From: Nitrospira lenta
GTDB taxonomy: Bacteria; Nitrospirota; Nitrospiria; Nitrospirales; Nitrospiraceae
Direction: 5' to 3'
Assembly (NCBI RefSeq): GCF_900403705.1
Contig: NZ_OUNR01000016.1
Coordinates: 248,001-312,000, forward strand
DNA length: 64,000 nt
This document shows, one piece after another, positions 1 to 64,000 of this stretch (position 1 is the first letter of the stretch; every line of letters starts with the position of its first letter). Below the pieces are notes generated by a model, which was not told where the DNA came from, did no database searches, and saw nothing but the letters and a program-made list of their open reading frames with translations. The translations under genes were made by a program, and so were the position numbers.

Positions 1-164
1 ATGTGGTACGGATCGGACGTCTTACGCCAAGGCAAATCACGTCCATGCTCGCCGTACCACTTGAGTAAACGCTGCTGAAACCGGCGTTTCTGTGACGGTG
101 TGAGTGCGGGACTCTGAGCCTTTGACCGGGTCTTTCTTCGAGGGGATTTGGATGAGGAGGGCAT
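1..164 (-). CDS. mutY: A/G-specific adenine DNA glycosylase MutY, N-terminal fragment cut by window edge
   Basis: Read on the minus strand, an ATG at 164-162 opens a frame that runs off the left edge of the window, giving about 54 residues. After a basic, Ser/Pro-rich tail of about 30 residues it contains WYGEHGRDLPWRKTSDPY. This matches the start of the catalytic domain in MutY-type adenine glycosylases, which remove A mispaired with 8-oxoG in base-excision repair. A purine-rich GGAAAGAG sits just upstream of the ATG as a plausible ribosome-binding site. The helix-hairpin-helix, the iron-sulfur cluster cysteines and the C-terminal domain lie outside the window. Endonuclease III is related, but the LPWR motif favours MutY. 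Confidence 0.85.
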   Translation of the reverse strand, partial: MPSSSKSPRRKTRSKAQSPALTPSQKRRFQQRLLKWYGEHGRDLPWRKTSDPYH

Positions 165-357
165 ACTCTTTCCGTGTGAACAATGGCACATTCTAGGGGG
201 GCCGCTCACTCAAAATCAAACGGCTCACAAAGCGGAAAAATGGTCCGGACGTCAACCGATGCAATCCCCATACGTTCATTGAATCATGCGGGACTATTCA
301 ACGGTACAAACACGTGGTAGCGTATGTGCAAGTCCATTTAGAACGAGGAGGAACACC

Positions 358-852
358 ATGGCCCCTCAGGCGACTGTGATCGTGCCTGCCCGAGCGCAGC
401 ACTTCGCGCAATCCATCCTCATCGCAGGAGCCGCTGCGGCAGCCTTACTCCTCGCCGCAGGCATCGCTCGCGCAGAAAGCCAATCCGTGCCCTGGGAATG
501 CTCGACCTATGATGGTGAGGCACAGACTCGCTGTTTGAACATGTTCATCGAGTTGCAACGGGAAGAGATCGGAAAACTAAAAGGGCAGCTTCAAGCTCAA
601 CAAGGCGCCGTCGAGCAGCTCAAACAGCAAAGCGATCGGCAGGCAGCCGCCACTGCGGAGATGCAACGGCAAATTGCCGCCCCACCGGCTATTATTCCAG
701 CAGCCCCCTACAGCGCCTACACCTATGCCTATCCGCCGGCTCTTGGACTCGGTCTCTACCTGGGTCGCCCAGGATTTTACGGATATCCCAACTACTACGG
801 CCCTCACATCTATTGGGGACCGCGGTACTACCGCCATTGGGGCCGGCGCTGA
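358..852 (+). CDS. Secreted coiled-coil protein with Tyr/Pro/Gly-rich C-terminus
   Basis: The start is ATG 358 because AGGAGG lies directly upstream; an in-frame ATG at 286 lacks such a site. The 164-residue product has an Ala-rich hydrophobic segment at about residues 20-40 ending in ARAES, a likely signal peptide. Next is a short Cys-containing stretch (ECSTYDGEAQTRCLN), then a Gln/Lys/Glu-rich coiled coil at about 65-100. The tail is dominated by Tyr, Pro and Gly and ends YYRHWGRR. I do not recognise a family with an assigned function. The composition suggests an envelope-associated or surface protein. The gene stands alone on this strand. Confidence 0.7.
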   Translation: MAPQATVIVPARAQHFAQSILIAGAAAAALLLAAGIARAESQSVPWECSTYDGEAQTRCLNMFIELQREEIGKLKGQLQAQQGAVEQLKQQSDRQAAATAEMQRQIAAPPAIIPAAPYSAYTYAYPPALGLGLYLGRPGFYGYPNYYGPHIYWGPRYYRHWGRR

Positions 853-873
853 ACATCAACGCATCGCAGACGG

Positions 874-1095
874 CTACGGCTCGTTTTTCGCCGACACGGA
901 GTACAGCCGCACAAGCACCAGTCCCGCGCCGACGGCAATGAGCAATCCCGCCGCTATCCGTACCTCCATCGAAATCGGAGCGACCAGCAGATGATAGAGC
1001 TGCGGAAGCGCTCCTGGACAGACCACCGCCAACCCCAGCGCCAGCACATGGCGCCCTAAATAGATCGGCTCTCCCGGTTTTCTCTTCATAGCCAT
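874..1095 (-). CDS. Small two-helix membrane protein
   Basis: This 73-residue product has two hydrophobic stretches, at about residues 15-38 and 46-66, separated by a short polar turn. That predicts a small inner-membrane hairpin protein with a basic N-terminus (MAMKRK). A GAGG-type ribosome-binding site precedes the ATG at 1095. The gene is convergent with the upstream secreted coiled-coil gene and diverges from the PilZ genes. No functional motif is visible. Frame length, a good start and the membrane topology are the only evidence that it is real. Confidence 0.5.
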   Translation of the reverse strand: MAMKRKPGEPIYLGRHVLALGLAVVCPGALPQLYHLLVAPISMEVRIAAGLLIAVGAGLVLVRLYSVSAKNEP

Positions 1096-1197
1096 GATTC
1101 CTCAACCGTGAACGTGAGATGCTCTCGCACAGATGAGCGTTTTCATTGACATTCCACCCCCTGCCACATAGCCTTCATAAAGAATCACACCGGACCA

Positions 1198-1578
1198 GTG
1201 AACAGGAAATCGTTTTCCACGATGCGATCACTTACACCTCAATCTAAGCGTGAACGGGAAAAGGACGAATTACGCCAACAAACCCGCTATCGCGTCGAAT
1301 TCCCGATCACAAGCACCGGCGACTGTATCACCACAGGTACCGTGTACAACCTCGGCCTGGGTGGATGCAAGATCATGAGCGCCGCACGAGTCACCTTGGA
1401 AATAGGCGCCATCCTCAAACTGGAACTCCATCCGCCCAAGCTCGCGCCGATCTCTGTCCATGCGGCCACCGTCCGATGGACCATGGAAGATGATTTCGGC
1501 GTCGACTTTCTCGGCATGCAGGAATCAGATCGAGATCGATTGGCGCAATTGATTGAGCAGCTATCAGAGGAGTCCTGA
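1198..1578 (+). CDS. PilZ domain protein (c-di-GMP receptor type)
   Basis: The 126-residue product has a charged N-terminal extension and then one PilZ domain. It shows the pattern RYRVEFPI near residue 32 and YNLGLGGCKI about 25 residues later, corresponding to the RxxxR and (D/N)xSxxG c-di-GMP-binding motifs; the second is modified (NLGLGG). PilZ proteins bind cyclic di-GMP and pass the signal to motility, surface or enzyme targets. The frame can open at GTG 1198 or ATG 1222, and neither has a convincing ribosome-binding site. A second PilZ gene follows after 2 bp, so the two are probably co-transcribed. Confidence 0.8.
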   Translation: MNRKSFSTMRSLTPQSKREREKDELRQQTRYRVEFPITSTGDCITTGTVYNLGLGGCKIMSAARVTLEIGAILKLELHPPKLAPISVHAATVRWTMEDDFGVDFLGMQESDRDRLAQLIEQLSEES

Positions 1579-1580
1579 CA

Positions 1581-1907
1581 ATGGTCACCCGGAAGTTTCC
1601 CCGATTCCCGACGTCAATCTCGAGCATCCTCGTCCAGCGGGATCGATTGAAGTATAACGCCGCGCTTCGCGATGTTTCCGTCAAAGGCTGCCGAGTCGAA
1701 AGCGTCATTAGACCGTTTACCGGCATGCAATTAGAAGTCTCCCTGCAACTTCCCGGCGAAGCCTCCCCGATCACGATCACGAATGCCGCCGTGCGCTGGA
1801 CCGGCTCGCATGGCATCGGTATTGAATTCCTTACCATTGCGCCCCCGCAACTCGAACGGCTCACTCAATTGATCACTAAGCTCTCATCCGCCACGCACGC
1901 CGCCTAA
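1581..1907 (+). CDS. PilZ domain protein, second of a tandem pair
   Basis: This 108-residue protein consists almost entirely of a PilZ domain: KFPRFPTSI at the N-terminus, LRDVSVKGCRVE as the second motif, and a closing VRWTGSHGIGIEF beta-strand block typical of the family. The arginine arrangement at the first motif is weaker than in canonical c-di-GMP binders (RKFPRFP), so binding is likely but not certain. Its ATG is 2 bp after the stop of the preceding PilZ gene, implying translational coupling. The two proteins share the C-terminal pattern in which VRW is followed by FGVDF or IGIEF, which is consistent with an old tandem duplication. Confidence 0.8.
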   Translation: MVTRKFPRFPTSISSILVQRDRLKYNAALRDVSVKGCRVESVIRPFTGMQLEVSLQLPGEASPITITNAAVRWTGSHGIGIEFLTIAPPQLERLTQLITKLSSATHAA

Positions 1908-1972
1908 GCCTTATCCGCTCTCACCACGCAACAGTTGCAATTCTTCCGAGCAAGTCCGTATCCTCACGCATT

Positions 1973-2176
1973 ATGGATTTGCCTCAGCTCACGCCTCAAC
2001 AGTTAAAAGAACTTGTTCAGGGCTTCGTCGATGATCGCATCCGTGAACTCATCGGCGACCCGGACCTCGGATTGTCATTGGGGGACGCCTTGCGATCGCG
2101 CCTGAAAGAATCCCTCGCCGGCAGCGACCGGCTCTCCGGCGACGACGTCGCCGACCGGCTCGGGCTGCGCTGGTAA
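1973..2176 (+). CDS. Putative antitoxin of a RelE-type module
   Basis: This small acidic 67-residue protein (MDLPQLTPQQLKEL...) lies 4 bp upstream of a RelE/ParE-fold toxin gene. Size, acidity and order fit the antitoxin of a type II toxin-antitoxin system, which would bind and neutralise the toxin and repress the operon. No ribbon-helix-helix or HTH motif is evident, so the assignment depends on context. The C-terminal part (SGDDVADRLGLRW) could be the toxin-wrapping segment. The ATG at 1973 has no strong ribosome-binding site. Confidence 0.6.
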   Translation: MDLPQLTPQQLKELVQGFVDDRIRELIGDPDLGLSLGDALRSRLKESLAGSDRLSGDDVADRLGLRW

Positions 2177-2180
2177 CGCC

Positions 2181-2441
2181 ATGGCCTGGTTCCGCCTCGC
2201 CTTCCGGCCAACCGTCATCCAGGACCTGACACCGGTCGATCCCGCCATGGCTCAACGGCTCTTCGACAAAACAAAATGGATCGCATCGAACGTCGACAAC
2301 CTGCGCCACGAACCGGTCGCGCCGGACCTGCCGGGCCTGTCGAAATATGCTGTCGGGGATTGGCGGATTTTTTATTCGATCGATCGCGCCGACTCGCTCG
2401 TAGACATCCACGCCATCGTCCCGCGCGCCCTACTCCGGTAG
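2181..2441 (+). CDS. RelE/ParE-superfamily toxin
   Basis: This 86-residue protein has the compact RelE/ParE layout: an N-terminal strand (FRLAFRPTVIQDL), two helices, and the C-terminal block KYAVGDWRIFYSID followed by VDIHAIVPR. The block matches the family signature around the (V/G)DYR(V/I)IY motif. RelE toxins cleave mRNA at the ribosome and ParE toxins poison gyrase; the sequence alone does not say which applies. The gene follows the putative antitoxin by 4 bp and is convergent with the Nudix gene, with only 7 bp between them. Confidence 0.75.
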   Translation: MAWFRLAFRPTVIQDLTPVDPAMAQRLFDKTKWIASNVDNLRHEPVAPDLPGLSKYAVGDWRIFYSIDRADSLVDIHAIVPRALLR

Positions 2442-2448
2442 GTAACGG

Positions 2449-3009
2449 TCATAAATCAGGAACCGGCTCAGGCGGCATCCGATCATTCACGCTCGCCAGA
2501 TGCAGCGAAAACTGTCCGTCCTCCGCATCCTTCACATAACGGCGAAGGGCTTCAGTCACCACGGGAAAGGCCATGCCATCCCATGGAATCGCATGGCGGG
2601 GAAACAGGCGAACTTCCAGGCTTTCCGTGCCGACTCCAAACTCCGGCGTGAGCATCCGTCCACGGAACACCATATAGACCTGCCCGATATGCGGCATACT
2701 GAGCACGGCATAGAGCGCCGTAATCTCCACATCCGCCAGCGCCTCTTCCTTCGTCTCCCGGGCTGCCGCCTCTTCTGTCGTCTCCCCGATCTCCATAAAT
2801 CCGGCCGGAAACGTCCAGAGCCCCAGCCGCGGTTCAATCCCGCGCCGGCACAACAAAATCTGCCCCTCCCACTCGGGAATACAGCCAGCGACAATCTTGG
2901 GATTGTGGTAATGAATAGCGTGGCAATGGTCGCACACATAGCGCAACACATTATCGCCGGCTGGGATCTTTTGACTGACCGGGGCCCCGCAGGTGCTGCA
3001 GAATTTCAC
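2449..3009 (-). CDS. Nudix hydrolase with N-terminal zinc ribbon
   Basis: The 186-residue product begins with a rubredoxin-like zinc ribbon (CSTCG and, about 20 residues later, CDHCH), as in NADH pyrophosphatase NudC. A Nudix domain follows, with the box GFMEIGE, then seven residues, then RETKEEA. The final Gly of the box is replaced by Ala. Nudix enzymes hydrolyse nucleoside diphosphates linked to another moiety; a dinucleotide substrate is plausible but unproven. The start codon is GTG (3009-3007), since no ATG precedes the first zinc cysteine. The gene is divergent from the rRNA methyltransferase gene, so the 29-bp gap must hold both start regions. Confidence 0.88.
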   Translation of the reverse strand: MKFCSTCGAPVSQKIPAGDNVLRYVCDHCHAIHYHNPKIVAGCIPEWEGQILLCRRGIEPRLGLWTFPAGFMEIGETTEEAAARETKEEALADVEITALYAVLSMPHIGQVYMVFRGRMLTPEFGVGTESLEVRLFPRHAIPWDGMAFPVVTEALRRYVKDAEDGQFSLHLASVNDRMPPEPVPDL

Positions 3010-3038
3010 GGCAGGCTCTTTCTCATTAGGTGATCAGG

Positions 3039-4214
3039 ATGGATAACACAAACTACCGTTGCTTTGCACCCTGTCCACGCGGCCTCGAAGCGTTGCTGCA
3101 GCAGGAATTGGCCGCCCTCGGGGCCACCGATCTGCGCCCGACCGAAGGCGGCGTCGGCTTCTCCGGCACCCTCGCCATCGTCTATCGGACCAATCTCGAA
3201 AGCCGCATCGCCAGCCGCATCCTTCTGGAAGTCGCGCAGGTTTCCTATCGCAACGAACAGGATATCTACGCCGCGGCCTCCGCCCTCCCCTGGCCGCAAT
3301 GGTTCCAGGCCTCGCGCACCATCAAAGTCAAAACCAGCGCGCAACACTGTCCGCTCAAAAGCCTCGACTTCGTCACCCTGCGTATCAAGGATGCCATCTG
3401 CGACACCTTTACGAAGCTGAAGGGCGCCCGCCCCAGTGTGAATTCCAATCGCCCGGACATTCGCATCGACGCCTTTCTCGATGCCACTCAGCTCACGCTC
3501 TATCTCGGAACCACCGGGGACTCGCTCTTCAAGCGCGGCTTCCGCGAGTCCACCGTCGATGCGCCATTACGCGAGAATCTGGCCGCCGGCATTGTCCAAC
3601 TCACCGGCTGGAACGGGACCACGCCACTCCTTGATCCCCTCTGCGGCGGCGGGACGATTCCACTCGAAGCCGCCATGCTCGCCAGAAACATAGCCCCCGG
3701 CCTGGGTCGGCGCTTCGCCTTTGAACTGTTTTCGAATTTCGACGCGGCCCTCTGGAAAACCGTCCAAGCTCAGGCCCACGCCAAACAATTGCCCGCCAGT
3801 CCAGCTCCCATCTATGCCTCTGATCGGGACGCCCGCGCCGTACAGACCGCCAAAGATCAGTTCATCCGCGCAGGAGTCGCCGACAACATCGCACTGAGTC
3901 AAACAGATCTCTTCGACCTCACTCCGCCGCAAGAACCGGGCATCATCGTCATGAATCCCCCCTATGGCGTCCGGCTCGGAACCCAAGCCGATCTGGACGT
4001 GTTCTATCCCAAACTCGGCGCCTGGCTGAAAACCCGTTGCGTCGGCTGGCGCGTCTATCTGTTTACCGGCGACCTCCGCGCCCCGAAGCTCATCGGCCTC
4101 GCTCCCACCAAACGCACCCCTCTCTTCAACGGCGCCATCGAATGCCGCCTCTACGAATTTATCATCGTCCAAGGCGGAGCACGGCGCCGACTCACCGCAC
4201 CAACACAGACCTGA
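3039..4214 (+). CDS. rlmL: THUMP-domain class I RNA methyltransferase, RlmL-like
   Basis: The 391-residue product has an N-terminal ferredoxin-like/THUMP region (about 1-160) and a SAM-dependent methyltransferase domain. The domain carries DPLCGGGTIPLEAA as the SAM-binding motif and NPPYGVRLG as the catalytic NPPY motif for N2-guanine methylation. It corresponds to the N-terminal half of E. coli RlmL, which makes m2G2445 in 23S rRNA; the fused RlmK half is absent, which is common outside enterobacteria. The start is ATG 3039 with AGGTGA upstream, not the GTG at 3030. The exact target base cannot be read from sequence. Confidence 0.87.
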   Translation: MDNTNYRCFAPCPRGLEALLQQELAALGATDLRPTEGGVGFSGTLAIVYRTNLESRIASRILLEVAQVSYRNEQDIYAAASALPWPQWFQASRTIKVKTSAQHCPLKSLDFVTLRIKDAICDTFTKLKGARPSVNSNRPDIRIDAFLDATQLTLYLGTTGDSLFKRGFRESTVDAPLRENLAAGIVQLTGWNGTTPLLDPLCGGGTIPLEAAMLARNIAPGLGRRFAFELFSNFDAALWKTVQAQAHAKQLPASPAPIYASDRDARAVQTAKDQFIRAGVADNIALSQTDLFDLTPPQEPGIIVMNPPYGVRLGTQADLDVFYPKLGAWLKTRCVGWRVYLFTGDLRAPKLIGLAPTKRTPLFNGAIECRLYEFIIVQGGARRRLTAPTQT

Positions 4215-4288
4215 CGCCGCTCGACAGTCCAACCGTCGCCCGTCTGTGCGATTGACGCCTCTGCATGAAATCGACCCCTGATGTGTAA

Positions 4289-4310
4289 GCGGCTGCCCGG
4301 CGGCAGCCGC
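4289..4310. terminator. Hairpin between convergent genes
   Basis: A perfect 9-bp stem GCGGCTGCC/GGCAGCCGC closes a 4-base loop in the 116-bp gap between the plus-strand methyltransferase gene and the minus-strand P460 gene. Position and stability suggest a bidirectional terminator. No clear T-tract follows on either strand, so its efficiency is uncertain. Confidence 0.5.
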
Positions 4311-4330
4311 CTCACGACTCTCGGCTCTGT

Positions 4331-4879
4331 CTAGCTCTTGCAGCGAGGATCTTTATTCTGCAGCGCCGCGATCTGCTGATCATCGATCGGTACAGGCGCG
4401 CAGCCGTGTCCTTTTTCACAAACGAAATCGAACTGGACAGCCGGCTGGTGACAGCTCATGCACTTCACACCCTGAAAATTCACGGTCTGGTCTCCACGGC
4501 TTGCGATCTTCGTCCCCTGGCCGGTGAGGTCGAGGTGAAAAAACTCCCACCCGTTCGTCTCGGGGAATTTCTGTTTCGGGTGCTTCACCATCGCCTCATC
4601 CGGCAAGAGCTGCAGGAAGGTGCCGACGGGATACTCCTTGTTCGGCACACTGTCTTTGAAAATCCGCACAGCGTCCTTGAGCTTCTGGGGATCCGCATGC
4701 GTGATATAGGTATTGCGAACCTTCGTCCATTCCTTAATGCAGCCGAATGAATGTTCTGACACCGTGAGATCCGCGGCATAGAGGCCGGACACCATCACCA
4801 GCCCCAGTCCCATGGCGATGAGACTGCGTGACCAAACCGCACGAGTGAACGGCAACAGCGAGATCATGAGATGACGCAT
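4331..4879 (-). CDS. Cytochrome P460 family c-type haem protein
   Basis: The 182-residue product has a signal peptide (hydrophobic segment around residues 15-40, cleavage near LYAAD). The P460-like domain contains PVGTFLQLLPDEAMVKHP and NGWEFFHLD, then the haem-c motif CMSCH and the tail FDFVCEKGHGC...DPRC. Cytochrome P460 proteins are periplasmic haem enzymes; characterised members oxidise hydroxylamine, and others have unknown roles. Whether the lysine cross-link of true P460 is present cannot be judged here. The start is ATG 4879, with GGGAG about 8 bases upstream; a longer frame reaching 5068 has no signal-like N-terminus. The gene is divergent from doxX. Confidence 0.85.
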   Translation of the reverse strand: MRHLMISLLPFTRAVWSRSLIAMGLGLVMVSGLYAADLTVSEHSFGCIKEWTKVRNTYITHADPQKLKDAVRIFKDSVPNKEYPVGTFLQLLPDEAMVKHPKQKFPETNGWEFFHLDLTGQGTKIASRGDQTVNFQGVKCMSCHQPAVQFDFVCEKGHGCAPVPIDDQQIAALQNKDPRCKS

Positions 4880-5081
4880 GAGAAAGCTCCCTTCGCGTGA
4901 AGTGAACAGCATGGCAGGCCGAGCTGCCCTATCGCGCACAGCATTATAGACAGGATGGCGCACAGAAAGCGTGGCAGAAACCTGCGGGCAGGGACTGCAT
5001 GGCTGGTTCGACTCCTTACCCGCTGCCAAACAATAGTGCGACAAGCCTGCGTCCCGATTCGCCAGCACTCGATTCTCCTCG

Positions 5082-5110
5082 TTGACACATTCTGCCTAAC
5101 TGCGTAGGCT
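5082..5110 (+). promoter_or_regulatory. Candidate sigma-70 promoter for doxX
   Basis: TTGACA (5082-5087) is followed after exactly 17 bases by TAGGCT (5105-5110). The -35 is perfect and the -10 is weak. It lies about 60 bp upstream of the doxX start in the divergent P460/doxX gap. Confidence 0.4.
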
Positions 5111-5169
5111 GTCCCCACTAAGCACCCTGTCTCGACTGACAGTCTCACCACGTTTGTGAGGAGGACACG

Positions 5170-5556
5170 ATGCCGCCATTTATGCAGAATTATGCTCCGC
5201 ACACCTATGCGCTCATGCGCATCGTCACCGGGTTTTTATTTCTCTGGCACGGAACGCAAAAGCTGCTGAGTATCCCGCTGCCGCCGCCCCCGATTCCGCC
5301 CTTTGTGATCTATGTAGCCGGTCCTATTGAGCTGATCGGCGGCATCCTCGTGATGATCGGACTGTTCACCGGATGGGCGGCATTTCTCTGCAGCGGGCTC
5401 ATGGCCTTCGCCTATTGGATGGTGCATGGATCGCAGGCGCTGCTTCCCATTCAGAACGGCGGCGAACTCGCAGCCCTCTATTGCTTTATCTTCTTGTTCA
5501 TTTCGTCGCAGGGATCCGGCATCTGGAGCCTAGACGCGGCCAGAAAATCCGCGTAG
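5170..5556 (+). CDS. DoxX family membrane protein
   Basis: This 128-residue integral membrane protein has four hydrophobic helices. It carries the DoxX signature near the N-terminus (ALMRIVTGFLFLWHGTQKL), the PIELIGGILVMIGLFT helix and a Trp/Ala-rich third helix. DoxX-like proteins are subunits or relatives of thiosulfate:quinone oxidoreductase components, or membrane proteins of redox/stress complexes; function varies and is not decided here. The start is well supported by GAGGAGG 7 bases upstream of ATG 5170. A candidate promoter lies at 5082-5110. Confidence 0.85.
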   Translation: MPPFMQNYAPHTYALMRIVTGFLFLWHGTQKLLSIPLPPPPIPPFVIYVAGPIELIGGILVMIGLFTGWAAFLCSGLMAFAYWMVHGSQALLPIQNGGELAALYCFIFLFISSQGSGIWSLDAARKSA

Positions 5557-5618
5557 CGACATACTAGGACGGGCGATGATCAGCACGAAGCCTGCCTGGA
5601 ACTGGGCACCGTCATAAT

Positions 5619-5969
5619 ATGGAACTGGCAACGAAGTCGGATGCCGAGATCCTGGCGATTGCGAATCCGCTCATGGACAATCTCATGGAGGCCTCGACGG
5701 CCATCGACCATGCTCGCCACGTGAGGGATTTTACCGAGCGTTTGAAAGCGATCGTACAGAAAGACTACCTAGAACACGTCTGCCGGCAATATCAGCGTGA
5801 AAAGGGATTCTTTGGCGCCAGAGTAGTCGTCGCCATTTTCCGCCGTCCAGACTCCATCGCCATTGTCTGGAGGCAGCAGTTCACCAAAGTCCCAGGCGAC
5901 TACGTTGCCGAAATGGTCCTCGTCCAACAAGACGCCCGGTACTTGGTCGACCATGTGATGGTCTTCTGA
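5619..5969 (+). CDS. Conserved hypothetical protein, cytoplasmic
   Basis: The 116-residue soluble protein has an acidic helical first half (MELATKSDAEILAIANPLMDN...) and a beta-rich second half (FGARVVVAIFRRPDSIAIVWRQQF). There is no signal peptide or membrane segment. I do not recognise the family. The pattern of alternating hydrophobics in the second half suggests a small alpha+beta fold. It follows doxX by 62 bp and may be in the same transcript. Confidence 0.6.
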   Translation: MELATKSDAEILAIANPLMDNLMEASTAIDHARHVRDFTERLKAIVQKDYLEHVCRQYQREKGFFGARVVVAIFRRPDSIAIVWRQQFTKVPGDYVAEMVLVQQDARYLVDHVMVF

Positions 5970-6012
5970 CTTCCGCGCTCCGGATCTCCCTATCGCGCCG
6001 GCGCGCCGCCGC

Positions 6013-9000
6013 TTAGCCTTGGACGTCCGGCAATTGCGTGCCCGAAGAAAGCGGCCTGTCCGCCTCCCGACCTCTGCGCAATCGCGCAAACCGCAACCGC
6101 ACACGATCGAGATAGAGATAGATCACCGGCGTCGTATAGAGCGTCAGTAACTGGCTCACGAGGAGTCCGCCGACAATGGCAATGCCGAGGGGCTGCCGCA
6201 ATTCCGACCCAACCCCCGTCCCCAACGCCAGAGGCAACGCGCCGAACAGCGCCGCCATCGTGGTCATCATGATCGGCCGAAAGCGCAACAGGCAAGCCTC
6301 GTAGATCGCCGCCTCCGGAGTCTTCCCCTCTTTACGTTCCGCCTCCAAGGCGAAGTCGATCATCATGATGGCGTTCTTCTTGACGATACCGATCAAGAGA
6401 ATGATCCCGATCAGCGCAATCATGCTCAGCTCCGTCTTGAACAGGAGCAACGCGAGCAGCGCGCCCACTCCGGCGGACGGCAGCGTCGACAGGATCGTCA
6501 AGGGATGGATGTAACTCTCGTAGAGAATCCCCAACACAATGTAGACCGTGAGCAGCGCGGCGAGGATGAGAAACGGCTGATTGTTGACGGAGGCCTGGAA
6601 GGCTTTGGCCGCGCCTTGAAACGTGCCCTGGACGCCGGCCGGAAGCCCCATTTCCCGCGTCGCCTTTTCAATCGACTGAACCGCATCGCCCAGCGAGGCT
6701 CCCGGAGCCATATTGAAGGACAACGTCACACCGGGGAATTGCCCCTGATGGTTGACCAACAGCAGCGTATTCGTCGGTTCATAGCGCGTCACGGCACTGA
6801 GGGGCACCTGCGCCCCCGTCGGCGACCGCACATAAATTTCCTGCAGCGTCGAGGGGTGCTGCCAATATTGCGGAGCGACTTCCATAACGACGTGATACTG
6901 GTTGAGCGGCGTATACATGATGGAGACCTGCCGCTGACCGAAGGCATCGTAGAGCGTATCGTCGATCAGTTGGGGACTGATCCCCAGCCGGGAAGCCGTG
7001 CTGCGATCGAACACCACGAGCGATTGCAACCCCTTGTCCTGCTGATCGCTGTTCACATCTGTAATTTCAGGCAGCGTGCGCAACTGCCGCTCAACCTTGG
7101 GTGCCCAGGTGTTCAGCTCGGCCAGATCGACGCTTTGCAGCGTATATTGATATTGGGCGCTGCTGGCGCGTCCACCGATACGCAGATCTTGAATCGCCTG
7201 CAGCACGGTTGGGGCGCCCGTCACTTTCGCCAGCTTGGGACGCAGACGGGCAATCACCTGATCGACGCTGATCTGCCGCTCTTCGAGTGGTTTCAGCGAG
7301 ATAAACATACGGCCGGCATTGGTGTTTCCGCTGACGCCGCCGCCGCTGAATCCCGTGACGGTGTCCACGGCTGGATCGCTCTTAATGATGTCCACGACCT
7401 CAGTAAGTTTCTGCCGCATGGCCTGAAATGAAATATCCTGCGCGGCCTGAATATTCCCGAACATGCGCCCTGTGTCCTGCTGGGGGAAAAATCCCTTGGG
7501 CACGATGGTGTACAGATAGATACTGAACGCCATTGTGGCCAGGGTCACGACGAGCATGCTGCGCGGATGGCGGAGGACCCAGCCGAGACTTCCCGCATAG
7601 CCGCGGCGCAGACGTTCAAAGAACCATTCGCTCATCCGGTACCAGCGCCCATGGGGCTCGCCGGTCTCCGCTTTGAGTACGCGGGCGCACATCATCGGCG
7701 TCGTAGTCAGCGACACGACCAGCGACACAAGAATCGCCACGGAGAGCGTGACGGCGAATTCGCGAAAGAGCCGTCCCATCATCCCCCCCATGAAGAGAAT
7801 CGGGAGGAAGACGGCCACCAGCGAGATGGTCATCGAGAGTACGGTAAAGGTGATCTCGCGCGCGCCGCGCAGCGCCGCTTGCATCGGCTCCATCCCCTGC
7901 TCCCGGTACCGGCTGATGTTCTCCAGCACGACGATGGCGTCGTCCACAACGAACCCGGTCGCAATCGTGAGGGCCATGAGCGACAGATTGTCCAGGCTAT
8001 AGTCCAAGAGATACATCACGCCGAACGTACTGATCAGCGAGACCGGCACCGCCACACAGGGAATGAGCGTGGCCCGGATGTCCCGAAGAAACAGAAACAC
8101 CACCAGGATCACGAGGCAGACTGAGATCGCGAGCGTCCGCTCGACATCGTGCAACGACGCGCGAATGACCGGGGTGCGGTCCACCACCACCTTCAGCGTC
8201 ATGCTCCCTGGGATCGACGCTTCCAATTGAGGAAGGATGGCCCGCACACGGTCGACGGTTTCGATGATGTTGGCCCCCGGCTGCCGGTTGATGATAATAA
8301 GCACCGCCGGGACGCCGTTCGCCACACCGCTCGTCCGCAGATCCTCGACCGACTGCTCGACCGTCGCGATGTCCGAGAGCCGCACGGCCCGCCCTTCCCG
8401 GTAACTCACGATCAGGGGCAGATACTCTTCCACCGTATGGAGCTGATCGTTGCTCCGCACCTCCCAAGTCCGTTTTCCGTCGGACAACTGTCCCTTGGGA
8501 CGATTGACGTTGGTGCTGCTCAGCATCCGGCGGACATCCCCGAGTCCGATCCCGTAGCTGTTCAATGCGGTGGGATTCAGATCGACACGAATCGCCGGAA
8601 GCGAGCCGCCGCCCACCGTCACCTGCCCCACGCCCTCGATCTGCGAAAGTTTTTGCTGAAGAATGCTGGAGGCGACATCGTACATGCGGCCCCGGCTGAC
8701 AAGATCGGACGTCAGCGACAGGATGAGAATCGGCGCGTCGGCCGGATTGATCTTCCGGTAGGTGGGGCTGTTCGGGAGGGTCGTCGGCAGTTCGCTCCGT
8801 GCCGCCATGATGGCGGCTTGGACATCGCGCGCGGCGCCGTCGATATTGCGGCTCAGGTCGAATTGCAGCGTGATATTCGCCGACCCCAGCATGCTCGTGG
8901 AGGTCATCTCCGTCACGCCGGCGATGCGGGTGAACTGATGCTCCAGCGGAGCCGCCACCGAGGTAGCCATGGTTTCGGGACTGCCGCCCGGCAGCGTAGC

Positions 9001-9144
9001 CGAGACATTGATGGTCGGAAACTCTACCTGCGGCAGCGCGGCAACGGGAAGGAAGCGGAACGCGACGAGACCGATGAGCGTGACGCCGACGGTCAATAAG
9101 GTGGTGGCGACCGGACGGCGAATGAACGGCGCCGAGATGTTCAT
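6013..9144 (-). CDS. mdtC: RND multidrug efflux permease, MdtC-like
   Basis: The 1043-residue protein has the full hydrophobe/amphiphile-efflux RND architecture: an N-terminal helix ([15 protein letters not shown]), two large periplasmic porter/docking loops and two six-helix bundles. The proton-relay aspartates are visible in [15 protein letters not shown]. The closing helices ([22 protein letters not shown]) are typical of the family. RND pumps export drugs, bile salts or metabolites using the proton motive force. Its ATG overlaps the stop of the preceding pump gene by 4 bp (9141-9144), so the two are translationally coupled. Together they would form a heteromeric pump as in E. coli MdtBC. 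No TolC-type outer-membrane gene follows. Confidence 0.9.
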
Positions 9145-12100
9145 AACATTCCCGGGGTAAGCGCCTCTGCGGTCGATGGTTCCGGCCGCCCGTTCCGGAT
9201 GCGCCGCGCCAATCGGTCGAATGCCAGATACACCACCGGCGTCGTATAGAGCGTCAGCACCTGGCTCACAATCAGCCCACCGATAATAGCGACTCCGAGC
9301 GGATGCCGGAGCTCCGACCCCACTCCCGAGCCGATCGCCAACGGAAGCGCGCCCAACAGCGCCGCCATCGTCGTCATCATGATCGGCCGGAAGCGCAACA
9401 GACAGGCTTCGTAGATCGCCGCTTCCGGGGTCTTTCCCTCTTTACGCTCCGCGTCCAACGCAAAGTCGATCATCATGATGGCGTTCTTCTTGACGATGCC
9501 GATGAGCAGAATGATGCCGATCAGGGCGATGACGCTGAATTCAATTCTAAAGAGCATCAAGGCCAGCAACGCGCCCACGCCGGCGGAGGGCAGCGTGGAC
9601 AGAATCGTGAGCGGGTGGATATAGCTCTCGTACAAAACCCCAAGCACGATATAGACCGTGACCAGCGCGGCAAGGATCAGCCAGACTTCATTGGCCAGCG
9701 ACGCTTGAAAGGCCTGTGCCGTACCCTGAAAACTTCCCCGAATACTGACCGGCAGATTGATCTCCCGTGAAACGTCCTCGATCGCGGAGACCGCATCGCC
9801 GAGCGATTTCCCCGACGCAAGATTGAACGACACCGTCACGACGGGAAACTGTCCCTGCCGGCTGATGGCCAGAGGGGTCGTCGTTTCGGAAAACTGCGTG
9901 AATACATTGAGCGGCACCTGTCCGCCGGTGATCGACCGGATATCGAGAAACTGGAGCGACTGCGGCCCGGTCTGAAATTCCGGCATCACTTCGAGGACAA
10001 CGCGATACTGGTTCAGCTGCGTGAACATCGTGGACACCTGCCGTTGTCCGAACGCATCATACAGCGTGTCAACGATGAGTTGTGGAGAGATTCCGAGCCG
10101 CGAGGCCGTGCTGCGGTCGATCACCAGCAACGAAGCCAGTCCGCGATCCAGCTGATCGCTGCTGACATCGCGCAATTCCGGCAGCGCCTGCAACGCCGTC
10201 ACAAACGCAGGCGCCCAGCGGCTGAGCTCTTCGGGGTCCGCATCTTCCAGCGTGTATTGATACTGCGTCCGGCTGATCCGATCTTCTACGGTCAAGTCCT
10301 GCATCGGCTGGAGGAACAGCGACATTCCCTCCACATCGGCTACCTGCGCCTGGACCCGGTGGATCACATCCTGGACGCTCAGACCCCGTTCGGCCATCGG
10401 CTTCAGGTTGATCTGGATGCGCCCGCTGTTCAGCGTGGTGTTGGTCCCGTCCACGCCGATGAACGACGACAGGCTGGCGACGGCCGGATCGGCCAGGATC
10501 GTGCGGGCCAACGCCTGTTGCCGCTCGACCATTCCGCTGAACGAGATCGACTGTTCCGCCTCGGTGATGCCCAAGATCGCCCCGGTGTCCTGTGCCGGAA
10601 AGAACCCCTTGGGAATGACGATATAGAGCACGATGGTTAGGACCAGCGTACCGGCCGCCACCACCAGCGTGGCCGATTGATGCTGCAACACCCGGCGCAA
10701 GGTCCGGCCATAGGCTTCGATGGTCCGATCGAACAGCTGCTGAGACGCGCGATAGAACCGGCCCTGATCCGTCGCCGGCCGGTGGCGGAGCAATCTGGCG
10801 CACATCATCGGCGTCAACGTCAGCGAGACCACGGCCGACACGAGAATCGTGGCACTGAGCGTGATGGCGAATTCGCGGAACAGCCGGCCCACCACATCGC
10901 CCATGAAGAGGAGCGGAATCAGCACGGCGATGAGCGAAATGGTCAAGGAGAGAATGGTGAAGGCAATCTGTTTCGACCCCTTGAGGGCCGCCTCCAGCGG
11001 CGACTCGCCTTCTTCGATATAGCGCGAGATGTTTTCGATCATGACGATGGCGTCGTCCACGACAAAGCCCGTGGAGATCGTGAGCGCCATCAGGGTCAGA
11101 TTATTCAGACTGAACCCCATGAGATACATCACCCCGAACGTGCCCACCAGCGACAGCGGAACCGCCGCCGCGGGAATGATCGTGGCCGAGAGGGTTCGCA
11201 AAAACAGGAAGATCACCAGAATCACGAGCGCCACGGCCAGCATCAATTCGAACTGCACGTCACGCACCGACGCCCGGATCGACGTGGTGCGGTCAGTCAA
11301 CACCGTGACCTGAACCGCGGACGGCAATGCGCTTTGCAGTTGCGGCAGGAGGGCCTTGATCCGGTCGGCCACGTCGATCACGTTGGCGCCGGGCTGCCGC
11401 TGGATATTGACGAGAATCGCCGGCTGCTCATTCATCCACGCCGCCTGCTTCGCATTTTCCACATCGTCGACGACATCGGCCACATCGGACAGATGGACCG
11501 GCGCGCCGTTGCGATAGGCCACGATCAGGGGCCGGTAGTCGCGGCTCGACAGCAATTGATCCGTCGCATTAATGATGGAGGCCCGGCGGGGACCGTCGAA
11601 CGCGCCTTTGGCCTGATTCACATTGGCGGCGGCCACGGCAAACCGCAGATCCTCCAGCGTCAGTCCATAGGCGGACAGCGCGCGCGGGTTCGCTTGGATC
11701 CGCACCGCCGGGCGCTGCCCTCCGCTGAGACTGACCAGCCCGACACCGGCCAGTTGCGAGATTTTTTGAGCCAGCCGCGTCTCGGCCAGATCTTCGACTT
11801 GCGATAGCGGCAGGGTCGCGGAGGTCAAGGCGAGGGTCAGAATCGGAGCATCCGCCGGATTGACCTTGCTATAGATCGGGGGATTGGGCAAATCCCGAGG
11901 AATCAACGTCGCAGCCGCATTGATCGCGGCTTGTACCTGCTGCTCGGCGATATCGAGATTCAAGTCCAGACTGAATTGCAGCGTCACGACCGAACTGCCG
12001 CCAGAACTCGTCGAGGTCATCTGGTTCAGCCCGGGCATCTGGCCGAACTGTCGCTCCAACGGCGCGGTCACGGAGGAAGCCATGACGTCCGGGCTGGCGC

Positions 12101-12257
12101 CGGGATAAAACGTCACCACCTGGATGGTCGGATAATCCACCTGGGGCAGCGCGGAAACCGGCAGCAGACGATAGGCCAAGGCACCCGCGAGGACGATGGC
12201 CACCATCGATAAGGCCGTGGCCACCGGCCGCAGGATGAACAGACGGGAGGGATTCAC
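9141..12257 (-). CDS. mdtB: RND multidrug efflux permease, MdtB-like
   Basis: The 1038-residue protein is a paralogue of the downstream pump. It begins [21 protein letters not shown] and shares long identical stretches with it, such as the segment around [23 protein letters not shown] and the [19 protein letters not shown] helix. The relay aspartates occur in [16 protein letters not shown]. The order fusion protein - MdtB-like - MdtC-like matches mdtABC of enterobacteria. Both junctions are 4-bp ATGA overlaps, which indicates coupled translation and near-stoichiometric synthesis. Confidence 0.9.
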
Positions 12258-13492
12258 GAGGCCGAACCTCGCTTCGGCCGTTCCGGTCCAGCGGGAGCAG
12301 CGGGCGCGTCCGCCGGTTTTGCCGGAGCGCCTTTCTGATTTCGGACCTCGACCTTGCTGCCTTCGCGCAGCTTCTCGGTCCCGTCCACGACGACGATGTC
12401 ATCAGGAGCCAGGCCGCTGTCGATGGACTGATCGTCACCTTGGGCCGCCCCCACCCCCACCGCCCGGACCGCGACCGTCTGGTCTTCCTTCACCACATAG
12501 ACGAAGGTACCCTTCGAGCCCCGTTGCACCGCCGCCGCCGGCACAATCGTGACGCCATGTTTGGTTTCCAGTAACAGCCGCGCATTGACGAACTGATTGG
12601 GGAACAATTGCCCGTCTTCGTTCGGGAACACCGCTTTGAGTCGGACCGTGCCGGTATTGGAATCGATCTGATTGTCGACGGTAAGCAACCTGCCGGTCGC
12701 CAGTTTTTTCTTCTGTTCCCGGTCATACGCTTCCACCGGAAGCGGCTCACCGGTGTGCAGCCGCGCCATAACGGCCGGCAGATTGTCTTCCGGAATCGTA
12801 AAGACGACGGTGATCGGCATGAGCTGCGTGATGACCAGAAGGCCGTTCGCGTCGTTCGCCCGCACCATGTTGCCCGCATCGACCAGCCGCAACCCGATCC
12901 GTCCGTCGATGGGGGAAGTAATGCGGCTATACACCAGTTGCAACTTGGCATTATCGATCTGACCCTGATCGGCCTTCACGATTCCTTCCAGTTGACGCAC
13001 CAGCGCCTGCTGCGTATCCAGCTGCTGCTTGGGAATGAAGCCCTGTTTGAACAAATCCTTATACCGTTCCAGATCCAACTGCGCGTTCGTGAATTGCGCC
13101 TGATCGCGCGCCATCTGCCCTTGCGCTTGCGTCAACTGCACGTCGAAGGGGCGCGGATCGATCTCCGCCAACAGATCACCCCGGCGGACGAGCTGCCCTT
13201 CCTGAAACAACACTTTCATGAGCTGCCCGTCGACGCGACTTTTGACATTCACGGTATTGAGCGGCACCACCGATCCGAGGCCGTTGAGGTAGATCCCGAT
13301 GTCGCCAGTTTTGGCGGTTGCGACGGCCACGGGGAAAGTACGAGCCCCGCCGCCCGGTGCCTGTCCGGCCCGCGACGGCTCCTCGCCCGACTTCGCAAGC
13401 AGCGCGTACCCGGCGAATGCCAGCAGGCAAGCAGCCACGAGACCGATGACCCAGCGTTTGACAATGGTGGCGAAACGAATAGATTCCGACAT
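12254..13492 (-). CDS. mdtA: RND efflux periplasmic adaptor (membrane fusion protein), MdtA-like
   Basis: The 412-residue protein has an N-terminal membrane anchor ([21 protein letters not shown]). Then come a lipoyl-like half-motif ([36 protein letters not shown]), an alpha-helical hairpin rich in Gln/Ala, the second lipoyl half ([15 protein letters not shown]), beta-barrel and membrane-proximal domains, and a Pro/Ala-rich tail. It would bridge the inner-membrane pump to an outer-membrane channel. It is first in the operon with AAGGA upstream of ATG 13492. A weak promoter candidate on this strand has TATACT at 13606-13601. Confidence 0.9.
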
Positions 13493-13764
13493 AGTGTCCT
13501 TCTCGTCTAAACCTGATCAATCAGCCGGTGCTCCGGCGACCGGGAGCCGGACAGGCTTGGTTCCCTCACGGCGAAAAGAGGCAACGCGCTCTCACGGAAC
13601 AGTATAATCAACCGAAGCCTCGATTTACATCGTTTAACCAGAACCGGCGCGGGAAACCGAACGCGCTGTCTGTAGAGCCTCCGCCCATCACTGCGCGCGG
13701 CAACCGGCATCTGAATGCAGAGTGCCGCAGAATCTTTGCCCTGGCTGTGCTAAGTTACCCGGTC

Positions 13765-15816
13765 ATGGTGGCGTTCGGATTCTCTCAACATCGAAATCCT
13801 CACAGGCTGCGCCTGCGCAGCCTTGCGGTCGCCTCACTTCTCTTGTGGACCACCGTGACCGGCTGCCAGATGCTGGCCTTCAAACCACCCACGCCTGGGA
13901 TGACGTCCAAGAGCCGTCTCTACACCTCCGTCGTGGATCGACTGGCGCCGATGGTGCAACCGGACATCGAAAAGCAACAAGGCCCTCAACAAACCCGCGT
14001 GCTCGCCACCCATGCCATCGGTCGCGATGTCCCGGCGCGACATAAACGGCGGATCGCACTCCAAAGCCTCACAGATCCTTGGGCCGGTTTTGCATCACTG
14101 GAGCATCAGGGGCTTCTGATGGCTGACCTGGCCGCAGGCGGCGTGGAGAATGTGCCGGCGCTGCTTGATGTGATGGAAGCCGCCGCCGACCGCACCTCCG
14201 AATACTTCAAGCCGATTCCCTTCCCCGGCACGACCGCCCAGAAGGATATCGTGACGTTCCTGACCGACACGTTAGAGGATGCGGCCATTCAGCGGGAAAA
14301 GGCGCTGGCGAATCTCTCCGACGATGAGCGGCGGTTTCTCTTCAAACATGCCCGTACAGTGGCCGATCAGTTTGCGCCTCGCTCGAATGAGCCGGTCCAG
14401 GAGCGTGCGGCCCGCCGCAAGCTCGATGCGGAATTCGCCCGGCTCGTGGATGAACAGCTCGACTATGCCTCACTCATCGCAGCAGCGCAGACCGTGGCCC
14501 GGCTGGGCAACGAGAACGTGCTTCAGCGCCTGGCGCTGACCTTTCAACATCACGCTCCGGTTCAACAGCCTCCCCCCGGCATCACCGGGGACGTGTTGTT
14601 CGTGCAGCAGACACGCGCCGGCTTGATTGTCATCGGCGGAGCAGGCGTCAACACCTACGACCTGGATCGCCGCGCGCTGCTCGTCATCGATCTCGGCGGG
14701 GACGATACCTACCACGGGAACATCGCGTCTTCCGGCGACATCGACCACGGCATCGGCGTGGTGATCGACCTGGCCGGCAATGATACCTACACGAGCGACC
14801 CGCTTGGGCTGGCCACTGGCCGGCTCGGTGTCGGACTGCTGGTCGATCTGGACGGCGACGACGTGTATCAGCTCGATCAAGGCTCCGGCGGCACCGGCTT
14901 CGCCGGCATCGGGATGCTCTTCGACCGGAAGGGCAACGATGTCTATATGGGAAACCGGTTCACGCAAGGCGCCGCCTTCGGAGGGCTGGGCCTCCTGATC
15001 GACCTGGCCGGCAACGACCGGTATACCAGCCACGCCTTCGCCATCGGATTCGGCGGGCCCTTGGGTATCGGCGCGGTCATCGATCACACCGGCAACGACG
15101 TCTATCAATGCGGCGACAAATATCCCAGTCCCTTCAATCAGCCGGATGCGCCCACCGCCAAGCCGGATGACCCAGCCTATCAATATCTCTGCTTCGGCAT
15201 GGGCAGCGGCGCCGGTCTGGATGGAGGGCTGTCAAAAACGGATGCTCAACTCCCGATCTTGGCCGGCGGACTGGGCTACCTCATCGATCTCGAAGGCCAG
15301 GATCAGTATCGCAGCGGCACCATGGCCCAGGGGTCCGGCTACGACTTCGGCGTCGGAGTCGCCCTCGATCTCGACGGCGATGACACCCGCACCGGAGGGA
15401 GAACCAGCATCGGGGCCGCCGGTCACTATGGCGTCGGCCTGTTCGTCGATGCCCAGGGCACCGACCGCTATACGTCGTCGGGGCCCAAGCACACGTTGAG
15501 CACCGCACACGACCGCAGCGTGAGCCTGTCCATTGACGCCGGATCCAAATCGGACACCTATGACTTCACTCGCAGTACCGGACTGGGAGAGGCCGACAGC
15601 GAATCGTGGGCCCTCTTCATTGATGAAGGCGGAGTCGATCACTACCAGGGTCTGGCCGGTTTGGGCCAGGGCAGCAAGGACAGCCTGGGACTCTTCTTTG
15701 ATCTCGCCGGCATCGACACCTATGACACTCCACAAGGGACGCCCGCGACCGCCGCATCCGGCCGCGGCAATGAACGGACCATCCGCGCCGTCGGCAGCCT
15801 GTTTCAGGATCGCTGA
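13765..15816 (+). CDS. Lipoprotein with twelve D-x-x-G-x-D-x-Y beta-solenoid repeats
   Basis: From ATG 13765 the 683-residue product has a hydrophobic signal ending in VTGC, a lipobox-like site, so it is probably an outer-membrane lipoprotein. Residues of about 30-300 form a helical domain. From about 300 to 660 there are roughly twelve units, each with a glycine-rich strand (GIGVVIDLAGNDTY, GVGLLVDLDGDDVY, GIGMLFDRKGNDVY and so on) spaced about 25-40 residues apart. The D/N-rich turns recall calcium-binding RTX-type solenoids but do not match the nonapeptide exactly. An earlier start at 13528 is open but has neither a signal peptide nor a good ribosome site. The function is unknown. Confidence 0.75.
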   Translation: MVAFGFSQHRNPHRLRLRSLAVASLLLWTTVTGCQMLAFKPPTPGMTSKSRLYTSVVDRLAPMVQPDIEKQQGPQQTRVLATHAIGRDVPARHKRRIALQSLTDPWAGFASLEHQGLLMADLAAGGVENVPALLDVMEAAADRTSEYFKPIPFPGTTAQKDIVTFLTDTLEDAAIQREKALANLSDDERRFLFKHARTVADQFAPRSNEPVQERAARRKLDAEFARLVDEQLDYASLIAAAQTVARLGNENVLQRLALTFQHHAPVQQPPPGITGDVLFVQQTRAGLIVIGGAGVNTYDLDRRALLVIDLGGDDTYHGNIASSGDIDHGIGVVIDLAGNDTYTSDPLGLATGRLGVGLLVDLDGDDVYQLDQGSGGTGFAGIGMLFDRKGNDVYMGNRFTQGAAFGGLGLLIDLAGNDRYTSHAFAIGFGGPLGIGAVIDHTGNDVYQCGDKYPSPFNQPDAPTAKPDDPAYQYLCFGMGSGAGLDGGLSKTDAQLPILAGGLGYLIDLEGQDQYRSGTMAQGSGYDFGVGVALDLDGDDTRTGGRTSIGAAGHYGVGLFVDAQGTDRYTSSGPKHTLSTAHDRSVSLSIDAGSKSDTYDFTRSTGLGEADSESWALFIDEGGVDHYQGLAGLGQGSKDSLGLFFDLAGIDTYDTPQGTPATAASGRGNERTIRAVGSLFQDR

Positions 15817-15879
15817 ATCGGCCGCGCCACCCCGCCCCTGTCTACTCGCATCGAGATCCGGCCATCTTCCCAGCGGCCC

Positions 15880-15907
15880 TTGACTTGCCCGATCCTCGAC
15901 CTATCTC
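15880..15907 (+). promoter_or_regulatory. Candidate promoter for lon
   Basis: TTGACT (15880-15885), a 16-base spacer and TATCTC (15902-15907) lie about 60 bp upstream of the lon ATG. The match is moderate. It supports the ATG at 15969, because an upstream in-frame start at 15885 would overlap the promoter. Confidence 0.35.
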
Positions 15908-15968
15908 TGTGTGCAGACGCTCACCCATTGTGTCTCTGCTCAGGGATGAGAGAGAGAAAGGACTCAAT

Positions 15969-18365
15969 ATGGATAGCGAGACCAAAGTGTTGACCCTTCC
16001 CGTATTACCTATCAAGCGAACGGTCTTATTCCCCGGCGTCATGATGCCCCTCACCGTCGGTCGCGCCCGATCGATGGCGGCGGTGCAAGCCGCGATGAAG
16101 ACAGAAGAGAAGATGATCCTGGTCGTGGCTCAGCGCGACTCGCAGACTGAAGAACCGGGCCTCAACGACCTGTACACCATCGGCACCAAGGCGATCATCA
16201 AGCAGATCGGCCAATCCTCGGAAGGCGCGATTCATGCGTTTGTCCAGGGCGTCGACCGCGTGGCGGTCATCGAAGAAACTCAATCGGCGCCCTATGCCAT
16301 CGCGCGGGTCCGGTCGCTGGACCGCCCGTCAGAAACCGGCACGGAAGTGCAGGCCATGCATCGGGCGATTCAAGAACTCGTGCGGGAACTCCCGCGCGTG
16401 ATCCAAGCCCCTGGCATGCAAGAGGCCAGCGAGGCGTTGAGCCATGAAGATGACCCGGTGGCCTTGGCCTATCGCGTGGCCTCCCTGGTCAACCTCAGTG
16501 TGGCGGAAGAGCAAAAACTGCTCGAAAGCACCGCGACACTGGATCTATTGCGCGCACTGTACGTGGCCTTATCCAAAGAGATTCAGATCTTACAGCTCCG
16601 TGACAAAATCACGAGCGATGCGCAAGCCAAGATCGGCAAGAGCCAGCGCGAATACATGTTGCGTGAGCAATTGAAAACGATCCAGCAAGAGCTGGGCGAA
16701 AACGACGATGATGACAACGAGATCGCCCATCTGAAGAAGCAAGTGGCCGAGGCGGATTTGCCCGACCATGTGCGGAAGGAAGCGGAGCGCGAGCTCAAGC
16801 GGCTGGCCAAAGTGCCGCCGTCATCGGCCGATCACCAGGTGCTCCGCACCTATCTGGAATTGGTGCTCGAACTGCCCTGGAAGAAAGCCTCGGCGGATGC
16901 AATTGATCTGGCAACCGTCCGGCAGGTGCTCGAAGAGGATCACTACGGCATCACGGAAGTGAAAGAGCGGATCGTGGAGCATCTTGCCGTCTTGAAACTG
17001 AATCCATCGGCCAAGGCGCCGATCCTCTGCTTAGTCGGCCCTCCGGGTGTCGGCAAGACGAGCTTGGGCCAATCCATCGCCAGGGCCATGGGCCGGACGT
17101 TCGAACGGCTCAGCCTGGGCGGCGTGCATGATGAAGCCGAACTGCGCGGCCACCGCCGCACCTATGTCGGCGCGTTGCCGGGCCACATTATTCAAGCCGT
17201 CCGGCGGGCCGGGGTGAATAATCCGGTGCTCATGCTCGATGAAGTCGACAAGATGGGGCGCGACTTCCGCGGAGACCCGGCTGCTGCGCTCTTAGAAATC
17301 CTGGATCCGGCGCAGAACCACACGTTCCGCGACCACTATCTGGATCTCCCCTTCGATTTGTCGAAGGCGTTTTTCATCACGACGGCGAATACGCTGGACA
17401 CGATCAGCCAACCCTTGTTGGACCGGATGGAGATCATCCGCCTGCAAGGCTACAGCGAACATGAGAAAGCGGAAATCGCCCGGCGCTATCTCTGGCCGCG
17501 ACGGTTGAAGGAAGCGGGCTTGAATGCCGAGCAGGCGTTGCTGTCGGACGAGGTGTTGAATCTCGTGATCGGCCGGTACACGCGCGAAGCCGGTGTACGC
17601 CAGCTGGAGCAGATGCTCGGACGGTTGACGAGAAAAGTATCCTTGGCCTTTGCGGAACTCCCAGAGGGCCAAGAGCGTCAGCCGGTCACCATTCGCCAGG
17701 ACATGCTGGATGAATGGCTCGGCTCGGAACGGTTCATGCCGGAAGAGGCGAGAAAGAATCTGCCTCCCGGTGTGGCGACGGGATTAGCCTGGACACCGGC
17801 GGGAGGCGATGTCCTGTATATCGAAACCACGCTGTTGCCCGGCAGTCATGAACTGACGCTGACGGGACAGTTGGGCGACGTGATGCAGGAATCCGCCAGA
17901 GCGGCGCGGAGCTACCTCTGGTCGCATGCCGAAAGCATGGGGCTGGATATCTCCAAGTTCAAGCGGAACGGCGTGCACATCCATGTGCCGTCCGGAGCGA
18001 TTCCGAAAGACGGCCCGTCAGCCGGCATCACGATGGCCACGGCGCTTGCCTCGTCCTACGTGGGCAAAGCCGTCCGCAGCGACACGGCCATGACGGGAGA
18101 GATCAGCTTGAGCGGATTGGTGCTGCCGGTCGGCGGCATCAAGGAGAAGGTGCTGGCGGCCCATCGAGCGGGCATTAGGCGGATCATTCTGCCGAAGGCC
18201 AACGAGAAGGATCTGAAAGAAGTGCCGCAGGAAGTGCGCGACCAGCTCACGTTCATTCCGGTGGAACGGATCGAAGAAGTTCTGCCGGCGGCCTTCAATC
18301 AGGACATCCCTGCAGCCCCACCGGCTGAACGGGATGAGCCACTCGCCACCTCGACCGTCTCGTAA
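15969..18365 (+). CDS. lon: Lon ATP-dependent serine protease
   Basis: The 798-residue product has the complete Lon architecture: the N-terminal LAN substrate domain (LTLPVLPIKRTVLFPGVMMPL) and a coiled linker. The AAA+ module has Walker A GPPGVGKT at 357-364 and Walker B LMLDEVDK. The protease domain has catalytic Ser684 in PKDGPSAGITMA and Lys727 in GGIKEKV. Lon degrades misfolded and regulatory proteins in the cytoplasm. The start is ATG 15969 with GAGAGAAAGGA upstream. A strong hairpin follows the stop. The last ~130 bases of this gene recur twice downstream in degenerate form (19291-19372 and 21203-21339). Confidence 0.96.
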   Translation: MDSETKVLTLPVLPIKRTVLFPGVMMPLTVGRARSMAAVQAAMKTEEKMILVVAQRDSQTEEPGLNDLYTIGTKAIIKQIGQSSEGAIHAFVQGVDRVAVIEETQSAPYAIARVRSLDRPSETGTEVQAMHRAIQELVRELPRVIQAPGMQEASEALSHEDDPVALAYRVASLVNLSVAEEQKLLESTATLDLLRALYVALSKEIQILQLRDKITSDAQAKIGKSQREYMLREQLKTIQQELGENDDDDNEIAHLKKQVAEADLPDHVRKEAERELKRLAKVPPSSADHQVLRTYLELVLELPWKKASADAIDLATVRQVLEEDHYGITEVKERIVEHLAVLKLNPSAKAPILCLVGPPGVGKTSLGQSIARAMGRTFERLSLGGVHDEAELRGHRRTYVGALPGHIIQAVRRAGVNNPVLMLDEVDKMGRDFRGDPAAALLEILDPAQNHTFRDHYLDLPFDLSKAFFITTANTLDTISQPLLDRMEIIRLQGYSEHEKAEIARRYLWPRRLKEAGLNAEQALLSDEVLNLVIGRYTREAGVRQLEQMLGRLTRKVSLAFAELPEGQERQPVTIRQDMLDEWLGSERFMPEEARKNLPPGVATGLAWTPAGGDVLYIETTLLPGSHELTLTGQLGDVMQESARAARSYLWSHAESMGLDISKFKRNGVHIHVPSGAIPKDGPSAGITMATALASSYVGKAVRSDTAMTGEISLSGLVLPVGGIKEKVLAAHRAGIRRIILPKANEKDLKEVPQEVRDQLTFIPVERIEEVLPAAFNQDIPAAPPAERDEPLATSTVS

Positions 18366-18371
18366 CTGCAA

Positions 18372-18397
18372 GAGGCCCCGGGGAGACCCGGGGCCTC
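18372..18397 (+). terminator. Transcription terminator hairpin after lon
   Basis: An 11-bp perfect stem GAGGCCCCGGG/CCCGGGGCCTC with loop GAGA begins 7 bases after the lon stop. The following bases (CATTGTTG) are only mildly T-rich. It is probably the lon terminator. A degenerate version is still recognisable in the lon-tail copy at 19291-19372. Confidence 0.65.
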
Positions 18398-18475
18398 CAT
18401 TGTTGCATCAGCACCAGATCAGACATCCCCAGAGGAGCAGTCAATTAACCACGCGTATTCCCGTATGTCATGCCC

Positions 18476-19012
18476 CTACACATCCGAAAGACCTAGTACC
18501 GCTTTCCACTGCTCCACATAGGTCCAGTCAATATGCAGATCGGCCTCTCGCATATAGATTTTCTCCAAATCAGCGCGATCCTGTAACCGACCTGCCAGAG
18601 TTTTTAAGACAATCAGATCCTCAATGGCCAGAACCGGGACCGGGAGCGATCCAAAGATCACCGTGCGTGTACGTCCCAATGCCGTCCTCAGATACTCAGA
18701 ATCCGCCAACAACAAATCGACAAGAATTTCTTGATCACGGCGAATGCCCACGATTCGCCAAATCGAGAGATTCCGAAGCACCATCGGTGCGGGATAGATC
18801 ACCGTGGAATCAAACAACGGCGATACAAGAGACTGCAGCGTATCCCGGGACGGCTGATCGAGCAGAATGAGGAGATCGATGTCCGTCGTAGCCCGAGGCT
18901 CAACCAATGCGCTGTACGCCCAGCCTCCCGCGAGAGCATAGGGCACACCACGACGATTGAACTCGGCGATGAGGTCGGAAAGGGCTTGAATTAGGATCGG
19001 CCCTGCCGCCAT
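18476..19012 (-). CDS. Nucleotidyltransferase-fold protein (AbiEii/MNT-like), likely toxin-module component
   Basis: The 178-residue protein carries the minimal nucleotidyltransferase signature: GGWAYSALVEPRATTDIDLLI around residues 29-49 (GG, then DxD), with further acidic residues in EILVDLLLADSEYL that could complete the active site. A helical C-terminus follows (IEDLIVLKTLAGRLQDRADLEKI), as in AbiEii/MenT-like and other stand-alone NTases. These transfer nucleotides to tRNA or proteins, and many act as toxins or antitoxins. Its start lies inside the 3' end of the small upstream gene (22-bp overlap), so the pair is co-translated. It sits between lon and a lon-tail repeat, in a mobile-looking region. 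Confidence 0.75.
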   Translation of the reverse strand: MAAGPILIQALSDLIAEFNRRGVPYALAGGWAYSALVEPRATTDIDLLILLDQPSRDTLQSLVSPLFDSTVIYPAPMVLRNLSIWRIVGIRRDQEILVDLLLADSEYLRTALGRTRTVIFGSLPVPVLAIEDLIVLKTLAGRLQDRADLEKIYMREADLHIDWTYVEQWKAVLGLSDV

Positions 19013-19194
19013 GCCTGCTCTTTAGCCAGTCGGATCTCGTGCATCACCTGCACGATTCCCTGGCCCTGCGGATGGGTTTGCGCAAGCATCGCTTGGCGCA
19101 AGGTTAACCCTAACTCGGTGAGTTCGGTGGTCTTACGCAGATTGTCAGCAATCCGCTCGGCATCGGGATGTGTCGCAACTTGTGGCATCAACAC
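18991..19194 (-). CDS. Small partner of the nucleotidyltransferase (putative antitoxin)
   Basis: This 67-residue charged, helical protein (DAERIADNLRKTTELTELGLTLRQAML...) ends MHEIRLAKEQAWRQGRS. It lies upstream of the nucleotidyltransferase gene and overlaps it by 22 bp. Its size, the overlap and a neighbour with toxin-like fold suggest a toxin-antitoxin pair with this gene first. I recognise no DNA-binding motif and no named family. The start could be ATG 19194 or ATG 19188; no strong ribosome-binding site separates them. Confidence 0.55.
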   Translation of the reverse strand: MLMPQVATHPDAERIADNLRKTTELTELGLTLRQAMLAQTHPQGQGIVQVMHEIRLAKEQAWRQGRS

Positions 19195-19290
19195 GCATCC
19201 ATGAAAGGAAGAAATCTACACGAGAGTCTACTAGACGACTCACAGAGGCGCAAGAAAGAAGACCGGACTACATGATTGAATAAACAACCT

Positions 19291-19372
19291 CACCGGCTGA
19301 ACGAGATGGGCCACTGCCACATCAACCGTCTCGTAACTGCAAGCAACCCCGGCGGAACGCCTGGCCCCCTCC
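19291..19372 (+). repeat. Degenerate copy of the lon 3' end plus terminator (copy 2)
   Basis: This stretch aligns with 18319-18398. It contains CACCGGCTGAACG, GATG, GCCAC, ACCGTCTCGTAACTGCAAG and a decayed version of the GC-rich hairpin. At least one single-base deletion destroys the reading frame. It has the same orientation as lon. With the copy at 21203-21339 it forms a set of direct repeats around accessory genes. Confidence 0.8.
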
Positions 19373-19461
19373 TTCCCCTCGTGCCTTCCAGCTAAAGTCA
19401 AATTCTCTGATGATTGTGCCGCCCTCTTGCCAATGTCCTAATTCTGAGACATACTGCGCCT

Positions 19462-19794
19462 GTGAAGTCGATCACCTTTCACCCGAAAGCCCTGGCATTT
19501 ATCCGTGACCAGTCGCCATTGCTCAAGCGTGAACTAGGTGAAGCACTCCGAGACCTGCAGAAAGGCATCAGCATAGGCCTTCCACTGAGCAGACCAATGC
19601 CTTCTGTCGCATCGGGAGCGCATGAGCTCAGAGTGCGAAGCACGACAACCACGGTTCGAGTATTCTACTTTGTAAAACTGGCTGACACGATTCTGGTGTT
19701 TCACGGATTTCAGAAGAAGACGCAGAAAACACCGGCACACGAAATTGCACTCGGCCAACGGCGTTTACAGGAGATGGTTGATGGCAACGACTAG
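19462..19794 (+). CDS. HigB/Gp49-like toxin (RelE superfamily)
   Basis: From GTG 19462 the 110-residue product matches the phage-derived Gp49/HigB type: KSITFHPKALAFIRDQSP, a helical middle, then HELRVRSTTTTVRVFYFVK and ILVFHGFQKKTQKTPAHEI. The strings FHGFQKK and TP..EI are typical of the family, whose members are ribosome-dependent mRNA interferases. An upstream in-frame ATG at 19414 is possible but less family-like. The toxin gene precedes and overlaps the antitoxin gene by 14 bp, the usual order for higBA. Confidence 0.85.
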   Translation: MKSITFHPKALAFIRDQSPLLKRELGEALRDLQKGISIGLPLSRPMPSVASGAHELRVRSTTTTVRVFYFVKLADTILVFHGFQKKTQKTPAHEIALGQRRLQEMVDGND

Positions 19795-20092
19795 AATCAG
19801 CAAACGAGTGACGGTACGGACAGCCAAAGACCTTGGGCAGGCGCTGGGTTTGTCAGTAGCGGACACGGCCGAAATGGAGTTTCGGTCCGACCTCACCGTC
19901 GCACTGGCTAAGATCATTCAAGCTGGCCAGCTAACCCATGCAGCGATTGCAAAGAGTGCGGGCACATCAAGAACGCGGGTAACGGCGATTGCAAATGGAA
20001 ATACCCACGGAGTCTCGACTGATGTGCTGATTCGAGTCCTTGCAGCGACCGGTCATCGGGCTGAAGTCCGGGTCAAGAAAGCTGCGGCGTAA
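19781..20092 (+). CDS. HigA-like XRE-family antitoxin
   Basis: From ATG 19781, with GGAG upstream inside the toxin gene, the 103-residue protein has a helix-turn-helix in its middle: QLTHAAIAKSAGTSRTRVTAIANGNTHGVSTDVLIRVLAATG. This is the XRE fold of HigA antitoxins, which neutralise HigB and autorepress the operon. The N-terminal part (RTAKDLGQALGLSVADTAEMEFR) is characteristic of the Gp49-associated antitoxin subgroup. It ends 18 bp before the convergent SGNH hydrolase gene. Confidence 0.85.
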   Translation: MATTRISKRVTVRTAKDLGQALGLSVADTAEMEFRSDLTVALAKIIQAGQLTHAAIAKSAGTSRTRVTAIANGNTHGVSTDVLIRVLAATGHRAEVRVKKAAA

Positions 20093-20109
20093 TCAACCCA
20101 CCCCTTCCC

Positions 20110-20853
20110 TCACTCTCCCAGCAATACCTTGAGCTGAGGTTCCATGCCTTCGGCCCAGACTTGATAGCCCTGTTCATTGAGGTGAAGCAGATCCGGCATG
20201 AGGTCTCGCTTGAGTCGTCCGTCACGATCCAGAAACAGGTGGTCGAGATCGAGATAGAATAGGTGCTGACCGTCGGCGAATCCACGGAGACGATCATTGA
20301 TCGATCCGTTCACGCGCCGCAGGGAATCACTCGAAGTTGCACCACGTGGGAAGATGCCGAGCAGGAGAATCTTGGTCGCCGAAAGCTTCGCACGGAGCAA
20401 CGTCACAATCGCTTTTATCCCGGCAACCGTCTCCTCCGGCGGGTCTTCTCTTGTCCCCGAGTTGTTCGTGCCGATCATCACCACCGCCACCTTCGGGTGG
20501 ATGCCGTCAATCTCTCCATGCTGCAATCGCCACAAGACCTGCTCAGTCCGGTCACTGTTGAATCCCAGATTCACCGCCCGGCGATGGGCATAGTAGCGCT
20601 CCCACACCTGCCGCCCCTCGTCGCCCCACCCCTGCGTGATGGAATCGCCGATCATGAGCAGATCGACAGATCCCTGTCGCACGCGTGCCACATTGCGTTC
20701 ATGTTGAGCCATCCACCAGTCGGCAGTCTGTGGAGCGGGAACGACAGCGGGTACTTGTCGATCAGCGGAAAGAATAGTGGCAGCCGGAAAGATGAATGCG
20801 CTGGAGAGGATACAAAGAAGAAGGACGCAGGCGGATCGGACATAGCTCGTCAT
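20110..20853 (-). CDS. Secreted SGNH/GDSL hydrolase
   Basis: From ATG 20853 the product has a signal peptide (SACVLLLCILSSAFIFPAA). The SGNH esterase blocks follow: block I LMIGDSITQGW with the nucleophile Ser, block II Gly in VNLGFNSDRTE, block III VVMIGTNN and block V DLLHLNEQGY with the catalytic Asp/His. This resembles platelet-activating-factor acetylhydrolase-like GDSL esterases acting on acyl or acetyl esters of lipids or polysaccharides. A GTG at 20877 is an alternative start. It lies between the higBA pair and the third lon-tail copy, so it may belong to the island or be native. Confidence 0.85.
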   Translation of the reverse strand: MTSYVRSACVLLLCILSSAFIFPAATILSADRQVPAVVPAPQTADWWMAQHERNVARVRQGSVDLLMIGDSITQGWGDEGRQVWERYYAHRRAVNLGFNSDRTEQVLWRLQHGEIDGIHPKVAVVMIGTNNSGTREDPPEETVAGIKAIVTLLRAKLSATKILLLGIFPRGATSSDSLRRVNGSINDRLRGFADGQHLFYLDLDHLFLDRDGRLKRDLMPDLLHLNEQGYQVWAEGMEPQLKVLLGE

Positions 20854-20916
20854 GAGAGCCAACTGTACCAGATTCACGTTGGCAGGTCAGCAAGCGCTGA
20901 GAATGCAATGCGCCGA

Positions 20917-21135
20917 TCAGTCAGGCTTGGGCCGTTGATAGCGAAGCGAGTAGTGCCCGCATTTCATGCAGACGACTTGGAACGGCGGAAGAGCCGGATC
21001 GTAGGCCTTGTGAATGTAACCAGGCGGCACCGTCGAATCGGGGTAGCCTTGGTTGCGCTGAGAGTCGAGCTCCCTCCCGCACTGGCCATTCGCACAATTC
21101 ACAGTGAGTGACACGATAGGAGCATTTGTAGACAT
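20917..21135 (-). CDS. Small zinc-ribbon-like protein
   Basis: The 72-residue protein has two cysteine pairs, CANGQC at about residues 14-19 and CMKC at about 56-59, followed by GHYS. The spacing suits a zinc ribbon. The middle is Pro/Tyr-rich (STVPPGYIHKAYDPALPPF). No catalytic domain is present. It could be a stand-alone zinc-binding protein of the island. It ends about 60 bp before the lon-tail copy at 21203. Reality rests on the cysteine pattern and an otherwise empty stretch. Confidence 0.5.
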   Translation of the reverse strand: MSTNAPIVSLTVNCANGQCGRELDSQRNQGYPDSTVPPGYIHKAYDPALPPFQVVCMKCGHYSLRYQRPKPD

Positions 21136-21202
21136 GACCGCACCATAGCAGGGTCATCGGGCCAAATGTAAGGGGTGCCGGTTTCCAAGGATGTCAGAAG
21201 GC

Positions 21203-21339
21203 CAGAGTGCGCGACGAACTCACCGTCATTCCAGTGGAACGGATCGAAGAAATCCTGCCGGCGGCCTTCAATCAGGACATTCCCACAGCACCATCGGCGG
21301 AACCGAATGAACCGTTAGCGACCTCGACAGCCTCGTAAT
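21203..21339 (+). repeat. Degenerate copy of the lon 3' end (copy 3)
   Basis: About 135 bases align with the end of lon from the codons for VRDQLTFIPVERIEE to the stop. The copy would encode VRDELTVIPVERIEEILPAAF and so on to a TAA stop. It keeps the frame and most differences are conservative, as if it came from the lon gene of a related strain and not from decay of this one. It has the same orientation as lon. The Hachiman genes start about 220 bp downstream. Confidence 0.88.
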
Positions 21340-21558
21340 CTTACTAGGGCCTAGCGAAGATTCGTGGCAATCACACTCCACGGCTGTTCTTTATTAACAA
21401 AATAAGATGGAATAATCCAAATTCCCCCTCTTATGTACACGTGATTAATCCTAGAATTAAGCGTATTCTTCGACGCTATAAATTAGCAGGAACACTAGTT
21501 TATCTTGAGTCTTCACCCAAGAACACAGGATAGACGGTCACGTTTCGTGAATAGATGT

Positions 21559-22503
21559 ATGACTACTGACACAAAAGCATCTCCCCTCTTCGATCTCGAC
21601 AAATATCTTTCAGCAGCCCGAGACAAATATGACAAGTGCCTTGATGTGGTTGAACACAAGGAAATCATTAGTGGCATTAACGTCACCACAAGGCTTCATC
21701 ATCTTAAATTTAATGGAAACTGTCAGCCCGCCATTGATGTCCTAACAGGCTACCTCTATGGACGGATCATCGACTATTGCCTTGCCATGAAGAATCGCCC
21801 TGCACTCATGACTTCTGAAGAAGCGGCCATGTTTACGAAGGAGGCTAAACGGCTTTTCATAAATCCTACCCCAAAGCCGGATGATCCAGACAAGACAGGA
21901 GAAGCAGGCGAGATCCTATTATATTTCCTGTTGGAGACAGTGCTCGGCGCTCCACAAATCGTCGCCAAGATGGATCTCAAGACAAATCCGAAGTTGGAGA
22001 GCCACGGTTCTGACGGAATTCATATGAAGTGGAATGAGCCTGAAAGTATGGTTGACCTTTATTTTGGAGAATCTAAACTATACCAAGATGTTGGCCAAGC
22101 CATGACTGCTGCATTAGCCAGCATTAGAGATTTCCACGATAAAGACATATTCCAACACGAGTGCAAGATGGTCACCAAGCATTTCAAGTATGCACAACCG
22201 CAAATTCAGCATGCGGTTGCGGAACTCTTTGATTCAGGGAAGCCGGGAATTGGAGTAAGAGTCAATCACGCGTGCCTAATTGGATACAATTGGGCTGAGT
22301 ACGGGAAGTTGCCTTCCTTGGCTCAGCAAAAACTCACCGAGGATTTCCGCGCTCGCTATCTTGCTGACGCACCAAGATTGCACCAGCTGCTACAGACGCG
22401 CTTTGATACTTGGTCCAAAAAAAACCTCCGATTCGAAGTTTTCTTTCTTCCATTTCCAACGGTTCAGAATTTTCGAGATGCATTCAATAAGGAACTAACG
22501 TGA
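21559..22503 (+). CDS. hamA: Hachiman anti-phage protein HamA (DUF1837 nuclease)
   Basis: From ATG 21559 the 314-residue product matches DUF1837/HamA. It has GEAGEILLYFLLE (114-126), an LKTN strand, HGSDGIH (149-155) and FGESKLY (169-175). The conserved D and ExK residues form the PD-(D/E)xK-like nuclease site. HamA is the nuclease half of the two-gene Hachiman system; HamB restrains it until DNA damage or phage replication is sensed. In-frame GTG 21547 and TTG 21505 are alternative starts, and none has a strong ribosome site. Base composition is visibly A+T-richer than in flanking genes, indicating horizontal acquisition. hamB follows after 29 bp. Confidence 0.88.
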   Translation: MTTDTKASPLFDLDKYLSAARDKYDKCLDVVEHKEIISGINVTTRLHHLKFNGNCQPAIDVLTGYLYGRIIDYCLAMKNRPALMTSEEAAMFTKEAKRLFINPTPKPDDPDKTGEAGEILLYFLLETVLGAPQIVAKMDLKTNPKLESHGSDGIHMKWNEPESMVDLYFGESKLYQDVGQAMTAALASIRDFHDKDIFQHECKMVTKHFKYAQPQIQHAVAELFDSGKPGIGVRVNHACLIGYNWAEYGKLPSLAQQKLTEDFRARYLADAPRLHQLLQTRFDTWSKKNLRFEVFFLPFPTVQNFRDAFNKELT

Positions 22504-22532
22504 CGACTTCATAGATTAATTTTACACAAAAC

Positions 22533-25082
22533 ATGCCAATTGAAGAACAAACATCTTTTACTGCTAACTTTCGCAAGCTTCTCCTAGCTGACCTTTCCCT
22601 TCAACTGCCTGGCAGCCCACTTAGCTCAAGTGATGGCTATGTTCTTACTGAGCATGAGGTCTTTGCACTTCTCAGCCACGCATCAATACTAGCTATATCC
22701 TCAGCAGCAGAAGATCGTGCCTTGGCCTATGAAACAACAACACGGCTGATTGAAACCTTACAAAATAGTATACCGGCCGTAATCGCGTGCACAGATATAG
22801 TCTTGTCCCGCCTAGGGAATTTCCCAGGAAGAAAACTACTTCGAACAAGATATACATCCACACCCGAGAACCCTCCCCACGTCCCCGTTCTTCTCGCGTT
22901 AGAACGAGCTGCCCGAGAAATTGAAAATTCCGTCTTTGCACCAGACGGCAGTGGAGTAGCACTCACAGACTTCCAGTTTGACCTATTCTCCTCTCTAGAC
23001 AACTCAGGAACAGTCAGTGTTTCAGCCCCAACTTCAGCAGGAAAGAGCTTTGTTCTCGGCTTAGACCTTGTCCGAAGATTACGAAAAGGAGATCGCGCGA
23101 ATATCGTATATCTCGTCCCCACCCGCGCTCTAATTCGTGAGGTCACGCTTAAAACTCGGGTTCTACTTAGGCAAGCTGGGCTTGAGATGGTTCCTGTTCG
23201 AACTGTGCCATTTCCCGTTGACCAAGAAAAGGCACCGCATGGAGCAGTGTATGTACTCACACAAGAACGACTGGTGAGCCTACTGCATTCCTCACGTGGA
23301 AAAGCTTGGATCACAAGAATCCTAGTAGACGAGGCCCAAGGGATTCAGGACGATGCACGAGGCATTATTCTGCAAAGCGCGGTAGAAATGGTGATACGGC
23401 AATTCCCGACTGCTGAGGTACATTTTGCCAGTCCGTTGGTTAAAAACCCCAGTTATCTACTCTCCCTATTTGGCAGGAATGAGGGAGGGCGGTCGATCTC
23501 AGAAACTGTGTCACCCGTATCTCAGAATATAATCCTGGTTTCTGAGGTCCACAGGAAACCCACACAGGCCAATTTTGAGTTATTAGCAGATCATGACCGA
23601 ATCGCACTTGGCGTTCGCGATCTCGGCTTCTCTTTCAGAGGAACCATACATAAGCGGCGATCGAAATTTGCACAAGCCATCACAAGGGCTGACGAAGCTA
23701 CCTTAATCTATGCTGATAACCCTTCTGGCACTGAGGAAGTCGCCCTAGCACTAATCGAAGGGCTCGGAGAACCTCATGATGTTGATCAAGAGATCCAGCA
23801 ACTTATTGAATTCATTCGAGTCGAAGTCCACCCGGATTATCCTCTGGTAAAAACACTTCCGCATGCAGTCGCTTTTCACTATGGCTTCATGCCATCGATT
23901 GTACGTGCACAAATTGAAGAGCTATTCAGACGCGGGAAAATAAGGATAGTCTGTTGCACCAGCACGCTCCTGCAAGGTGTGAATCTGCCAGCTAGGCACA
24001 TAGTGATTGAGAATCCCCATCGTGGACAGGGCAAACCAATGACACGGCAAGCTTTCCTAAACCTGGCAGGCCGTGCGGGAAGGCTAGTTTCAGAATTTCA
24101 TGGAAACATTTGGTGTCTTACACCAGCCAAGTGGGACGTGCCTTCATACCAGGGAGATAAGCTCCAAGATATTGCATCTTCCATGAATGAAGTGATGAGC
24201 GATGGGGGAACTGCCATCCAACGCCTCCTCGCAGGACAAGCAGATCCGGATGAAATTGATTTAGCCGAAGCAGCTTTAGGAAAGCTCTACTGCGATTTCA
24301 CAATGGCAGGAAAAAGCCTTGCTCAGTCAGAATACAAAACGCAGGACAATCAAGCCATGCTTTCGGAGACTGACCGACGATGCGCTGCAATTGTTGTGAC
24401 AATCCCTCGTGAAATCATAGACGCCAATCGTTCCGTGCGACCCGACCGACTGCAGGCGCTGTACTTGCACATGAAGTCTCAGCCTGACCCTACTGTACTA
24501 CTTCCATTGAAACCAGGCGCTTCAGGTTCGAATCAGCGCATGGAAGAAATCATCCTGCAAACCCAGAAATATTTAGAAGGAACTGATACTGAGAGCAATG
24601 CCAGCTATAAATTCTACAAGATGCTTGCCACTCGCTGGATCTACAATATGCCTCTCGGCCAAATTATTAGGGAGCACCTTGCACACCTCCGCAAAAAAGG
24701 GGACTCGCGCTCGAGTTCAGTAATAATTCGAGACCTTCTCAAAACATTGGAAAGGTATATCCGTTTTCGACTTGTAAAACATTACATGGCTTACACCAGC
24801 CTGCTAGCTCTGGTCCTGAATGAGGCAGGGCAGACGGAGCAGGCCAAAGCGGTTGAGCCTTTCCACGTTTACCTAGAATGCGGTGCTTCAGATAGATCAG
24901 CACTTAATCTTATCGCACTAGGACTTTCCCGAGCGACAGCACTCGCCTTGTCCAGTGCAATTAATCTTCCAGAAGAAGCGTCCCCTGAAGACTATCTCAA
25001 TCAGTTGAATAACTTCGATCTTGAACAGACAGGAATTCCAGGATTGTGCATTCGCGAAGTCAGAGAGCTTCTTGGCATATAG
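22533..25082 (+). CDS. hamB: Hachiman anti-phage helicase HamB
   Basis: The 849-residue protein is a superfamily 2 helicase. Walker A is in SAPTSAGKS (164-172), motif Ia LVPTRALIREV, Walker B VDEAQG (265-270, a DEAQ box). In the second RecA domain, CCTSTLLQGVNLP and NLAGRAGR are motifs V and VI. This fits HamB, which binds DNA ends or gaps and releases HamA nuclease activity. The long C-terminal region after about residue 560 is helical, as expected. Codon use is A+T-rich like hamA. The operon contains no further gene, matching the canonical hamAB layout. Confidence 0.88.
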   Translation: MPIEEQTSFTANFRKLLLADLSLQLPGSPLSSSDGYVLTEHEVFALLSHASILAISSAAEDRALAYETTTRLIETLQNSIPAVIACTDIVLSRLGNFPGRKLLRTRYTSTPENPPHVPVLLALERAAREIENSVFAPDGSGVALTDFQFDLFSSLDNSGTVSVSAPTSAGKSFVLGLDLVRRLRKGDRANIVYLVPTRALIREVTLKTRVLLRQAGLEMVPVRTVPFPVDQEKAPHGAVYVLTQERLVSLLHSSRGKAWITRILVDEAQGIQDDARGIILQSAVEMVIRQFPTAEVHFASPLVKNPSYLLSLFGRNEGGRSISETVSPVSQNIILVSEVHRKPTQANFELLADHDRIALGVRDLGFSFRGTIHKRRSKFAQAITRADEATLIYADNPSGTEEVALALIEGLGEPHDVDQEIQQLIEFIRVEVHPDYPLVKTLPHAVAFHYGFMPSIVRAQIEELFRRGKIRIVCCTSTLLQGVNLPARHIVIENPHRGQGKPMTRQAFLNLAGRAGRLVSEFHGNIWCLTPAKWDVPSYQGDKLQDIASSMNEVMSDGGTAIQRLLAGQADPDEIDLAEAALGKLYCDFTMAGKSLAQSEYKTQDNQAMLSETDRRCAAIVVTIPREIIDANRSVRPDRLQALYLHMKSQPDPTVLLPLKPGASGSNQRMEEIILQTQKYLEGTDTESNASYKFYKMLATRWIYNMPLGQIIREHLAHLRKKGDSRSSSVIIRDLLKTLERYIRFRLVKHYMAYTSLLALVLNEAGQTEQAKAVEPFHVYLECGASDRSALNLIALGLSRATALALSSAINLPEEASPEDYLNQLNNFDLEQTGIPGLCIREVRELLGI

Positions 25083-25163
25083 ATCCAGAGAGATAAAAGG
25101 TCTCGGAACCATTTCATTGCGCTGGACGAACCCAAGGAAGAAACCGGATCGCGGGCACAACCC

Positions 25164-25786
25164 ATGACCGACAAGTACAATCTTCACCGCTTTCTCGACG
25201 CGCAAGAGCGCGTCTATGACACAGTCCTTCATGAACTTCGAGCCGGGAGAAAGTCGAGTCACTGGATCTGGTTTATCTTTCCTCAGATCGCAGGACTTGG
25301 TCACAGTGGAATGGCGCAGAAATTCGCCATTGACTCCCTCGACGAGGCCAAGGCCTATCTGCAACACCCTGTCCGGGCCCGCAATATTCACGAAAACTTC
25401 TACTGCAACCGCCGATACACCGCTACGACAAGCCTAACGGCGGGCGGACTCGCCGCTCAGTCAGTCGACATACTGTTTCAAGTATGCCTCCCTTCTTCGC
25501 AGCTCCGCGCGCCCGTCTCGCATGGTGTCTTGGCGGTTTCGTCACGAACTCTCGTGAATACTGCGGGCTGGGTCCCAGGCTCAGAGCATGTACGCAGCTT
25601 GTTCTCAACGTGGAAGGGCGCAGCGCTGAAGAGATCTTCTCCTACCCGGACAATCTTAAATTCCGCTCCTGCATGACCTTGTTCATGACCGCGACCACCG
25701 ACAACACAATCTTCAAAGATGCTCTTCTTAAATACTTCGACAGCAAGCCTGACACCTTGACCCTCGACCTCCTGGCACATCGATAG
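25164..25786 (+). pseudogene. DUF1810 family gene interrupted by an insertion
   Basis: The first part (25164-25376) encodes YNLHRFLDAQERVYDTVLHEL, SSHWIWFIFPQ and AKAYLQHPV, the start of a DUF1810 protein. The rest resumes in a different frame from about 25568 with LGPRLRACTQLVLNVEGRS, then KFRSCMTLFM and the normal DUF1810 end at 25786. Family members read from HPV almost directly into LGPRL, so about 190 bp were inserted between them and the gene is split. The function of DUF1810 proteins is unknown. The gene begins 82 bp after hamB. Confidence 0.85.
25377..25568. mobile_element. MITE-like insertion with terminal inverted repeats
   Basis: The insert in the DUF1810 gene begins GCCCGCAATATTCACGAAA and ends with the near-reverse complement: 17 of the first 19 bases match the inverted right end. 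The element is about 192 bp and encodes no transposase, so it is a candidate miniature inverted-repeat element mobilised in trans. The exact edges and target duplication are not clear; one to three bases on either side are ambiguous. Confidence 0.65.
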
Positions 25787-25877
25787 CTTTCGTCCTCCTC
25801 TCCCAAGTGCGGCGTAGACGACACCCCGTCTGCGACTTGCACGAAGGCGCTTGACCTCCTAACCCTTTTCTCACTAA

Positions 25878-26048
25878 GGGGCTGGGGCTCAATGCGAACG
25901 TCGCCGGAGGAGCGGGGCCCCATCGAGGGTCCGCTAAGAAGGGAAACGGAAACTGACCGAGTCTGCGAGGGAATTTCCGAAGGCTGCCGCTTAGCGGAGC
26001 CCGCATGGGTCGCTCCGGGAGGTGCGAGAGCAGTTGAGCCCCAGCCCC
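25878..26048. repeat. Non-coding element with 15-bp perfect terminal inverted repeats
   Basis: GGGGCTGGGGCTCAA at 25878-25892 is repeated as its exact reverse complement at 26034-26048. The 141 bp between contain no convincing gene. Just before the left repeat (about 25809-25850) lies another imperfect hairpin, GTAGACG...CGTCTGC within AAGTGCGGC...GACTTGC, which may terminate transcription from the hamAB/DUF1810 direction. The whole gap from 25787 to 26151 seems to consist of such elements and has no protein-coding signal. It could be a second MITE-like repeat or a structured RNA. Confidence 0.55.
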
Positions 26049-26151
26049 ACATCCACTTTCCTTGCCCTTCCGTATTGGCTTATGCAAGGATGAGTTTCGT
26101 TATTCCACTGACCATCACATTCCCCCTCTGAAGCGATAAAGGAGATGCCCT

Positions 26152-26571
26152 ATGCCTCCCAAGATTGAGATCCCCGCGATTGTCAAAGTGGCGAAAGCCG
26201 ACGAAGAATGGAAGAAGCAGCTGTCGGCTGCGGCCTATCAGGTGTTGCGCCACGAAGATACGGAACGGGCGTTTACGAGTCCGCTGCATGAGAATCACGC
26301 CTCTGGCATCTATTACTGCGCGGGTTGCGATCTCCCCGCCTATTCGTCGGAACAGAAGTTCGACAGCGGCACCGGCTGGCCCAGCTTCTGGCAGCCGATC
26401 GACCCGAAGGTGGTGGAGACGCGCACCGACTCGAAGTTCTTCATGACCCGCACCGAAGTGCACTGTGCCCGCTGCGGCGGCCACCAGGGCCATCTCTTCG
26501 ATGACGGTCCGAAGCCGACCGGACTCCGTTACTGCATCAACGGCGTCTCGCTGAAATTTGTCGCAGGGTAA
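26152..26571 (+). CDS. msrB: Peptide-methionine (R)-S-oxide reductase MsrB
   Basis: The 139-residue protein carries the MsrB fold: zinc CxxC pairs (YYCAGCDLPAYSS and VHCARCGGHQGH), the substrate motif GTGWPSFWQPI and the catalytic cysteine in RYCINGVSLKF. It reduces methionine-R-sulfoxide in proteins using thioredoxin. There is no signal peptide, so it acts in the cytoplasm. AAAGGAG precedes ATG 26152. It is a single gene without an MsrA neighbour and is followed by a 10-bp hairpin. Confidence 0.95.
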   Translation: MPPKIEIPAIVKVAKADEEWKKQLSAAAYQVLRHEDTERAFTSPLHENHASGIYYCAGCDLPAYSSEQKFDSGTGWPSFWQPIDPKVVETRTDSKFFMTRTEVHCARCGGHQGHLFDDGPKPTGLRYCINGVSLKFVAG

Positions 26572-26626
26572 TCGCCGGCCCGGTCGCAATTCGATGGCGT
26601 GAACCTCCCTAGGTTGTTCCTCTCAG

Positions 26627-26660
26627 GTGCTACCCGCTCCCCCCAATGGACGGGTAGCAC
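26627..26660 (+). terminator. Hairpin after msrB
   Basis: GTGCTACCCG (26627-26636) and CGGGTAGCAC (26651-26660) form a perfect 10-bp stem with a 14-base loop, 56 bp past the msrB stop. There is no T-tract, so it is either a weak terminator or an RNA-stabilising hairpin. Confidence 0.45.
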
Positions 26661-26714
26661 ATGCCCCCCGATCCATGTACAATCATTTCTCCATCTCCTG
26701 GAGACTGAGTCTGT

Positions 26715-28013
26715 ATGTCACGTTGGGTTTCGCTCAGCAGTCTATGCCTCTCCAGCCTTACCCTGATCTCTTGCGGTAATGGACTCTCGCCGTTTGCCTC
26801 GGACACCGATCCCTGCTCCCTCATCACGTCGGCAGAGGCCGAACGCGCTCTGGGCGAACCGGCTCGCGAGGGCCAGCGCACTGATGCGACCACCTGTGTC
26901 TTCAAATCTACCCGCGACAGCGCCAATGCCGTGACCGTGCAGGTGGACGAAACCCCTGGCAAGGACCGGCGCGCCAGATTCAATAAAGACCGGCTCAGAC
27001 GCGATAGCGTGCTTGTGTCCGGTCTGGGAGATGGGGCGATTCGGATCGACTCCCCGCCCTCATTGTCGCGAGTGACCTTCTTAAGCGGCGACAATCTTGT
27101 GACGGTCATGGTCTCATCTATTCATGCCAGCAACCTCTCAGACGCCGTGATGACCATCGGCAAGAGCGCAGCGGAACGGTATGGCGCCGCCGTCATGGCC
27201 TCCCGGATTCCGCCTCCGCCTTCCGTGGCGTCTGCGGACGCGGCCACGGCCGATCGCCAGACGGGCGCTCCGTCGCTCTTGCGCACTTCGCCGGTGTCCG
27301 TCTCGCAGACACGAACTGTCGGCGACACAGATTCGACCGGCCCCACCAAATCCGCGACGGTCGAGACCGGCGCACTCGTCGGCACCTGGCAGGCGCACGC
27401 CCTCCAGGGCACGACGAAGCACAATTACCTGCTGGTGGTCGGACAGAATCAATCCTGGACGCTCTCGTCCCTCACGCAATTCGACGGGGTGCTGGATGCC
27501 GAGTCCGGCCGCTGGTCGCTTGGCCGCGCGAATACGTTCAAGGGCCAATCGTGGAAAGGCACCTATGTGGCGGAGCAGCCCGATTCCTTTGTGACCACCG
27601 GCAGCCTCCACAGCACCTGGACCCGATTGGACGGCGAGCAACCGCCCAGCAAGATTCCTCCGGAACTCTGGAGCCTGCGGAACAACACCACGAGCGTGCC
27701 GGTCTTTCAACTCAAGAGCGTGGATCGCGCGCTGGTGGGAGTCTGGGAAAGCACGGGCACCTATGCCGGCGGGCCGGCCACATTTGTCTGGACGATTAAA
27801 GCGTCTGCGGCCACGGATCTGTTTATCATGGATCAAACCCGCGGAACGATCGTGACGAAGGGCGGCATTGTGCAGTTGCAGCCCACCCAAAAACGCCAGC
27901 GGAATTTGGGCATCGTCGCCACGCAGGACGGCGGCTTCACCACCAGCGACGGAAAAACCAGCCTGCGCTGGACACGCCTCACGCCACAAGCGGACACCAC
28001 ACAACCACTCTAG
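26715..28013 (+). CDS. Lipoprotein of unknown function, DUF3558-like N-terminal region
   Basis: The 432-residue product starts with a lipoprotein signal (SLCLSSLTLISCGNG), lipidated at about Cys20. The next ~130 residues (SDTDPCSLITSAEAERALGEPA...CVFKS) resemble DUF3558/solute-binding-like lipoprotein domains, where DPCSLL(T/S)..E is typical. The second half has two similar beta-rich units, each opening with (V)G(T/V)W: LVGTWQAHALQGTTKHNYLLV and LVGVWESTGTYAGGPATF, each ending LRW/STWTRL. This suggests an internal duplication of a lipocalin-like or "W" domain. The role is unknown; it is probably anchored in the outer membrane. Confidence 0.7.
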   Translation: MSRWVSLSSLCLSSLTLISCGNGLSPFASDTDPCSLITSAEAERALGEPAREGQRTDATTCVFKSTRDSANAVTVQVDETPGKDRRARFNKDRLRRDSVLVSGLGDGAIRIDSPPSLSRVTFLSGDNLVTVMVSSIHASNLSDAVMTIGKSAAERYGAAVMASRIPPPPSVASADAATADRQTGAPSLLRTSPVSVSQTRTVGDTDSTGPTKSATVETGALVGTWQAHALQGTTKHNYLLVVGQNQSWTLSSLTQFDGVLDAESGRWSLGRANTFKGQSWKGTYVAEQPDSFVTTGSLHSTWTRLDGEQPPSKIPPELWSLRNNTTSVPVFQLKSVDRALVGVWESTGTYAGGPATFVWTIKASAATDLFIMDQTRGTIVTKGGIVQLQPTQKRQRNLGIVATQDGGFTTSDGKTSLRWTRLTPQADTTQPL

Positions 28014-28019
28014 CGATAC

Positions 28020-28044
28020 CGGGCACGCAACATCCCCGTGCCCG
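28020..28044 (+). terminator. Hairpin between lipoprotein and dehydrogenase genes
   Basis: CGGGCACG (28020-28027) pairs with CGTGCCCG (28037-28044) across a 9-base loop. It sits between the lipoprotein stop and the dehydrogenase ribosome site. There is no T-tract; attenuation or mRNA processing are alternatives. Confidence 0.35.
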
Positions 28045-28062
28045 TTGCAGGGAGCTATTGCC

Positions 28063-28962
28063 ATGTTCACGACACATGAGACTATCGGATTCGTCGGCGT
28101 CGGACGCATGGGCGCGAATATGGCGCGCCGCCTGAAAGACTTCGGCTTTCCAATTTCGGCCGTGTATGACCGGCAGGCCTCCGTCGCCGCGGCCCTGGCG
28201 AACGAACTCGGCTGTCAGGCCGCTGTGGACCCCGCAGCCGTGGCCCAGGCCTCACAGACCGTCATCACCGTGGTCACCGACGATGCGGCGATGGATCAGA
28301 TCTTTGCCGTCGATACCCCTGCCAGCCTCCTCACCCACGCAAAGGGCCGGCTCTTCATCAATTGCGCCACGGTCTCTCCATCGATCCATCGTGAGGTAGA
28401 ACAGCGAGTCACCGCGCTCGGCGGCGCGTCACTCGAAGCCTGTATGGCGAGCAGTATCACTCAAGCGCGGCAAGGCACGCTCTATCTCATGTGCGCCGGC
28501 CGGCGGATGGCCTTCGAGCGGGCCAAGCCGATGCTGGAGACGCTGGGACAAACCGTCCGTTACGTCGGAGCCAGCGGGACGGCGGCGGAGGTGAAGGCGC
28601 TGGTGAATATGGTGATGAACTGCAATACCGCGGCACTGGCGGAAGGACTTGGATTGGGACAGGCTCTCGGATTGGATCTGACGATGCTCCGCGAGGTGTT
28701 CAGTCAAACCGGCGCAAACTCACGCGTGCTGGAGACCGACGGGGAAGACATGCAGCAGCGAGCCCACGACTGCTATTTTTCCGCGGCTCATGCCGCGAAA
28801 GATTCGGGCATCGCCATCGCAATGGGCCGCGCAGCCGGACTGACGCTCCCCGTGGCGGAGGCGGCGCTGGCGCAATATCAACGGCTGATCGCGAGCGGGA
28901 AAGGCGAGCTGGATAAATCGGCCATTGCCGAACTCACCTTCAAAGACCGGCTGGCTGGATAG
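28063..28962 (+). CDS. NAD(P)-dependent beta-hydroxyacid dehydrogenase family protein
   Basis: The 299-residue protein starts with a Rossmann motif IGFVGVGRMGANMARRL. It has the beta-hydroxyacid dehydrogenase landmarks: the substrate region near LEACMASSITQARQGTLYLMCAG, the catalytic-lysine block VKALVNMVMNCNTAALAEGL and a C-terminal helical domain. Enzymes of this family reduce or oxidise 3-hydroxyisobutyrate, tartronate semialdehyde, glyoxylate or succinic semialdehyde; the substrate is not decidable here. The usual GG in the substrate loop is replaced by AS. The start is ATG 28063 with AGGGAG upstream. Its 3' end overlaps the convergent response regulator by 23 bp. Confidence 0.85.
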   Translation: MFTTHETIGFVGVGRMGANMARRLKDFGFPISAVYDRQASVAAALANELGCQAAVDPAAVAQASQTVITVVTDDAAMDQIFAVDTPASLLTHAKGRLFINCATVSPSIHREVEQRVTALGGASLEACMASSITQARQGTLYLMCAGRRMAFERAKPMLETLGQTVRYVGASGTAAEVKALVNMVMNCNTAALAEGLGLGQALGLDLTMLREVFSQTGANSRVLETDGEDMQQRAHDCYFSAAHAAKDSGIAIAMGRAAGLTLPVAEAALAQYQRLIASGKGELDKSAIAELTFKDRLAG

Positions 28963-29419
28963 CGCACTGCCCCGTACCGGCTGGGCTGGAGACCACTCTA
29001 GACTTCGATTCGAATGCCGCCAGCACAGCGCGGACTTTCGAGACCAGGATGGAAGGAGAATAGGGCTTCTTCAGCATCCACCCACCCATGACTCCCTCAA
29101 AATTCGCATACGACACCAGGCCCGACACGAACAAGACGGGCAACTCCGGTCGCTGGATGCGCAATAGATGAGCTAATTGCGGTCCGGACATCTTCGGCAT
29201 CACGATATCCGCCACTAAAATTGAGATCTGGTCACTCTGATCGTCGAACAGCGCCAGCGCCTGCTCTCCATTTTCCGCGTACAACACCTGATAGCCGTGA
29301 AGTTCCAACATCTGACCGGTCACATGACAGACCGCAGGATCGTCATCGACGACCAGAACTTTTCCGGACTCTGCGGGTTTTCCTGCCTCAACCGATTGCG
29401 CCATCTTCGAGCCGTTCAT
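28940..29419 (-). CDS. Single-domain response regulator (CheY-like)
   Basis: From ATG 29419, preceded by AAGGAGGGGG, the 159-residue protein has one receiver domain: VLVVDDDPAVCHV (acidic pocket), LVADIVMPKMSG (phospho-acceptor Asp), FVSGL (the Ser/Thr switch position) and LKKPYSP (conserved Lys). No output domain follows. An N-terminal tail of about 18 residues and a Ser-rich C-terminal tail are extra. Such proteins relay phosphate or bind targets directly. No cognate kinase is adjacent; the hybrid kinase at 33320-35248 is the nearest. Confidence 0.88.
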   Translation of the reverse strand: MNGSKMAQSVEAGKPAESGKVLVVDDDPAVCHVTGQMLELHGYQVLYAENGEQALALFDDQSDQISILVADIVMPKMSGPQLAHLLRIQRPELPVLFVSGLVSYANFEGVMGGWMLKKPYSPSILVSKVRAVLAAFESKSRVVSSPAGTGQCAIQPAGL

Positions 29420-29508
29420 GCCCCCTCCTTGAATAAACCGCTCCAGATGTATCATGGAAGTGGCGCGCGGCCAAGGACAAGATTGGTTTTAACCGGCACG
29501 GACCCGCT

Positions 29509-30045
29509 CTACTGGATTCCGGCAAATCGGCTCCAGAGGCTGATCGCCATCCACAACACAAGCGCGACAAGCCCGAGGAGAAGGCACACCGTCCCGCCGA
29601 CGATGCCGACGACATAGGCCCAATCATAGCGCGTGCGTCTGGTGGCTTGCGTCGCTGCCAGGCGAAGCAGATCGGCATTCCGGCTGTTGCTGCGAAACCA
29701 CACCGAAAAGAGGTCGCCGAGGATGGGAATCGCACCGACGACTCCGTTGATCAGCAGATTCAGACTCATTCGAGTGAGGACGATACGCGGCACCTCCAGC
29801 CGCACGGCCATGCCCAAGATGACCGTCCCCATCAGATTTGCCAGCACATCGCCGATGCCTGGAATCAACCCAATCAACGGATCGAGTCCCAGATAGAGCG
29901 AGGTCCCCGGAATCTTGACCGTGGTATCCAGCGCCTTCGCCAACACTACCGCCGTCTCGACGAGCGCCTGGCGGCGGAGTTCTGTCTCGGATGAGTCCTG
30001 CGAGGGACCCGGCGAGGGGTTAGCCACGGCGTTGCCTGACCGCAT
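29509..30045 (-). CDS. DUF4112 membrane protein
   Basis: The 178-residue protein has the DUF4112 signature: a helix with VKIPGTSLYLGLDPLIGLIPGIGD, then LANLMGTVILGMAV and NLLINGVVGAIPILGDLFSVWFRSN, followed by a C-terminal transmembrane helix. Members are bacterial and archaeal membrane proteins of unknown role. Its start region overlaps the 3' end of the upstream CoA-binding gene by 26 bp, so both are probably on one transcript. Confidence 0.85.
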   Translation of the reverse strand: MRSGNAVANPSPGPSQDSSETELRRQALVETAVVLAKALDTTVKIPGTSLYLGLDPLIGLIPGIGDVLANLMGTVILGMAVRLEVPRIVLTRMSLNLLINGVVGAIPILGDLFSVWFRSNSRNADLLRLAATQATRRTRYDWAYVVGIVGGTVCLLLGLVALVLWMAISLWSRFAGIQ

Positions 30046-30436
30046 GGTCCTTCAACCAGCAGCGATCCATCACGACGGCGAGGCCGGCTTCTCGTGCGAG
30101 CTGCGCCGCTGCTTCGTTGATAACACCTTCTTGCATCCAGATGGCTTTCGCGCCACGCACAATCGCTTCTTCGACGATCGGCAAGACGTCTTCCGACTTC
30201 CGAAAGATATCGACCAGATCGATAGGACCCGGCACAGCGGTGAGCGACGGATAGGCCGGCTCGCCGATGACGGTCCGTTCATTGGGATTCACCGGAATGA
30301 CCCGATAACCATGTGTCTTCATATAGGCGGCCACGTGATTGGACGCGCGCGCAGGATTAGACGACGCACCGACCACAGCAATCGTCCGGCAGTCCGCCAG
30401 AATCTGTTGAATCGTATCGTGTTCAGACTGGTCCAT
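30020..30436 (-). CDS. CoA-binding domain protein (YccU-like)
   Basis: The 138-residue protein is a stand-alone CoA-binding Rossmann domain: TIAVVGASSNPARASNHVAAYMKTHGYRVIPVNP, PIDLVDIFRKSEDV, and AIWMQEGVINEAAAQLAREAGLAVVMDRC at the end. This corresponds to the small YccU/DUF1200 family related to the CoA-ligase alpha domain. Its biological role is not well established. GGTGGGG lies upstream of ATG 30436. It is co-directional with and overlaps the DUF4112 gene. Confidence 0.88.
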   Translation of the reverse strand: MDQSEHDTIQQILADCRTIAVVGASSNPARASNHVAAYMKTHGYRVIPVNPNERTVIGEPAYPSLTAVPGPIDLVDIFRKSEDVLPIVEEAIVRGAKAIWMQEGVINEAAAQLAREAGLAVVMDRCWLKDHAVRQRRG

Positions 30437-30577
30437 GGCCCCACCCTACCATGTGTCACGGTCCTCAGAAAACGGGTGAAAGGATCGGCCCCTTGACGAC
30501 ATATCAGGGATAGGTCATATCACCTACGCTCTGGGTCGCATTGATCCAGAGCGACACTCTTTACGATGGAGGCTCCC

Positions 30578-32659
30578 ATGCGACCTAGCTGGCGTACGAT
30601 ACTCACTCCGGTGCTGCTCTCCTGTGCCGGTCTTTTCGCCCTGGGGACTCCTCCGCTAAGCCTGGCCGAAGATACCGCGGGGTCGCTGCCCTTGTCCAAG
30701 ATCATCCTCTACTCCAGCGGGGTCGGCTACTTTCAGCATGACGGCACCGTGACCGACCGAACTCAATGGGATCTGCGGCTCCAGACCAATCAGATCAACG
30801 ACCTCTTGAAGAGCCTCGTGGTGCAGGATTTTGGCGGCGGGAAAATTTCCACCGTCACCTATGGATCGCGCGATCCCATCACGAAAACCCTCGGCAGCTT
30901 CGGCATCAATTTGAATGGGAACCCAACCCTGGGCCAGATCCTGACGCAGATACGCGGCGAACGGGTCGAGGTCACGGCACCCAATCCCCTGCTGGGCACC
31001 ATTCTGGGCGTGGAAAAGAAAACGGAATCGCTGAGTGATGGTCAGTCTCGTCGAACCATCGAGCAGGAATACCTCAATCTTCTGACCGACGACGGGTTTC
31101 GCTCGCTCCCGTTCGCGCAGATCCAGCGAGTCAAATTATTGGATGCCGGCTTGAACGCAGAACTGCAACAAGCCTTGGTCACACTAGCCGGCCAGCACGA
31201 TGCGCAACGCAAGACCGTCTCCATTGTGTTCGATGGCACCGGACGCCGCCCAGCCCGTGTCGCCTATTTGACCGAAACACCGGTCTGGAAAACAACCTAT
31301 CGCCTGGTACTCGATGAGGAGCACGCGCCCTACCTGCAAGGCTGGGCCATTGTGGAGAATCAGACACATCAAGACTGGAAGAATGTGACGCTGTCGCTCA
31401 TTTCCGGTCGGCCCATCTCTTTCACCATGGACCTCTATCGGCCGCTCTACAATCCCCGACCGGTCGTGGAACCGGAACTCTATGCGAATCTGAAACCTCA
31501 GACCTACGGGGACGCTCTGGATGAGGCAAAATCCTCGATGCCGGCGGCGACCTCTCCAGCCCGAAGCGACATGAAGAAGGAACGGTTACTAGGCAAGCTG
31601 GCCGAAGGCTATGCCAGCGCGCCGTCGGAAATGGCCATGGCCGATGACCGAGAGATGGGGCGAATCGACCAGGGCGTCACCTCGATGGCCATGACCGAAG
31701 ACAAGGGTGAGCTATTTGAATATCGCCTGGATCAACCGGTCACACTAGACAAACATCAGAGCGCGTTGTTGCCGATCATCGGCCAATCACTCCAGGGTCA
31801 GAAAGTCGCCGTCTATAACCCATCCGCCAATGCCACGCATCCGCTCCACGGCTACCGCCTCAAGAACAGCTCTACCCTGCATCTGATGCAAGGCCCCATC
31901 ACGGTGTTCGATGGCGGCGCCTACGCCGGCGACGCGCAGATCTACGATTTGGCGCCGGGGCAGGATCGTCTGATTAGTTACGCCCTCGATCTGAAAACGG
32001 AAGTTGAACCCAAGATCGAAGGCGGCACACAGGAACTCGTAACGGTCTCGCTTAAGAAGGGCACCATGCTGGTGTCTCGTCGGCTGGTTGAGGATCGCAC
32101 CTACCTCGTCAAGAATCGCGACCAGAAGCCCAGGACCGTCTTGATCGAGCACCCCTATCGAGCCGACTGGAAACTGGTCGAACCGAAGGATGCGACCGAA
32201 CGGACCAGGGACCTCTATCGGTTCAGCATCGCGGTAGCCGCCGGAAAAACCGCTACCCTGCGCGTGAAAGAAACGCTCCCGATCCAGGAATCGATACTCT
32301 TGATGGAAAGCGGCCTCGACCAGATCGCCTATTTCCAACAGGCCAAAGAGGTCAGTGCCAAGGTCAAAGAGGCGCTGCACCGGGTCGTGCATCTGCGCAG
32401 TAAGCTCGATGAAGCCCGCGCGCAACGAACCAGACTTGAACAACGCATCGGCGAGATCACGGCTGAGCACGGTCGCATTCGCGAGAACATGCAGCGGCTA
32501 CAGCAGAACTCGGATCTGCACAATCGTTATGTGAAGAAGTTAGATCAGCAAGAAACGGAACTGGAGAAGCTTCGCAAAGAGATCGAGGCGCTTAAAACAA
32601 CGGAGGAAGAACGCCGGCAGGAACTGCAGACCTACGTCATGAGCCTCGATCTCGCGTAA
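30578..32659 (+). CDS. DUF4139 domain protein, periplasmic
   Basis: From ATG 30578, with GGAGG 7 bases upstream, the 693-residue product has a signal peptide (LLSCAGLFALGTPPLSLAED). A large beta-rich region follows (LSKIILYSSGVGYFQHDG; VAYLTETPVWKTTYRLVLDEE; WAIVENQTHQDWKNVTLSLISGRPISF), the DUF4139/mucoidy-inhibitor-like fold. A C-terminal coiled coil occupies about residues 590-690. Family members occur in many bacteria and their function is not settled. TTGACG at 30493-30498 may belong to its promoter. The gene stands alone and is convergent with the DsbA-like gene 2 bp away. Confidence 0.83.
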   Translation: MRPSWRTILTPVLLSCAGLFALGTPPLSLAEDTAGSLPLSKIILYSSGVGYFQHDGTVTDRTQWDLRLQTNQINDLLKSLVVQDFGGGKISTVTYGSRDPITKTLGSFGINLNGNPTLGQILTQIRGERVEVTAPNPLLGTILGVEKKTESLSDGQSRRTIEQEYLNLLTDDGFRSLPFAQIQRVKLLDAGLNAELQQALVTLAGQHDAQRKTVSIVFDGTGRRPARVAYLTETPVWKTTYRLVLDEEHAPYLQGWAIVENQTHQDWKNVTLSLISGRPISFTMDLYRPLYNPRPVVEPELYANLKPQTYGDALDEAKSSMPAATSPARSDMKKERLLGKLAEGYASAPSEMAMADDREMGRIDQGVTSMAMTEDKGELFEYRLDQPVTLDKHQSALLPIIGQSLQGQKVAVYNPSANATHPLHGYRLKNSSTLHLMQGPITVFDGGAYAGDAQIYDLAPGQDRLISYALDLKTEVEPKIEGGTQELVTVSLKKGTMLVSRRLVEDRTYLVKNRDQKPRTVLIEHPYRADWKLVEPKDATERTRDLYRFSIAVAAGKTATLRVKETLPIQESILLMESGLDQIAYFQQAKEVSAKVKEALHRVVHLRSKLDEARAQRTRLEQRIGEITAEHGRIRENMQRLQQNSDLHNRYVKKLDQQETELEKLRKEIEALKTTEEERRQELQTYVMSLDLA

Positions 32660-32661
32660 CG

Positions 32662-33213
32662 TCAGTCCTGCAATCTGAAGAAGGCTTGAACCTGCTCGGC
32701 CGGCACACACCCGGTCAGCAAAAAGCCTCCCGGTGAGACCACCAGAGGAACTCCGGCCTGGCCAGTCTCGTGCCAGGCCGCTTCCCACTCCCCCATCACC
32801 TGGTCGAGATCACTCCCGTCTGTAATCCCGAACTCGTCGAGGACAAGCGGGTTCGAAATGTCTTGTCCATTCACCCAGAATGCGTGGTACAAGGCGCGCA
32901 CCGTCTGCATCCCTGCCACACGATCACGCTGGAACAGCGATGCGGCCAGGGCAATCGCCGGTCTGGTATTCGGTTTACCGGAAGGCAGCGCGATCGGAAG
33001 CCCCGGCGCCAACCGTTGAACGACCGCCACCTCATGGCGCAATTCCGCCCCTAACGACCCGTCCCACGCCTTCATGGGACGCGGCAGATGCGGCGCATGT
33101 TGCACCCCCCGCCACTCACAGCGATCAATGAGCTGCAGGTCATACAGCCGCTCATGCAGGGCGTAGCAGAAGGGGCAATTGAAATCGCTGTAGAGCACAT
33201 AGCCTGGCATCAC
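32662..33213 (-). CDS. DsbA-family thioredoxin-fold protein
   Basis: The 183-residue protein has a thioredoxin-like first strand (YVLYSDFNCPFCYALHERLYDL) with a CPFC active site. A helical insertion and a C-terminal part with AGVPLVVSPGGFLLTGCVPAEQV follow; the cis-proline region reads GVPL. This is the DsbA/FrnE-type fold, cytoplasmic because no signal peptide is present. It may be an oxidoreductase or isomerase of the FrnE or 2-hydroxychromene-2-carboxylate group. GGAGGG lies 7 bases before GTG 33213 and 10 before ATG 33210; either could start translation. Confidence 0.8.
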   Translation of the reverse strand: MMPGYVLYSDFNCPFCYALHERLYDLQLIDRCEWRGVQHAPHLPRPMKAWDGSLGAELRHEVAVVQRLAPGLPIALPSGKPNTRPAIALAASLFQRDRVAGMQTVRALYHAFWVNGQDISNPLVLDEFGITDGSDLDQVMGEWEAAWHETGQAGVPLVVSPGGFLLTGCVPAEQVQAFFRLQD

Positions 33214-33319
33214 CGGTCGACCCTCCGATATGAAGACAGAACGTACACGATGCAGACACGAAGGGTCCAGTGGCTTGTGAAGGATATATCTATTGGGAAA
33301 GACGCGAGCGAGACGATCC

Positions 33320-35248
33320 CTATCCGCCGCAAAGAATCCGGTCGAGGGTCCCGCGCAGTGCCGGAAGCGTCACCGGCTTGGTGAGAACAGCATCCATTCC
33401 GGCATCCAAGCAAACTCGCTCGTCATCGGCGGAAGCATGGCCGGTCAGGGCAATGACGGGAATATGCTTGCCCTGACTCTTCTCTCGTTGACGGATCGCA
33501 CGAGTCGCACTATAGCCGTCCATCTCCGGCATCTCGCAGTCCATCAAGATCGCATCGTAGGGGGTTCTCGACGCGGCTTCTACCGCCTCGCGACCATTCC
33601 GGGCAACTTCCACTTCGAAGCCGAGCTTCTGAAGAAACTTGCATGCAACGACCTGGTTAATCTCGTTGTCATCGGCGACCAGGATGCGCTTCGGAACGCT
33701 GGCTCTGGCCTCATGCGTGCTCACGGTTGCGATAACCGGTTCGACCTGTTCTCGCTGAATCGCCGGTAGCACCAGGGTCGTGTAGCGGAAAGTCGTCCCC
33801 TTCCCAGCCTGGCTTTCGACCGCGATCTCTCCCCCCATCAGCTCCACAAGCTGGCGGCAGATCATCAACCCGAGGCCTGTGCCACCAAATTTCCTAGTCG
33901 TCGAGGCCTCCGCCTGCGAGTACGCCTGAAAGAGTCTGGTCTGCTGCTCATCCGTCATCCCGATACCGGTATCCTCAATCCTCCAGCCCAGCATAATGCT
34001 ATCAGGCAGGTGCGCAGGGGCCGACTGCAACGCGACCGAAACCGCCACGCGGCCCTGTTCTGTAAACTTGATCGCATTGCCGACCAGATTGAAGAGAATC
34101 TGACGAAGGCGCACCGGATCTCCTCGCAGACTTTCCGGCACATCCGTCGCCACATCCACCGTCAATTCCAACGTCTTCTTCTTTGCCAATTCAGAAACCA
34201 GGAGCAGGACATCCTCGATGAGCGAACGAAGATGCACATCCGCTGTTTCCAGGGACATTTTCCCAGCTTCGATTTTCGAAAAGTCCAGGATGTCATTCAC
34301 CAGAGCCAAGAGTGCTTCGGCAGACCGATGCATGCTTTGCAGTAATTGCCGTTGTCCATCGGTCAACGACGTATCTTGCAACAACTGCGTACACCCCAAC
34401 ACTCCGTTCATCGGGGTCCGGAGTTCATGGCTCATGGTGGCCAGGAAAATCCCCTTCGCGCGGGCAGACTCTTCCGCGACGTCTTTCGCACGACGCAACG
34501 CCACGTCCGCGGTCACGTCCAACCCATAGGCTCGAATCTGATCGAGATCGCCCAAAGGGAAAAACGACCAGGCGATCACCCGTTCGGCGATCGCATGCTC
34601 GATGCGACAGGTCGCAGAGCGGGTGCGCAAACAGTCCTTGAGAATGGCCTCAAGACCGGGAGGGAGCATCGCCTCGATCCCTCGCTCAAGTGCGCCGCAC
34701 TCGGTCAGAAGCTCCACCATGGCCCTGTTGGCATAGAGCATCCCGCCGGCCCCATCGAATTCGACAATTGGATTCGGTGAGTCCTCAGCGAGTCGCGCGA
34801 CTCGCTGCACGTCTCGCTGCACCTCCATCTCAGAGGTCAAGTCCCGCGTAACAATGACTGCGCCAACGCGCTCAGCCAGCTGCACCCTCGGCCAGAATGT
34901 GGTCGAGAGTTCAAACCGGGTTCCATCCCCTCGCGTCCACTGATGGGACGGCAGCATCGTCACTTCGCCGGTGCTCATCATCTGTTGAAACGGAGCCCCC
35001 CCCGCTTCGTTAGGCTCAGAAAACCAGCAATTCATCAGCTCCTGAAATGACTGGCCGATGATCTCGCGTGTGCGTCCGACCAGCTGCTGGGCCATTGGAT
35101 TCACGGACACAATATGCCCGCTCCGGTCAACGACAAAGACGGCGTCGCCTGACGATTCCATCAACAGAAACGCGTCTTCTCGAGTCGGCAACCAGGACAT
35201 CCGTCCCGGCCCGCGCGCACTCGATTCCGGTTGAGGCTGGCCACTCAT
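33320..35248 (-). CDS. Hybrid sensor histidine kinase (PAS-PAS-HisKA-HATPase-REC)
   Basis: This 642-residue soluble protein has, in order: a PAS domain (about 25-140, SGDAVFVVDRSGHIVSVNP), a second PAS (about 165-260), a HisKA dimerisation domain with MSHELRTPMNG, a HATPase domain (NLVGNAIKFTE, DTGIGM, GGTGLGL) and a C-terminal receiver (RILVADDNEINQ, LMDCEMPEMDGY, LTKPV). It lacks transmembrane helices, so the PAS domains sense a cytoplasmic signal. Its ATG overlaps the stop of the upstream HD-GYP gene by 4 bp (35245-35248), so the two are translationally coupled. The phosphorelay could control the HD-GYP protein. Confidence 0.93.
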   Translation of the reverse strand: MSGQPQPESSARGPGRMSWLPTREDAFLLMESSGDAVFVVDRSGHIVSVNPMAQQLVGRTREIIGQSFQELMNCWFSEPNEAGGAPFQQMMSTGEVTMLPSHQWTRGDGTRFELSTTFWPRVQLAERVGAVIVTRDLTSEMEVQRDVQRVARLAEDSPNPIVEFDGAGGMLYANRAMVELLTECGALERGIEAMLPPGLEAILKDCLRTRSATCRIEHAIAERVIAWSFFPLGDLDQIRAYGLDVTADVALRRAKDVAEESARAKGIFLATMSHELRTPMNGVLGCTQLLQDTSLTDGQRQLLQSMHRSAEALLALVNDILDFSKIEAGKMSLETADVHLRSLIEDVLLLVSELAKKKTLELTVDVATDVPESLRGDPVRLRQILFNLVGNAIKFTEQGRVAVSVALQSAPAHLPDSIMLGWRIEDTGIGMTDEQQTRLFQAYSQAEASTTRKFGGTGLGLMICRQLVELMGGEIAVESQAGKGTTFRYTTLVLPAIQREQVEPVIATVSTHEARASVPKRILVADDNEINQVVACKFLQKLGFEVEVARNGREAVEAASRTPYDAILMDCEMPEMDGYSATRAIRQREKSQGKHIPVIALTGHASADDERVCLDAGMDAVLTKPVTLPALRGTLDRILCGG

Positions 35249-36486
35249 GCGGCCACTTGCCTCAGAATCGATTCCACATCGATGCCTTCCCGTTGTGGGT
35301 CCCGAATGTCATGAATACTTCGTCCGCCTTCCGGCTCTTGCGCAAGATCCAACTCCTGAGGGGGCACACAAGATGCGCCTTTCGCATCCCGACAGAGATA
35401 CAAGATAGGAAGGTGGGCCTTTCCGGGGGTAATGGATCCCACGATACCAACCTCTCCTGTTTTCAAGGCCACAAGACTGTAGAGCGGAAACACGCCGATC
35501 GCTCTGATCAAATAAGACACCTGGTCGAGTAAATACGGCTGGTTGCGGTATCGCTGATACAGTTGCGTCATTGCTTGATTGGACGACATAGGAGGGCCGC
35601 CCGTTTGGCCGGTCAACAGTTCATCATACTGGTCTACAATTCCCACCAGCGCAGAATACGCCCGGTCTTGTTCTGACTGCCCTTCTGTATCGACTGGGCG
35701 CGCTGGGTCAATATGATGATGCCTGATGATCGTGAGCACCTCCACGTCGCGAACCCCGCTTTTCTCCAATACCAGAAGTCCCTGCGCCGGATGGCTGTCG
35801 TAGAGAGCTTGCTGCGCCGGCGGCATAGACTTGGTGCGTTTCAGAATATTTTTTGGTAGGCGGACAAGACCCACATCATGCAGAAGCGCGGCCACCCCTA
35901 CATGTTGTAACGCTTCACGCGGATAGGCCAGCGCCTGCCCAATAATGACCGACAGTGTGCACACGGTGAGGCCGTGCTCGTGCAAGGTCGGATCTTGCTC
36001 CCGCAGCCCCATGACGGCGTAACAAGCCGCCTGCCGCTCGAAGATGAACCCGATCATCTCATCGACGAGCTGACTGGCTTCCGCGTACGACACCAGCCCT
36101 GTCGCCCGTGTGCCTTCAAAGATATGATTGAGCCGGCCAATCCACTCCGCCCGCCGCTGTTTTGCCAGTGCAAGATTGTCCGCCAGCATCACGGTCGTCC
36201 GTTCCAGCGGCGCGTCCGTAGCGCCCGATGGACCGGCGGCCTCCGGCTGTCTCTCAAGGACCGGGGCAAGATTGTCTGGCGTTATCTCAAGTACCGCAAG
36301 ATCAAGTCCTCGCTCAGTATCAATTGTCACCCGCGCGATGCCCGATGCCCGCAGTGTGTCAATTTCTGACTGCGTACTAATTTGAAATTTATGCCGGAGA
36401 AACGGCGTGTGAAGCCAGGAGCGGTCCACCCCGATGAGATACATCCCGACTTTTAAATCTGACAGCTGAATGGTGCGATGCGCCAT
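35245..36486 (-). CDS. HD-GYP-like protein with DUF3391 N-terminus, degenerate GYP motif
   Basis: The 413-residue protein starts with a DUF3391-type domain (IQLSDLKVGMYLIGVDRSWLHTPFLRHKFQI). An HD domain follows, with ALLHDVGLVRLPKNIL, SHPAQGLLVLE, IIRHHHIDPARP and GIVDQYDELLTG. HD-GYP proteins are c-di-GMP phosphodiesterases. Here the HHE..DG.GYP loop is replaced by HHHIDPARPVDTEGQ, so the GYP signature is lost and catalysis may be altered or absent. The gene is first in a two-gene operon with the hybrid histidine kinase. Confidence 0.87.
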   Translation of the reverse strand: MAHRTIQLSDLKVGMYLIGVDRSWLHTPFLRHKFQISTQSEIDTLRASGIARVTIDTERGLDLAVLEITPDNLAPVLERQPEAAGPSGATDAPLERTTVMLADNLALAKQRRAEWIGRLNHIFEGTRATGLVSYAEASQLVDEMIGFIFERQAACYAVMGLREQDPTLHEHGLTVCTLSVIIGQALAYPREALQHVGVAALLHDVGLVRLPKNILKRTKSMPPAQQALYDSHPAQGLLVLEKSGVRDVEVLTIIRHHHIDPARPVDTEGQSEQDRAYSALVGIVDQYDELLTGQTGGPPMSSNQAMTQLYQRYRNQPYLLDQVSYLIRAIGVFPLYSLVALKTGEVGIVGSITPGKAHLPILYLCRDAKGASCVPPQELDLAQEPEGGRSIHDIRDPQREGIDVESILRQVAA

Positions 36487-36721
36487 CTTGTTACTGGCCC
36501 TTCACATATCAGAACACACATGTAGCCCTCTTGCATCGGTCGGTTTCCGCTCAAACTTGAATACCTCCCGTAGAATTCGAATCCAGTGATCCCCGTCTTT
36601 GACAAATGCTCTCCGATTTACTCGATTCATGGATTTACGCCTTCCTGCCAGACACGTATGACGACCGACACAGAACCTACATGGACAGAGCTATATTCTC
36701 CTCAGAGAGACGACGTGGCCG

Positions 36722-37295
36722 ATGAATACGCTTTCGGGTCACCGCTTTTCTGTCGAATACAATCTCACGAGAACTGAGACACGCGCGCGCAGCGGGGCCG
36801 GGCGCCTGTGCGCCGATCAAACCATAGAAGCTCCGCTGTCACTCTTGCGCACTTGCCGGATTCCTGAAGGACTTCTCGGTGGCGTCGAGGAGTTCGCATG
36901 AGAGGAAGAATCGCGGCATAGCGAGCATCCGCACGAACACTGGCACAACTGATCGTCCGTTGGTCTGTGCCGTTTTAAAGCCACGCAGGATCTCTCCTAC
37001 AACGCTGGCAGAATTAGCTCATAGCTTCGTGCTCGGCAGCGTGGACATCATTAAAGATGATCAAGGGCTTGGAGATCATGCCTTCTGCCCTTTCGAAGAA
37101 CGCATCCGGCGCTGCATCACATCCATTCGTGACGCCAGCCGCTCTGGAGAAGACCCCATCAGAGAGATGTGCGAGCTCTACGGCCGCGGCTGTGTCTTCA
37201 TTCTGGGAAGCCAGATTCGGAAATCTCCGAAAGACATCGCGGCATCTTGTGAGCGTTTCATGCGGAGTCTCACGAAATGTTCCGATGCTCATTGA
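36722..37295 (+). pseudogene. RuBisCO-like protein (form IV) gene relic
   Basis: From ATG 36722 one frame reads MNTLSGHRFSVEYNLT...CADQTIEAPLSLL...IPEGLLGGVEEFA and stops at 36899, matching the N-terminus of RuBisCO-like proteins. A second frame (about 36914-37120) then reads GTTDRPLVCAVLKPRRIS, TLAELAHSFVLGSVDIIKDDQGL and FCPFEERIRRC, the start of the barrel domain with the KDD motif. About 80-100 residues that normally lie between are missing, and similarity fades after about 37130. Frameshift, internal deletion and 3' truncation make it non-functional. RuBisCO-like proteins act in sulfur salvage or related enolisations, not carbon fixation. Confidence 0.75.
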
Positions 37296-37409
37296 AGCCG
37301 GTTCGTGCTGTTTCCTTGCGAGTCAGCTGCACTGTAGCCCCGCAGAATCTGCTACACTTAGGCCAGTTCGAATACCGGTTGGGTTGGTCAATCCCGATCA
37401 ATGCCGACC

Positions 37410-37497
37410 ATGTGACAAAGGCAAACCACCTGAGAGGGTGGGACGCAAAGCCAAGGGACCTAACGAGGGACGTATGTTCCAGGGTCAGCCTAGCCGC
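37410..37497 (+). ncRNA. Cyclic di-GMP-I riboswitch (GEMM motif)
   Basis: The stretch contains the GEMM-I core: GGCAAACC, a P2 hairpin CACC-TGAGAG-GGTG, GGACGCAAAGCC, then GGGACCTAACGAGG, a second variable hairpin and CAGGGTCAGCC at the 3' side. Sequence and order match the class I c-di-GMP aptamer, including the GNRA-type tetraloop of P2 and the tetraloop-receptor region in P3. The aptamer lies about 110 bp upstream of the flagellar-rod-like gene, in the same orientation. It probably couples that gene's expression to c-di-GMP. Confidence 0.93.
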
Positions 37498-37556
37498 CAC
37501 AACGCAGTCCATTTCAAGCGCGACCGGCGTGCCGGCTGTCTCCCTGAACACTACTC

Positions 37557-37601
37557 CCTCCGCAAGCTCCAAGGCGGTCATCCCAAAACGGGATGGGGAG
37601 G
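37557..37601 (+). promoter_or_regulatory. Candidate riboswitch expression platform near the ribosome-binding site
   Basis: CCTCC at 37557-37561 is complementary to the ribosome-binding GGAGG at 37597-37601. A competing hairpin CATCCC-AAAAC-GGGATG (37579-37595) lies just before it. These mutually influencing structures suggest translational control downstream of the c-di-GMP aptamer. No T-tract terminator is visible between aptamer and gene. Confidence 0.4.
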
Positions 37602-37607
37602 TGCTTT

Positions 37608-37961
37608 ATGATGTCCGCTATCGATACGGCCTTATCAGGCCTGACAAACTTTGCCAAGAAGCTCGATGTCTCTGCCAATAACGTGGCCAATGTGAACACC
37701 GACGGATTCCATAAATCGAGAGTTGAGTCTGTCGAGGTCGGAACCGGCGGCGTGTTGCCAGTGGTCCAAAAGGATGATTCGTCCGGACCGAGCGTGCTGA
37801 AGGACCGTGGGTATGGTGCGGCGCAGGTTGAATTGTCCAACGTCGATCTCGGAGATGAGGTGGTCAGCCAGATCGTGGCTCATCGCGGATTCGAAGCCAA
37901 TCTCCGCACGTTGAAAACCGCCGACGATATACTGGGCAGCATCATCGACACCAAGCGGTAA
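37608..37961 (+). CDS. Small flagellar basal-body rod family protein (FlgC-like), orphan
   Basis: The 117-residue product has the flagellar rod N-terminal motif, ALSGLTNFAKKLDVSANNVANVNTDGFHKSR. The C-terminal motif LGDEVVSQIVAHRGFEANLRTLKTADDILGSIID is typical of FlgB/FlgC/FlgG ends. The middle is short, so it is closest to FlgC in size. Such proteins polymerise as axial rod or hook parts outside the cytoplasm. No other flagellar gene is in the window. GGGGAGG lies 6 bases upstream of ATG 37608 (ATG 37611 is also possible). A GEMM riboswitch precedes it. Confidence 0.83.
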   Translation: MMSAIDTALSGLTNFAKKLDVSANNVANVNTDGFHKSRVESVEVGTGGVLPVVQKDDSSGPSVLKDRGYGAAQVELSNVDLGDEVVSQIVAHRGFEANLRTLKTADDILGSIIDTKR

Positions 37962-37996
37962 GTTTCAGAACCCACCATCCGTGCCATCGGGCACGG

Positions 37997-38032
37997 CGAC
38001 ATAGCATTCCCGCCTGACAGTGTGCTATGTCG
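37997..38032 (+). promoter_or_regulatory. Ten-bp inverted repeat overlapping the radical SAM gene leader
   Basis: CGACATAGCA (37997-38006) and TGCTATGTCG (38023-38032) form a perfect 10-bp stem with a 16-base loop. The 3' arm ends at the first base of the GAGG that serves ATG 38038, so the hairpin could restrict ribosome access or act as an operator. A separate 7-bp hairpin CCGTGCC/GGCACGG at 37979-37996 precedes it and may terminate the rod-protein transcript. Confidence 0.45.
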
Positions 38033-38037
38033 AGGTC

Positions 38038-40215
38038 ATGACCGCGCCTCGAGTCTTGTTACTGATTCCCCCGCTCACCCAACTCAATACTCCGTACCCG
38101 TCCACCGCGTACCTCACCGGATTTCTGCAATCTCAGGGGATCGCCTGTGAACAGGCCGACCTTGGGATTGAAATGGTGTTGCGCCTCTTCAGTCCGGATG
38201 GACTTTGCGACGTCTTTCGCCTCGTGCGACAACAGCAAACCGATCTTCCCGAACAAGCCCTCGCCATGCTCGCGGATGAGGACGCCTACTTGAGCACGAT
38301 CGAAACAGTCGTGACGTTCCTGCAGGGAGTGAATCCGAAGGCAGCCAGACAGCTCGTCCGTCCTGGATTTCTTCCCCAAGGTCCACGATTCAGAGGGAAA
38401 ACGAGATTTGCGACCGCTGTCCCGGTTGAAGATCGGGCAAAGCACTGGGGCACCCTCTACCTCGAAGATCTTGCCGATCTGGTTCAAGCCACGGTCAGCC
38501 CATCCTTCGCGCTCAGTCGTTATGCTGAACATCTGGCTCACTCCGCGTCGTCGTTTGATCGATTGGCCTCGGCTCTTAACGATCCGCTCAGCCTGACGGA
38601 TGAATTCCTACTGGATGCTCTGTGGCCACACCTCGACCGTGTGAATCCTACCCTTGTGGGTCTGTCAGTCCCCTTTCCCGGCAATCTTTATGGTGCATTT
38701 CGGATTGCCCAGGCGATTAAGCAGCGACAACCAACGCTCCCGATTGCGCTTGGCGGCGGCTATGCCAATACGGAATTGCGTCGCGTCAGCGATCTTCGCG
38801 TGTTCGACTACGTGGACTTCATCACATTGGACGATGGTGAACGACCGATCCTCTCGCTCCTCGAACATCTCACGGGCCAACGCCCGCGTGCCGGGCTCTG
38901 CCGCACATTTCACAGAGAGCATCATCATGTCTGCTTTACCGATGATCGGTCTGTTCCGAATTTCAGCATGAATGATATCGGGTGTCCGACCTATCGGGGA
39001 TTGCCGTTGAATCGCTACCTCACAATCCTCGATAGCACGAATCCGATGCATCGTCTCTGGTCCGAAGGGCATTGGAATAAGCTGACCGTCGCGCACGGCT
39101 GTTATTGGAAACAGTGCACGTTTTGCGATGTCGGGCTTGACTACATCAGCCGTTACGAAATGACGCCGACCGATCGGCTGATCCAACAGATCGAACAATT
39201 GATTGCCGAAACCGGACAACGGGGATTCCACTTTGTGGACGAAGCCGCCCCGCCTGCCGCACTGAAAGCACTGGCACTGGGATTACTGGAACGGAAGATC
39301 GACATCACCTGGTGGGGAAACATCCGGTTCGAGGAGGCCTTTTCACCGGATCTCTGCAAACTGTTAGCCGCCTCCGGCTGTATCGCCGTCACGGCAGGAC
39401 TGGAAGCGGCTTCGGATCGCCTACTCGACAAGATGAAAAAAGGGATCACCGTCGACCAGACCGCACTCGTGGCGGCCGCCTTCAAAGAAGCCGGCATTAT
39501 GATTCATGCCTATCTCATGTACGGATTCCCCTCGGAAACAATCCAAGAAGCTGTGGATGCCCTTGAGCGCGTGCGGCAACTCTTCAAACTGGACCTGATG
39601 CAATCGGCCTTCTGGCATCGCTTCACCACGACGGCCCATAGCCCGGTCGGCCTCGATCCCAAAGCCAATGGACTACGCATCCTCGGGCCGGCGTTTGAAG
39701 GGTTTGCCGATAATGACCTGATTCACCGCGACCCTGTCGGGAAAACACCGGTCTGGCTGGCCGAGGGCTTGCGTCGCTCCATGCTGAACTTTCTGGAAGG
39801 GCGAGGACTGACGCTGGATGTTCGCCAATGGTTCGACCATGACGTGCCGGAACCGGATGTCCCTAAGAACTGGGTGCGAACCGTTCTCCGCACACGAATA
39901 GCCGTCGACCATCTGCCGCTTGAACGCCGGCTGGTGTGGCTCGGCGCTCAGCCAATTGCCGCAACACAAACCAGACGAGTCACACTGACACTACAGGGAC
40001 GATTTGCCGATGCGGTCATCCCACTCCCCCACGCTCAGGGGCAGTGGTTACACACGGTCATCAAACAAGCGACTCCGCGCAAGAACAAAACAACCGCCTA
40101 TCCCTGGGTTCGAGACATACAGGCCAGCTTTCCAGGCACGGCTGAAGACTTTGTTACGTTTTTACAAAGTCCCGGCTGGAGAAAAGCCCGCACAGCCGGG
40201 CTGTTGTTGGTCTAA
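38038..40215 (+). CDS. B12-binding-type radical SAM protein
   Basis: From ATG 38038 the 725-residue protein has an N-terminal cobalamin-binding-like Rossmann region (RVLLLIPPLTQLNTPYPSTAYLTGFLQSQGI; LALGGGYANTELR). A radical SAM barrel follows, with the cluster motif HGCYWKQCTFCDV. The cysteine spacing is Cx4Cx2C instead of the usual Cx3Cx2C. Later motifs (GLEAASDRLLDKMKKGIT; MIHAYLMYGFPSET) are typical of elongator/MiaB-like barrels. Such enzymes use S-adenosylmethionine radicals for methylation or ring chemistry; the substrate is not apparent. It follows the rod-protein gene by 76 bp, separated by hairpins. Confidence 0.85.
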   Translation: MTAPRVLLLIPPLTQLNTPYPSTAYLTGFLQSQGIACEQADLGIEMVLRLFSPDGLCDVFRLVRQQQTDLPEQALAMLADEDAYLSTIETVVTFLQGVNPKAARQLVRPGFLPQGPRFRGKTRFATAVPVEDRAKHWGTLYLEDLADLVQATVSPSFALSRYAEHLAHSASSFDRLASALNDPLSLTDEFLLDALWPHLDRVNPTLVGLSVPFPGNLYGAFRIAQAIKQRQPTLPIALGGGYANTELRRVSDLRVFDYVDFITLDDGERPILSLLEHLTGQRPRAGLCRTFHREHHHVCFTDDRSVPNFSMNDIGCPTYRGLPLNRYLTILDSTNPMHRLWSEGHWNKLTVAHGCYWKQCTFCDVGLDYISRYEMTPTDRLIQQIEQLIAETGQRGFHFVDEAAPPAALKALALGLLERKIDITWWGNIRFEEAFSPDLCKLLAASGCIAVTAGLEAASDRLLDKMKKGITVDQTALVAAAFKEAGIMIHAYLMYGFPSETIQEAVDALERVRQLFKLDLMQSAFWHRFTTTAHSPVGLDPKANGLRILGPAFEGFADNDLIHRDPVGKTPVWLAEGLRRSMLNFLEGRGLTLDVRQWFDHDVPEPDVPKNWVRTVLRTRIAVDHLPLERRLVWLGAQPIAATQTRRVTLTLQGRFADAVIPLPHAQGQWLHTVIKQATPRKNKTTAYPWVRDIQASFPGTAEDFVTFLQSPGWRKARTAGLLLV

Positions 40216-40249
40216 CGCTCTACAGACTTTTCATACATCCAAACTAAAA

Positions 40250-40278
40250 GGGCGGGAGATGCTCAGCACCTCCCGCCC
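40250..40278 (-). terminator. Intrinsic terminator of the peroxiredoxin gene
   Basis: On the minus strand GGGCGGGAG pairs with CTCCCGCCC, and the inner bases (TGCT/AGCA) extend the stem. The sequence TTTTAGTTT follows directly, giving a canonical Rho-independent terminator about 25 bp after the peroxiredoxin stop. On the plus strand it lacks a T-tract but may also stop the radical SAM transcript. Confidence 0.8.
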
Positions 40279-40301
40279 CCTGCATCGCGCCTGAACGCGT
40301 G

Positions 40302-40937
40302 CTACTTATTCGGCTGCGGCGTATAGCGCAGGTACGGCTTTACGGTCTTGAATCCCTTCGGAAAAAGCGTCTTCGCCTCCGCATCATTCACGGCCGGAGT
40401 GATGATGCAATCTTCCCCGTCCTTCCAGTTCGCCGGTGTGGCGACCTTGAACTTTGACGTCAGCTGAAGCGAATCAATTACTCGCAGCAATTCGTCGAAA
40501 TTTCGGCCACATGAAGCTGGATAGGTCAATGTAAGCTTGACTTTTTTATCAGGCCCGACAATGAAGACAGAACGGACGGTCATGTTGTCGATCGCATTCG
40601 GATGGATCATGTCGTAGAGGGTCGCGACCTTCTTATCCGGATCGGCAATGATCGGATAGTTCATCGTGGTCTTCTGAGTCTCGTTAATGTCATTGATCCA
40701 GCCCTTATGGGAGTCCAATGGATCGACGCTGACCGCGATGACTTTCACCCCCCGCTTCTTGAACTCCGGAGTGATCTTGGCCACCGTCCCTAATTCGGTC
40801 GTACAGACCGGGGTATAGTCCTTCGGATGCGAGAACAGGATCCCCCATCCGCCGCCAAGCCATTCATGAAAATTGATCGGACCTTCGGTTGTCTCAGCCG
40901 TAAAATTCGGTGCTTCATCTCCTAAACGGATCGCCAT
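40302..40937 (-). CDS. 1-Cys peroxiredoxin (Prx6 type)
   Basis: The 211-residue protein has LGDEAPNFTAETTEGPINFHEW, then SHPKDYTPVCTTELG, where PVCTTE holds the peroxidatic cysteine, and the long C-terminal region with YPASCGRNFDELLRVIDSLQLT. These are features of the Prx6/1-Cys group. It reduces hydrogen peroxide and organic peroxides in the cytoplasm. AAGGAG precedes ATG 40937. A strong terminator follows. Cys in YPASCGRN is common in the group and is not a resolving cysteine. Confidence 0.95.
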   Translation of the reverse strand: MAIRLGDEAPNFTAETTEGPINFHEWLGGGWGILFSHPKDYTPVCTTELGTVAKITPEFKKRGVKVIAVSVDPLDSHKGWINDINETQKTTMNYPIIADPDKKVATLYDMIHPNAIDNMTVRSVFIVGPDKKVKLTLTYPASCGRNFDELLRVIDSLQLTSKFKVATPANWKDGEDCIITPAVNDAEAKTLFPKGFKTVKPYLRYTPQPNK

Positions 40938-41133
40938 ATGACACTCCTTTCATGAATTCGATAGAGGACAACAAGTTCGTTTATTGAACATCACATCCAG
41001 GCCGCTACATTACTGACTTCAGACCAAAGAGTTCAACCCCTCCCCTGCTGAGGAGGCAAGCACGCCCGCCGTCCCTCAAGTGTTTCCTTTCTGCCTCCGA
41101 TACAGGCCAGAGCCCAACGGCATAGGAGGATAT

Positions 41134-41496
41134 ATGGAGCAAACAAAGCCTGGCCCAATCGCACTCCGGATCTCGAGCGATCCAATGTACAAATTGCTCC
41201 GTGAAGGCTGCATTAAGGAGTTCAACATCAAGAAGGCCTCAGGAGACAAGTGCGATTTGAAAAGCTGCGATCTGAGAGGGCTGGACCTCCGCGGCCTGGA
41301 CGCCGTCGGGCTAGATTTCAGTGATTGCTACTTCCGGCAATCCGATCTTCGTGGAATCGACTTCAGCCAATCTAACCTGAGAGGCGCCTCCATCAACGCC
41401 TCTAAGATTTCCGGCGCCCTGTTCCCAGAAGAACTCTCTGCCTCAGAAATCGAGCTCTCACTCCTGCAAGGCACCCGTATGCGGTACACGAAGTAG
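41134..41496 (+). CDS. Pentapeptide-repeat protein
   Basis: From ATG 41134, with AGGAGG 6 bases upstream, the 120-residue protein has a 45-residue N-terminal head. About eight pentapeptide units of the A/C-(D/N)-L/F-x-x type follow (CDLKS CDLRG LDLRG LDAVG LDFSD CYFRQ SDLRG IDFSQ SNLRG), forming a right-handed quadrilateral helix. Such proteins can mimic DNA or serve as scaffolds; no activity can be inferred. There is no signal peptide. It is convergent with the large DUF748 gene. Confidence 0.85.
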   Translation: MEQTKPGPIALRISSDPMYKLLREGCIKEFNIKKASGDKCDLKSCDLRGLDLRGLDAVGLDFSDCYFRQSDLRGIDFSQSNLRGASINASKISGALFPEELSASEIELSLLQGTRMRYTK

Positions 41497-41535
41497 GATC
41501 GAACCTCTGTATTACTCTGTCAGCGGACACGGACG

Positions 41536-44469
41536 CTAACGCGCAGCCATAGCAAGAGCCGCCGATACGGTCGTGCCACTCCCGTCCTTAAATCCCGCCT
41601 CTAGAATAAAGACTCGGGCCTCTTCTATCTTCCCCTGCTGCGTCAGCCATTCCCTGATCCCCTCTGCGCGACGTTGCGCCAGGAGTCGAAGCTGCCCTTC
41701 ATCGACAGCGATCGTTTGGAGTAAGCGGCCTTTCATCTCATGAACTGAAAGCGGCGGTACGTCAGGCGGACCTGCTACCGGAGGGAATTGCTTGGCATAC
41801 CAGGCTGTCGTCAGACGCGATTCATCCTCCGGTGAAAGAACAGGCGCCGGCTCTTTTCCAGCCGGCTTGCCGGTTTCTTCGAGCTTGAACCGCCGCAACC
41901 GCTCAAGGAACTGATCCTCCGCCAGCACTCGCGCATCCACATGCGTATCGGCCATGCCCGTCACATCTAGCGACAGAGCCGGCCGTTCCGTCAGCACGGT
42001 GACTAAAGTCATCAGCTTTTTCGTTTCGACCGCAGAGAGATCGCTGCGTCCGGGAGCAAATTCGATCGCCTGTAGCTCCTCCCCGCTGCCTCCAACGAGA
42101 GAGCCGATTAACGCAAAGGGCGAGGTGACGGCCTTGCCGAGCAAATTCAGCACCGTATTCAACAGCAACTTCCCATACTTAAAGTCCGGATCCTTCAGAT
42201 TGCCACGCACCGGCAAATCAATCGCAATCTGGCCTTTTCGATCTTTGAGCAATGCGACAACCAGAGGAACCGGCAACGAGGTGGCATCGGGACTCTCGGT
42301 CTTCTCTCCAAAGCCCAACTGATCGATGAGTACCTTGTTCTCCGCCTCCAACTCATGTTGAGACAGCTTGTACGCCAGATCCAGAAAGAGCTTCCCCTTC
42401 CGGATGGGATAGCCCACATACTTCCCGCTATAGGGGCCAGCCGTAGTCAGGTCGATATTGTCGAACTTCACCGAAATATCGGTGAAGGCATTCTCGCTAA
42501 GCGGATTGATCTTGCCCACAACCCGCAATGGCGCCACGCGACCGAGCTTGCCCGACAAGTCGACGTCAGCCTTCGCCACTTGCTTCGAAGACAACCCCTT
42601 CACCGTCCCTGACAATTCTTCGAGCCCCGTACGCACTGTCGGTGAAATGGAGTCATCTTGAAAGATGACCGCACCGTTGGTCAGCTTCACCGTCTTGATG
42701 GCAATGTCTGGCGCCGGTTTTGATTTACCAGGAGGCGGTTCAGGCGCTGGAGCCGACTTCACCTCAGTCTCCTTTTGGGCTTTGACAAGGTGCGCCAGAT
42801 TCATCGTTCCATCGGACTGCACCGCCAATTGAACACGGAGTTGGTCGAGACCGACTTCCGCAAGGGAGACGGTCGTCGGATCCACTGTCAGAGCGATCTG
42901 CTTCAGCAGCAGATGCTTCCAGGAGACAACCGGCAGCCCCTCTTCTCGGTTCACCAGCGCCAATGATTTCACTCCCAGGTTTCCTCGGAAGGTCATCAGC
43001 GGAGCCTTCGGATGTTCGACCGCCAGATGAAACGATCCATCAACATCCAGTGAACCGTCGTCGATTCCAACACGGGTCGCCTGTTCCAGATAGGGTTCGA
43101 ACGGCGCCAATCCCAGGTTCTTCAATGCCAGCGTAAAGTCCGCCTGAAAAGGCGACACGACCATCTGGCCATCGAGCGCGAAGGTACCAGTGTCATTGAT
43201 GGTCTGGTCGACGGTGAGCGGAATCGGACCTTTGATCGGCCAGGCCAGATCATGCGACCGTGCAGACCTCACAACAACCTTGGCCTGCATGGTAGAGGGA
43301 AGAGAACGATCCTCAAATCGAATCGTATGATTCTTGATCTGTACGTCCTTCACCGCCACCGACCAGGGCGATGATTCTTTGGCCGATTCTTTGGGCGTGG
43401 TCTTGGGAGGAGCCTTCTCGGCCACCGGCCCGCTCTCGGCCGGCGCGAAGAGCGCCTGAAGGTTCAGACTCTTATCGGGATTCAGCCAGACCCGGTCAGA
43501 TGCATCGGCAAGACCCACTGACGCAATCGACACCGTATGCTGCCGCAAATCTACCTGAATGCCGTCGATCCTAAACGAAGGAACGGAGATCACCGGATCC
43601 ACACTGCCTTTTTCAACCAAACCGACATCCGAAAGGTGCAGAGAGGCCTCTGAGACGATACAGTCCATCGGAGCCACTCCCATATCGAGCCGATACGGCA
43701 CCTTGGCATCGATCGTACCAGTGGGGATATCAAAATTGAATTGGCCCTGCACATACTGAAAAATGGTGGGGATCCTCACGCCGCTCAAAACCAGCGCACC
43801 CTCAGAACGGATCGGTTCCAAGGTGATGGTGCCTTTCCAGTCCAACACCTCCCCTTTGCCCAGTTCCGCGGAAAACGAATAGGTATTGTCTCCACCCGGC
43901 TTGGTATGGAAATTCCTCAGCACGATACCGATCGGCACAATATCAATGGCCACCGGCTTGGGCTTAGATTCGTCTCGAAACTCCACGATGCCCTGGGTAA
44001 TCTCAAATACCCCGATCTGCACGGCAGGAATCGCCCCCGGATGCTCCTGCGCCTTGGCAGGAGGCAGCTGATCATCCGGCGCACCCTGAGGAACCAAATC
44101 GAGCACATTGAGATGACCGTTCGGCGCCACCTTCGCCGCCACATACGGCATGGTCAGACGGATAGCATCAAATACATACGCCAGACGGAACAGCGAGACC
44201 GCTTGGAAATTCACGAAGAATTCCTCAAACCCGACCATAGGCGTCTGATCGCTCTCGCGAATTTCCAACCCGGTTATCCGCAAGGACAATTCAAATGGAT
44301 TGACGGCCACCTCTCTCACGGCCACCGGATGGCGGATCGTCTCGGCGACTTTCGGTACAGCGTAGGTGGTAATCAGGTACGGCAGCAGGAAAAATCCGAC
44401 AAGCGCATAGAGCAGCAGCGCGACGCCGCTACCAATCGCGAGAGGAAGAGGACGGAAGAATCTACGCAT
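41536..44469 (-). CDS. DUF748 (AsmA-like) envelope protein
   Basis: The 977-residue protein has one N-terminal membrane helix (IGSGVALLLYALVGFFLLPYLI). Long repetitive beta-strand domains follow, as in the AsmA/DUF748 superfamily of bridge-like lipid-transport proteins (IKTVKLTNGAVIFQDDSISP, VDLSGKLGRVAPLRVVGKINPLSENAF). The C-terminal ~150 residues resemble an OmpA-like or assembly domain (LSLDVTGMADTHVD, RRAEGIREWLTQQG). Such proteins sit in the inner membrane and reach into the periplasm. Its ATG is 17 bp after the CCA end of tRNA-Arg on the same strand, so it may be transcribed with the tRNAs. Confidence 0.87.
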   Translation of the reverse strand: MRRFFRPLPLAIGSGVALLLYALVGFFLLPYLITTYAVPKVAETIRHPVAVREVAVNPFELSLRITGLEIRESDQTPMVGFEEFFVNFQAVSLFRLAYVFDAIRLTMPYVAAKVAPNGHLNVLDLVPQGAPDDQLPPAKAQEHPGAIPAVQIGVFEITQGIVEFRDESKPKPVAIDIVPIGIVLRNFHTKPGGDNTYSFSAELGKGEVLDWKGTITLEPIRSEGALVLSGVRIPTIFQYVQGQFNFDIPTGTIDAKVPYRLDMGVAPMDCIVSEASLHLSDVGLVEKGSVDPVISVPSFRIDGIQVDLRQHTVSIASVGLADASDRVWLNPDKSLNLQALFAPAESGPVAEKAPPKTTPKESAKESSPWSVAVKDVQIKNHTIRFEDRSLPSTMQAKVVVRSARSHDLAWPIKGPIPLTVDQTINDTGTFALDGQMVVSPFQADFTLALKNLGLAPFEPYLEQATRVGIDDGSLDVDGSFHLAVEHPKAPLMTFRGNLGVKSLALVNREEGLPVVSWKHLLLKQIALTVDPTTVSLAEVGLDQLRVQLAVQSDGTMNLAHLVKAQKETEVKSAPAPEPPPGKSKPAPDIAIKTVKLTNGAVIFQDDSISPTVRTGLEELSGTVKGLSSKQVAKADVDLSGKLGRVAPLRVVGKINPLSENAFTDISVKFDNIDLTTAGPYSGKYVGYPIRKGKLFLDLAYKLSQHELEAENKVLIDQLGFGEKTESPDATSLPVPLVVALLKDRKGQIAIDLPVRGNLKDPDFKYGKLLLNTVLNLLGKAVTSPFALIGSLVGGSGEELQAIEFAPGRSDLSAVETKKLMTLVTVLTERPALSLDVTGMADTHVDARVLAEDQFLERLRRFKLEETGKPAGKEPAPVLSPEDESRLTTAWYAKQFPPVAGPPDVPPLSVHEMKGRLLQTIAVDEGQLRLLAQRRAEGIREWLTQQGKIEEARVFILEAGFKDGSGTTVSAALAMAAR

Positions 44470-44485
44470 GGATGGCTAACCAACG

Positions 44486-44562
44486 TGGTGCGCCCGGCTG
44501 GAATCGAACCAGCGACCTACGGCTTAGAAGGCCGTTGCTCTATCCAACTGAGCTACGGGCGC
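44486..44562 (-). tRNA. tRNA-Arg (anticodon TCT)
   Basis: The reverse strand folds as a full cloverleaf: acceptor GCGCCCG/CGGGCGC, D-loop AGTTGGAT, anticodon loop CTTCTAA (anticodon TCT) and T-loop TTCGATT. The 3' end ACCA is encoded (44489-44486). It lies between tRNA-Pro and the DUF748 gene, on the same strand as both. Confidence 0.97.
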
Positions 44563-44625
44563 AAACACTGGATGTGTTTATCCCGTCGCCAACAATGTAT
44601 GAGGCTCCGGGTCGAGCAGGCTCAA

Positions 44626-44694
<69 letters not shown>

Positions 44695-44704
<10 letters not shown>

Positions 44705-45312
44705 ACGGCACTCTCAGACTGCCGCGCACGAAGGAGTTCCTTGGCTTGAAGGAACGCCTTCGCACGATGACTGATGCGATTCTTCTGCTCAGCAGATATC
44801 TCCGCTAATGTCACGTTCAACTCCGGGACATAGAACACCGGATCATATCCAAATCCTTTTGATCCGCTGGCCTTATCCGTAATATACCCGGTTAAAACCC
44901 CCTGCGTCACTTGAACTGGCTCTCCCGGCACGGCAATGGCTGCGACCGTGATGAATCGAGCGGTCCGCCGTTCATACGGAATGCCCTCAAGCTCCTGAAC
45001 TAACTTGTGGCAATTGTCTTCATAGGTCGCGTGCTCTCCCGCATAGCGGGCAGCATAGACACCAGGTCTGCCATCCAGCGCATCCACTTCCAACCCGGTA
45101 TCGTCGGCCACGGCCGTCAACCCCGTCGCCCTTGCAATCTCACAGGCTTTCTTGATGGCATTGGCCTCACAGGTTGCACCATCTTCTTCAACTTCAGGCG
45201 CATGCGGAAAATCAGCCAGCGTGCGGATCCGAATGCCCAGATCGCCAAGCAATGCCGCCAATTCTTCGACTTTGTGCCTGTTTCTCGTCGCGAGGACGAC
45301 TTCTGAAATCAC
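44695..45312 (-). CDS. rdgB: RdgB/HAM1 non-canonical purine NTP pyrophosphatase
   Basis: The 205-residue protein shows the HAM1 signatures: VVLATRNRHKVEELAALL, VADDTGLEVDALDGRPGVYAARYAGEHAT, and KGFGYDPVFYVPELNVTLAEIS...NRISHRAKA. It hydrolyses dITP, XTP and ITP to monophosphates and so keeps deaminated purines out of DNA and RNA. It is 9 bp downstream of rph, a common pairing. Its stop codon is inside tRNA-Pro. Confidence 0.95.
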
Positions 45313-45321
45313 AGCAGCCTA

Positions 45322-46065
45322 CTAGTCTAATGATCCAATCAGTTCTTTTTGAATGGCGGTGAGACGCTGAATAGCCTGCCAGCCAAGATTCAAAAACTCG
45401 TCCATATCCTGCTTGGCAAAAGGTGTCTTTTCTGCCGTCCCTTGAACTTCGACATACCGACCGCGGCCGGTCATCACAAGATTCATATCCACTTCAGCCA
45501 TCGAGTCTTCAGTATAGGCCAAATCCACCATGACTTCCCCACCAACTTTACCAACGCTAATCGCCGCCAAATAGTCAGTCAGTGGAAGGCGCTTGATCAA
45601 ATCCTTCTTCTTCAACACGGTGAACGCGTCCGCGAGTGCAATAAACGCCCCTGTAATCGACGCGGTTCTCGTTCCTCCGTCCGCCTGGATCACGTCACAA
45701 TCGATCCAGATACTCCGTTCGCCCATTTGGGTCATATCGGTCACGGACCGCAAGGCTCGGCCGACCAACCGTTGAATCTCCAGCGTTCTCCCCCCCTGCT
45801 TTCCCTTAACGGCTTCACGGGAAGTCCGCTCATGCGTTGCACGGGGAAGCATGGAGTATTCTGCCGTGACCCATCCACTGCCTTTGCCTTTGAGAAACGG
45901 TGGCACTTTTTCTTCAATGGACGCCGTGCAAATGACCTTGGTATCCCCCATTTCAATGAGGACGGACCCTTCAGCATGCTTGGTGAAGCTTCTTGTCACT
46001 TTGACCGGCCGATGCTGGTCTTTCCGTCTGCCATCAAATCGTACTAATCCGGCTACCGCGCTCAT
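45322..46065 (-). CDS. rph: Ribonuclease PH
   Basis: The 247-residue protein matches RNase PH along its whole length: [90 protein letters not shown] and MDLAYTEDS. It trims tRNA 3' ends phosphorolytically in the cytoplasm. The two tRNA genes downstream on the same strand fit that role. Its ATG has GGGGAG upstream, and a good promoter lies at 46134-46106. Confidence 0.96.
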
Positions 46066-46105
46066 CGCATACTCCCCTTCTCGTCTTCAATAAAGTGAGA
46101 GCGGG

Positions 46106-46134
46106 ATTATAGTGGAGCCCTGTCCAAAGCGCAA
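46106..46134 (-). promoter_or_regulatory. Sigma-70 promoter for rph-rdgB-tRNA transcript
   Basis: On the minus strand TTGCGC (46134-46129) is followed by a 17-base spacer and a perfect TATAAT (46111-46106). Transcription would start about 35 bp upstream of the rph ATG. The downstream rdgB, tRNA-Pro, tRNA-Arg and DUF748 genes may all be read from here. Confidence 0.65.
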
Positions 46135-46508
46135 ACCAGAGCTCACCCACTCTTCACGCTCAATCTCTACTCCGCGCGCTTCTTGAATTGTACGAAATAC
46201 GCCTATGCAGCAGACATATTCTGTACAGGTCGCTATTGAGTCGACCGCCTAGCCCCTCGCCACACAACGGGAAAGTCCTTCCGCCTAAAAGACACGAACG
46301 GCTTGCTGGTAAAGACATTTCATGCGACGCTCAGCCCCGATGGATCGTAGTCTTCGGAGTATTGAAACCGTCGCCTCGCCGCTGCTATTGACTGGCATAA
46401 AAGGTGCAGAAAATCGAGTAGTTCACAAAACTCTCAAGAGTCCACACAGCAAGCCGATAATGATTCTACATAACGCGCTTCACTCAACCTCGATACCGCA
46501 ATAACTCC
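46135..46508. other. Intergenic stretch without recognisable gene
   Basis: These 374 bp separate the rph promoter from the REC-HD-GYP gene. Short open frames lack codon bias and ribosome sites. I see no riboswitch, repeat or tRNA. It presumably holds the promoter of the downstream regulator, but no convincing hexamer pair stands out. Confidence 0.5.
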
Positions 46509-47648
46509 ATGCCTATTTTGTCTGATCGTGAGACCCAGCAAGCCCTCCTTGAAAACCGGAACATTCTGGTTGTCGATGATGAAGAACCGATTCGCCGCCT
46601 ACTGGGGTATATGCTCCAAACTCATGGCTATACCGTCACCCTTGCCGCCGATGCGCGTGAGGCCCGGCAGCGGATGGATGAACAGCCCTTCGCCTTAATG
46701 CTGTGCGATGTGAACATGCCCGGAGAGTCCGGCATGGATCTCGTCCGGAACCTATTCGCTGACCGCCCACATATTGCCGCCATCATGGTTACCGGCCTCG
46801 ATAGCTCGGTACTGGCGAACGCGGCGCTCGACATGGGAGCCTTCGGATATATCGTTAAACCCTTCGAATCAAACGAAGTGCTCATCGATGTCGCCAATGC
46901 CTTGCGCCGCCGCCGGCTGGAAATGGAAAACCGTTTACATCGGGATAATCTTGAAGAAATTGTCAGAACCAGAACGATGGCCTTGCAGCAGGCCCTTGAG
47001 TGGTTGGAGCGCAGCGAGAAAGAGCTTCGCCTCTCCAGGGAAGAAACGATTGAACGATTGGCTATTGCCGCCGAATTCCGTGACAGCTCTACAGCCCAGC
47101 ATATCCAACGAATGAGTCACTACTGCGAGTTACTGGCGCGTAAGCTCGGGCTGGCGCCGGACCGGGTGGATCTGATTCGCACCGCAAGCCCGATGCATGA
47201 TATCGGTAAGATCGGGACTCCGGACCACGTGCTTCTCAAACCGGGGAAATTCACTGCGGCAGAATTTGACGTCATCTCCCAGCACGCGGAAATCGGCTAC
47301 AAGATTCTCTCCGGATCTGATTCCGAACTACTGAAGGTCGCCGCAATCATCGCCTGGACACATCACGAACGCTATGACGGAACCGGCTACCCTCGCAAAT
47401 TGAAAGGCGAAGAGATTCCCATTGAAGGCCGTATCGCCTCCATCGCCGATAACTTCGATGCCTTGACCACTGCCCGGGTCTATAAGCCGGCATTCGACTT
47501 CGAGCACGCCCGCGACTTGATGATCAAAGAACGCGGCAAACACTTCGACCCCGAATTACTCGACCTCTTTCTCTCTGCCCCCGAAGACCTTCGGCGCATC
47601 CACGAACAATACACCGACAGCTCCAAGCAAGACTCCACTGCGGCCTAG
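46509..47648 (+). CDS. Response regulator with HD-GYP c-di-GMP phosphodiesterase domain
   Basis: The 379-residue protein has a receiver domain (ILVVDDEEPIRRLL, MLCDVNMPGESG, IVKPF). A linker helix follows, then an intact HD-GYP domain: SPMHDIGKIGTPDHVLLKPGKF, SQHAEIGYKIL, WTHHERYDGTGYPRKLKGEEIP and IASIADNFDALT. All metal-binding His/Asp and the GYP triad are present. It should hydrolyse c-di-GMP when phosphorylated. No kinase gene is adjacent. The gene is monocistronic; a promoter just after its stop serves the next gene. Confidence 0.93.
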   Translation: MPILSDRETQQALLENRNILVVDDEEPIRRLLGYMLQTHGYTVTLAADAREARQRMDEQPFALMLCDVNMPGESGMDLVRNLFADRPHIAAIMVTGLDSSVLANAALDMGAFGYIVKPFESNEVLIDVANALRRRRLEMENRLHRDNLEEIVRTRTMALQQALEWLERSEKELRLSREETIERLAIAAEFRDSSTAQHIQRMSHYCELLARKLGLAPDRVDLIRTASPMHDIGKIGTPDHVLLKPGKFTAAEFDVISQHAEIGYKILSGSDSELLKVAAIIAWTHHERYDGTGYPRKLKGEEIPIEGRIASIADNFDALTTARVYKPAFDFEHARDLMIKERGKHFDPELLDLFLSAPEDLRRIHEQYTDSSKQDSTAA

Positions 47649-47666
47649 CGCATTCTTCGCAATTCG

Positions 47667-47695
47667 TTGACCGGGTTTCCCCTCACCGATATACT
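47667..47695 (+). promoter_or_regulatory. Sigma-70 promoter
   Basis: TTGACC (47667-47672), a 17-base spacer and TATACT (47690-47695) form a strong match, followed by a run of seven Ts. It lies 84 bp upstream of the gene at 47779. Confidence 0.65.
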
Positions 47696-47778
47696 TTTTT
47701 TATTCCACCGGAACCACCTCGCCACGACGTTCCGAAGGCTGTCTGATACTGACATTCCTCACGAAAGGGTCGCCGACC

Positions 47779-48285
47779 ATGGCTAAGAAGACCACTGCGC
47801 TCCAGAAGCGGACTGCGAGCAGAAATTGGATTGCCTACCTCTGTGAAGCGTTGGTGACATCCGGTGTGATGCCGACTTGGGAGGCCGCCACCTATCTCAC
47901 GGAGAACCTCTTTGGAGAGAAACCCAACCCTCGACTCCTGAGTCCCTCACAGGCTCATGAGATGACCGCACAGTTTCTGCGCAGACTCTACGAGCCGATT
48001 GCCGAAGCGGCTATGCGAGACAGCCACCTTCCGGCATCAGAGAAGCTTCATGTATTCACCGATATTAGTCTGACCGGAAACTCAGCCGTTCTGGTCGTCC
48101 ATCTCTCTCAGGCCGACCACACTCAGCATCTCTTACTTCTGGACCCAGCCAAAGCGTGGGACCTCGTATTTATCGATGCGGAATCGTTCAACTCGTGGGC
48201 TGAGGCACGCTATCGATCCATCTACCACGCACTCCAAACAGCCCGTCTGAATGTATCAAACGATGTGTTGGAGACAGCCGTCTAA
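47779..48285 (+). CDS. Hypothetical cytoplasmic protein
   Basis: The 168-residue soluble protein opens with a basic N-terminus (MAKKTTALQKRTASRNW). The middle is helical; the later strands are regular (HVFTDISLTGNSAVLVVHLSQADHTQHLLLLDP). No signal peptide, membrane helix or known motif is present. It is expressed from its own promoter (47667-47695). The stop codon sits in the loop of a hairpin (48273-48293). I cannot assign a family. Confidence 0.65.
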   Translation: MAKKTTALQKRTASRNWIAYLCEALVTSGVMPTWEAATYLTENLFGEKPNPRLLSPSQAHEMTAQFLRRLYEPIAEAAMRDSHLPASEKLHVFTDISLTGNSAVLVVHLSQADHTQHLLLLDPAKAWDLVFIDAESFNSWAEARYRSIYHALQTARLNVSNDVLETAV

Positions 48286-48293
48286 CGGCTGTC
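48273..48293 (+). terminator. Hairpin spanning the stop codon
   Basis: GACAGCCG (48273-48280) pairs with CGGCTGTC (48286-48293), with the TAA stop in the 5-base loop. It lies between convergent genes. No T-tract follows, so it may act as a weak terminator or as 3'-end protection. Confidence 0.4.
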
Positions 48294-48358
48294 ACAACCA
48301 CACCGCTCACGCGTTGTGCGCGCTCCAATAGGATCGTTTGATTGAGAAACTAAAACTG

Positions 48359-51300
48359 CTAGGCCGATTCGTAGTTGAGATTCGGCGAAAGCCAGCGCTC
48401 GACCGTGCCTAGATCCATCCCTTTTCGGCGGGCATAATCTTCGGCTTGGTCTTTTCCGATCTTTCCCACGGCAAAGTATTTCGCCTCCGGATGAGCAAAA
48501 TAAAAGCCGCTGACCGCCGCAGTCGGCAGCATGGCGAAACTCTCAGTTAATGTAATACCGGCGTTCCGTTCAACCTGAAGCACGTCAAACAGGAGACGCT
48601 TCTCGGTATGATCCGGACAGGCCGGATAACCAGGCGCCGGACGGATACCACGATACCTCTCGCGAATTAGTTCTTCAGCCGACAACGTCTCTTGTTTTCC
48701 ATAGCCCCATTCATCGCGGACGCGTTTATGAAGGAATTCAGCAAAGGCCTCAGCCAGGCGATCAGCTAACGCTTTCGCCATAATCGAGTTGTAGTCGTCA
48801 TGATCTTTATCGAACCGACGACACAATTCATCCAAACCGATCCCCGCCGTCACCGCAAAAGCCCCGATATGATCTGCCCGGCCTGAGCCGTGGGGAGCCA
48901 CATAGTCGGCCAACGCAAGATTCGGCTGGCCTTGAGGCTTTTCTGATTGCTGTCTGAGCGTATGGACAGTTGTGACCTGCTGCATGCACGTCGCATCTTG
49001 ATAGAGTTCGATGTCGTCGCCCATACTTGCCGCGGCAAAGAATCCGTACACGCCCTTCGCGGTCAGCAACTTCTTCTGGATAATCTCGTCCAGCAATCGA
49101 CGCGCATCGTCATACAGTTCCTTCGCCTTCGGGCCGACCGTCGCGTCATTGAAAATGGCGGGATAACGGCCCCTCAATTCCCAGGTATGAAAGAACGGCG
49201 ACCAATCGATAAACGGCACCAGTTCACTTAAAGGCTGATCGCTGATCGTCCGCACGCCCAGGAAAGACGGTACTGGAACCTCAAGCGTTGCCCAGTCAGA
49301 GGTAAACCTGTTTGCACGTGCGTTCGCGATCGGCAACACCGGCTTGGCGCCGCGGTCTTGATGCGCCTGCCTCATCCGCTCGTAATCATCCCGCACCTGT
49401 TGCACAAACCCCGGCTTCTGGGACGGACTGATCAAGCTGCCCACTACCCCAACCGCCCGCGAGGCATCCAACACATGCACCACCGATGGCGTGTAGGAGG
49501 GAGCGATCTTCACCGCTGTGTGAGCCTTGCTGGTCGTCGCCCCGCCGATGAGCAGCGGCACGGTAAAACCTTCGCGGGTCATTTCCTTGGCGACATGCAC
49601 CATTTCATCCAGCGACGGCGTAATAAGTCCGCTCAGTCCGATCACATCGACCTTGAGCTCTTTTGCCGCCGCTAGGATCTTGTCGCAGGACACCATAACC
49701 CCGAGATCGATCACCTCATAGTTATTGCAACCCAGCACTACGCCGACGATGTTTTTCCCAATGTCGTGCACATCGCCTTTCACCGTCGCGAGCAAGATTT
49801 TCCCTTGCGCCTGATAGCCGCCGATCCGCTTCTTCTCCTCTTCCATGTACGGCATCAAATAGGCAACGGACTTCTTCATGACCCGCGCGCTCTTCACGAC
49901 TTGCGGCAGAAACATCTTGCCGGATCCGAAGAGGTCGCCGACGATGTTCATGCCGGCCATCAACGGGCCTTCGATGACAGACAACGGCTTCGGATATTTC
50001 TGGCGCGCTTCTTCCGTATCCTGATCGATGAAGTCGGTAATACCTTTGACTAGGGCGTGCGAGAGACGTTCCTCAACTGTCCCCTTGCGCCACTCATCAT
50101 CTTTGACGACCGCTTTCCCCTTCTGCTTGACCGTTTCGGCAAAGTTCACCAGCCGTTCGGTGGCATCAGGCCGCCGGTTCAGCAACACATCCTCAACCAA
50201 TTCGAGCAGGTCCTTGGGAATCTCTTCGTACACCGCCAACTGACCGGCATTCACGATCCCCATATCAAGGCCGGCCTTGATCGCATGATAGAGAAACGCC
50301 GCGTGCATCGCTTCACGAACCACATTGTTCCCGCGGAAGGAGAACGAGATATTGCTGATGCCGCCGCTGACCTTGGCGCCGGGCAAATTCTTCTTAATCC
50401 AGCGGGCGGCTTCGATGAAATCCACCGCATAGTTGTTGTGCTCTTCAATGCCGGTGGCGACGGTCAAAATATTGGGATCGAAGATGATATCAGTTGCCGG
50501 CAAACCCACCCGTTCCGTCAGAATCTTGTAGGAACGCGCGCAGATCTCCTTCTTTCGCTCCAATGTATCGGCCTGCCCCTGCTCATCGAATGCCATGACG
50601 ACGACGGCGGCCCCGTACCGGTGAACCAGTGTCGCTTGTTCGACAAATTTCTGTTCGCCTTCTTTGAGGCTGATACTGTTGACAATAGCCTTGCCTTGAA
50701 TATTTCTGAGGCCGGTTTCCAACACCTCCCACTTGGAACTGTCGACCATGATCGGCACTTTGCAAATATCCGGCTCCGAGGCGATGAGGCGGAGAAATTT
50801 CTCCATCGCCGCCTTGGAGTCCAGCATGCCTTCATCCATGTTGATATCGATGATCTGCGCGCCGCCTTCGACTTGCTGACGCGCCACAGACAGGGCGGAT
50901 TCGTAGTCACCGGCCAGGATCAGCTTCGAGAAGGCCGGCGAGCCGGTCACGTTGGTCCGTTCACCAATATTGACGAAGTTCGAATCGGGACGAAGAGTGA
51001 CCGCTTCAAGCCCGCTCAAACGCGTGTAGGGTTCGACCGTTGGAATTGCCCGGGGCTCTACGCCGCGCACGGCTTCAGCGATCTTCTTGATATGGTCCGG
51101 AGTCGTCCCGCAACAGCCACCCACAATATTGAGCCAGCCGTTCTGCGCCCACTCGCGCAATTGCGGCGCGAGCGTCTCGGGCGTTTCCGGAAATCCCGTA
51201 GGCAGCAACGGATTGGGCAATCCGGCATTCGGATGGGAACTGATATAGATCGGCGCGATCTGGGACAACTCTTCGATCAACGGCCGCATTTCCTTCGGCC

Positions 51301-52054
51301 CCAACGCACAGTTCATCCCGACGCTCAGAAGCGGCACATGCGAAATCGAATTCCAGAACGCTTCAACCGTTTGCCCCGTCACGCCACGATTGCTGCCGGC
51401 TTGAATAAATGTCACCGAGGCCATGACCGGCACCGGCCGCCCGCCGTCCTCAAAAATCTGTTGGATGGCAAAGAACGCGGCCTTGGCGTTGAGTGTGTCG
51501 AAGATCGTTTCTACGAGCAGGAGATCGGCTCCGCCATCAAGCAGCCCTCGCACCTGCTCACTGTAGGCCGCCACAAGTTCTTCGTAGGTCGTCCCCCGCG
51601 CGGCTGAGTTATTGACGTCCGTCGAGATCGACGACGTTTTTGTCGTCGGCCCAATGGCCCCGGCCACGAAACATTGCCGGCCCGGTTGAGCCGCTTGCGC
51701 GGTGAGCACCGCCCGCTTGGCACATTCCGCTCCGGCTTTTGACAGCTCGTAGCCCAGCGTCTCCAGGTGATAGTCGGCCAGCGAGATCGACTGCGAATTG
51801 AAGGTATTCGTTTCGACAATGTCGGCTCCGGCATCGAGATACTGTCGATGGATGTCCTCGATAATGGCCGGCTGCGTAATATTCAAGAGATCATTGTGCC
51901 CCTTGAGGTCCTGCTTCCAGTCTTTAAAGCGCTCGCCGCGAAAGGCCGCCTCGTCCAGCTTCCGTTGCTGGATCATGGTTCCCATCGCCCCATCGAGGAT
52001 CAGGATTCGGTTCTTGAGAAGTTGCTCGATCGATGTCTGTATGGATTGACCCAC
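48359..52054 (-). CDS. metH: Cobalamin-dependent methionine synthase MetH
   Basis: From GTG 52054 the 1231-residue protein has all MetH modules. The homocysteine domain has [10 protein letters not shown] and zinc cysteines in GMNCALGP and [11 protein letters not shown]. The methyltetrahydrofolate domain ([23 protein letters not shown]), a cap, the B12 domain with [11 protein letters not shown] (DxHxxG) and the AdoMet reactivation domain ([15 protein letters not shown]) follow. It methylates homocysteine with methyl-THF. GGGAG precedes the GTG. A longer frame to 52171 lacks family similarity and would overlap the divergent gene's leader. No cobalamin riboswitch is visible upstream. Confidence 0.96.
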
Positions 52055-52182
52055 TGGTGAATATCTCCCATAACAAATCTTATAAGAATGCCATGATACT
52101 GGAAGGGTTTCAGACCGGCAAGGCAGGCTGCTTTCTTGACAGACCTTCAGCCCTGTCGATACGATGCTCACGCGTACGGAGG

Positions 52183-52971
52183 ATGCCCTTGCCGACTCGA
52201 CGATCCAGGTACCGCCTCGCGTGGGTGCTCCTCCTAGGCACTCTGCTGTGTCCTCCTCAGAGCCTTTCGGCTACGCCGTATTTCGAAGACGGCTTCCTCG
52301 GCCTCACACAAAAAGAACTTCACGAACGGCTGGGGATGCCCCAGGCGGTGCGGGACAGGAAGTCGGCGCTCCGGGTCTTCACCTACTACCCCATCACCGA
52401 CTGGCAGAAATACTTCAGCAAACTTGTCTCACCGGAAAACGGCGAGGATGTGTATACCTTCACCAGAAACGGCATCGACATACGGTACTCCTTCGCCTAT
52501 GCCGTCGATCCCAACGATACGAGCGACACTCGCCCCCTGTATGTGCGGCTGGTGGATATTGAATTCACGCCACCCGTTCCCATTGCCCAAGTTCCCTCGC
52601 TCGTTCCCGAATTCAGCCCCTCCAGAGACTCCCACGCGCCGGCTTTTCGTTCGAATATCTGGATACTACTATTTAAAGGCTCCCCGTCGGACGCCGCAAG
52701 ATTCTTGATTAAGGAGAAAGGGAAAGAGCAACTGGACTGGACACTGACGTATCAGCTGTTTTCGCTACAAGGATTGCCTGATCGCTTCACGACGTTGGCG
52801 ACGATCGACCGGATGGAAATCAGCACGCAAAGCCTCCAGTTGGTCACACAGCGCCAGCGTCACACCCATGAGGCCATCGTGAATCCCTACTCGCCTGAAT
52901 TTGCGGAACGGGTTATTCCTTCACCTGCGGCGCAACCCAAAAAAATTCCGGTGCCTCAATACGCTGAATAG
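52183..52971 (+). CDS. Exported protein with lipoprotein-SmpA-like N-terminal region, unknown function
   Basis: The product (262 residues) has a signal peptide ([22 protein letters not shown]) and then [38 protein letters not shown], which resembles the BamE/SmpA-type L(T).(E)L...(G).P module. The rest is unrecognised, with Pro-rich segments. ATG 52183 sits directly against GGAGG; the in-frame TTG at 52189 is at a better distance and may be the true start. The gene is divergent from metH and convergent with the DUF4124 gene. Confidence 0.7.
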
Positions 52972-53007
52972 GACGCCTCATTGAGGAGACGGACAGTGCC
53001 CGCTCGC

Positions 53008-53640
53008 CTACTGCCCAACCGGCTTGAGACGATCTTGTTGGGCCTGACCGACGGCCATCGCTCGTCCCTTCATACTCGCCATCGGACCATTATCACTCAC
53101 ATAGAGCAAAATCGGTGTGGCCACACCCAGCGTCACAAGCAGGCAGAGAGCCAACAAACGCACCAGTTGGCTCTTACTGAAATACATCATGAGCAAGAGC
53201 ACAACCGCTGCCGCACCGGCATAGTTCACAATCTGCGATTGCGAAGAGTTCATGTCTGATGATGGGACCGTTGATGGCACCGACTGTATTTTCGTAGAAG
53301 CAGAGGATCGTGCAATGCCGAAACCCTGAAGTAGTTCCGTCACTTTCTGCTTCACTGTCGTAATCGGCGGCAACACAATGGCCTTCACGGAATCTAAGGC
53401 AGACGGAGGACGTTCCTGAGGCGTCGCCTGCTCATGAGTCTTCACTTTCGCTCGATACTTCTCCGGAATGTTGTCCATCGAATCACTGAACCGGGGATTA
53501 CCATGTTCATCGATGTAGGAATATATCGTTGTGGCATGGGCCTGATAGAGATAGGGATCGATACCAAGCAGCAACCCTGCCAGCATGATTCCGCCTAACC
53601 ACGATCGCATTGCGCTGAGCCGATAGACAGTTTGTTTCAT
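53008..53640 (-). CDS. DUF4124 domain membrane protein
   Basis: From ATG 53640, with GAGG 6 bases upstream, the 210-residue product has a signal or anchor helix (AMRSWLGGIMLAGLLLGI). The DUF4124 motif TIYSYIDEHGNPRFSDSMDNIPEKYRAKVK follows. After a Ser/Pro-rich linker come two C-terminal hydrophobic helices (IVNYAGAAAVVLLLMMYF and LLALCLLVTLGVATPILLYV). DUF4124 domains are periplasmic and of unknown function. A further ATG at 53652 overlaps the ribosome site and is unlikely. Confidence 0.8.
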   Translation of the reverse strand: MKQTVYRLSAMRSWLGGIMLAGLLLGIDPYLYQAHATTIYSYIDEHGNPRFSDSMDNIPEKYRAKVKTHEQATPQERPPSALDSVKAIVLPPITTVKQKVTELLQGFGIARSSASTKIQSVPSTVPSSDMNSSQSQIVNYAGAAAVVLLLMMYFSKSQLVRLLALCLLVTLGVATPILLYVSDNGPMASMKGRAMAVGQAQQDRLKPVGQ

Positions 53641-53765
53641 CGTTGACCTCATCCCTACTCGCCTGACCTCGCCAAGACTGTCCCGCTCTTGATCGAGGCT
53701 CCCCTGCTAAATTGTCCTGAGATACTGCCCGGTTAGCTTGACTCACCCTACCCCCCTTAGTTAGC

Positions 53766-54242
53766 ATGCGCCAGCTCATTCAGGAAGCAATTACGACTAT
53801 GGAACAGACTCCTTCTGCCCCCGAACAAGTCCCGGTCCACGAGGACGAACAATCGTTTATCCGGCGCCCCCTCGTCCGCAAAATCATCTATGCAGGGCTG
53901 GCGATTGCCTTCCTGATGATGGTCGTCGTCCCGCTTGCCGTTCAGCTGAGCGACCCTGATTTCAAAAAGCATATTGAGCAGCGCCGAGTGATGGCCGGCA
54001 TGTCGAAAGATCAGGTCCTCAAATCTTGGGGAGGACCACAGACCATCAATACGTCCTTTACGAAGGAAGGACTACGGCGTGAAGAATGGATTTTTGAGGA
54101 TTGGATCAGTACTGCCGAGGTGAAGCACCGCTATCTCTATTTCGAAGAAGGTCTGCTGATCGGCGGGTGGTATGAAGGATCCGGGGAACGTAAGCCAACC
54201 GACCTCCCTGCCGACTCGCCCCATCCCAAAATTCCACGATAA
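53766..54242 (+). CDS. Single-helix membrane protein with SmpA/BamE-like domain
   Basis: The 158-residue product has an N-terminal acidic tail, one transmembrane helix (KIIYAGLAIAFLMMVVVPLAVQL) and a periplasmic domain. The domain has GMSKDQVLKSWGGPQTINTSF...EEWIF and YLYFEEGLLIGGW, the BamE/SmpA/OmlA-like pattern GM....V...WG.P followed by W.Y....L.F..G. Such domains recognise partner proteins in the envelope. ATG 53799 is an alternative start. The neighbour at 52183-52971 has a related motif, so the two may be functionally linked. Confidence 0.72.
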   Translation: MRQLIQEAITTMEQTPSAPEQVPVHEDEQSFIRRPLVRKIIYAGLAIAFLMMVVVPLAVQLSDPDFKKHIEQRRVMAGMSKDQVLKSWGGPQTINTSFTKEGLRREEWIFEDWISTAEVKHRYLYFEEGLLIGGWYEGSGERKPTDLPADSPHPKIPR

Positions 54243-54279
54243 CCGAATCGTGAAAATCCGCGTTCGACGTGCCATCCCG

Positions 54280-54516
54280 CTAGGGAGATGGTGCGACTTC
54301 TCGAATCGGCAGACGCAACCGGCTAATCAGCGTCTTTGCCCGCTCCCAGTCGGATTCGTCTACCATCACCTGACAACACAAATCCAGCACACCCGGATAC
54401 AGACTACTCACGTGTTCGTCCTGAAACACACAGACAATGCCGTTGGCCTCGCACAGGCTCTTGATGAACCCAAGCTCCCCGATATCCTGCGCTGTGGTCA
54501 AATACCGCATTCGCAT
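54280..54516 (-). CDS. DUF2007-type signal-transducing protein
   Basis: From ATG 54516 the 78-residue protein reads MRYLTTAQDIGELGFIKSLCEANGIVCVFQDEHVSSLYPG and then CCQVMVDESDWERAKTLI, matching DUF2007, an ACT-like small domain seen in putative signal-transducing proteins. It is cytoplasmic, with no known ligand. A longer frame to 54678 has no support. GGTGGT precedes the ATG. It ends 38 bp past the convergent BamE-like gene. Confidence 0.75.
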   Translation of the reverse strand: MRMRYLTTAQDIGELGFIKSLCEANGIVCVFQDEHVSSLYPGVLDLCCQVMVDESDWERAKTLISRLRLPIREVAPSP

Positions 54517-54608
54517 GGAGTAACCACCGTTCCTTACCCCAGAATCGACTGACAAACAGGATGCACATCGGCGCTGTTCATCCGGTCGCTTTGACGCTCG
54601 AACAGCCG

Positions 54609-54890
54609 TTAGGGCGTTTCTCTGATTTGGACGCGCCGCTCTCGGCCACCGCCGGAAACTGTCAGCACTCGTTTCCACTCGCGAATCTGATAGATCGCCC
54701 AGGCATTCGGCTGGCCTTTGTAAAAAGCTGTGGCGTCTTCACCGGAGGCGTTGAGGAAGATCGGTTCTGTAAACCCTTCTTCAAGCACATAGTCCAGAAG
54801 ACAGTCCGTTGAAAAGCCGGGCCCCTGCAAGGAGACCTCAGCCAAGAGGGTCAGGATCTCGTCGGGGTTTTGAATAGTGATTGGATTCAT
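54609..54890 (-). CDS. Small hypothetical protein, intact member of a duplicated pair
   Basis: From ATG 54890, preceded by GAGAGGACAGCG, the 93-residue protein starts MNPITIQNPDEILTLLAEVSLQGPGF. It ends EDATAFYKGQPNAWAIYQIREWKRVLTV plus an Arg-rich tail. I do not recognise the family. A decayed copy lies at 57190-57392 on the same strand, on the other side of the beta-helix gene. Similarity between the two continues upstream of the start codon, so the duplicated unit included the leader. Confidence 0.6.
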   Translation of the reverse strand: MNPITIQNPDEILTLLAEVSLQGPGFSTDCLLDYVLEEGFTEPIFLNASGEDATAFYKGQPNAWAIYQIREWKRVLTVSGGGRERRVQIRETP

Positions 54891-55280
54891 CGCTGTCCTC
54901 TCAAAGTCTGGAGATTCTAACGAGACAGCCTTCAAGAAGGCAAGGATTCGCGCCTTCCATTTCTTGATTATCACCTGGTATTCTTGATCTTCAATAGGGC
55001 AGCGAACTGGAAACTCTGGTGCGCGTGGATAAACTTTGTACTCTATTGCCAACCATCTTCACCAACACCGATCCGGGGATGGAGATGTTGCTCAGAACCT
55101 ATTTCATGTGGCTCAGGCTGAACTTGTGACCCTGCACTTGACTGACACCTCCCTGCACATGCCGTGGAGTCGTGAATCCCTTTCTGTGACGGTGGCCCCT
55201 CCCCGAGCCTCCGTTAGGTCTATGATTGTTCGAGAATACAACCACCCACATTGTCGGCAGACCAAACTTCCGCACTACGC
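54891..55280. other. Intergenic leader between divergent genes
   Basis: These 390 bp hold the leader of the small minus-strand gene and the promoter region of the beta-helix gene. The first ~75 bp (54891-54965) are the part shared with the decayed copy near 57390-57445. No coding frame with good codon use is present, and I see no RNA gene or repeat. Confidence 0.5.
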
Positions 55281-57074
55281 ATGATCCGCTCTTGGCCCAT
55301 ACTATTGGCAACATGGATATATACGGTATCCATGTTGCCGTTGGCTCACGCCTCTATCTCATTCTATGTCTCGCCCACCGGCAACGACAGCAACCCAGGA
55401 ACCGAAGCAGCCCCGTTTCAATCCATTGAACGCGCACAAACTGCCGTGCGTACCCGTACCAACACTATGACAAATGATATCACCGTCGTGCTGAGAGGCG
55501 GCCGATACCAGCTCGCTGACACCATGCGATTTGATCATCGCGACTCGGGAATGAACGGATTTCAAGTTATCTATCGATCCTTTTCAGGAGAGCATGCAGA
55601 ACTCAGTGGCGGACACCGAATTACAGGCTGGACCACGGCAAAGAACGGACTCGCTCAAGCCAACGTCGGATCCAATCGATTTCGGCAACTCTACGTAAAC
55701 GGCATCCGCGCCACGAGAGCCCGCACACCAAACGCGCCGGAGTTTTCTCGATTGCTTCGATGGGACGAAGCCACCCAACAAATTGTCACGCGTCCACACT
55801 CTATCGCTTCATGGTCCGACACCCCGTCGGTTGAGCTGATTATCATGAAGCAATGGACACAAAACAATCTGCGCGTGGAATCGTTCCTTGAACGGGATGA
55901 GGGTCTCTTTATCCAACCACGAGAACCTGACCGGACCAAGGCGTTCCTTGGGCACCTTTACCTCCGCCTTGAGGCACAAAGTTATTATTTTGAAAATGCA
56001 CTCGAACTACTTGATGTCCCCGGCGAATGGTATCTGCGCGTCCCCACAGAAGAGGTCTTCTATCTCCCACGTGGGACAGAAGATCTCTCCCAAGCAACCG
56101 TCATGGCCCCACATATCGAACAGCTCCTCGACGTGCGTGGGGCCGCTGGGAATCCGGTCCATCATCTCGCTTTCATAGGGCTCACGTTCGAGTACGCCGG
56201 CTGGACCGAGCCGAGCGAGGAAGGCTTTGCCGTGAGCCAAGGCGATGTGATTGATCATGGGACCACGCCATCATCGGGACGGGTCACAGCCGCGGTCAAT
56301 TTTACACATGCTCATCATATTCAATTTGAGCGGAATACCCTTCAGCATCTTGGCGGAACGGGTTTAGTCCTTCATACCGGTGTGACCGATGTTCAGGTGG
56401 TCGGCAACCGGTTTCGGGATCTGTCAGGAAGCGGAATCGTCATCGATAGTCTCCTGGAAAAACGCACGATCGATCCTCGATTTGTCTGCCAGAACATTCT
56501 CATCGCCAACAATCTCATTACAGACATCGGCCTCGATTACCGTTCCAGCATCGGAATCTTTGCAGGGTTCGTCTCGAATACCAGCATCGAACACAATGAC
56601 ATTCATGACACGCCCTATACTGGCATCAGCGTTGGATGGGGATGGACGGATGCGGATACCTTGCTCGGGGCAAACCGGATCGTCGGGAATCGCATCTATC
56701 GGGTCATGACCACCATGGCGGATGGCGCCGGAATCTATACCTTGTCAAAACAGTCAGGAACCATCATCCAAGATAATTACATATACGATCTCCTTCGCTC
56801 ACCTTGGGCGGGGAATGCTCCAATCTCAGCAATTTACCTCGACGAGGGAAGCTCCGGAATTACTATGGCAAACAATGCACTCGAACGTGTGCCACTGGGG
56901 ATCTTTCTCCATCGTGCCTCAGGAAATACAATCGTCAATACCGTTGGAACCTATGAGGAACGTTGGGGAGCAAAGAACAATAGCTTTCAGCTCGATCCAG
57001 AACATTCGCTCGACACCGTCAGATCGCAGGCCGGCCTTGAGCCTACATTCAAAGATCTCCACTCGATTGAGTAA
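55281..57074 (+). CDS. Secreted right-handed parallel beta-helix protein
   Basis: From ATG 55281 the 597-residue product has a signal peptide (IRSWPILLATWIYTVSMLPLAHA). The motif SISFYVSPTGNDSNPGTEAAPFQSIERAQTAVR marks the start of many right-handed beta-helix polysaccharide-active proteins. Parallel-helix rungs follow (HIQFERNTLQHLGGTGLVLHTGVTDVQVVGNRFRDLSGSGIVI; NTSIEHNDIHDTPYTGISVGWGW). Members include polysaccharide lyases, epimerases and adhesins; no catalytic set is identified. It is probably extracytoplasmic. ATG 55251 would place the hydrophobic segment about 10 residues further in and is less likely. Confidence 0.85.
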   Translation: MIRSWPILLATWIYTVSMLPLAHASISFYVSPTGNDSNPGTEAAPFQSIERAQTAVRTRTNTMTNDITVVLRGGRYQLADTMRFDHRDSGMNGFQVIYRSFSGEHAELSGGHRITGWTTAKNGLAQANVGSNRFRQLYVNGIRATRARTPNAPEFSRLLRWDEATQQIVTRPHSIASWSDTPSVELIIMKQWTQNNLRVESFLERDEGLFIQPREPDRTKAFLGHLYLRLEAQSYYFENALELLDVPGEWYLRVPTEEVFYLPRGTEDLSQATVMAPHIEQLLDVRGAAGNPVHHLAFIGLTFEYAGWTEPSEEGFAVSQGDVIDHGTTPSSGRVTAAVNFTHAHHIQFERNTLQHLGGTGLVLHTGVTDVQVVGNRFRDLSGSGIVIDSLLEKRTIDPRFVCQNILIANNLITDIGLDYRSSIGIFAGFVSNTSIEHNDIHDTPYTGISVGWGWTDADTLLGANRIVGNRIYRVMTTMADGAGIYTLSKQSGTIIQDNYIYDLLRSPWAGNAPISAIYLDEGSSGITMANNALERVPLGIFLHRASGNTIVNTVGTYEERWGAKNNSFQLDPEHSLDTVRSQAGLEPTFKDLHSIE

Positions 57075-57189
57075 ACCGGCTCGATCGCTGATGAATCATC
57101 ACATCGCACATATCTGACTACCTTCCTGGCACAGAGGCCCGAGAATGAATCACGCAAGCATTTGCACTTTCCGGCTCTCCTCTTTACAC

Positions 57190-57392
57190 TCCAACGTGAG
57201 TGAGGGCGTTTCTGTCTTTTCCACGATAGAACTTCGGCAGCCAGACACCGCCAGCAACCGTTCCACTCACGGACTAGATAGACGCCCCCCAAGCATGCGA
57301 TCAGCCGGTGCACAAGACCGCCTGTCGCCAGTTGTGGCTTTGGTGAAATGGGTCCCGCAGGGTTTTGAGTAGCAATTGGATTCACGCCGTCC
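57190..57392 (-). pseudogene. Decayed copy of the small gene at 54609-54890
   Basis: The region aligns with 54609-54890 and its leader. Shared blocks include AGGGCGTTTCT and, at the start side, ATTGGATTCA followed by CGCCGTCCTC. Just upstream lies GCCTTCAAGAAGGCAAGG at 57422-57439, matching 54929-54946. The copy is shorter, with an internal deletion, and no continuous frame remains. It has the same orientation as the intact gene. Confidence 0.7.
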
Positions 57393-57443
57393 TCGCAGAA
57401 TTTGACGATTCTCGCGAAACGGCCTTCAAGAAGGCAAGGTACG

Positions 57444-58193
57444 ATGGCATCACGACTGACACAAGCCCGCTTTCTCGACGCATTACTCAAGGTCATGGAC
57501 GGCAAACACCATTGGGCTTGGGATCACTTCGCCACCGGACGATTGACCAAAGATCAGCTCAAGGTTCACTTTCAGCAGGAATATTTCGTGTACGTCCGCG
57601 ATTTCCCCGTCTTCCTCGCCCGAATACATGGACACAACCCACCGCCGTCTGTCCGGCGCATGCTGGCGGAAAACATCTATGAAGAAGATACCGGAGGACT
57701 CTCACTCGGCAAATCCCATCCGGAACTCTTCCTCACGATGATGGAAGGGTTAGGGTTCGCCGCGAAAGACTTCGAACAGATCCGCCCCTTGCCCGCCAGC
57801 CGCGCGTATCGCGCTTGGCTGGATCGAGTTTCCAAACAACCGACCTGGGTCCTGGGTGCCGCAGCCCTCACCGTTTTTGTAGAAGGCAGCGTCAAAGACC
57901 GGAAGGAACTGCGTGAGCCCTCCAAACCGAAGACGGCGGAGGAGATCGAGACGACCATCAAGAACCATCCCCTCGTCCGGTATCACGGCAACTCCCCGGA
58001 TTGCATGGATCTCATTCGGGCCCATCAGCTCGTTGAGTCCGGTCATCGGCACGATGCCTACGACATGGTCACTCAAAACGCTCCCTCCGCGACAGCGCAA
58101 CAGGCCGTCCTCAGCGCCGTGAAACGGAGCTTGCGACTCTGGCTGACCTATCGCGATGCAGTCGCCAAGGCTTGCGGTCTCAAAAAACCGTAA
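57444..58193 (+). CDS. PqqC/TenA-like (haem-oxygenase-fold) protein
   Basis: From ATG 57444, with AAGGCAAGG upstream, the 249-residue all-helical protein has HHWAWDHFATGRLTKDQLKVHFQQEYFVYVRDFPVFLARIHGH, NIYEEDTGGLSLGKSHPELF and a C-terminal RLWLTYRDAV. This layout fits the PqqC/TenA/CADD superfamily, whose His/Glu residues can bind iron or a cofactor. Some members act in cofactor synthesis; the substrate here is unknown. The stop TAA shares its last base with the ATG of the next gene. The ribosome site derives from the decayed copy just upstream. Confidence 0.75.
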   Translation: MASRLTQARFLDALLKVMDGKHHWAWDHFATGRLTKDQLKVHFQQEYFVYVRDFPVFLARIHGHNPPPSVRRMLAENIYEEDTGGLSLGKSHPELFLTMMEGLGFAAKDFEQIRPLPASRAYRAWLDRVSKQPTWVLGAAALTVFVEGSVKDRKELREPSKPKTAEEIETTIKNHPLVRYHGNSPDCMDLIRAHQLVESGHRHDAYDMVTQNAPSATAQQAVLSAVKRSLRLWLTYRDAVAKACGLKKP

Positions 58194-59077
58194 TGCAGGC
58201 ATGGATGAGAGGAGTGCTCCTCCTACTCCTGACTGTCAGCGCGATCCGTCCCGCCTTTGGTGCCGAACCTTCCGCTGATATGGTGCTAATCCCCGCCGGG
58301 GAATATCGCATGGGCACCGCGGAAGGCAGTGACGGTCTGGCCGATGAACATCCCGAACGATTGATCTATCTCCACGCGTTCTTCCTCGACCGGTTTGAAG
58401 TGACCAATCAGGGCTATGCCGCATTTGTCCAATCGACCGGTCACCGCCCACCCGCAAACAAGAATCCGGCTTCGACGATCTGGGACGGTACGATCTATCC
58501 ATCAGCCATCGCCAACCACCCAGTAGTGAATGTGAGCTGGGAAGACGCCGCGGCCTATTGCCAGTGGTCCGGCAAACGCCTGCCTACTGAAGCCGAATGG
58601 GAAAAGGCCGCGCGAGGAACCGACGGACGCCGCTATCCCTGGGGAAACGACTGGAGTTGGAAGAACGCGAACAGCGCCAGCTATTGGGCTGGACACACCA
58701 TTGAGTTTCAAAGCGGAACCGATTGGGAAGCCTTTTGGATTAAGGGAGACGGGGCGCGCATAGCCAAAAAGCAGGGTATCAATGGCGAAGTCTTGACCCT
58801 GCCCATAGGAAGCTTCCCTGATGGAGCCAGCCCGTACGGGATTCAAGACCTCGCCGGCAACGCCGCCGAATGGGTGCAGGATTGGTATGATCCGAACTAT
58901 TACCGGTCAGCGCCACTCAGCAATCCAGGTGGACCTGAGCGAGGCGCCATTAAGTCCATGCGAGGCGGGTCCTGGCTAAAACCGGCGATCAGCTTGCGAA
59001 CCAGCGATCGAGACTGGGGGATTATGGACAGCCGCCCGAGCGGGACCGGGTTTCGATGCGCCAAAGACAGCTTCTGA
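58193..59077 (+). CDS. Exported SUMF1/formylglycine-generating-enzyme-like protein
   Basis: From ATG 58193 the 294-residue product has a signal peptide (VLLLLLTVSAIRPAFGAEP). An SUMF1-type C-type-lectin fold follows: VLIPAGEYRMGTAEG, FLDRFEVTNQGYAAFV, PVVNVSWEDAAAYCQWSGKRLPTEAEWEKAARG, YGIQDLAGNAAEWVQDWY, and MRGGSWLKP..TGFRCAK. It lacks the paired catalytic cysteines of true formylglycine-generating enzymes, so it is a relative (NirV-type and similar) without that activity. It overlaps the PqqC-like gene by one base (TAATG), indicating co-translation. Confidence 0.87.
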   Translation: MQAWMRGVLLLLLTVSAIRPAFGAEPSADMVLIPAGEYRMGTAEGSDGLADEHPERLIYLHAFFLDRFEVTNQGYAAFVQSTGHRPPANKNPASTIWDGTIYPSAIANHPVVNVSWEDAAAYCQWSGKRLPTEAEWEKAARGTDGRRYPWGNDWSWKNANSASYWAGHTIEFQSGTDWEAFWIKGDGARIAKKQGINGEVLTLPIGSFPDGASPYGIQDLAGNAAEWVQDWYDPNYYRSAPLSNPGGPERGAIKSMRGGSWLKPAISLRTSDRDWGIMDSRPSGTGFRCAKDSF

Positions 59078-59214
59078 CGACGGCTGAGCCATCCAGGCTA
59101 AGCCACTGTTGACATCACCTTCATGCCTGCGAGAGGGAGCTGAAATACTGACTCCGTTGGGCTGTAGATTCCGGCTCCATCCGTTCAAGCGTTACCCCGA
59201 TCTTTCTCCCTCCA

Positions 59215-60552
59215 CTAGATAAACAGCCCGGCAGGCGCATGGACATGGCCAGGCAAGACCGCACCGAGCTCTGACGTGCTGACACCAAAATGTTTGACCA
59301 GCACATCAGCAAAAATATCCCTGAACTCGACCGTGGGTCTGATGTACCGCCCTTCATCGAGATTGGCCTCCGTTAAGGAGCTGGGCCAGCCGGCAGCGCC
59401 TTTGTACACCCCACCCTTCACCGATCCGCCGACCAGGAACCACGCCGAAGCCTTGCCGTGGTCCGTTCCCCCGCTCGCATTTTGCCTGACCGTGCGACCG
59501 AATTCGGTACAGGTCATCACGACCACATGATTCATCAGCGGCCCCAGATCATCGACAAAGGCCCGGATGCCTCCGGAAAAATCCGCGAGCCGCCCGGCTT
59601 GACGATTGGCTGCCGCACCACCCGCCCCTTGATCGTCATGCGTATCCCACCCGCCGATATCCACGGTGGCCACCTCGAGCCCAAGGCCCGAACGAATGAT
59701 ATGGGCCAGATCCCGCATTTCACGCCCGAACGTGCTGTTGGGGTATGTCGCCCCGTTTTGCGGTGCAGCAGCGCCAATTCCCTCGATTGCCGCGACCCGG
59801 CTCATGAGTTCCGGCCCCAGTGCATGCACTGCCGATCGAGCCGGATTCGCGGTACTCGATGCCGGATCTTGGGCATACATGGCGCGTAGATTCGCGTCCA
59901 GCGCGGCCTTGGACGCCCCAAGGCGGGCGAAGCTGAACGAGGATACATCGGTTAGTGATGGAACCAGCACCGTCCCGCGTAGAGACTTGGCGACATCGTC
60001 GCCAATCGCGGCAGCCCGAATGGTGGACGTACCGGCAGCCGGGACCGCAGCCAGATATCGATTCAACCATCCGTCCCGTTGCTCTGGGAAACCATGTTCG
60101 ATCGTGTCCTGGTCCGTAAAATGCGATTGCGTACTGCCGGCGAACCCCGCCGCCGGCAGGACCGCTAAACGATTGCTGGTATAGAGCCCATGCAAGGGAA
60201 GAATAGACGGATGCATGGCAAAGCCGGTCCCTGTCAGATCGAGGCCCGATCCATCACCGGACCCTGGCGGCAAAATACCGATGCCCCCATTGGTTGACCG
60301 AGGACGCATGGCATAGTACTGCGGATCAGAATAGGGCACGATGGTATTCAGACCGTCGTTGCCGCCGCGTTGAAAAACGACTACCAATGTTTTGCCTGCA
60401 TTGCTCGCTGCATGCGCCCGGCTCTGAAAGAACAGCTCCAAAGGAAACATGTTGGCGGCCAACGCGGTGGCGGCCAGCCCCAAGGCCCGTTTTAATACAG
60501 TGCGCCGTGACACCTGTTGGAACGCCGACGAGCAGCAATGACAGTGGTCCAT
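59215..60552 (-). CDS. DUF1501 protein with Tat signal
   Basis: The 445-residue product starts with a twin-arginine signal, VSRRTVLKRALGLAATALAANMFPLEL, cut near RAHA. The DUF1501 body follows: KTLVVVFQRGGNDGLNTIVPYSDPQYY, GIGILPPGSGDGSG, THDDQGAGG and VVMTCTEFGRTVRQNASGGTDHGKASAWFLVGG. The metal-site-like Asp/His/Glu pattern resembles the alkaline-phosphatase/sulfatase superfamily. DUF1501 genes are commonly paired with DUF1800 genes, as here (26-bp gap, same strand). Folded export to the periplasm is expected. The substrate is unknown. Confidence 0.92.
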   Translation of the reverse strand: MDHCHCCSSAFQQVSRRTVLKRALGLAATALAANMFPLELFFQSRAHAASNAGKTLVVVFQRGGNDGLNTIVPYSDPQYYAMRPRSTNGGIGILPPGSGDGSGLDLTGTGFAMHPSILPLHGLYTSNRLAVLPAAGFAGSTQSHFTDQDTIEHGFPEQRDGWLNRYLAAVPAAGTSTIRAAAIGDDVAKSLRGTVLVPSLTDVSSFSFARLGASKAALDANLRAMYAQDPASSTANPARSAVHALGPELMSRVAAIEGIGAAAPQNGATYPNSTFGREMRDLAHIIRSGLGLEVATVDIGGWDTHDDQGAGGAAANRQAGRLADFSGGIRAFVDDLGPLMNHVVVMTCTEFGRTVRQNASGGTDHGKASAWFLVGGSVKGGVYKGAAGWPSSLTEANLDEGRYIRPTVEFRDIFADVLVKHFGVSTSELGAVLPGHVHAPAGLFI

Positions 60553-60578
60553 GATCGTCCCTCTCCATGATCGCCCCG

Positions 60579-62781
60579 CTATTGATAGAGATACCGCGGA
60601 TTCGTGAGCATGCTCGCCAATGTCCGATCGAGCGCCGCTTCTGTGCTGGAACTGTCCAGATTGAATGCCCCCCCGCCGCTCCGCAACGTCGTCAGATAGA
60701 TTTGATACTCGGTGGCCGTAGCCACTCGGTCATTCGTGAGATTCAGGAGAAATCCTAAGACCTCTGCCTCCGTCCTCAAACCAAGGCCCTTTAACCACAG
60801 ACGAGTAAGCCCTCCGCTCGTATCCGATCCGAATCGGATGGTCGAGCCAAACCCGGGGATAGTGGCTTCGTAGGCCATTGCCGTTTCATGGAACAACACA
60901 TAGGTATTCAGCCAATGCTCGGACTTTTCTTTATAGCCGGTCGGTGGAGGCATTTCGAATAATCCCTGCCCGGTCGCCGTCAGTCGCCGTCGGATAGGCT
61001 CGTGCGATGACCAGACCCCGAGATTACGATAGAGTCCGACGACGTACTCCAAGGGCGTCTTCACCAGACTTCGATAGTTGGCCACATTATTGAAGTCCGG
61101 TGACGTAACAATAGCGATTAACACTTTGCGTATATCGCCGCCTGAATCGCTGAATACCGACGCCACTTCAGTGATCAACGCAGAAGATGGTGTTTCACTG
61201 ACGAAGTACTCACAGAGCTTTTTCGCCAGATGCCTGGCGGTTGAGGGATGGCTGGCCGCAATTTGCAACACCCGCTCTCCTTCGGTTGGTCCACTCCCGT
61301 CAAACGCCACCGACTGCCCCAGCACTGTTTTGGTTCCCAGGCTGTGTCGACTGGACACGAATCGAAATCCAGGCGCCGAGCCTTCCGGCACCGTCCAACC
61401 GGTAAATGCCTTGGCGGCCTCATTGATATCCGCTTGAGTATATCCAGCCGGATGCCCCTGCTCATCCACTCCAAGGGTATGGAGCTCCAAGACTTCGCGC
61501 GCATAGTTCTCATTCGGATTCTCTTTCTTATTCACATCGGTATTCAGGTACACCATCATGGCCGGGCTCTTCCCGCTCGCGATCAACAAATCCACAAACC
61601 GCCCATAGGCTCGAGTCCGAAAGGCCTCATTCTCATAGACTTCGTATTGGCCACGGAAATGCGACCGGTAGTCGGTGTTGAAATGGTTGTCCCAGAAATA
61701 GACCATCTTCTCGAGCAACTGACGCCGGCTATACAGCTTCCTGATGAGATCATGGTCCTGTATTTGCTGAAGCTCCGGTTTCAATACTGTCGGCTCAGGA
61801 TCATCTTTCTTCCAGGCACGCTGAGCGGCTGCCAAACGGAAATCCGTGTCGGTATCCACAATGGGATTCGCCACAGGCAATGGCGTGGTTGAATGGAGAT
61901 TCGTCGGCCAGGGCTGGGCCGGATCGAGACCCAGCTGTTCCTTCATATAGCCGGTCGCCCATTCTCTGGATTGAGCGGCCGTCATATGAGACACCGCATT
62001 GAGTTGATTAGGAGTGCCTCCAAAGGTGAGTCGGCTCAATACGTGATAGCCGAACCAGTTTGCCGGCGCTGTCGGAAGCCCCGAGGCAGGAGGATCCGAG
62101 GGGGGGGGCGGGCATTGCAATTGTTTCAGGAGGAAGCGGGGTCGAGATTGCGCGTGTGAGTCCTGGAATCCCGGAGGACAACCGCTGAAGGCCCCTGTTG
62201 GACGGTGTCGACGGTCCTCCAACCACGGAGCTGCCTGAGGCACCGGGGGCAGCCGCTGCGATCGCAGGGCTGGCACTCGGTGCGGCAGCAGCCATAGCCG
62301 TAGTCCCACTCATTGTCGTAGACATACCGGCCCCGGCCATCGCCGGGACTCCGGACGCAATCAAACTCGTTGCTTTCATCCCACTCGCACTCTCCTCAAT
62401 CTTTACTGGTGCCCGCCCCGGTGGCTCTATCGCCGACACGCGCTGAGATTCAGCAGCTGGCTTTTTCGTAATTACTTTGGCTTTCTTCTTTTTTGAAGAT
62501 TTCTGGCCAGGTTCAGAGATTGAGGAAATCGTCGCCGCCTCCTTCACTTCCGGCAAAGCCATATCAACCGGCCGAACCGGTTTGAGAAGGGAGTGTCGTG
62601 GACCTGAAGAAGAATCTGAAACCGGATGCACCTCCCCCTCATGCGCATAGATAGGAATGTTCCCTCCACCTATCGACCAGAGTGAGAGGGCGACGACAAT
62701 GGAGACTCGACCGGATTTCACCCACATTGATTCGGCAATGTTTGACAACATAGTGTGTTGCTCGTCTTTGAGTAACCCCAT
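60579..62781 (-). CDS. DUF1800 protein with N-terminal extension, frameshifted at a nine-base homopolymer
   Basis: Two minus-strand frames meet at a run of nine Gs on the plus strand (62100-62108). The upstream frame starts at ATG 62781, with AGGAGG 6 bases upstream. It has a signal-like helix, a KKKKAK linker and an Ala/Ser/Pro-rich region. The downstream frame carries the DUF1800 domain: FGYHVLSRLTFGGTPNQLNAV, MVYFWDNHFNTD, RAYGRFVDLLIASGKSPAMMVYLNT, NENYAREVLELHTLG and AKKLCEYFV. Shifting one base in the run joins them into one exported protein of about 730 residues. This could be phase variation, a mutation or a sequencing error. It is upstream of the DUF1501 gene and probably in one operon. 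Confidence 0.8.
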
Positions 62782-63110
62782 AACGGACCTCCTCTATGAA
62801 ACCGAGGTCTCTTCCTGTGGGGCGTTGGGTGAGCAAGACCAATACCCTACGGCTTGTTCTTCGATGCCGCCTGGCATTCCTATACGAATCGCGGCGTTAT
62901 CCCTCGCACAGACCAGACTGAGGGGGATTCCCTACCGCTGATGTACGAGAGAGGCCTTCCGACCACGTCCACAATGTGACGCACCCTGGCTGGCGCCCCA
63001 TACAGAGAACGCATGACCCTATGCCGGATCAGCTACGTATTTATGGCTATGATCGATGAGCAGATGACGTCAGCGAGGCCAGAGAAACACGAGCGGAGGA
63101 ATGTTGAGAG
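62782..63110. other. Intergenic stretch upstream of the DUF1800 gene
   Basis: These 329 bp lie between the exported hypothetical gene (ending at 63111) and the DUF1800 start, all on the minus strand. Apart from the strong ribosome-binding AGGAGG next to 62781 I see no gene, repeat or clear terminator. The promoter of the DUF1800/DUF1501 pair is expected here. Confidence 0.5.
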
Positions 63111-63776
63111 TTAAGGTGACAGTACGTAGTGCATCTCCTCAACCTGGACAACAGGCATGATGAGGCCGCCCCCCTCCTGGTCATGGGAGAAGTCATAGAC
63201 GATCGACTCCTCGGGAATGAGTCGACCGACGATGATGACGGCAAATTCTACAGTCTTTCCAGCAGCAAGCTCCCGCTGCCATCGATCCAACGACTCTGCC
63301 GGAGGGATCGCTCTGAGCCCTCCGGGCAAATCATCCAGTTTGAAACGAACCTGGCCCCAGCCTGTCGCGGTAAACACCGGTCCCACCGCCACCGAAAAAC
63401 CCTGCACCTCCGGATCGAATCGAGATAATTCTCCCGTCCACCGAAATGCAATCCGTTTAGCCAGCGCGGAGTTTCCGACGCGACTCGCATCACGTTCACG
63501 ATTAAGGGCGAACAGCCGATCATCATGCCCGGGGTCATGATGACCATACCCATAAACTACTGGCCAATCAGGAGGCCGGCCGTCTAAGACCGTTAGAAAC
63601 TTTTCGATGGAAGGCGCATCATCCAGCAACTGGATGTCTTTCAAAATAGCGGCAGCAAACTGAGGCAGGCTCAAGAATTGGAGAGGCCCAACCCCTACCC
63701 CTTCTTCCGCTCCTCTTGCAGGAGCGGACAACAGTACGATCAAGATGACGAACACGGCGCGTATGGCCATCGCCAC
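63111..63776 (-). CDS. Exported hypothetical protein
   Basis: The 221-residue product has a signal peptide (IRAVFVILIVLLSAPARGAEE). A soluble domain follows with a His/Asp-rich stretch (YGYGHHDPGHDDRLFALNRERD), a beta-strand block (FTATGWGQVRFKLDDLPGGLRAIPP) and FAVIIVGRLIPEESIVYDFSHDQEGGGLIMPVV. The HHDPGHDD cluster might bind a metal. I cannot place it in a family. It starts 5 bp after the stop of the partial gene at the right edge, so the two are probably one operon. Confidence 0.65.
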   Translation of the reverse strand: MAMAIRAVFVILIVLLSAPARGAEEGVGVGPLQFLSLPQFAAAILKDIQLLDDAPSIEKFLTVLDGRPPDWPVVYGYGHHDPGHDDRLFALNRERDASRVGNSALAKRIAFRWTGELSRFDPEVQGFSVAVGPVFTATGWGQVRFKLDDLPGGLRAIPPAESLDRWQRELAAGKTVEFAVIIVGRLIPEESIVYDFSHDQEGGGLIMPVVQVEEMHYVLSP

Positions 63777-63781
63777 CCCTA

Positions 63782-64000
63782 CTACTCAGCAGGAGCTTGA
63801 GCCAAGGCTTGAGAAAACGTCTTTTCGAGTCCGCGCACGGAAGGCTGATCAACATGTAGGACACCAGCCTCAAGCAAGACGGCCACCCGAGGGGAAGGAT
63901 CGATTCGCCGAAGCGCCGCTTGAGTCAACCCCTCCGTCCTGATCACCTTCTCGTAGGTCCCCAGCCAGGCCTCAATGACGGCACGCAATCCCGCATCTGC
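63782..64000 (-). CDS. C-terminal fragment of a gene cut by the right window edge
   Basis: An open minus-strand frame enters from the right edge and ends at the TAG at 63784-63782. The visible ~72 residues (ADAGLRAVIEAWLGTYEKVIRTEGLTQAALRRIDPSPRVAVLLEAGVLHVDQ...) are helical and end QALAQAPAE. No start lies within the window apart from a TTG. The fragment is too short to classify. It is 5 bp upstream of the exported hypothetical gene. Confidence 0.55.
   Translation of the reverse strand, partial: ADAGLRAVIEAWLGTYEKVIRTEGLTQAALRRIDPSPRVAVLLEAGVLHVDQPSVRGLEKTFSQALAQAPAE

Follow-up and report, generated by a model that had tools for sequence, protein, structure and literature searches.

The Hachiman genes and their setting

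The window analysed here is a stretch of 64,000 nucleotides of the Nitrospira lenta genome, and the two genes at 21559-25082 within it are, judged by sequence, a complete Hachiman pair of ordinary type and so a further member of a known family. Both genes are full length, on the same strand and in the order hamA then hamB, with 29 bp between them, and the start codon assigned to hamA gives an N-terminus that agrees with that of the nearest relative found. The pair and the features that surround it are collected in Table 1.

Table 1. Positions in the window of the Hachiman genes and of the features that border them
Feature	Position	Strand	Remarks
lon 3' end	18233-18365	+	last part of the genome's own lon (15885-18365), the source type for the tail copies; the acquired interval starts after it
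Tail copy 2	19285-19369	+	shorter lon tail; found by repeat and genome-wide search
Tail copy 3	21206-21338	+	duplicate of the lon 3' end, its frame unbroken as far as the lon stop codon; forms the left edge of the cassette
Hachiman cassette	21339-25151		about 3.8 kb, A+T-rich; other cargo in its place in sister species
hamA	21559-22503	+	ATG at 21559, stop codon ending at 22503; 314 aa; predicted HamA/DUF1837 effector nuclease subunit; D152 and E171-x-K173 intact; Pfam PF08878, PADLOC HamA1 PDLC00168
hamB	22533-25082	+	849 aa; predicted sensor subunit, an SF2 helicase of the Ski2-like type with intact Walker A, DEAQ and motif VI; PADLOC, PDB 9wh1_B
DUF1810 gene	25164-25786	+	right cassette edge; split at about codon 70 by an element of about 195 bp (25373-25567)
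msrB	26152-26571	+	closes the whole acquired interval on the right; adjoins lon in G002

Profile searches place both products firmly. HamA matches its Pfam family at 1.7e-46 and 159 bits (cut-off 25) and the PADLOC HamA1 model at 362 bits, and HamB matches the PADLOC models HamB2 (PDLC00199) at 906 bits over residues 4-847 and HamB1 (PDLC00186) at 807 bits, together with Pfam DEAD and Helicase_C; the PADLOC subtypes disagree, HamA being closest to type 1 and HamB to type 2. Among nine aligned HamA proteins residues G114-E115-x-G117-E118, D152, E171 and K173 are invariant, and among nine aligned HamB proteins so are A165-P166-T167..G170-K171 of Walker A, D266-E267-A268 of motif II and G513-R514-A515-G516-R517 of motif VI. 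The order hamA then hamB on one strand recurs in all eight of the homologous loci examined. The original prediction had placed both frames where they are now confirmed, in the canonical order and with that spacing, had read GEAGE, HGSDG and FGESK in the first product and SAPTSAGKS, DEAQ and AGRAGR in the second, and had taken the catalytic motifs to be intact; every one of these motifs is present, and the D-E(X)K residues and the helicase motifs do not vary across nine homologous operons. The profile searches that it proposed, with strong assignments of the first gene to HamA/DUF1837 and of the second to HamB, gave neither of the outcomes it had named as speaking against Hachiman, namely a first gene outside DUF1837 or a helicase of an unrelated repair family.

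In the PDB HamB matches 9wh1_B (8.5e-50) by sequence, and Hel308, PolQ and Ski2-like helicases are matched as well, which lends something to a reading of hamAB as a housekeeping DNA repair module, a Hel308/PolQ-like helicase with its partner, and not as phage defence. However, the NCBIfam models for Hel308-type repair helicases score only 52-73 bits with HamB for cut-offs of about 890-1200, far from the scores of the HamA and HamB models, and the patchy distribution of HamA, the atypical composition of the segment and the other defence systems housed in the same interval (all below) tell against repair too, leaving a repair module very improbable.

The sharp change of base composition relative to the neighbouring genes that had been predicted is equally present. 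From 21339 to 25151 the G+C content is 47.1%, whereas the rest of the 64 kb, taken as 486 overlapping windows of that size, has 57.7% (sd 2.6, minimum 53.1), and GC3 is 0.48 in hamA and 0.43 in hamB as against 0.74-0.76 in lon, msrB and one neighbouring gene.

A scan confined to sigma-70 promoters found none upstream of hamAB better than chance. The lack of a recognisable sigma-70 promoter, the adjacent DUF1810 gene split by a dispersed element and several gene-end fragments close by are what one might meet if hamAB were silent or functionally decayed, a passenger in a scrap-rich hotspot. Set against such decay, both frames are open from end to end and every invariant residue has been retained, and a dead or silent pair is considered improbable.

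Characterised and related Hachiman systems

The HamAB of E. coli ECOR31 (PDB 8VX9, PMC12278908) has the same two-gene order, a HamA with a D-E(X)K motif and a HamB of the SF2 Ski2-like type with matching motifs, and HamB of the window matches 8vx9_B at E = 2e-12 by sequence and at 1.3e-28 by profile. The two systems are nonetheless distant in sequence, the ECOR31 HamB having 1174 aa against 849 aa in the window, and no sequence similarity can be recognised between the solved ECOR31 HamA and the HamA described here. In ECOR31 the D-E(X)K motif of HamA has been described, and the E138A,K140A substitutions abolished defence (PMC12278908); E171 and K173 of the window protein lie within a G-E-x-K motif and are matched to E138 and K140 through that motif rather than through a complete alignment. 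For HamB a closer counterpart is seen in 9WH1, which pairs a HamA C-terminal-domain protein with a HamB-like helicase, and almost the whole of the latter chain aligns with HamB (2.1e-105 by profile). In contrast, the 528-aa HamA-like chain of 9WH1 is matched weakly, over residues 267-523 (8.5e-5), and has no GEAGE, HGSDG or GESK in the alignment. A single-sequence search of the PDB with HamA gave no significant match, and the profile search retrieved only this distant 9wh1_A chain and not the solved ECOR31 HamA; a HamA structure predicted from two sequences had a mean pLDDT of 44 and the model was set aside. The nuclease fold of HamA is accordingly putative.

If the window system acts as the characterised system of ECOR31 does (PMC12278908), the HamB DNA helicase would survey intact double-stranded DNA and keep the HamA nuclease inactive, and during infection HamB would meet damaged or single-stranded-ended DNA, unwind it and free HamA, which would then degrade phage and host DNA alike and so abort the infection. 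The window HamAB is most likely a nuclease-helicase of this kind, sensing DNA damage and destroying cellular DNA when activated. Taken together, the identity as Hachiman and the nuclease-helicase mode of action are held with high confidence, and by analogy the pair would be expressed in Nitrospira lenta, form a complex, sense damage there and protect against phage.

Hachiman is rare around this genome. Its own HamA is present in one copy, and a protein search of 79 genomes of the genus returned one other (G064), which is 28% identical and has its own HamB. Across the phylum seven of 395 genomes have a HamA match, one of the seven falling under the family cut-off, and the window pair is in that sense one more Hachiman in a phylum where few are found. 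The nearest relative found is in a Sulfurovum sp. MAG (JALXBG010000115.1, L093), with HamA 42% and HamB 39% identical; the gene order is that of the window, but its hamA and hamB overlap where those of the window are 29 bp apart, and its neighbour genes are others. This MAG is taken here to belong to the Campylobacterota, that is, to another phylum. Plasmid-borne homologues are all below 35% identity among the matches listed, many of the plasmids being conjugative, and in phage records and viral contigs no HamA was found. Such a pattern of relatives would fit a horizontal acquisition from far away.

The interval between lon and msrB

In the relative G002 msrB comes directly after lon (in L088 the lon tail is matched to 1483 and msrB from 1649), and because the two genes adjoin there the DNA from 18366 to 26151 of the window is acquired. 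This interval contains an AbiEii-like nucleotidyltransferase with a small partner, a RelE/HigA-type pair, an SGNH hydrolase, tail copies 2 and 3, Hachiman and the broken DUF1810 gene; neither integrase nor transposase was seen among its profiled ORFs.

Related species keep other defence genes at the same place. In a survey of selected large ORFs profiled in the relatives, many of which are fragmented assemblies, the lon-msrB interval holds a PD-Lambda-4 protein in G050, a type IIG-like restriction helicase in G022, an OLD-like ATPase with an SRA-HNH protein in G070 and a C5-methyltransferase with an ORC-CDC6-like ATPase in G069, and on the lon side in G068, where the msrB side falls on a different contig, there is a BsuBI/PstI-type (type II) restriction-modification pair. 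With fixed borders, varying defence cargo and an empty site in G002, the lon-msrB interval is a defence hotspot bounded by core genes. The site matters more than the gene pair, being a short and defined interval whose defence systems change from one related species to another.

Fixed core-gene borders with changing defence cargo, often with no recognisable mobile element, are also features of cDHS1 and cDHS2 of P. aeruginosa (PMC10250203) and of integrase-poor hotspots (PMC5635113). The Nitrospira sites differ from these in their borders, lon and msrB here (and atpH with DUF1810 elsewhere, see below), and in having partial copies of border genes inside the interval. No prior description of a Nitrospira Hachiman or of a hotspot at the lon end was found in the part of the literature covered.

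On the minus strand at 18476-19194 lies the 178-aa nucleotidyltransferase, the similarity of which to AbiEii is weak, with a 67-aa ORF upstream; the two are possibly a toxin-antitoxin pair.

Duplicated gene ends and the arrival of the cassette

Hachiman had been noted originally as lying downstream of lon-tail repeats. The repeats are real (the tail copies of the window were recovered in a genome-wide search at E = 3e-34 and 2e-14, and tail 3 matches the genome's own lon at 83%), but they are not tied to Hachiman, and the idea that they came with it as a signature was discarded, since in four sister species a tail at that place is followed by other cargo or by a contig end. Because the sisters have the tail there before other cargo, it is older than, or independent of, Hachiman. 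The tails of the window start at 18233, 19285 and 21206, and at the right end before msrB no lon-tail repeat was found.

The limits of the cassette follow from the same comparison. The window is similar to G050, G022, G067 and G068 up to 21338-21341, at the lon stop codon of tail 3, and beyond that point it differs from them. Similarity returns in G050, G022 and G068 at 25151-25156, which is 8-13 bp short of the DUF1810 start codon; the G067 contig runs out shortly past the tail. Limits that match between the sister alignments therefore define an exchanged cassette of about 21339-25151. On the right, Pfam matches both halves of the DUF1810 gene, and its break was placed by alignment to the intact copy of G050.

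Homologous exchange has been proposed in general for integrase-poor hotspots (PMC5635113; compare PMC10250203), and for the window the corresponding route would be that relatives swap defence cassettes by homologous recombination through shared ends, the duplicated lon 3' end on the left and DUF1810 on the right, with no integrase taking part and with scraps of lon tail and DUF1810 as the scars left by exchange. In favour of this route, sister species match the window as far as the tail stop codon and once more from shortly before DUF1810, and have other cargo in the middle. Tail 3 itself seems to be a mosaic boundary. Just upstream of it the window is 95.7% identical to G050, while the tail is only 80.5% identical to the tail of G050; it is nearer to functional lon genes, those of G068 (86.5%) and also of G038 and G070, and its frame is intact where the G050 tail has an internal stop. 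The simplest reading of these 133 bp would be a recombination breakpoint in or beside tail 3, with the new tail coming from the lon end of a donor. Homologous exchange at shared ends is the favoured route of arrival, with a chance put at about even; it depends on this single 133-bp mosaic boundary, and an integrase since lost, or transduction, could also have brought the cassette in.

Duplicated 3' ends of genes are the usual mark of insertion by an integrative element. The segment may by that token be the remnant of an element for which the lon 3' end served as attachment site, restoring lon and leaving one tail copy at each integration, the integrase having been lost later, a proposal that bears on the route of arrival and not on the identity of the genes. 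The tail copies do begin in most genomes at the lon position equivalent to 18223-18238 of the window and end near the stop codon or the terminator, and both the window and G050 have three lon tails in tandem, as an attachment site would have it. However, among the profiled ORFs of 18366-26151 an integrase is absent, the right ends vary between copies, and tails occur far from lon, beside atpH and mixed with 3' ends of a HEAT-repeat gene and 5' fragments of DUF1810, which one lon-specific integrase cannot explain. An integrative element is judged unlikely, and homologous exchange is preferred to it.

Similar scraps are present at a second hotspot, beside atpH. Elsewhere in Nitrospira the stretch between atpH with its HEAT-repeat gene and DUF1810 contains lon tails, HEAT-gene 3' ends and DUF1810 5' fragments, with defence genes among them: a type IV restriction enzyme in G001, a PDC-S06 protein in G016 and, on the DUF1810 side in G007, where the stretch read does not include the atp genes, Lamassu LmuAB. 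In about ten genomes (L041, L064, L067, L069, L070, L076, L077 and similar ones) a copy of the lon 3' end, at a great distance from lon, starts 11 bp past the point where a higA-type antitoxin gene stops. That such a tail encodes a functional peptide downstream of higA was considered and dropped, most tail copies being frameshifted or having stops. Because lon tails occur far from lon, cassettes would seem to have moved between the lon and atpH sites with DUF1810 as the shared end.

A wider model, put forward tentatively and with less than even chances, is that across the genus defence cassettes circulate between lon-msrB and atpH-DUF1810 with no integrase, the duplicated ends (lon tail, HEAT-gene tail and DUF1810 start) serving as portable homology arms. 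If that were true, the stacked gene-end scraps would be a readable record of earlier swaps of defence systems. The duplicated ends give a concrete hypothesis for cassette exchange that does without mobile elements. The hotspots also point to new candidates. In the slot on the atpH side there are a 1111-aa protein (L077:7554-10889) and a 1014-aa protein (L072:4921-7965, minus strand), with no or a weak PADLOC match, which may belong to defence systems yet to be described; these, like the ORC-CDC6-like protein near lon, are examples of several unassigned products that are candidate defence proteins by position alone.

Several of the DUF1810 scraps are alike. Fragments of its 5' end that stop at the same codon, covering residues 1-45, recur across L063, L065, L067, L070, L074 and L076, and in several genomes a similar ORF of about 422 aa comes next; others end near residue 65, some of them at a copy of the element of about 195 bp that splits DUF1810 in the window. 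That element has the inverted ends GCCCGCAATATTCACGAAAAC ... CTCTCGTGAATACTGCGGGC and looks like a miniature inverted-repeat element (MITE). It is present once in its own genome, with similar copies in 56 of the 79 genomes of the genus, often about ten in each, and in G014 and G004 a copy about 92% identical occupies the same site in DUF1810.
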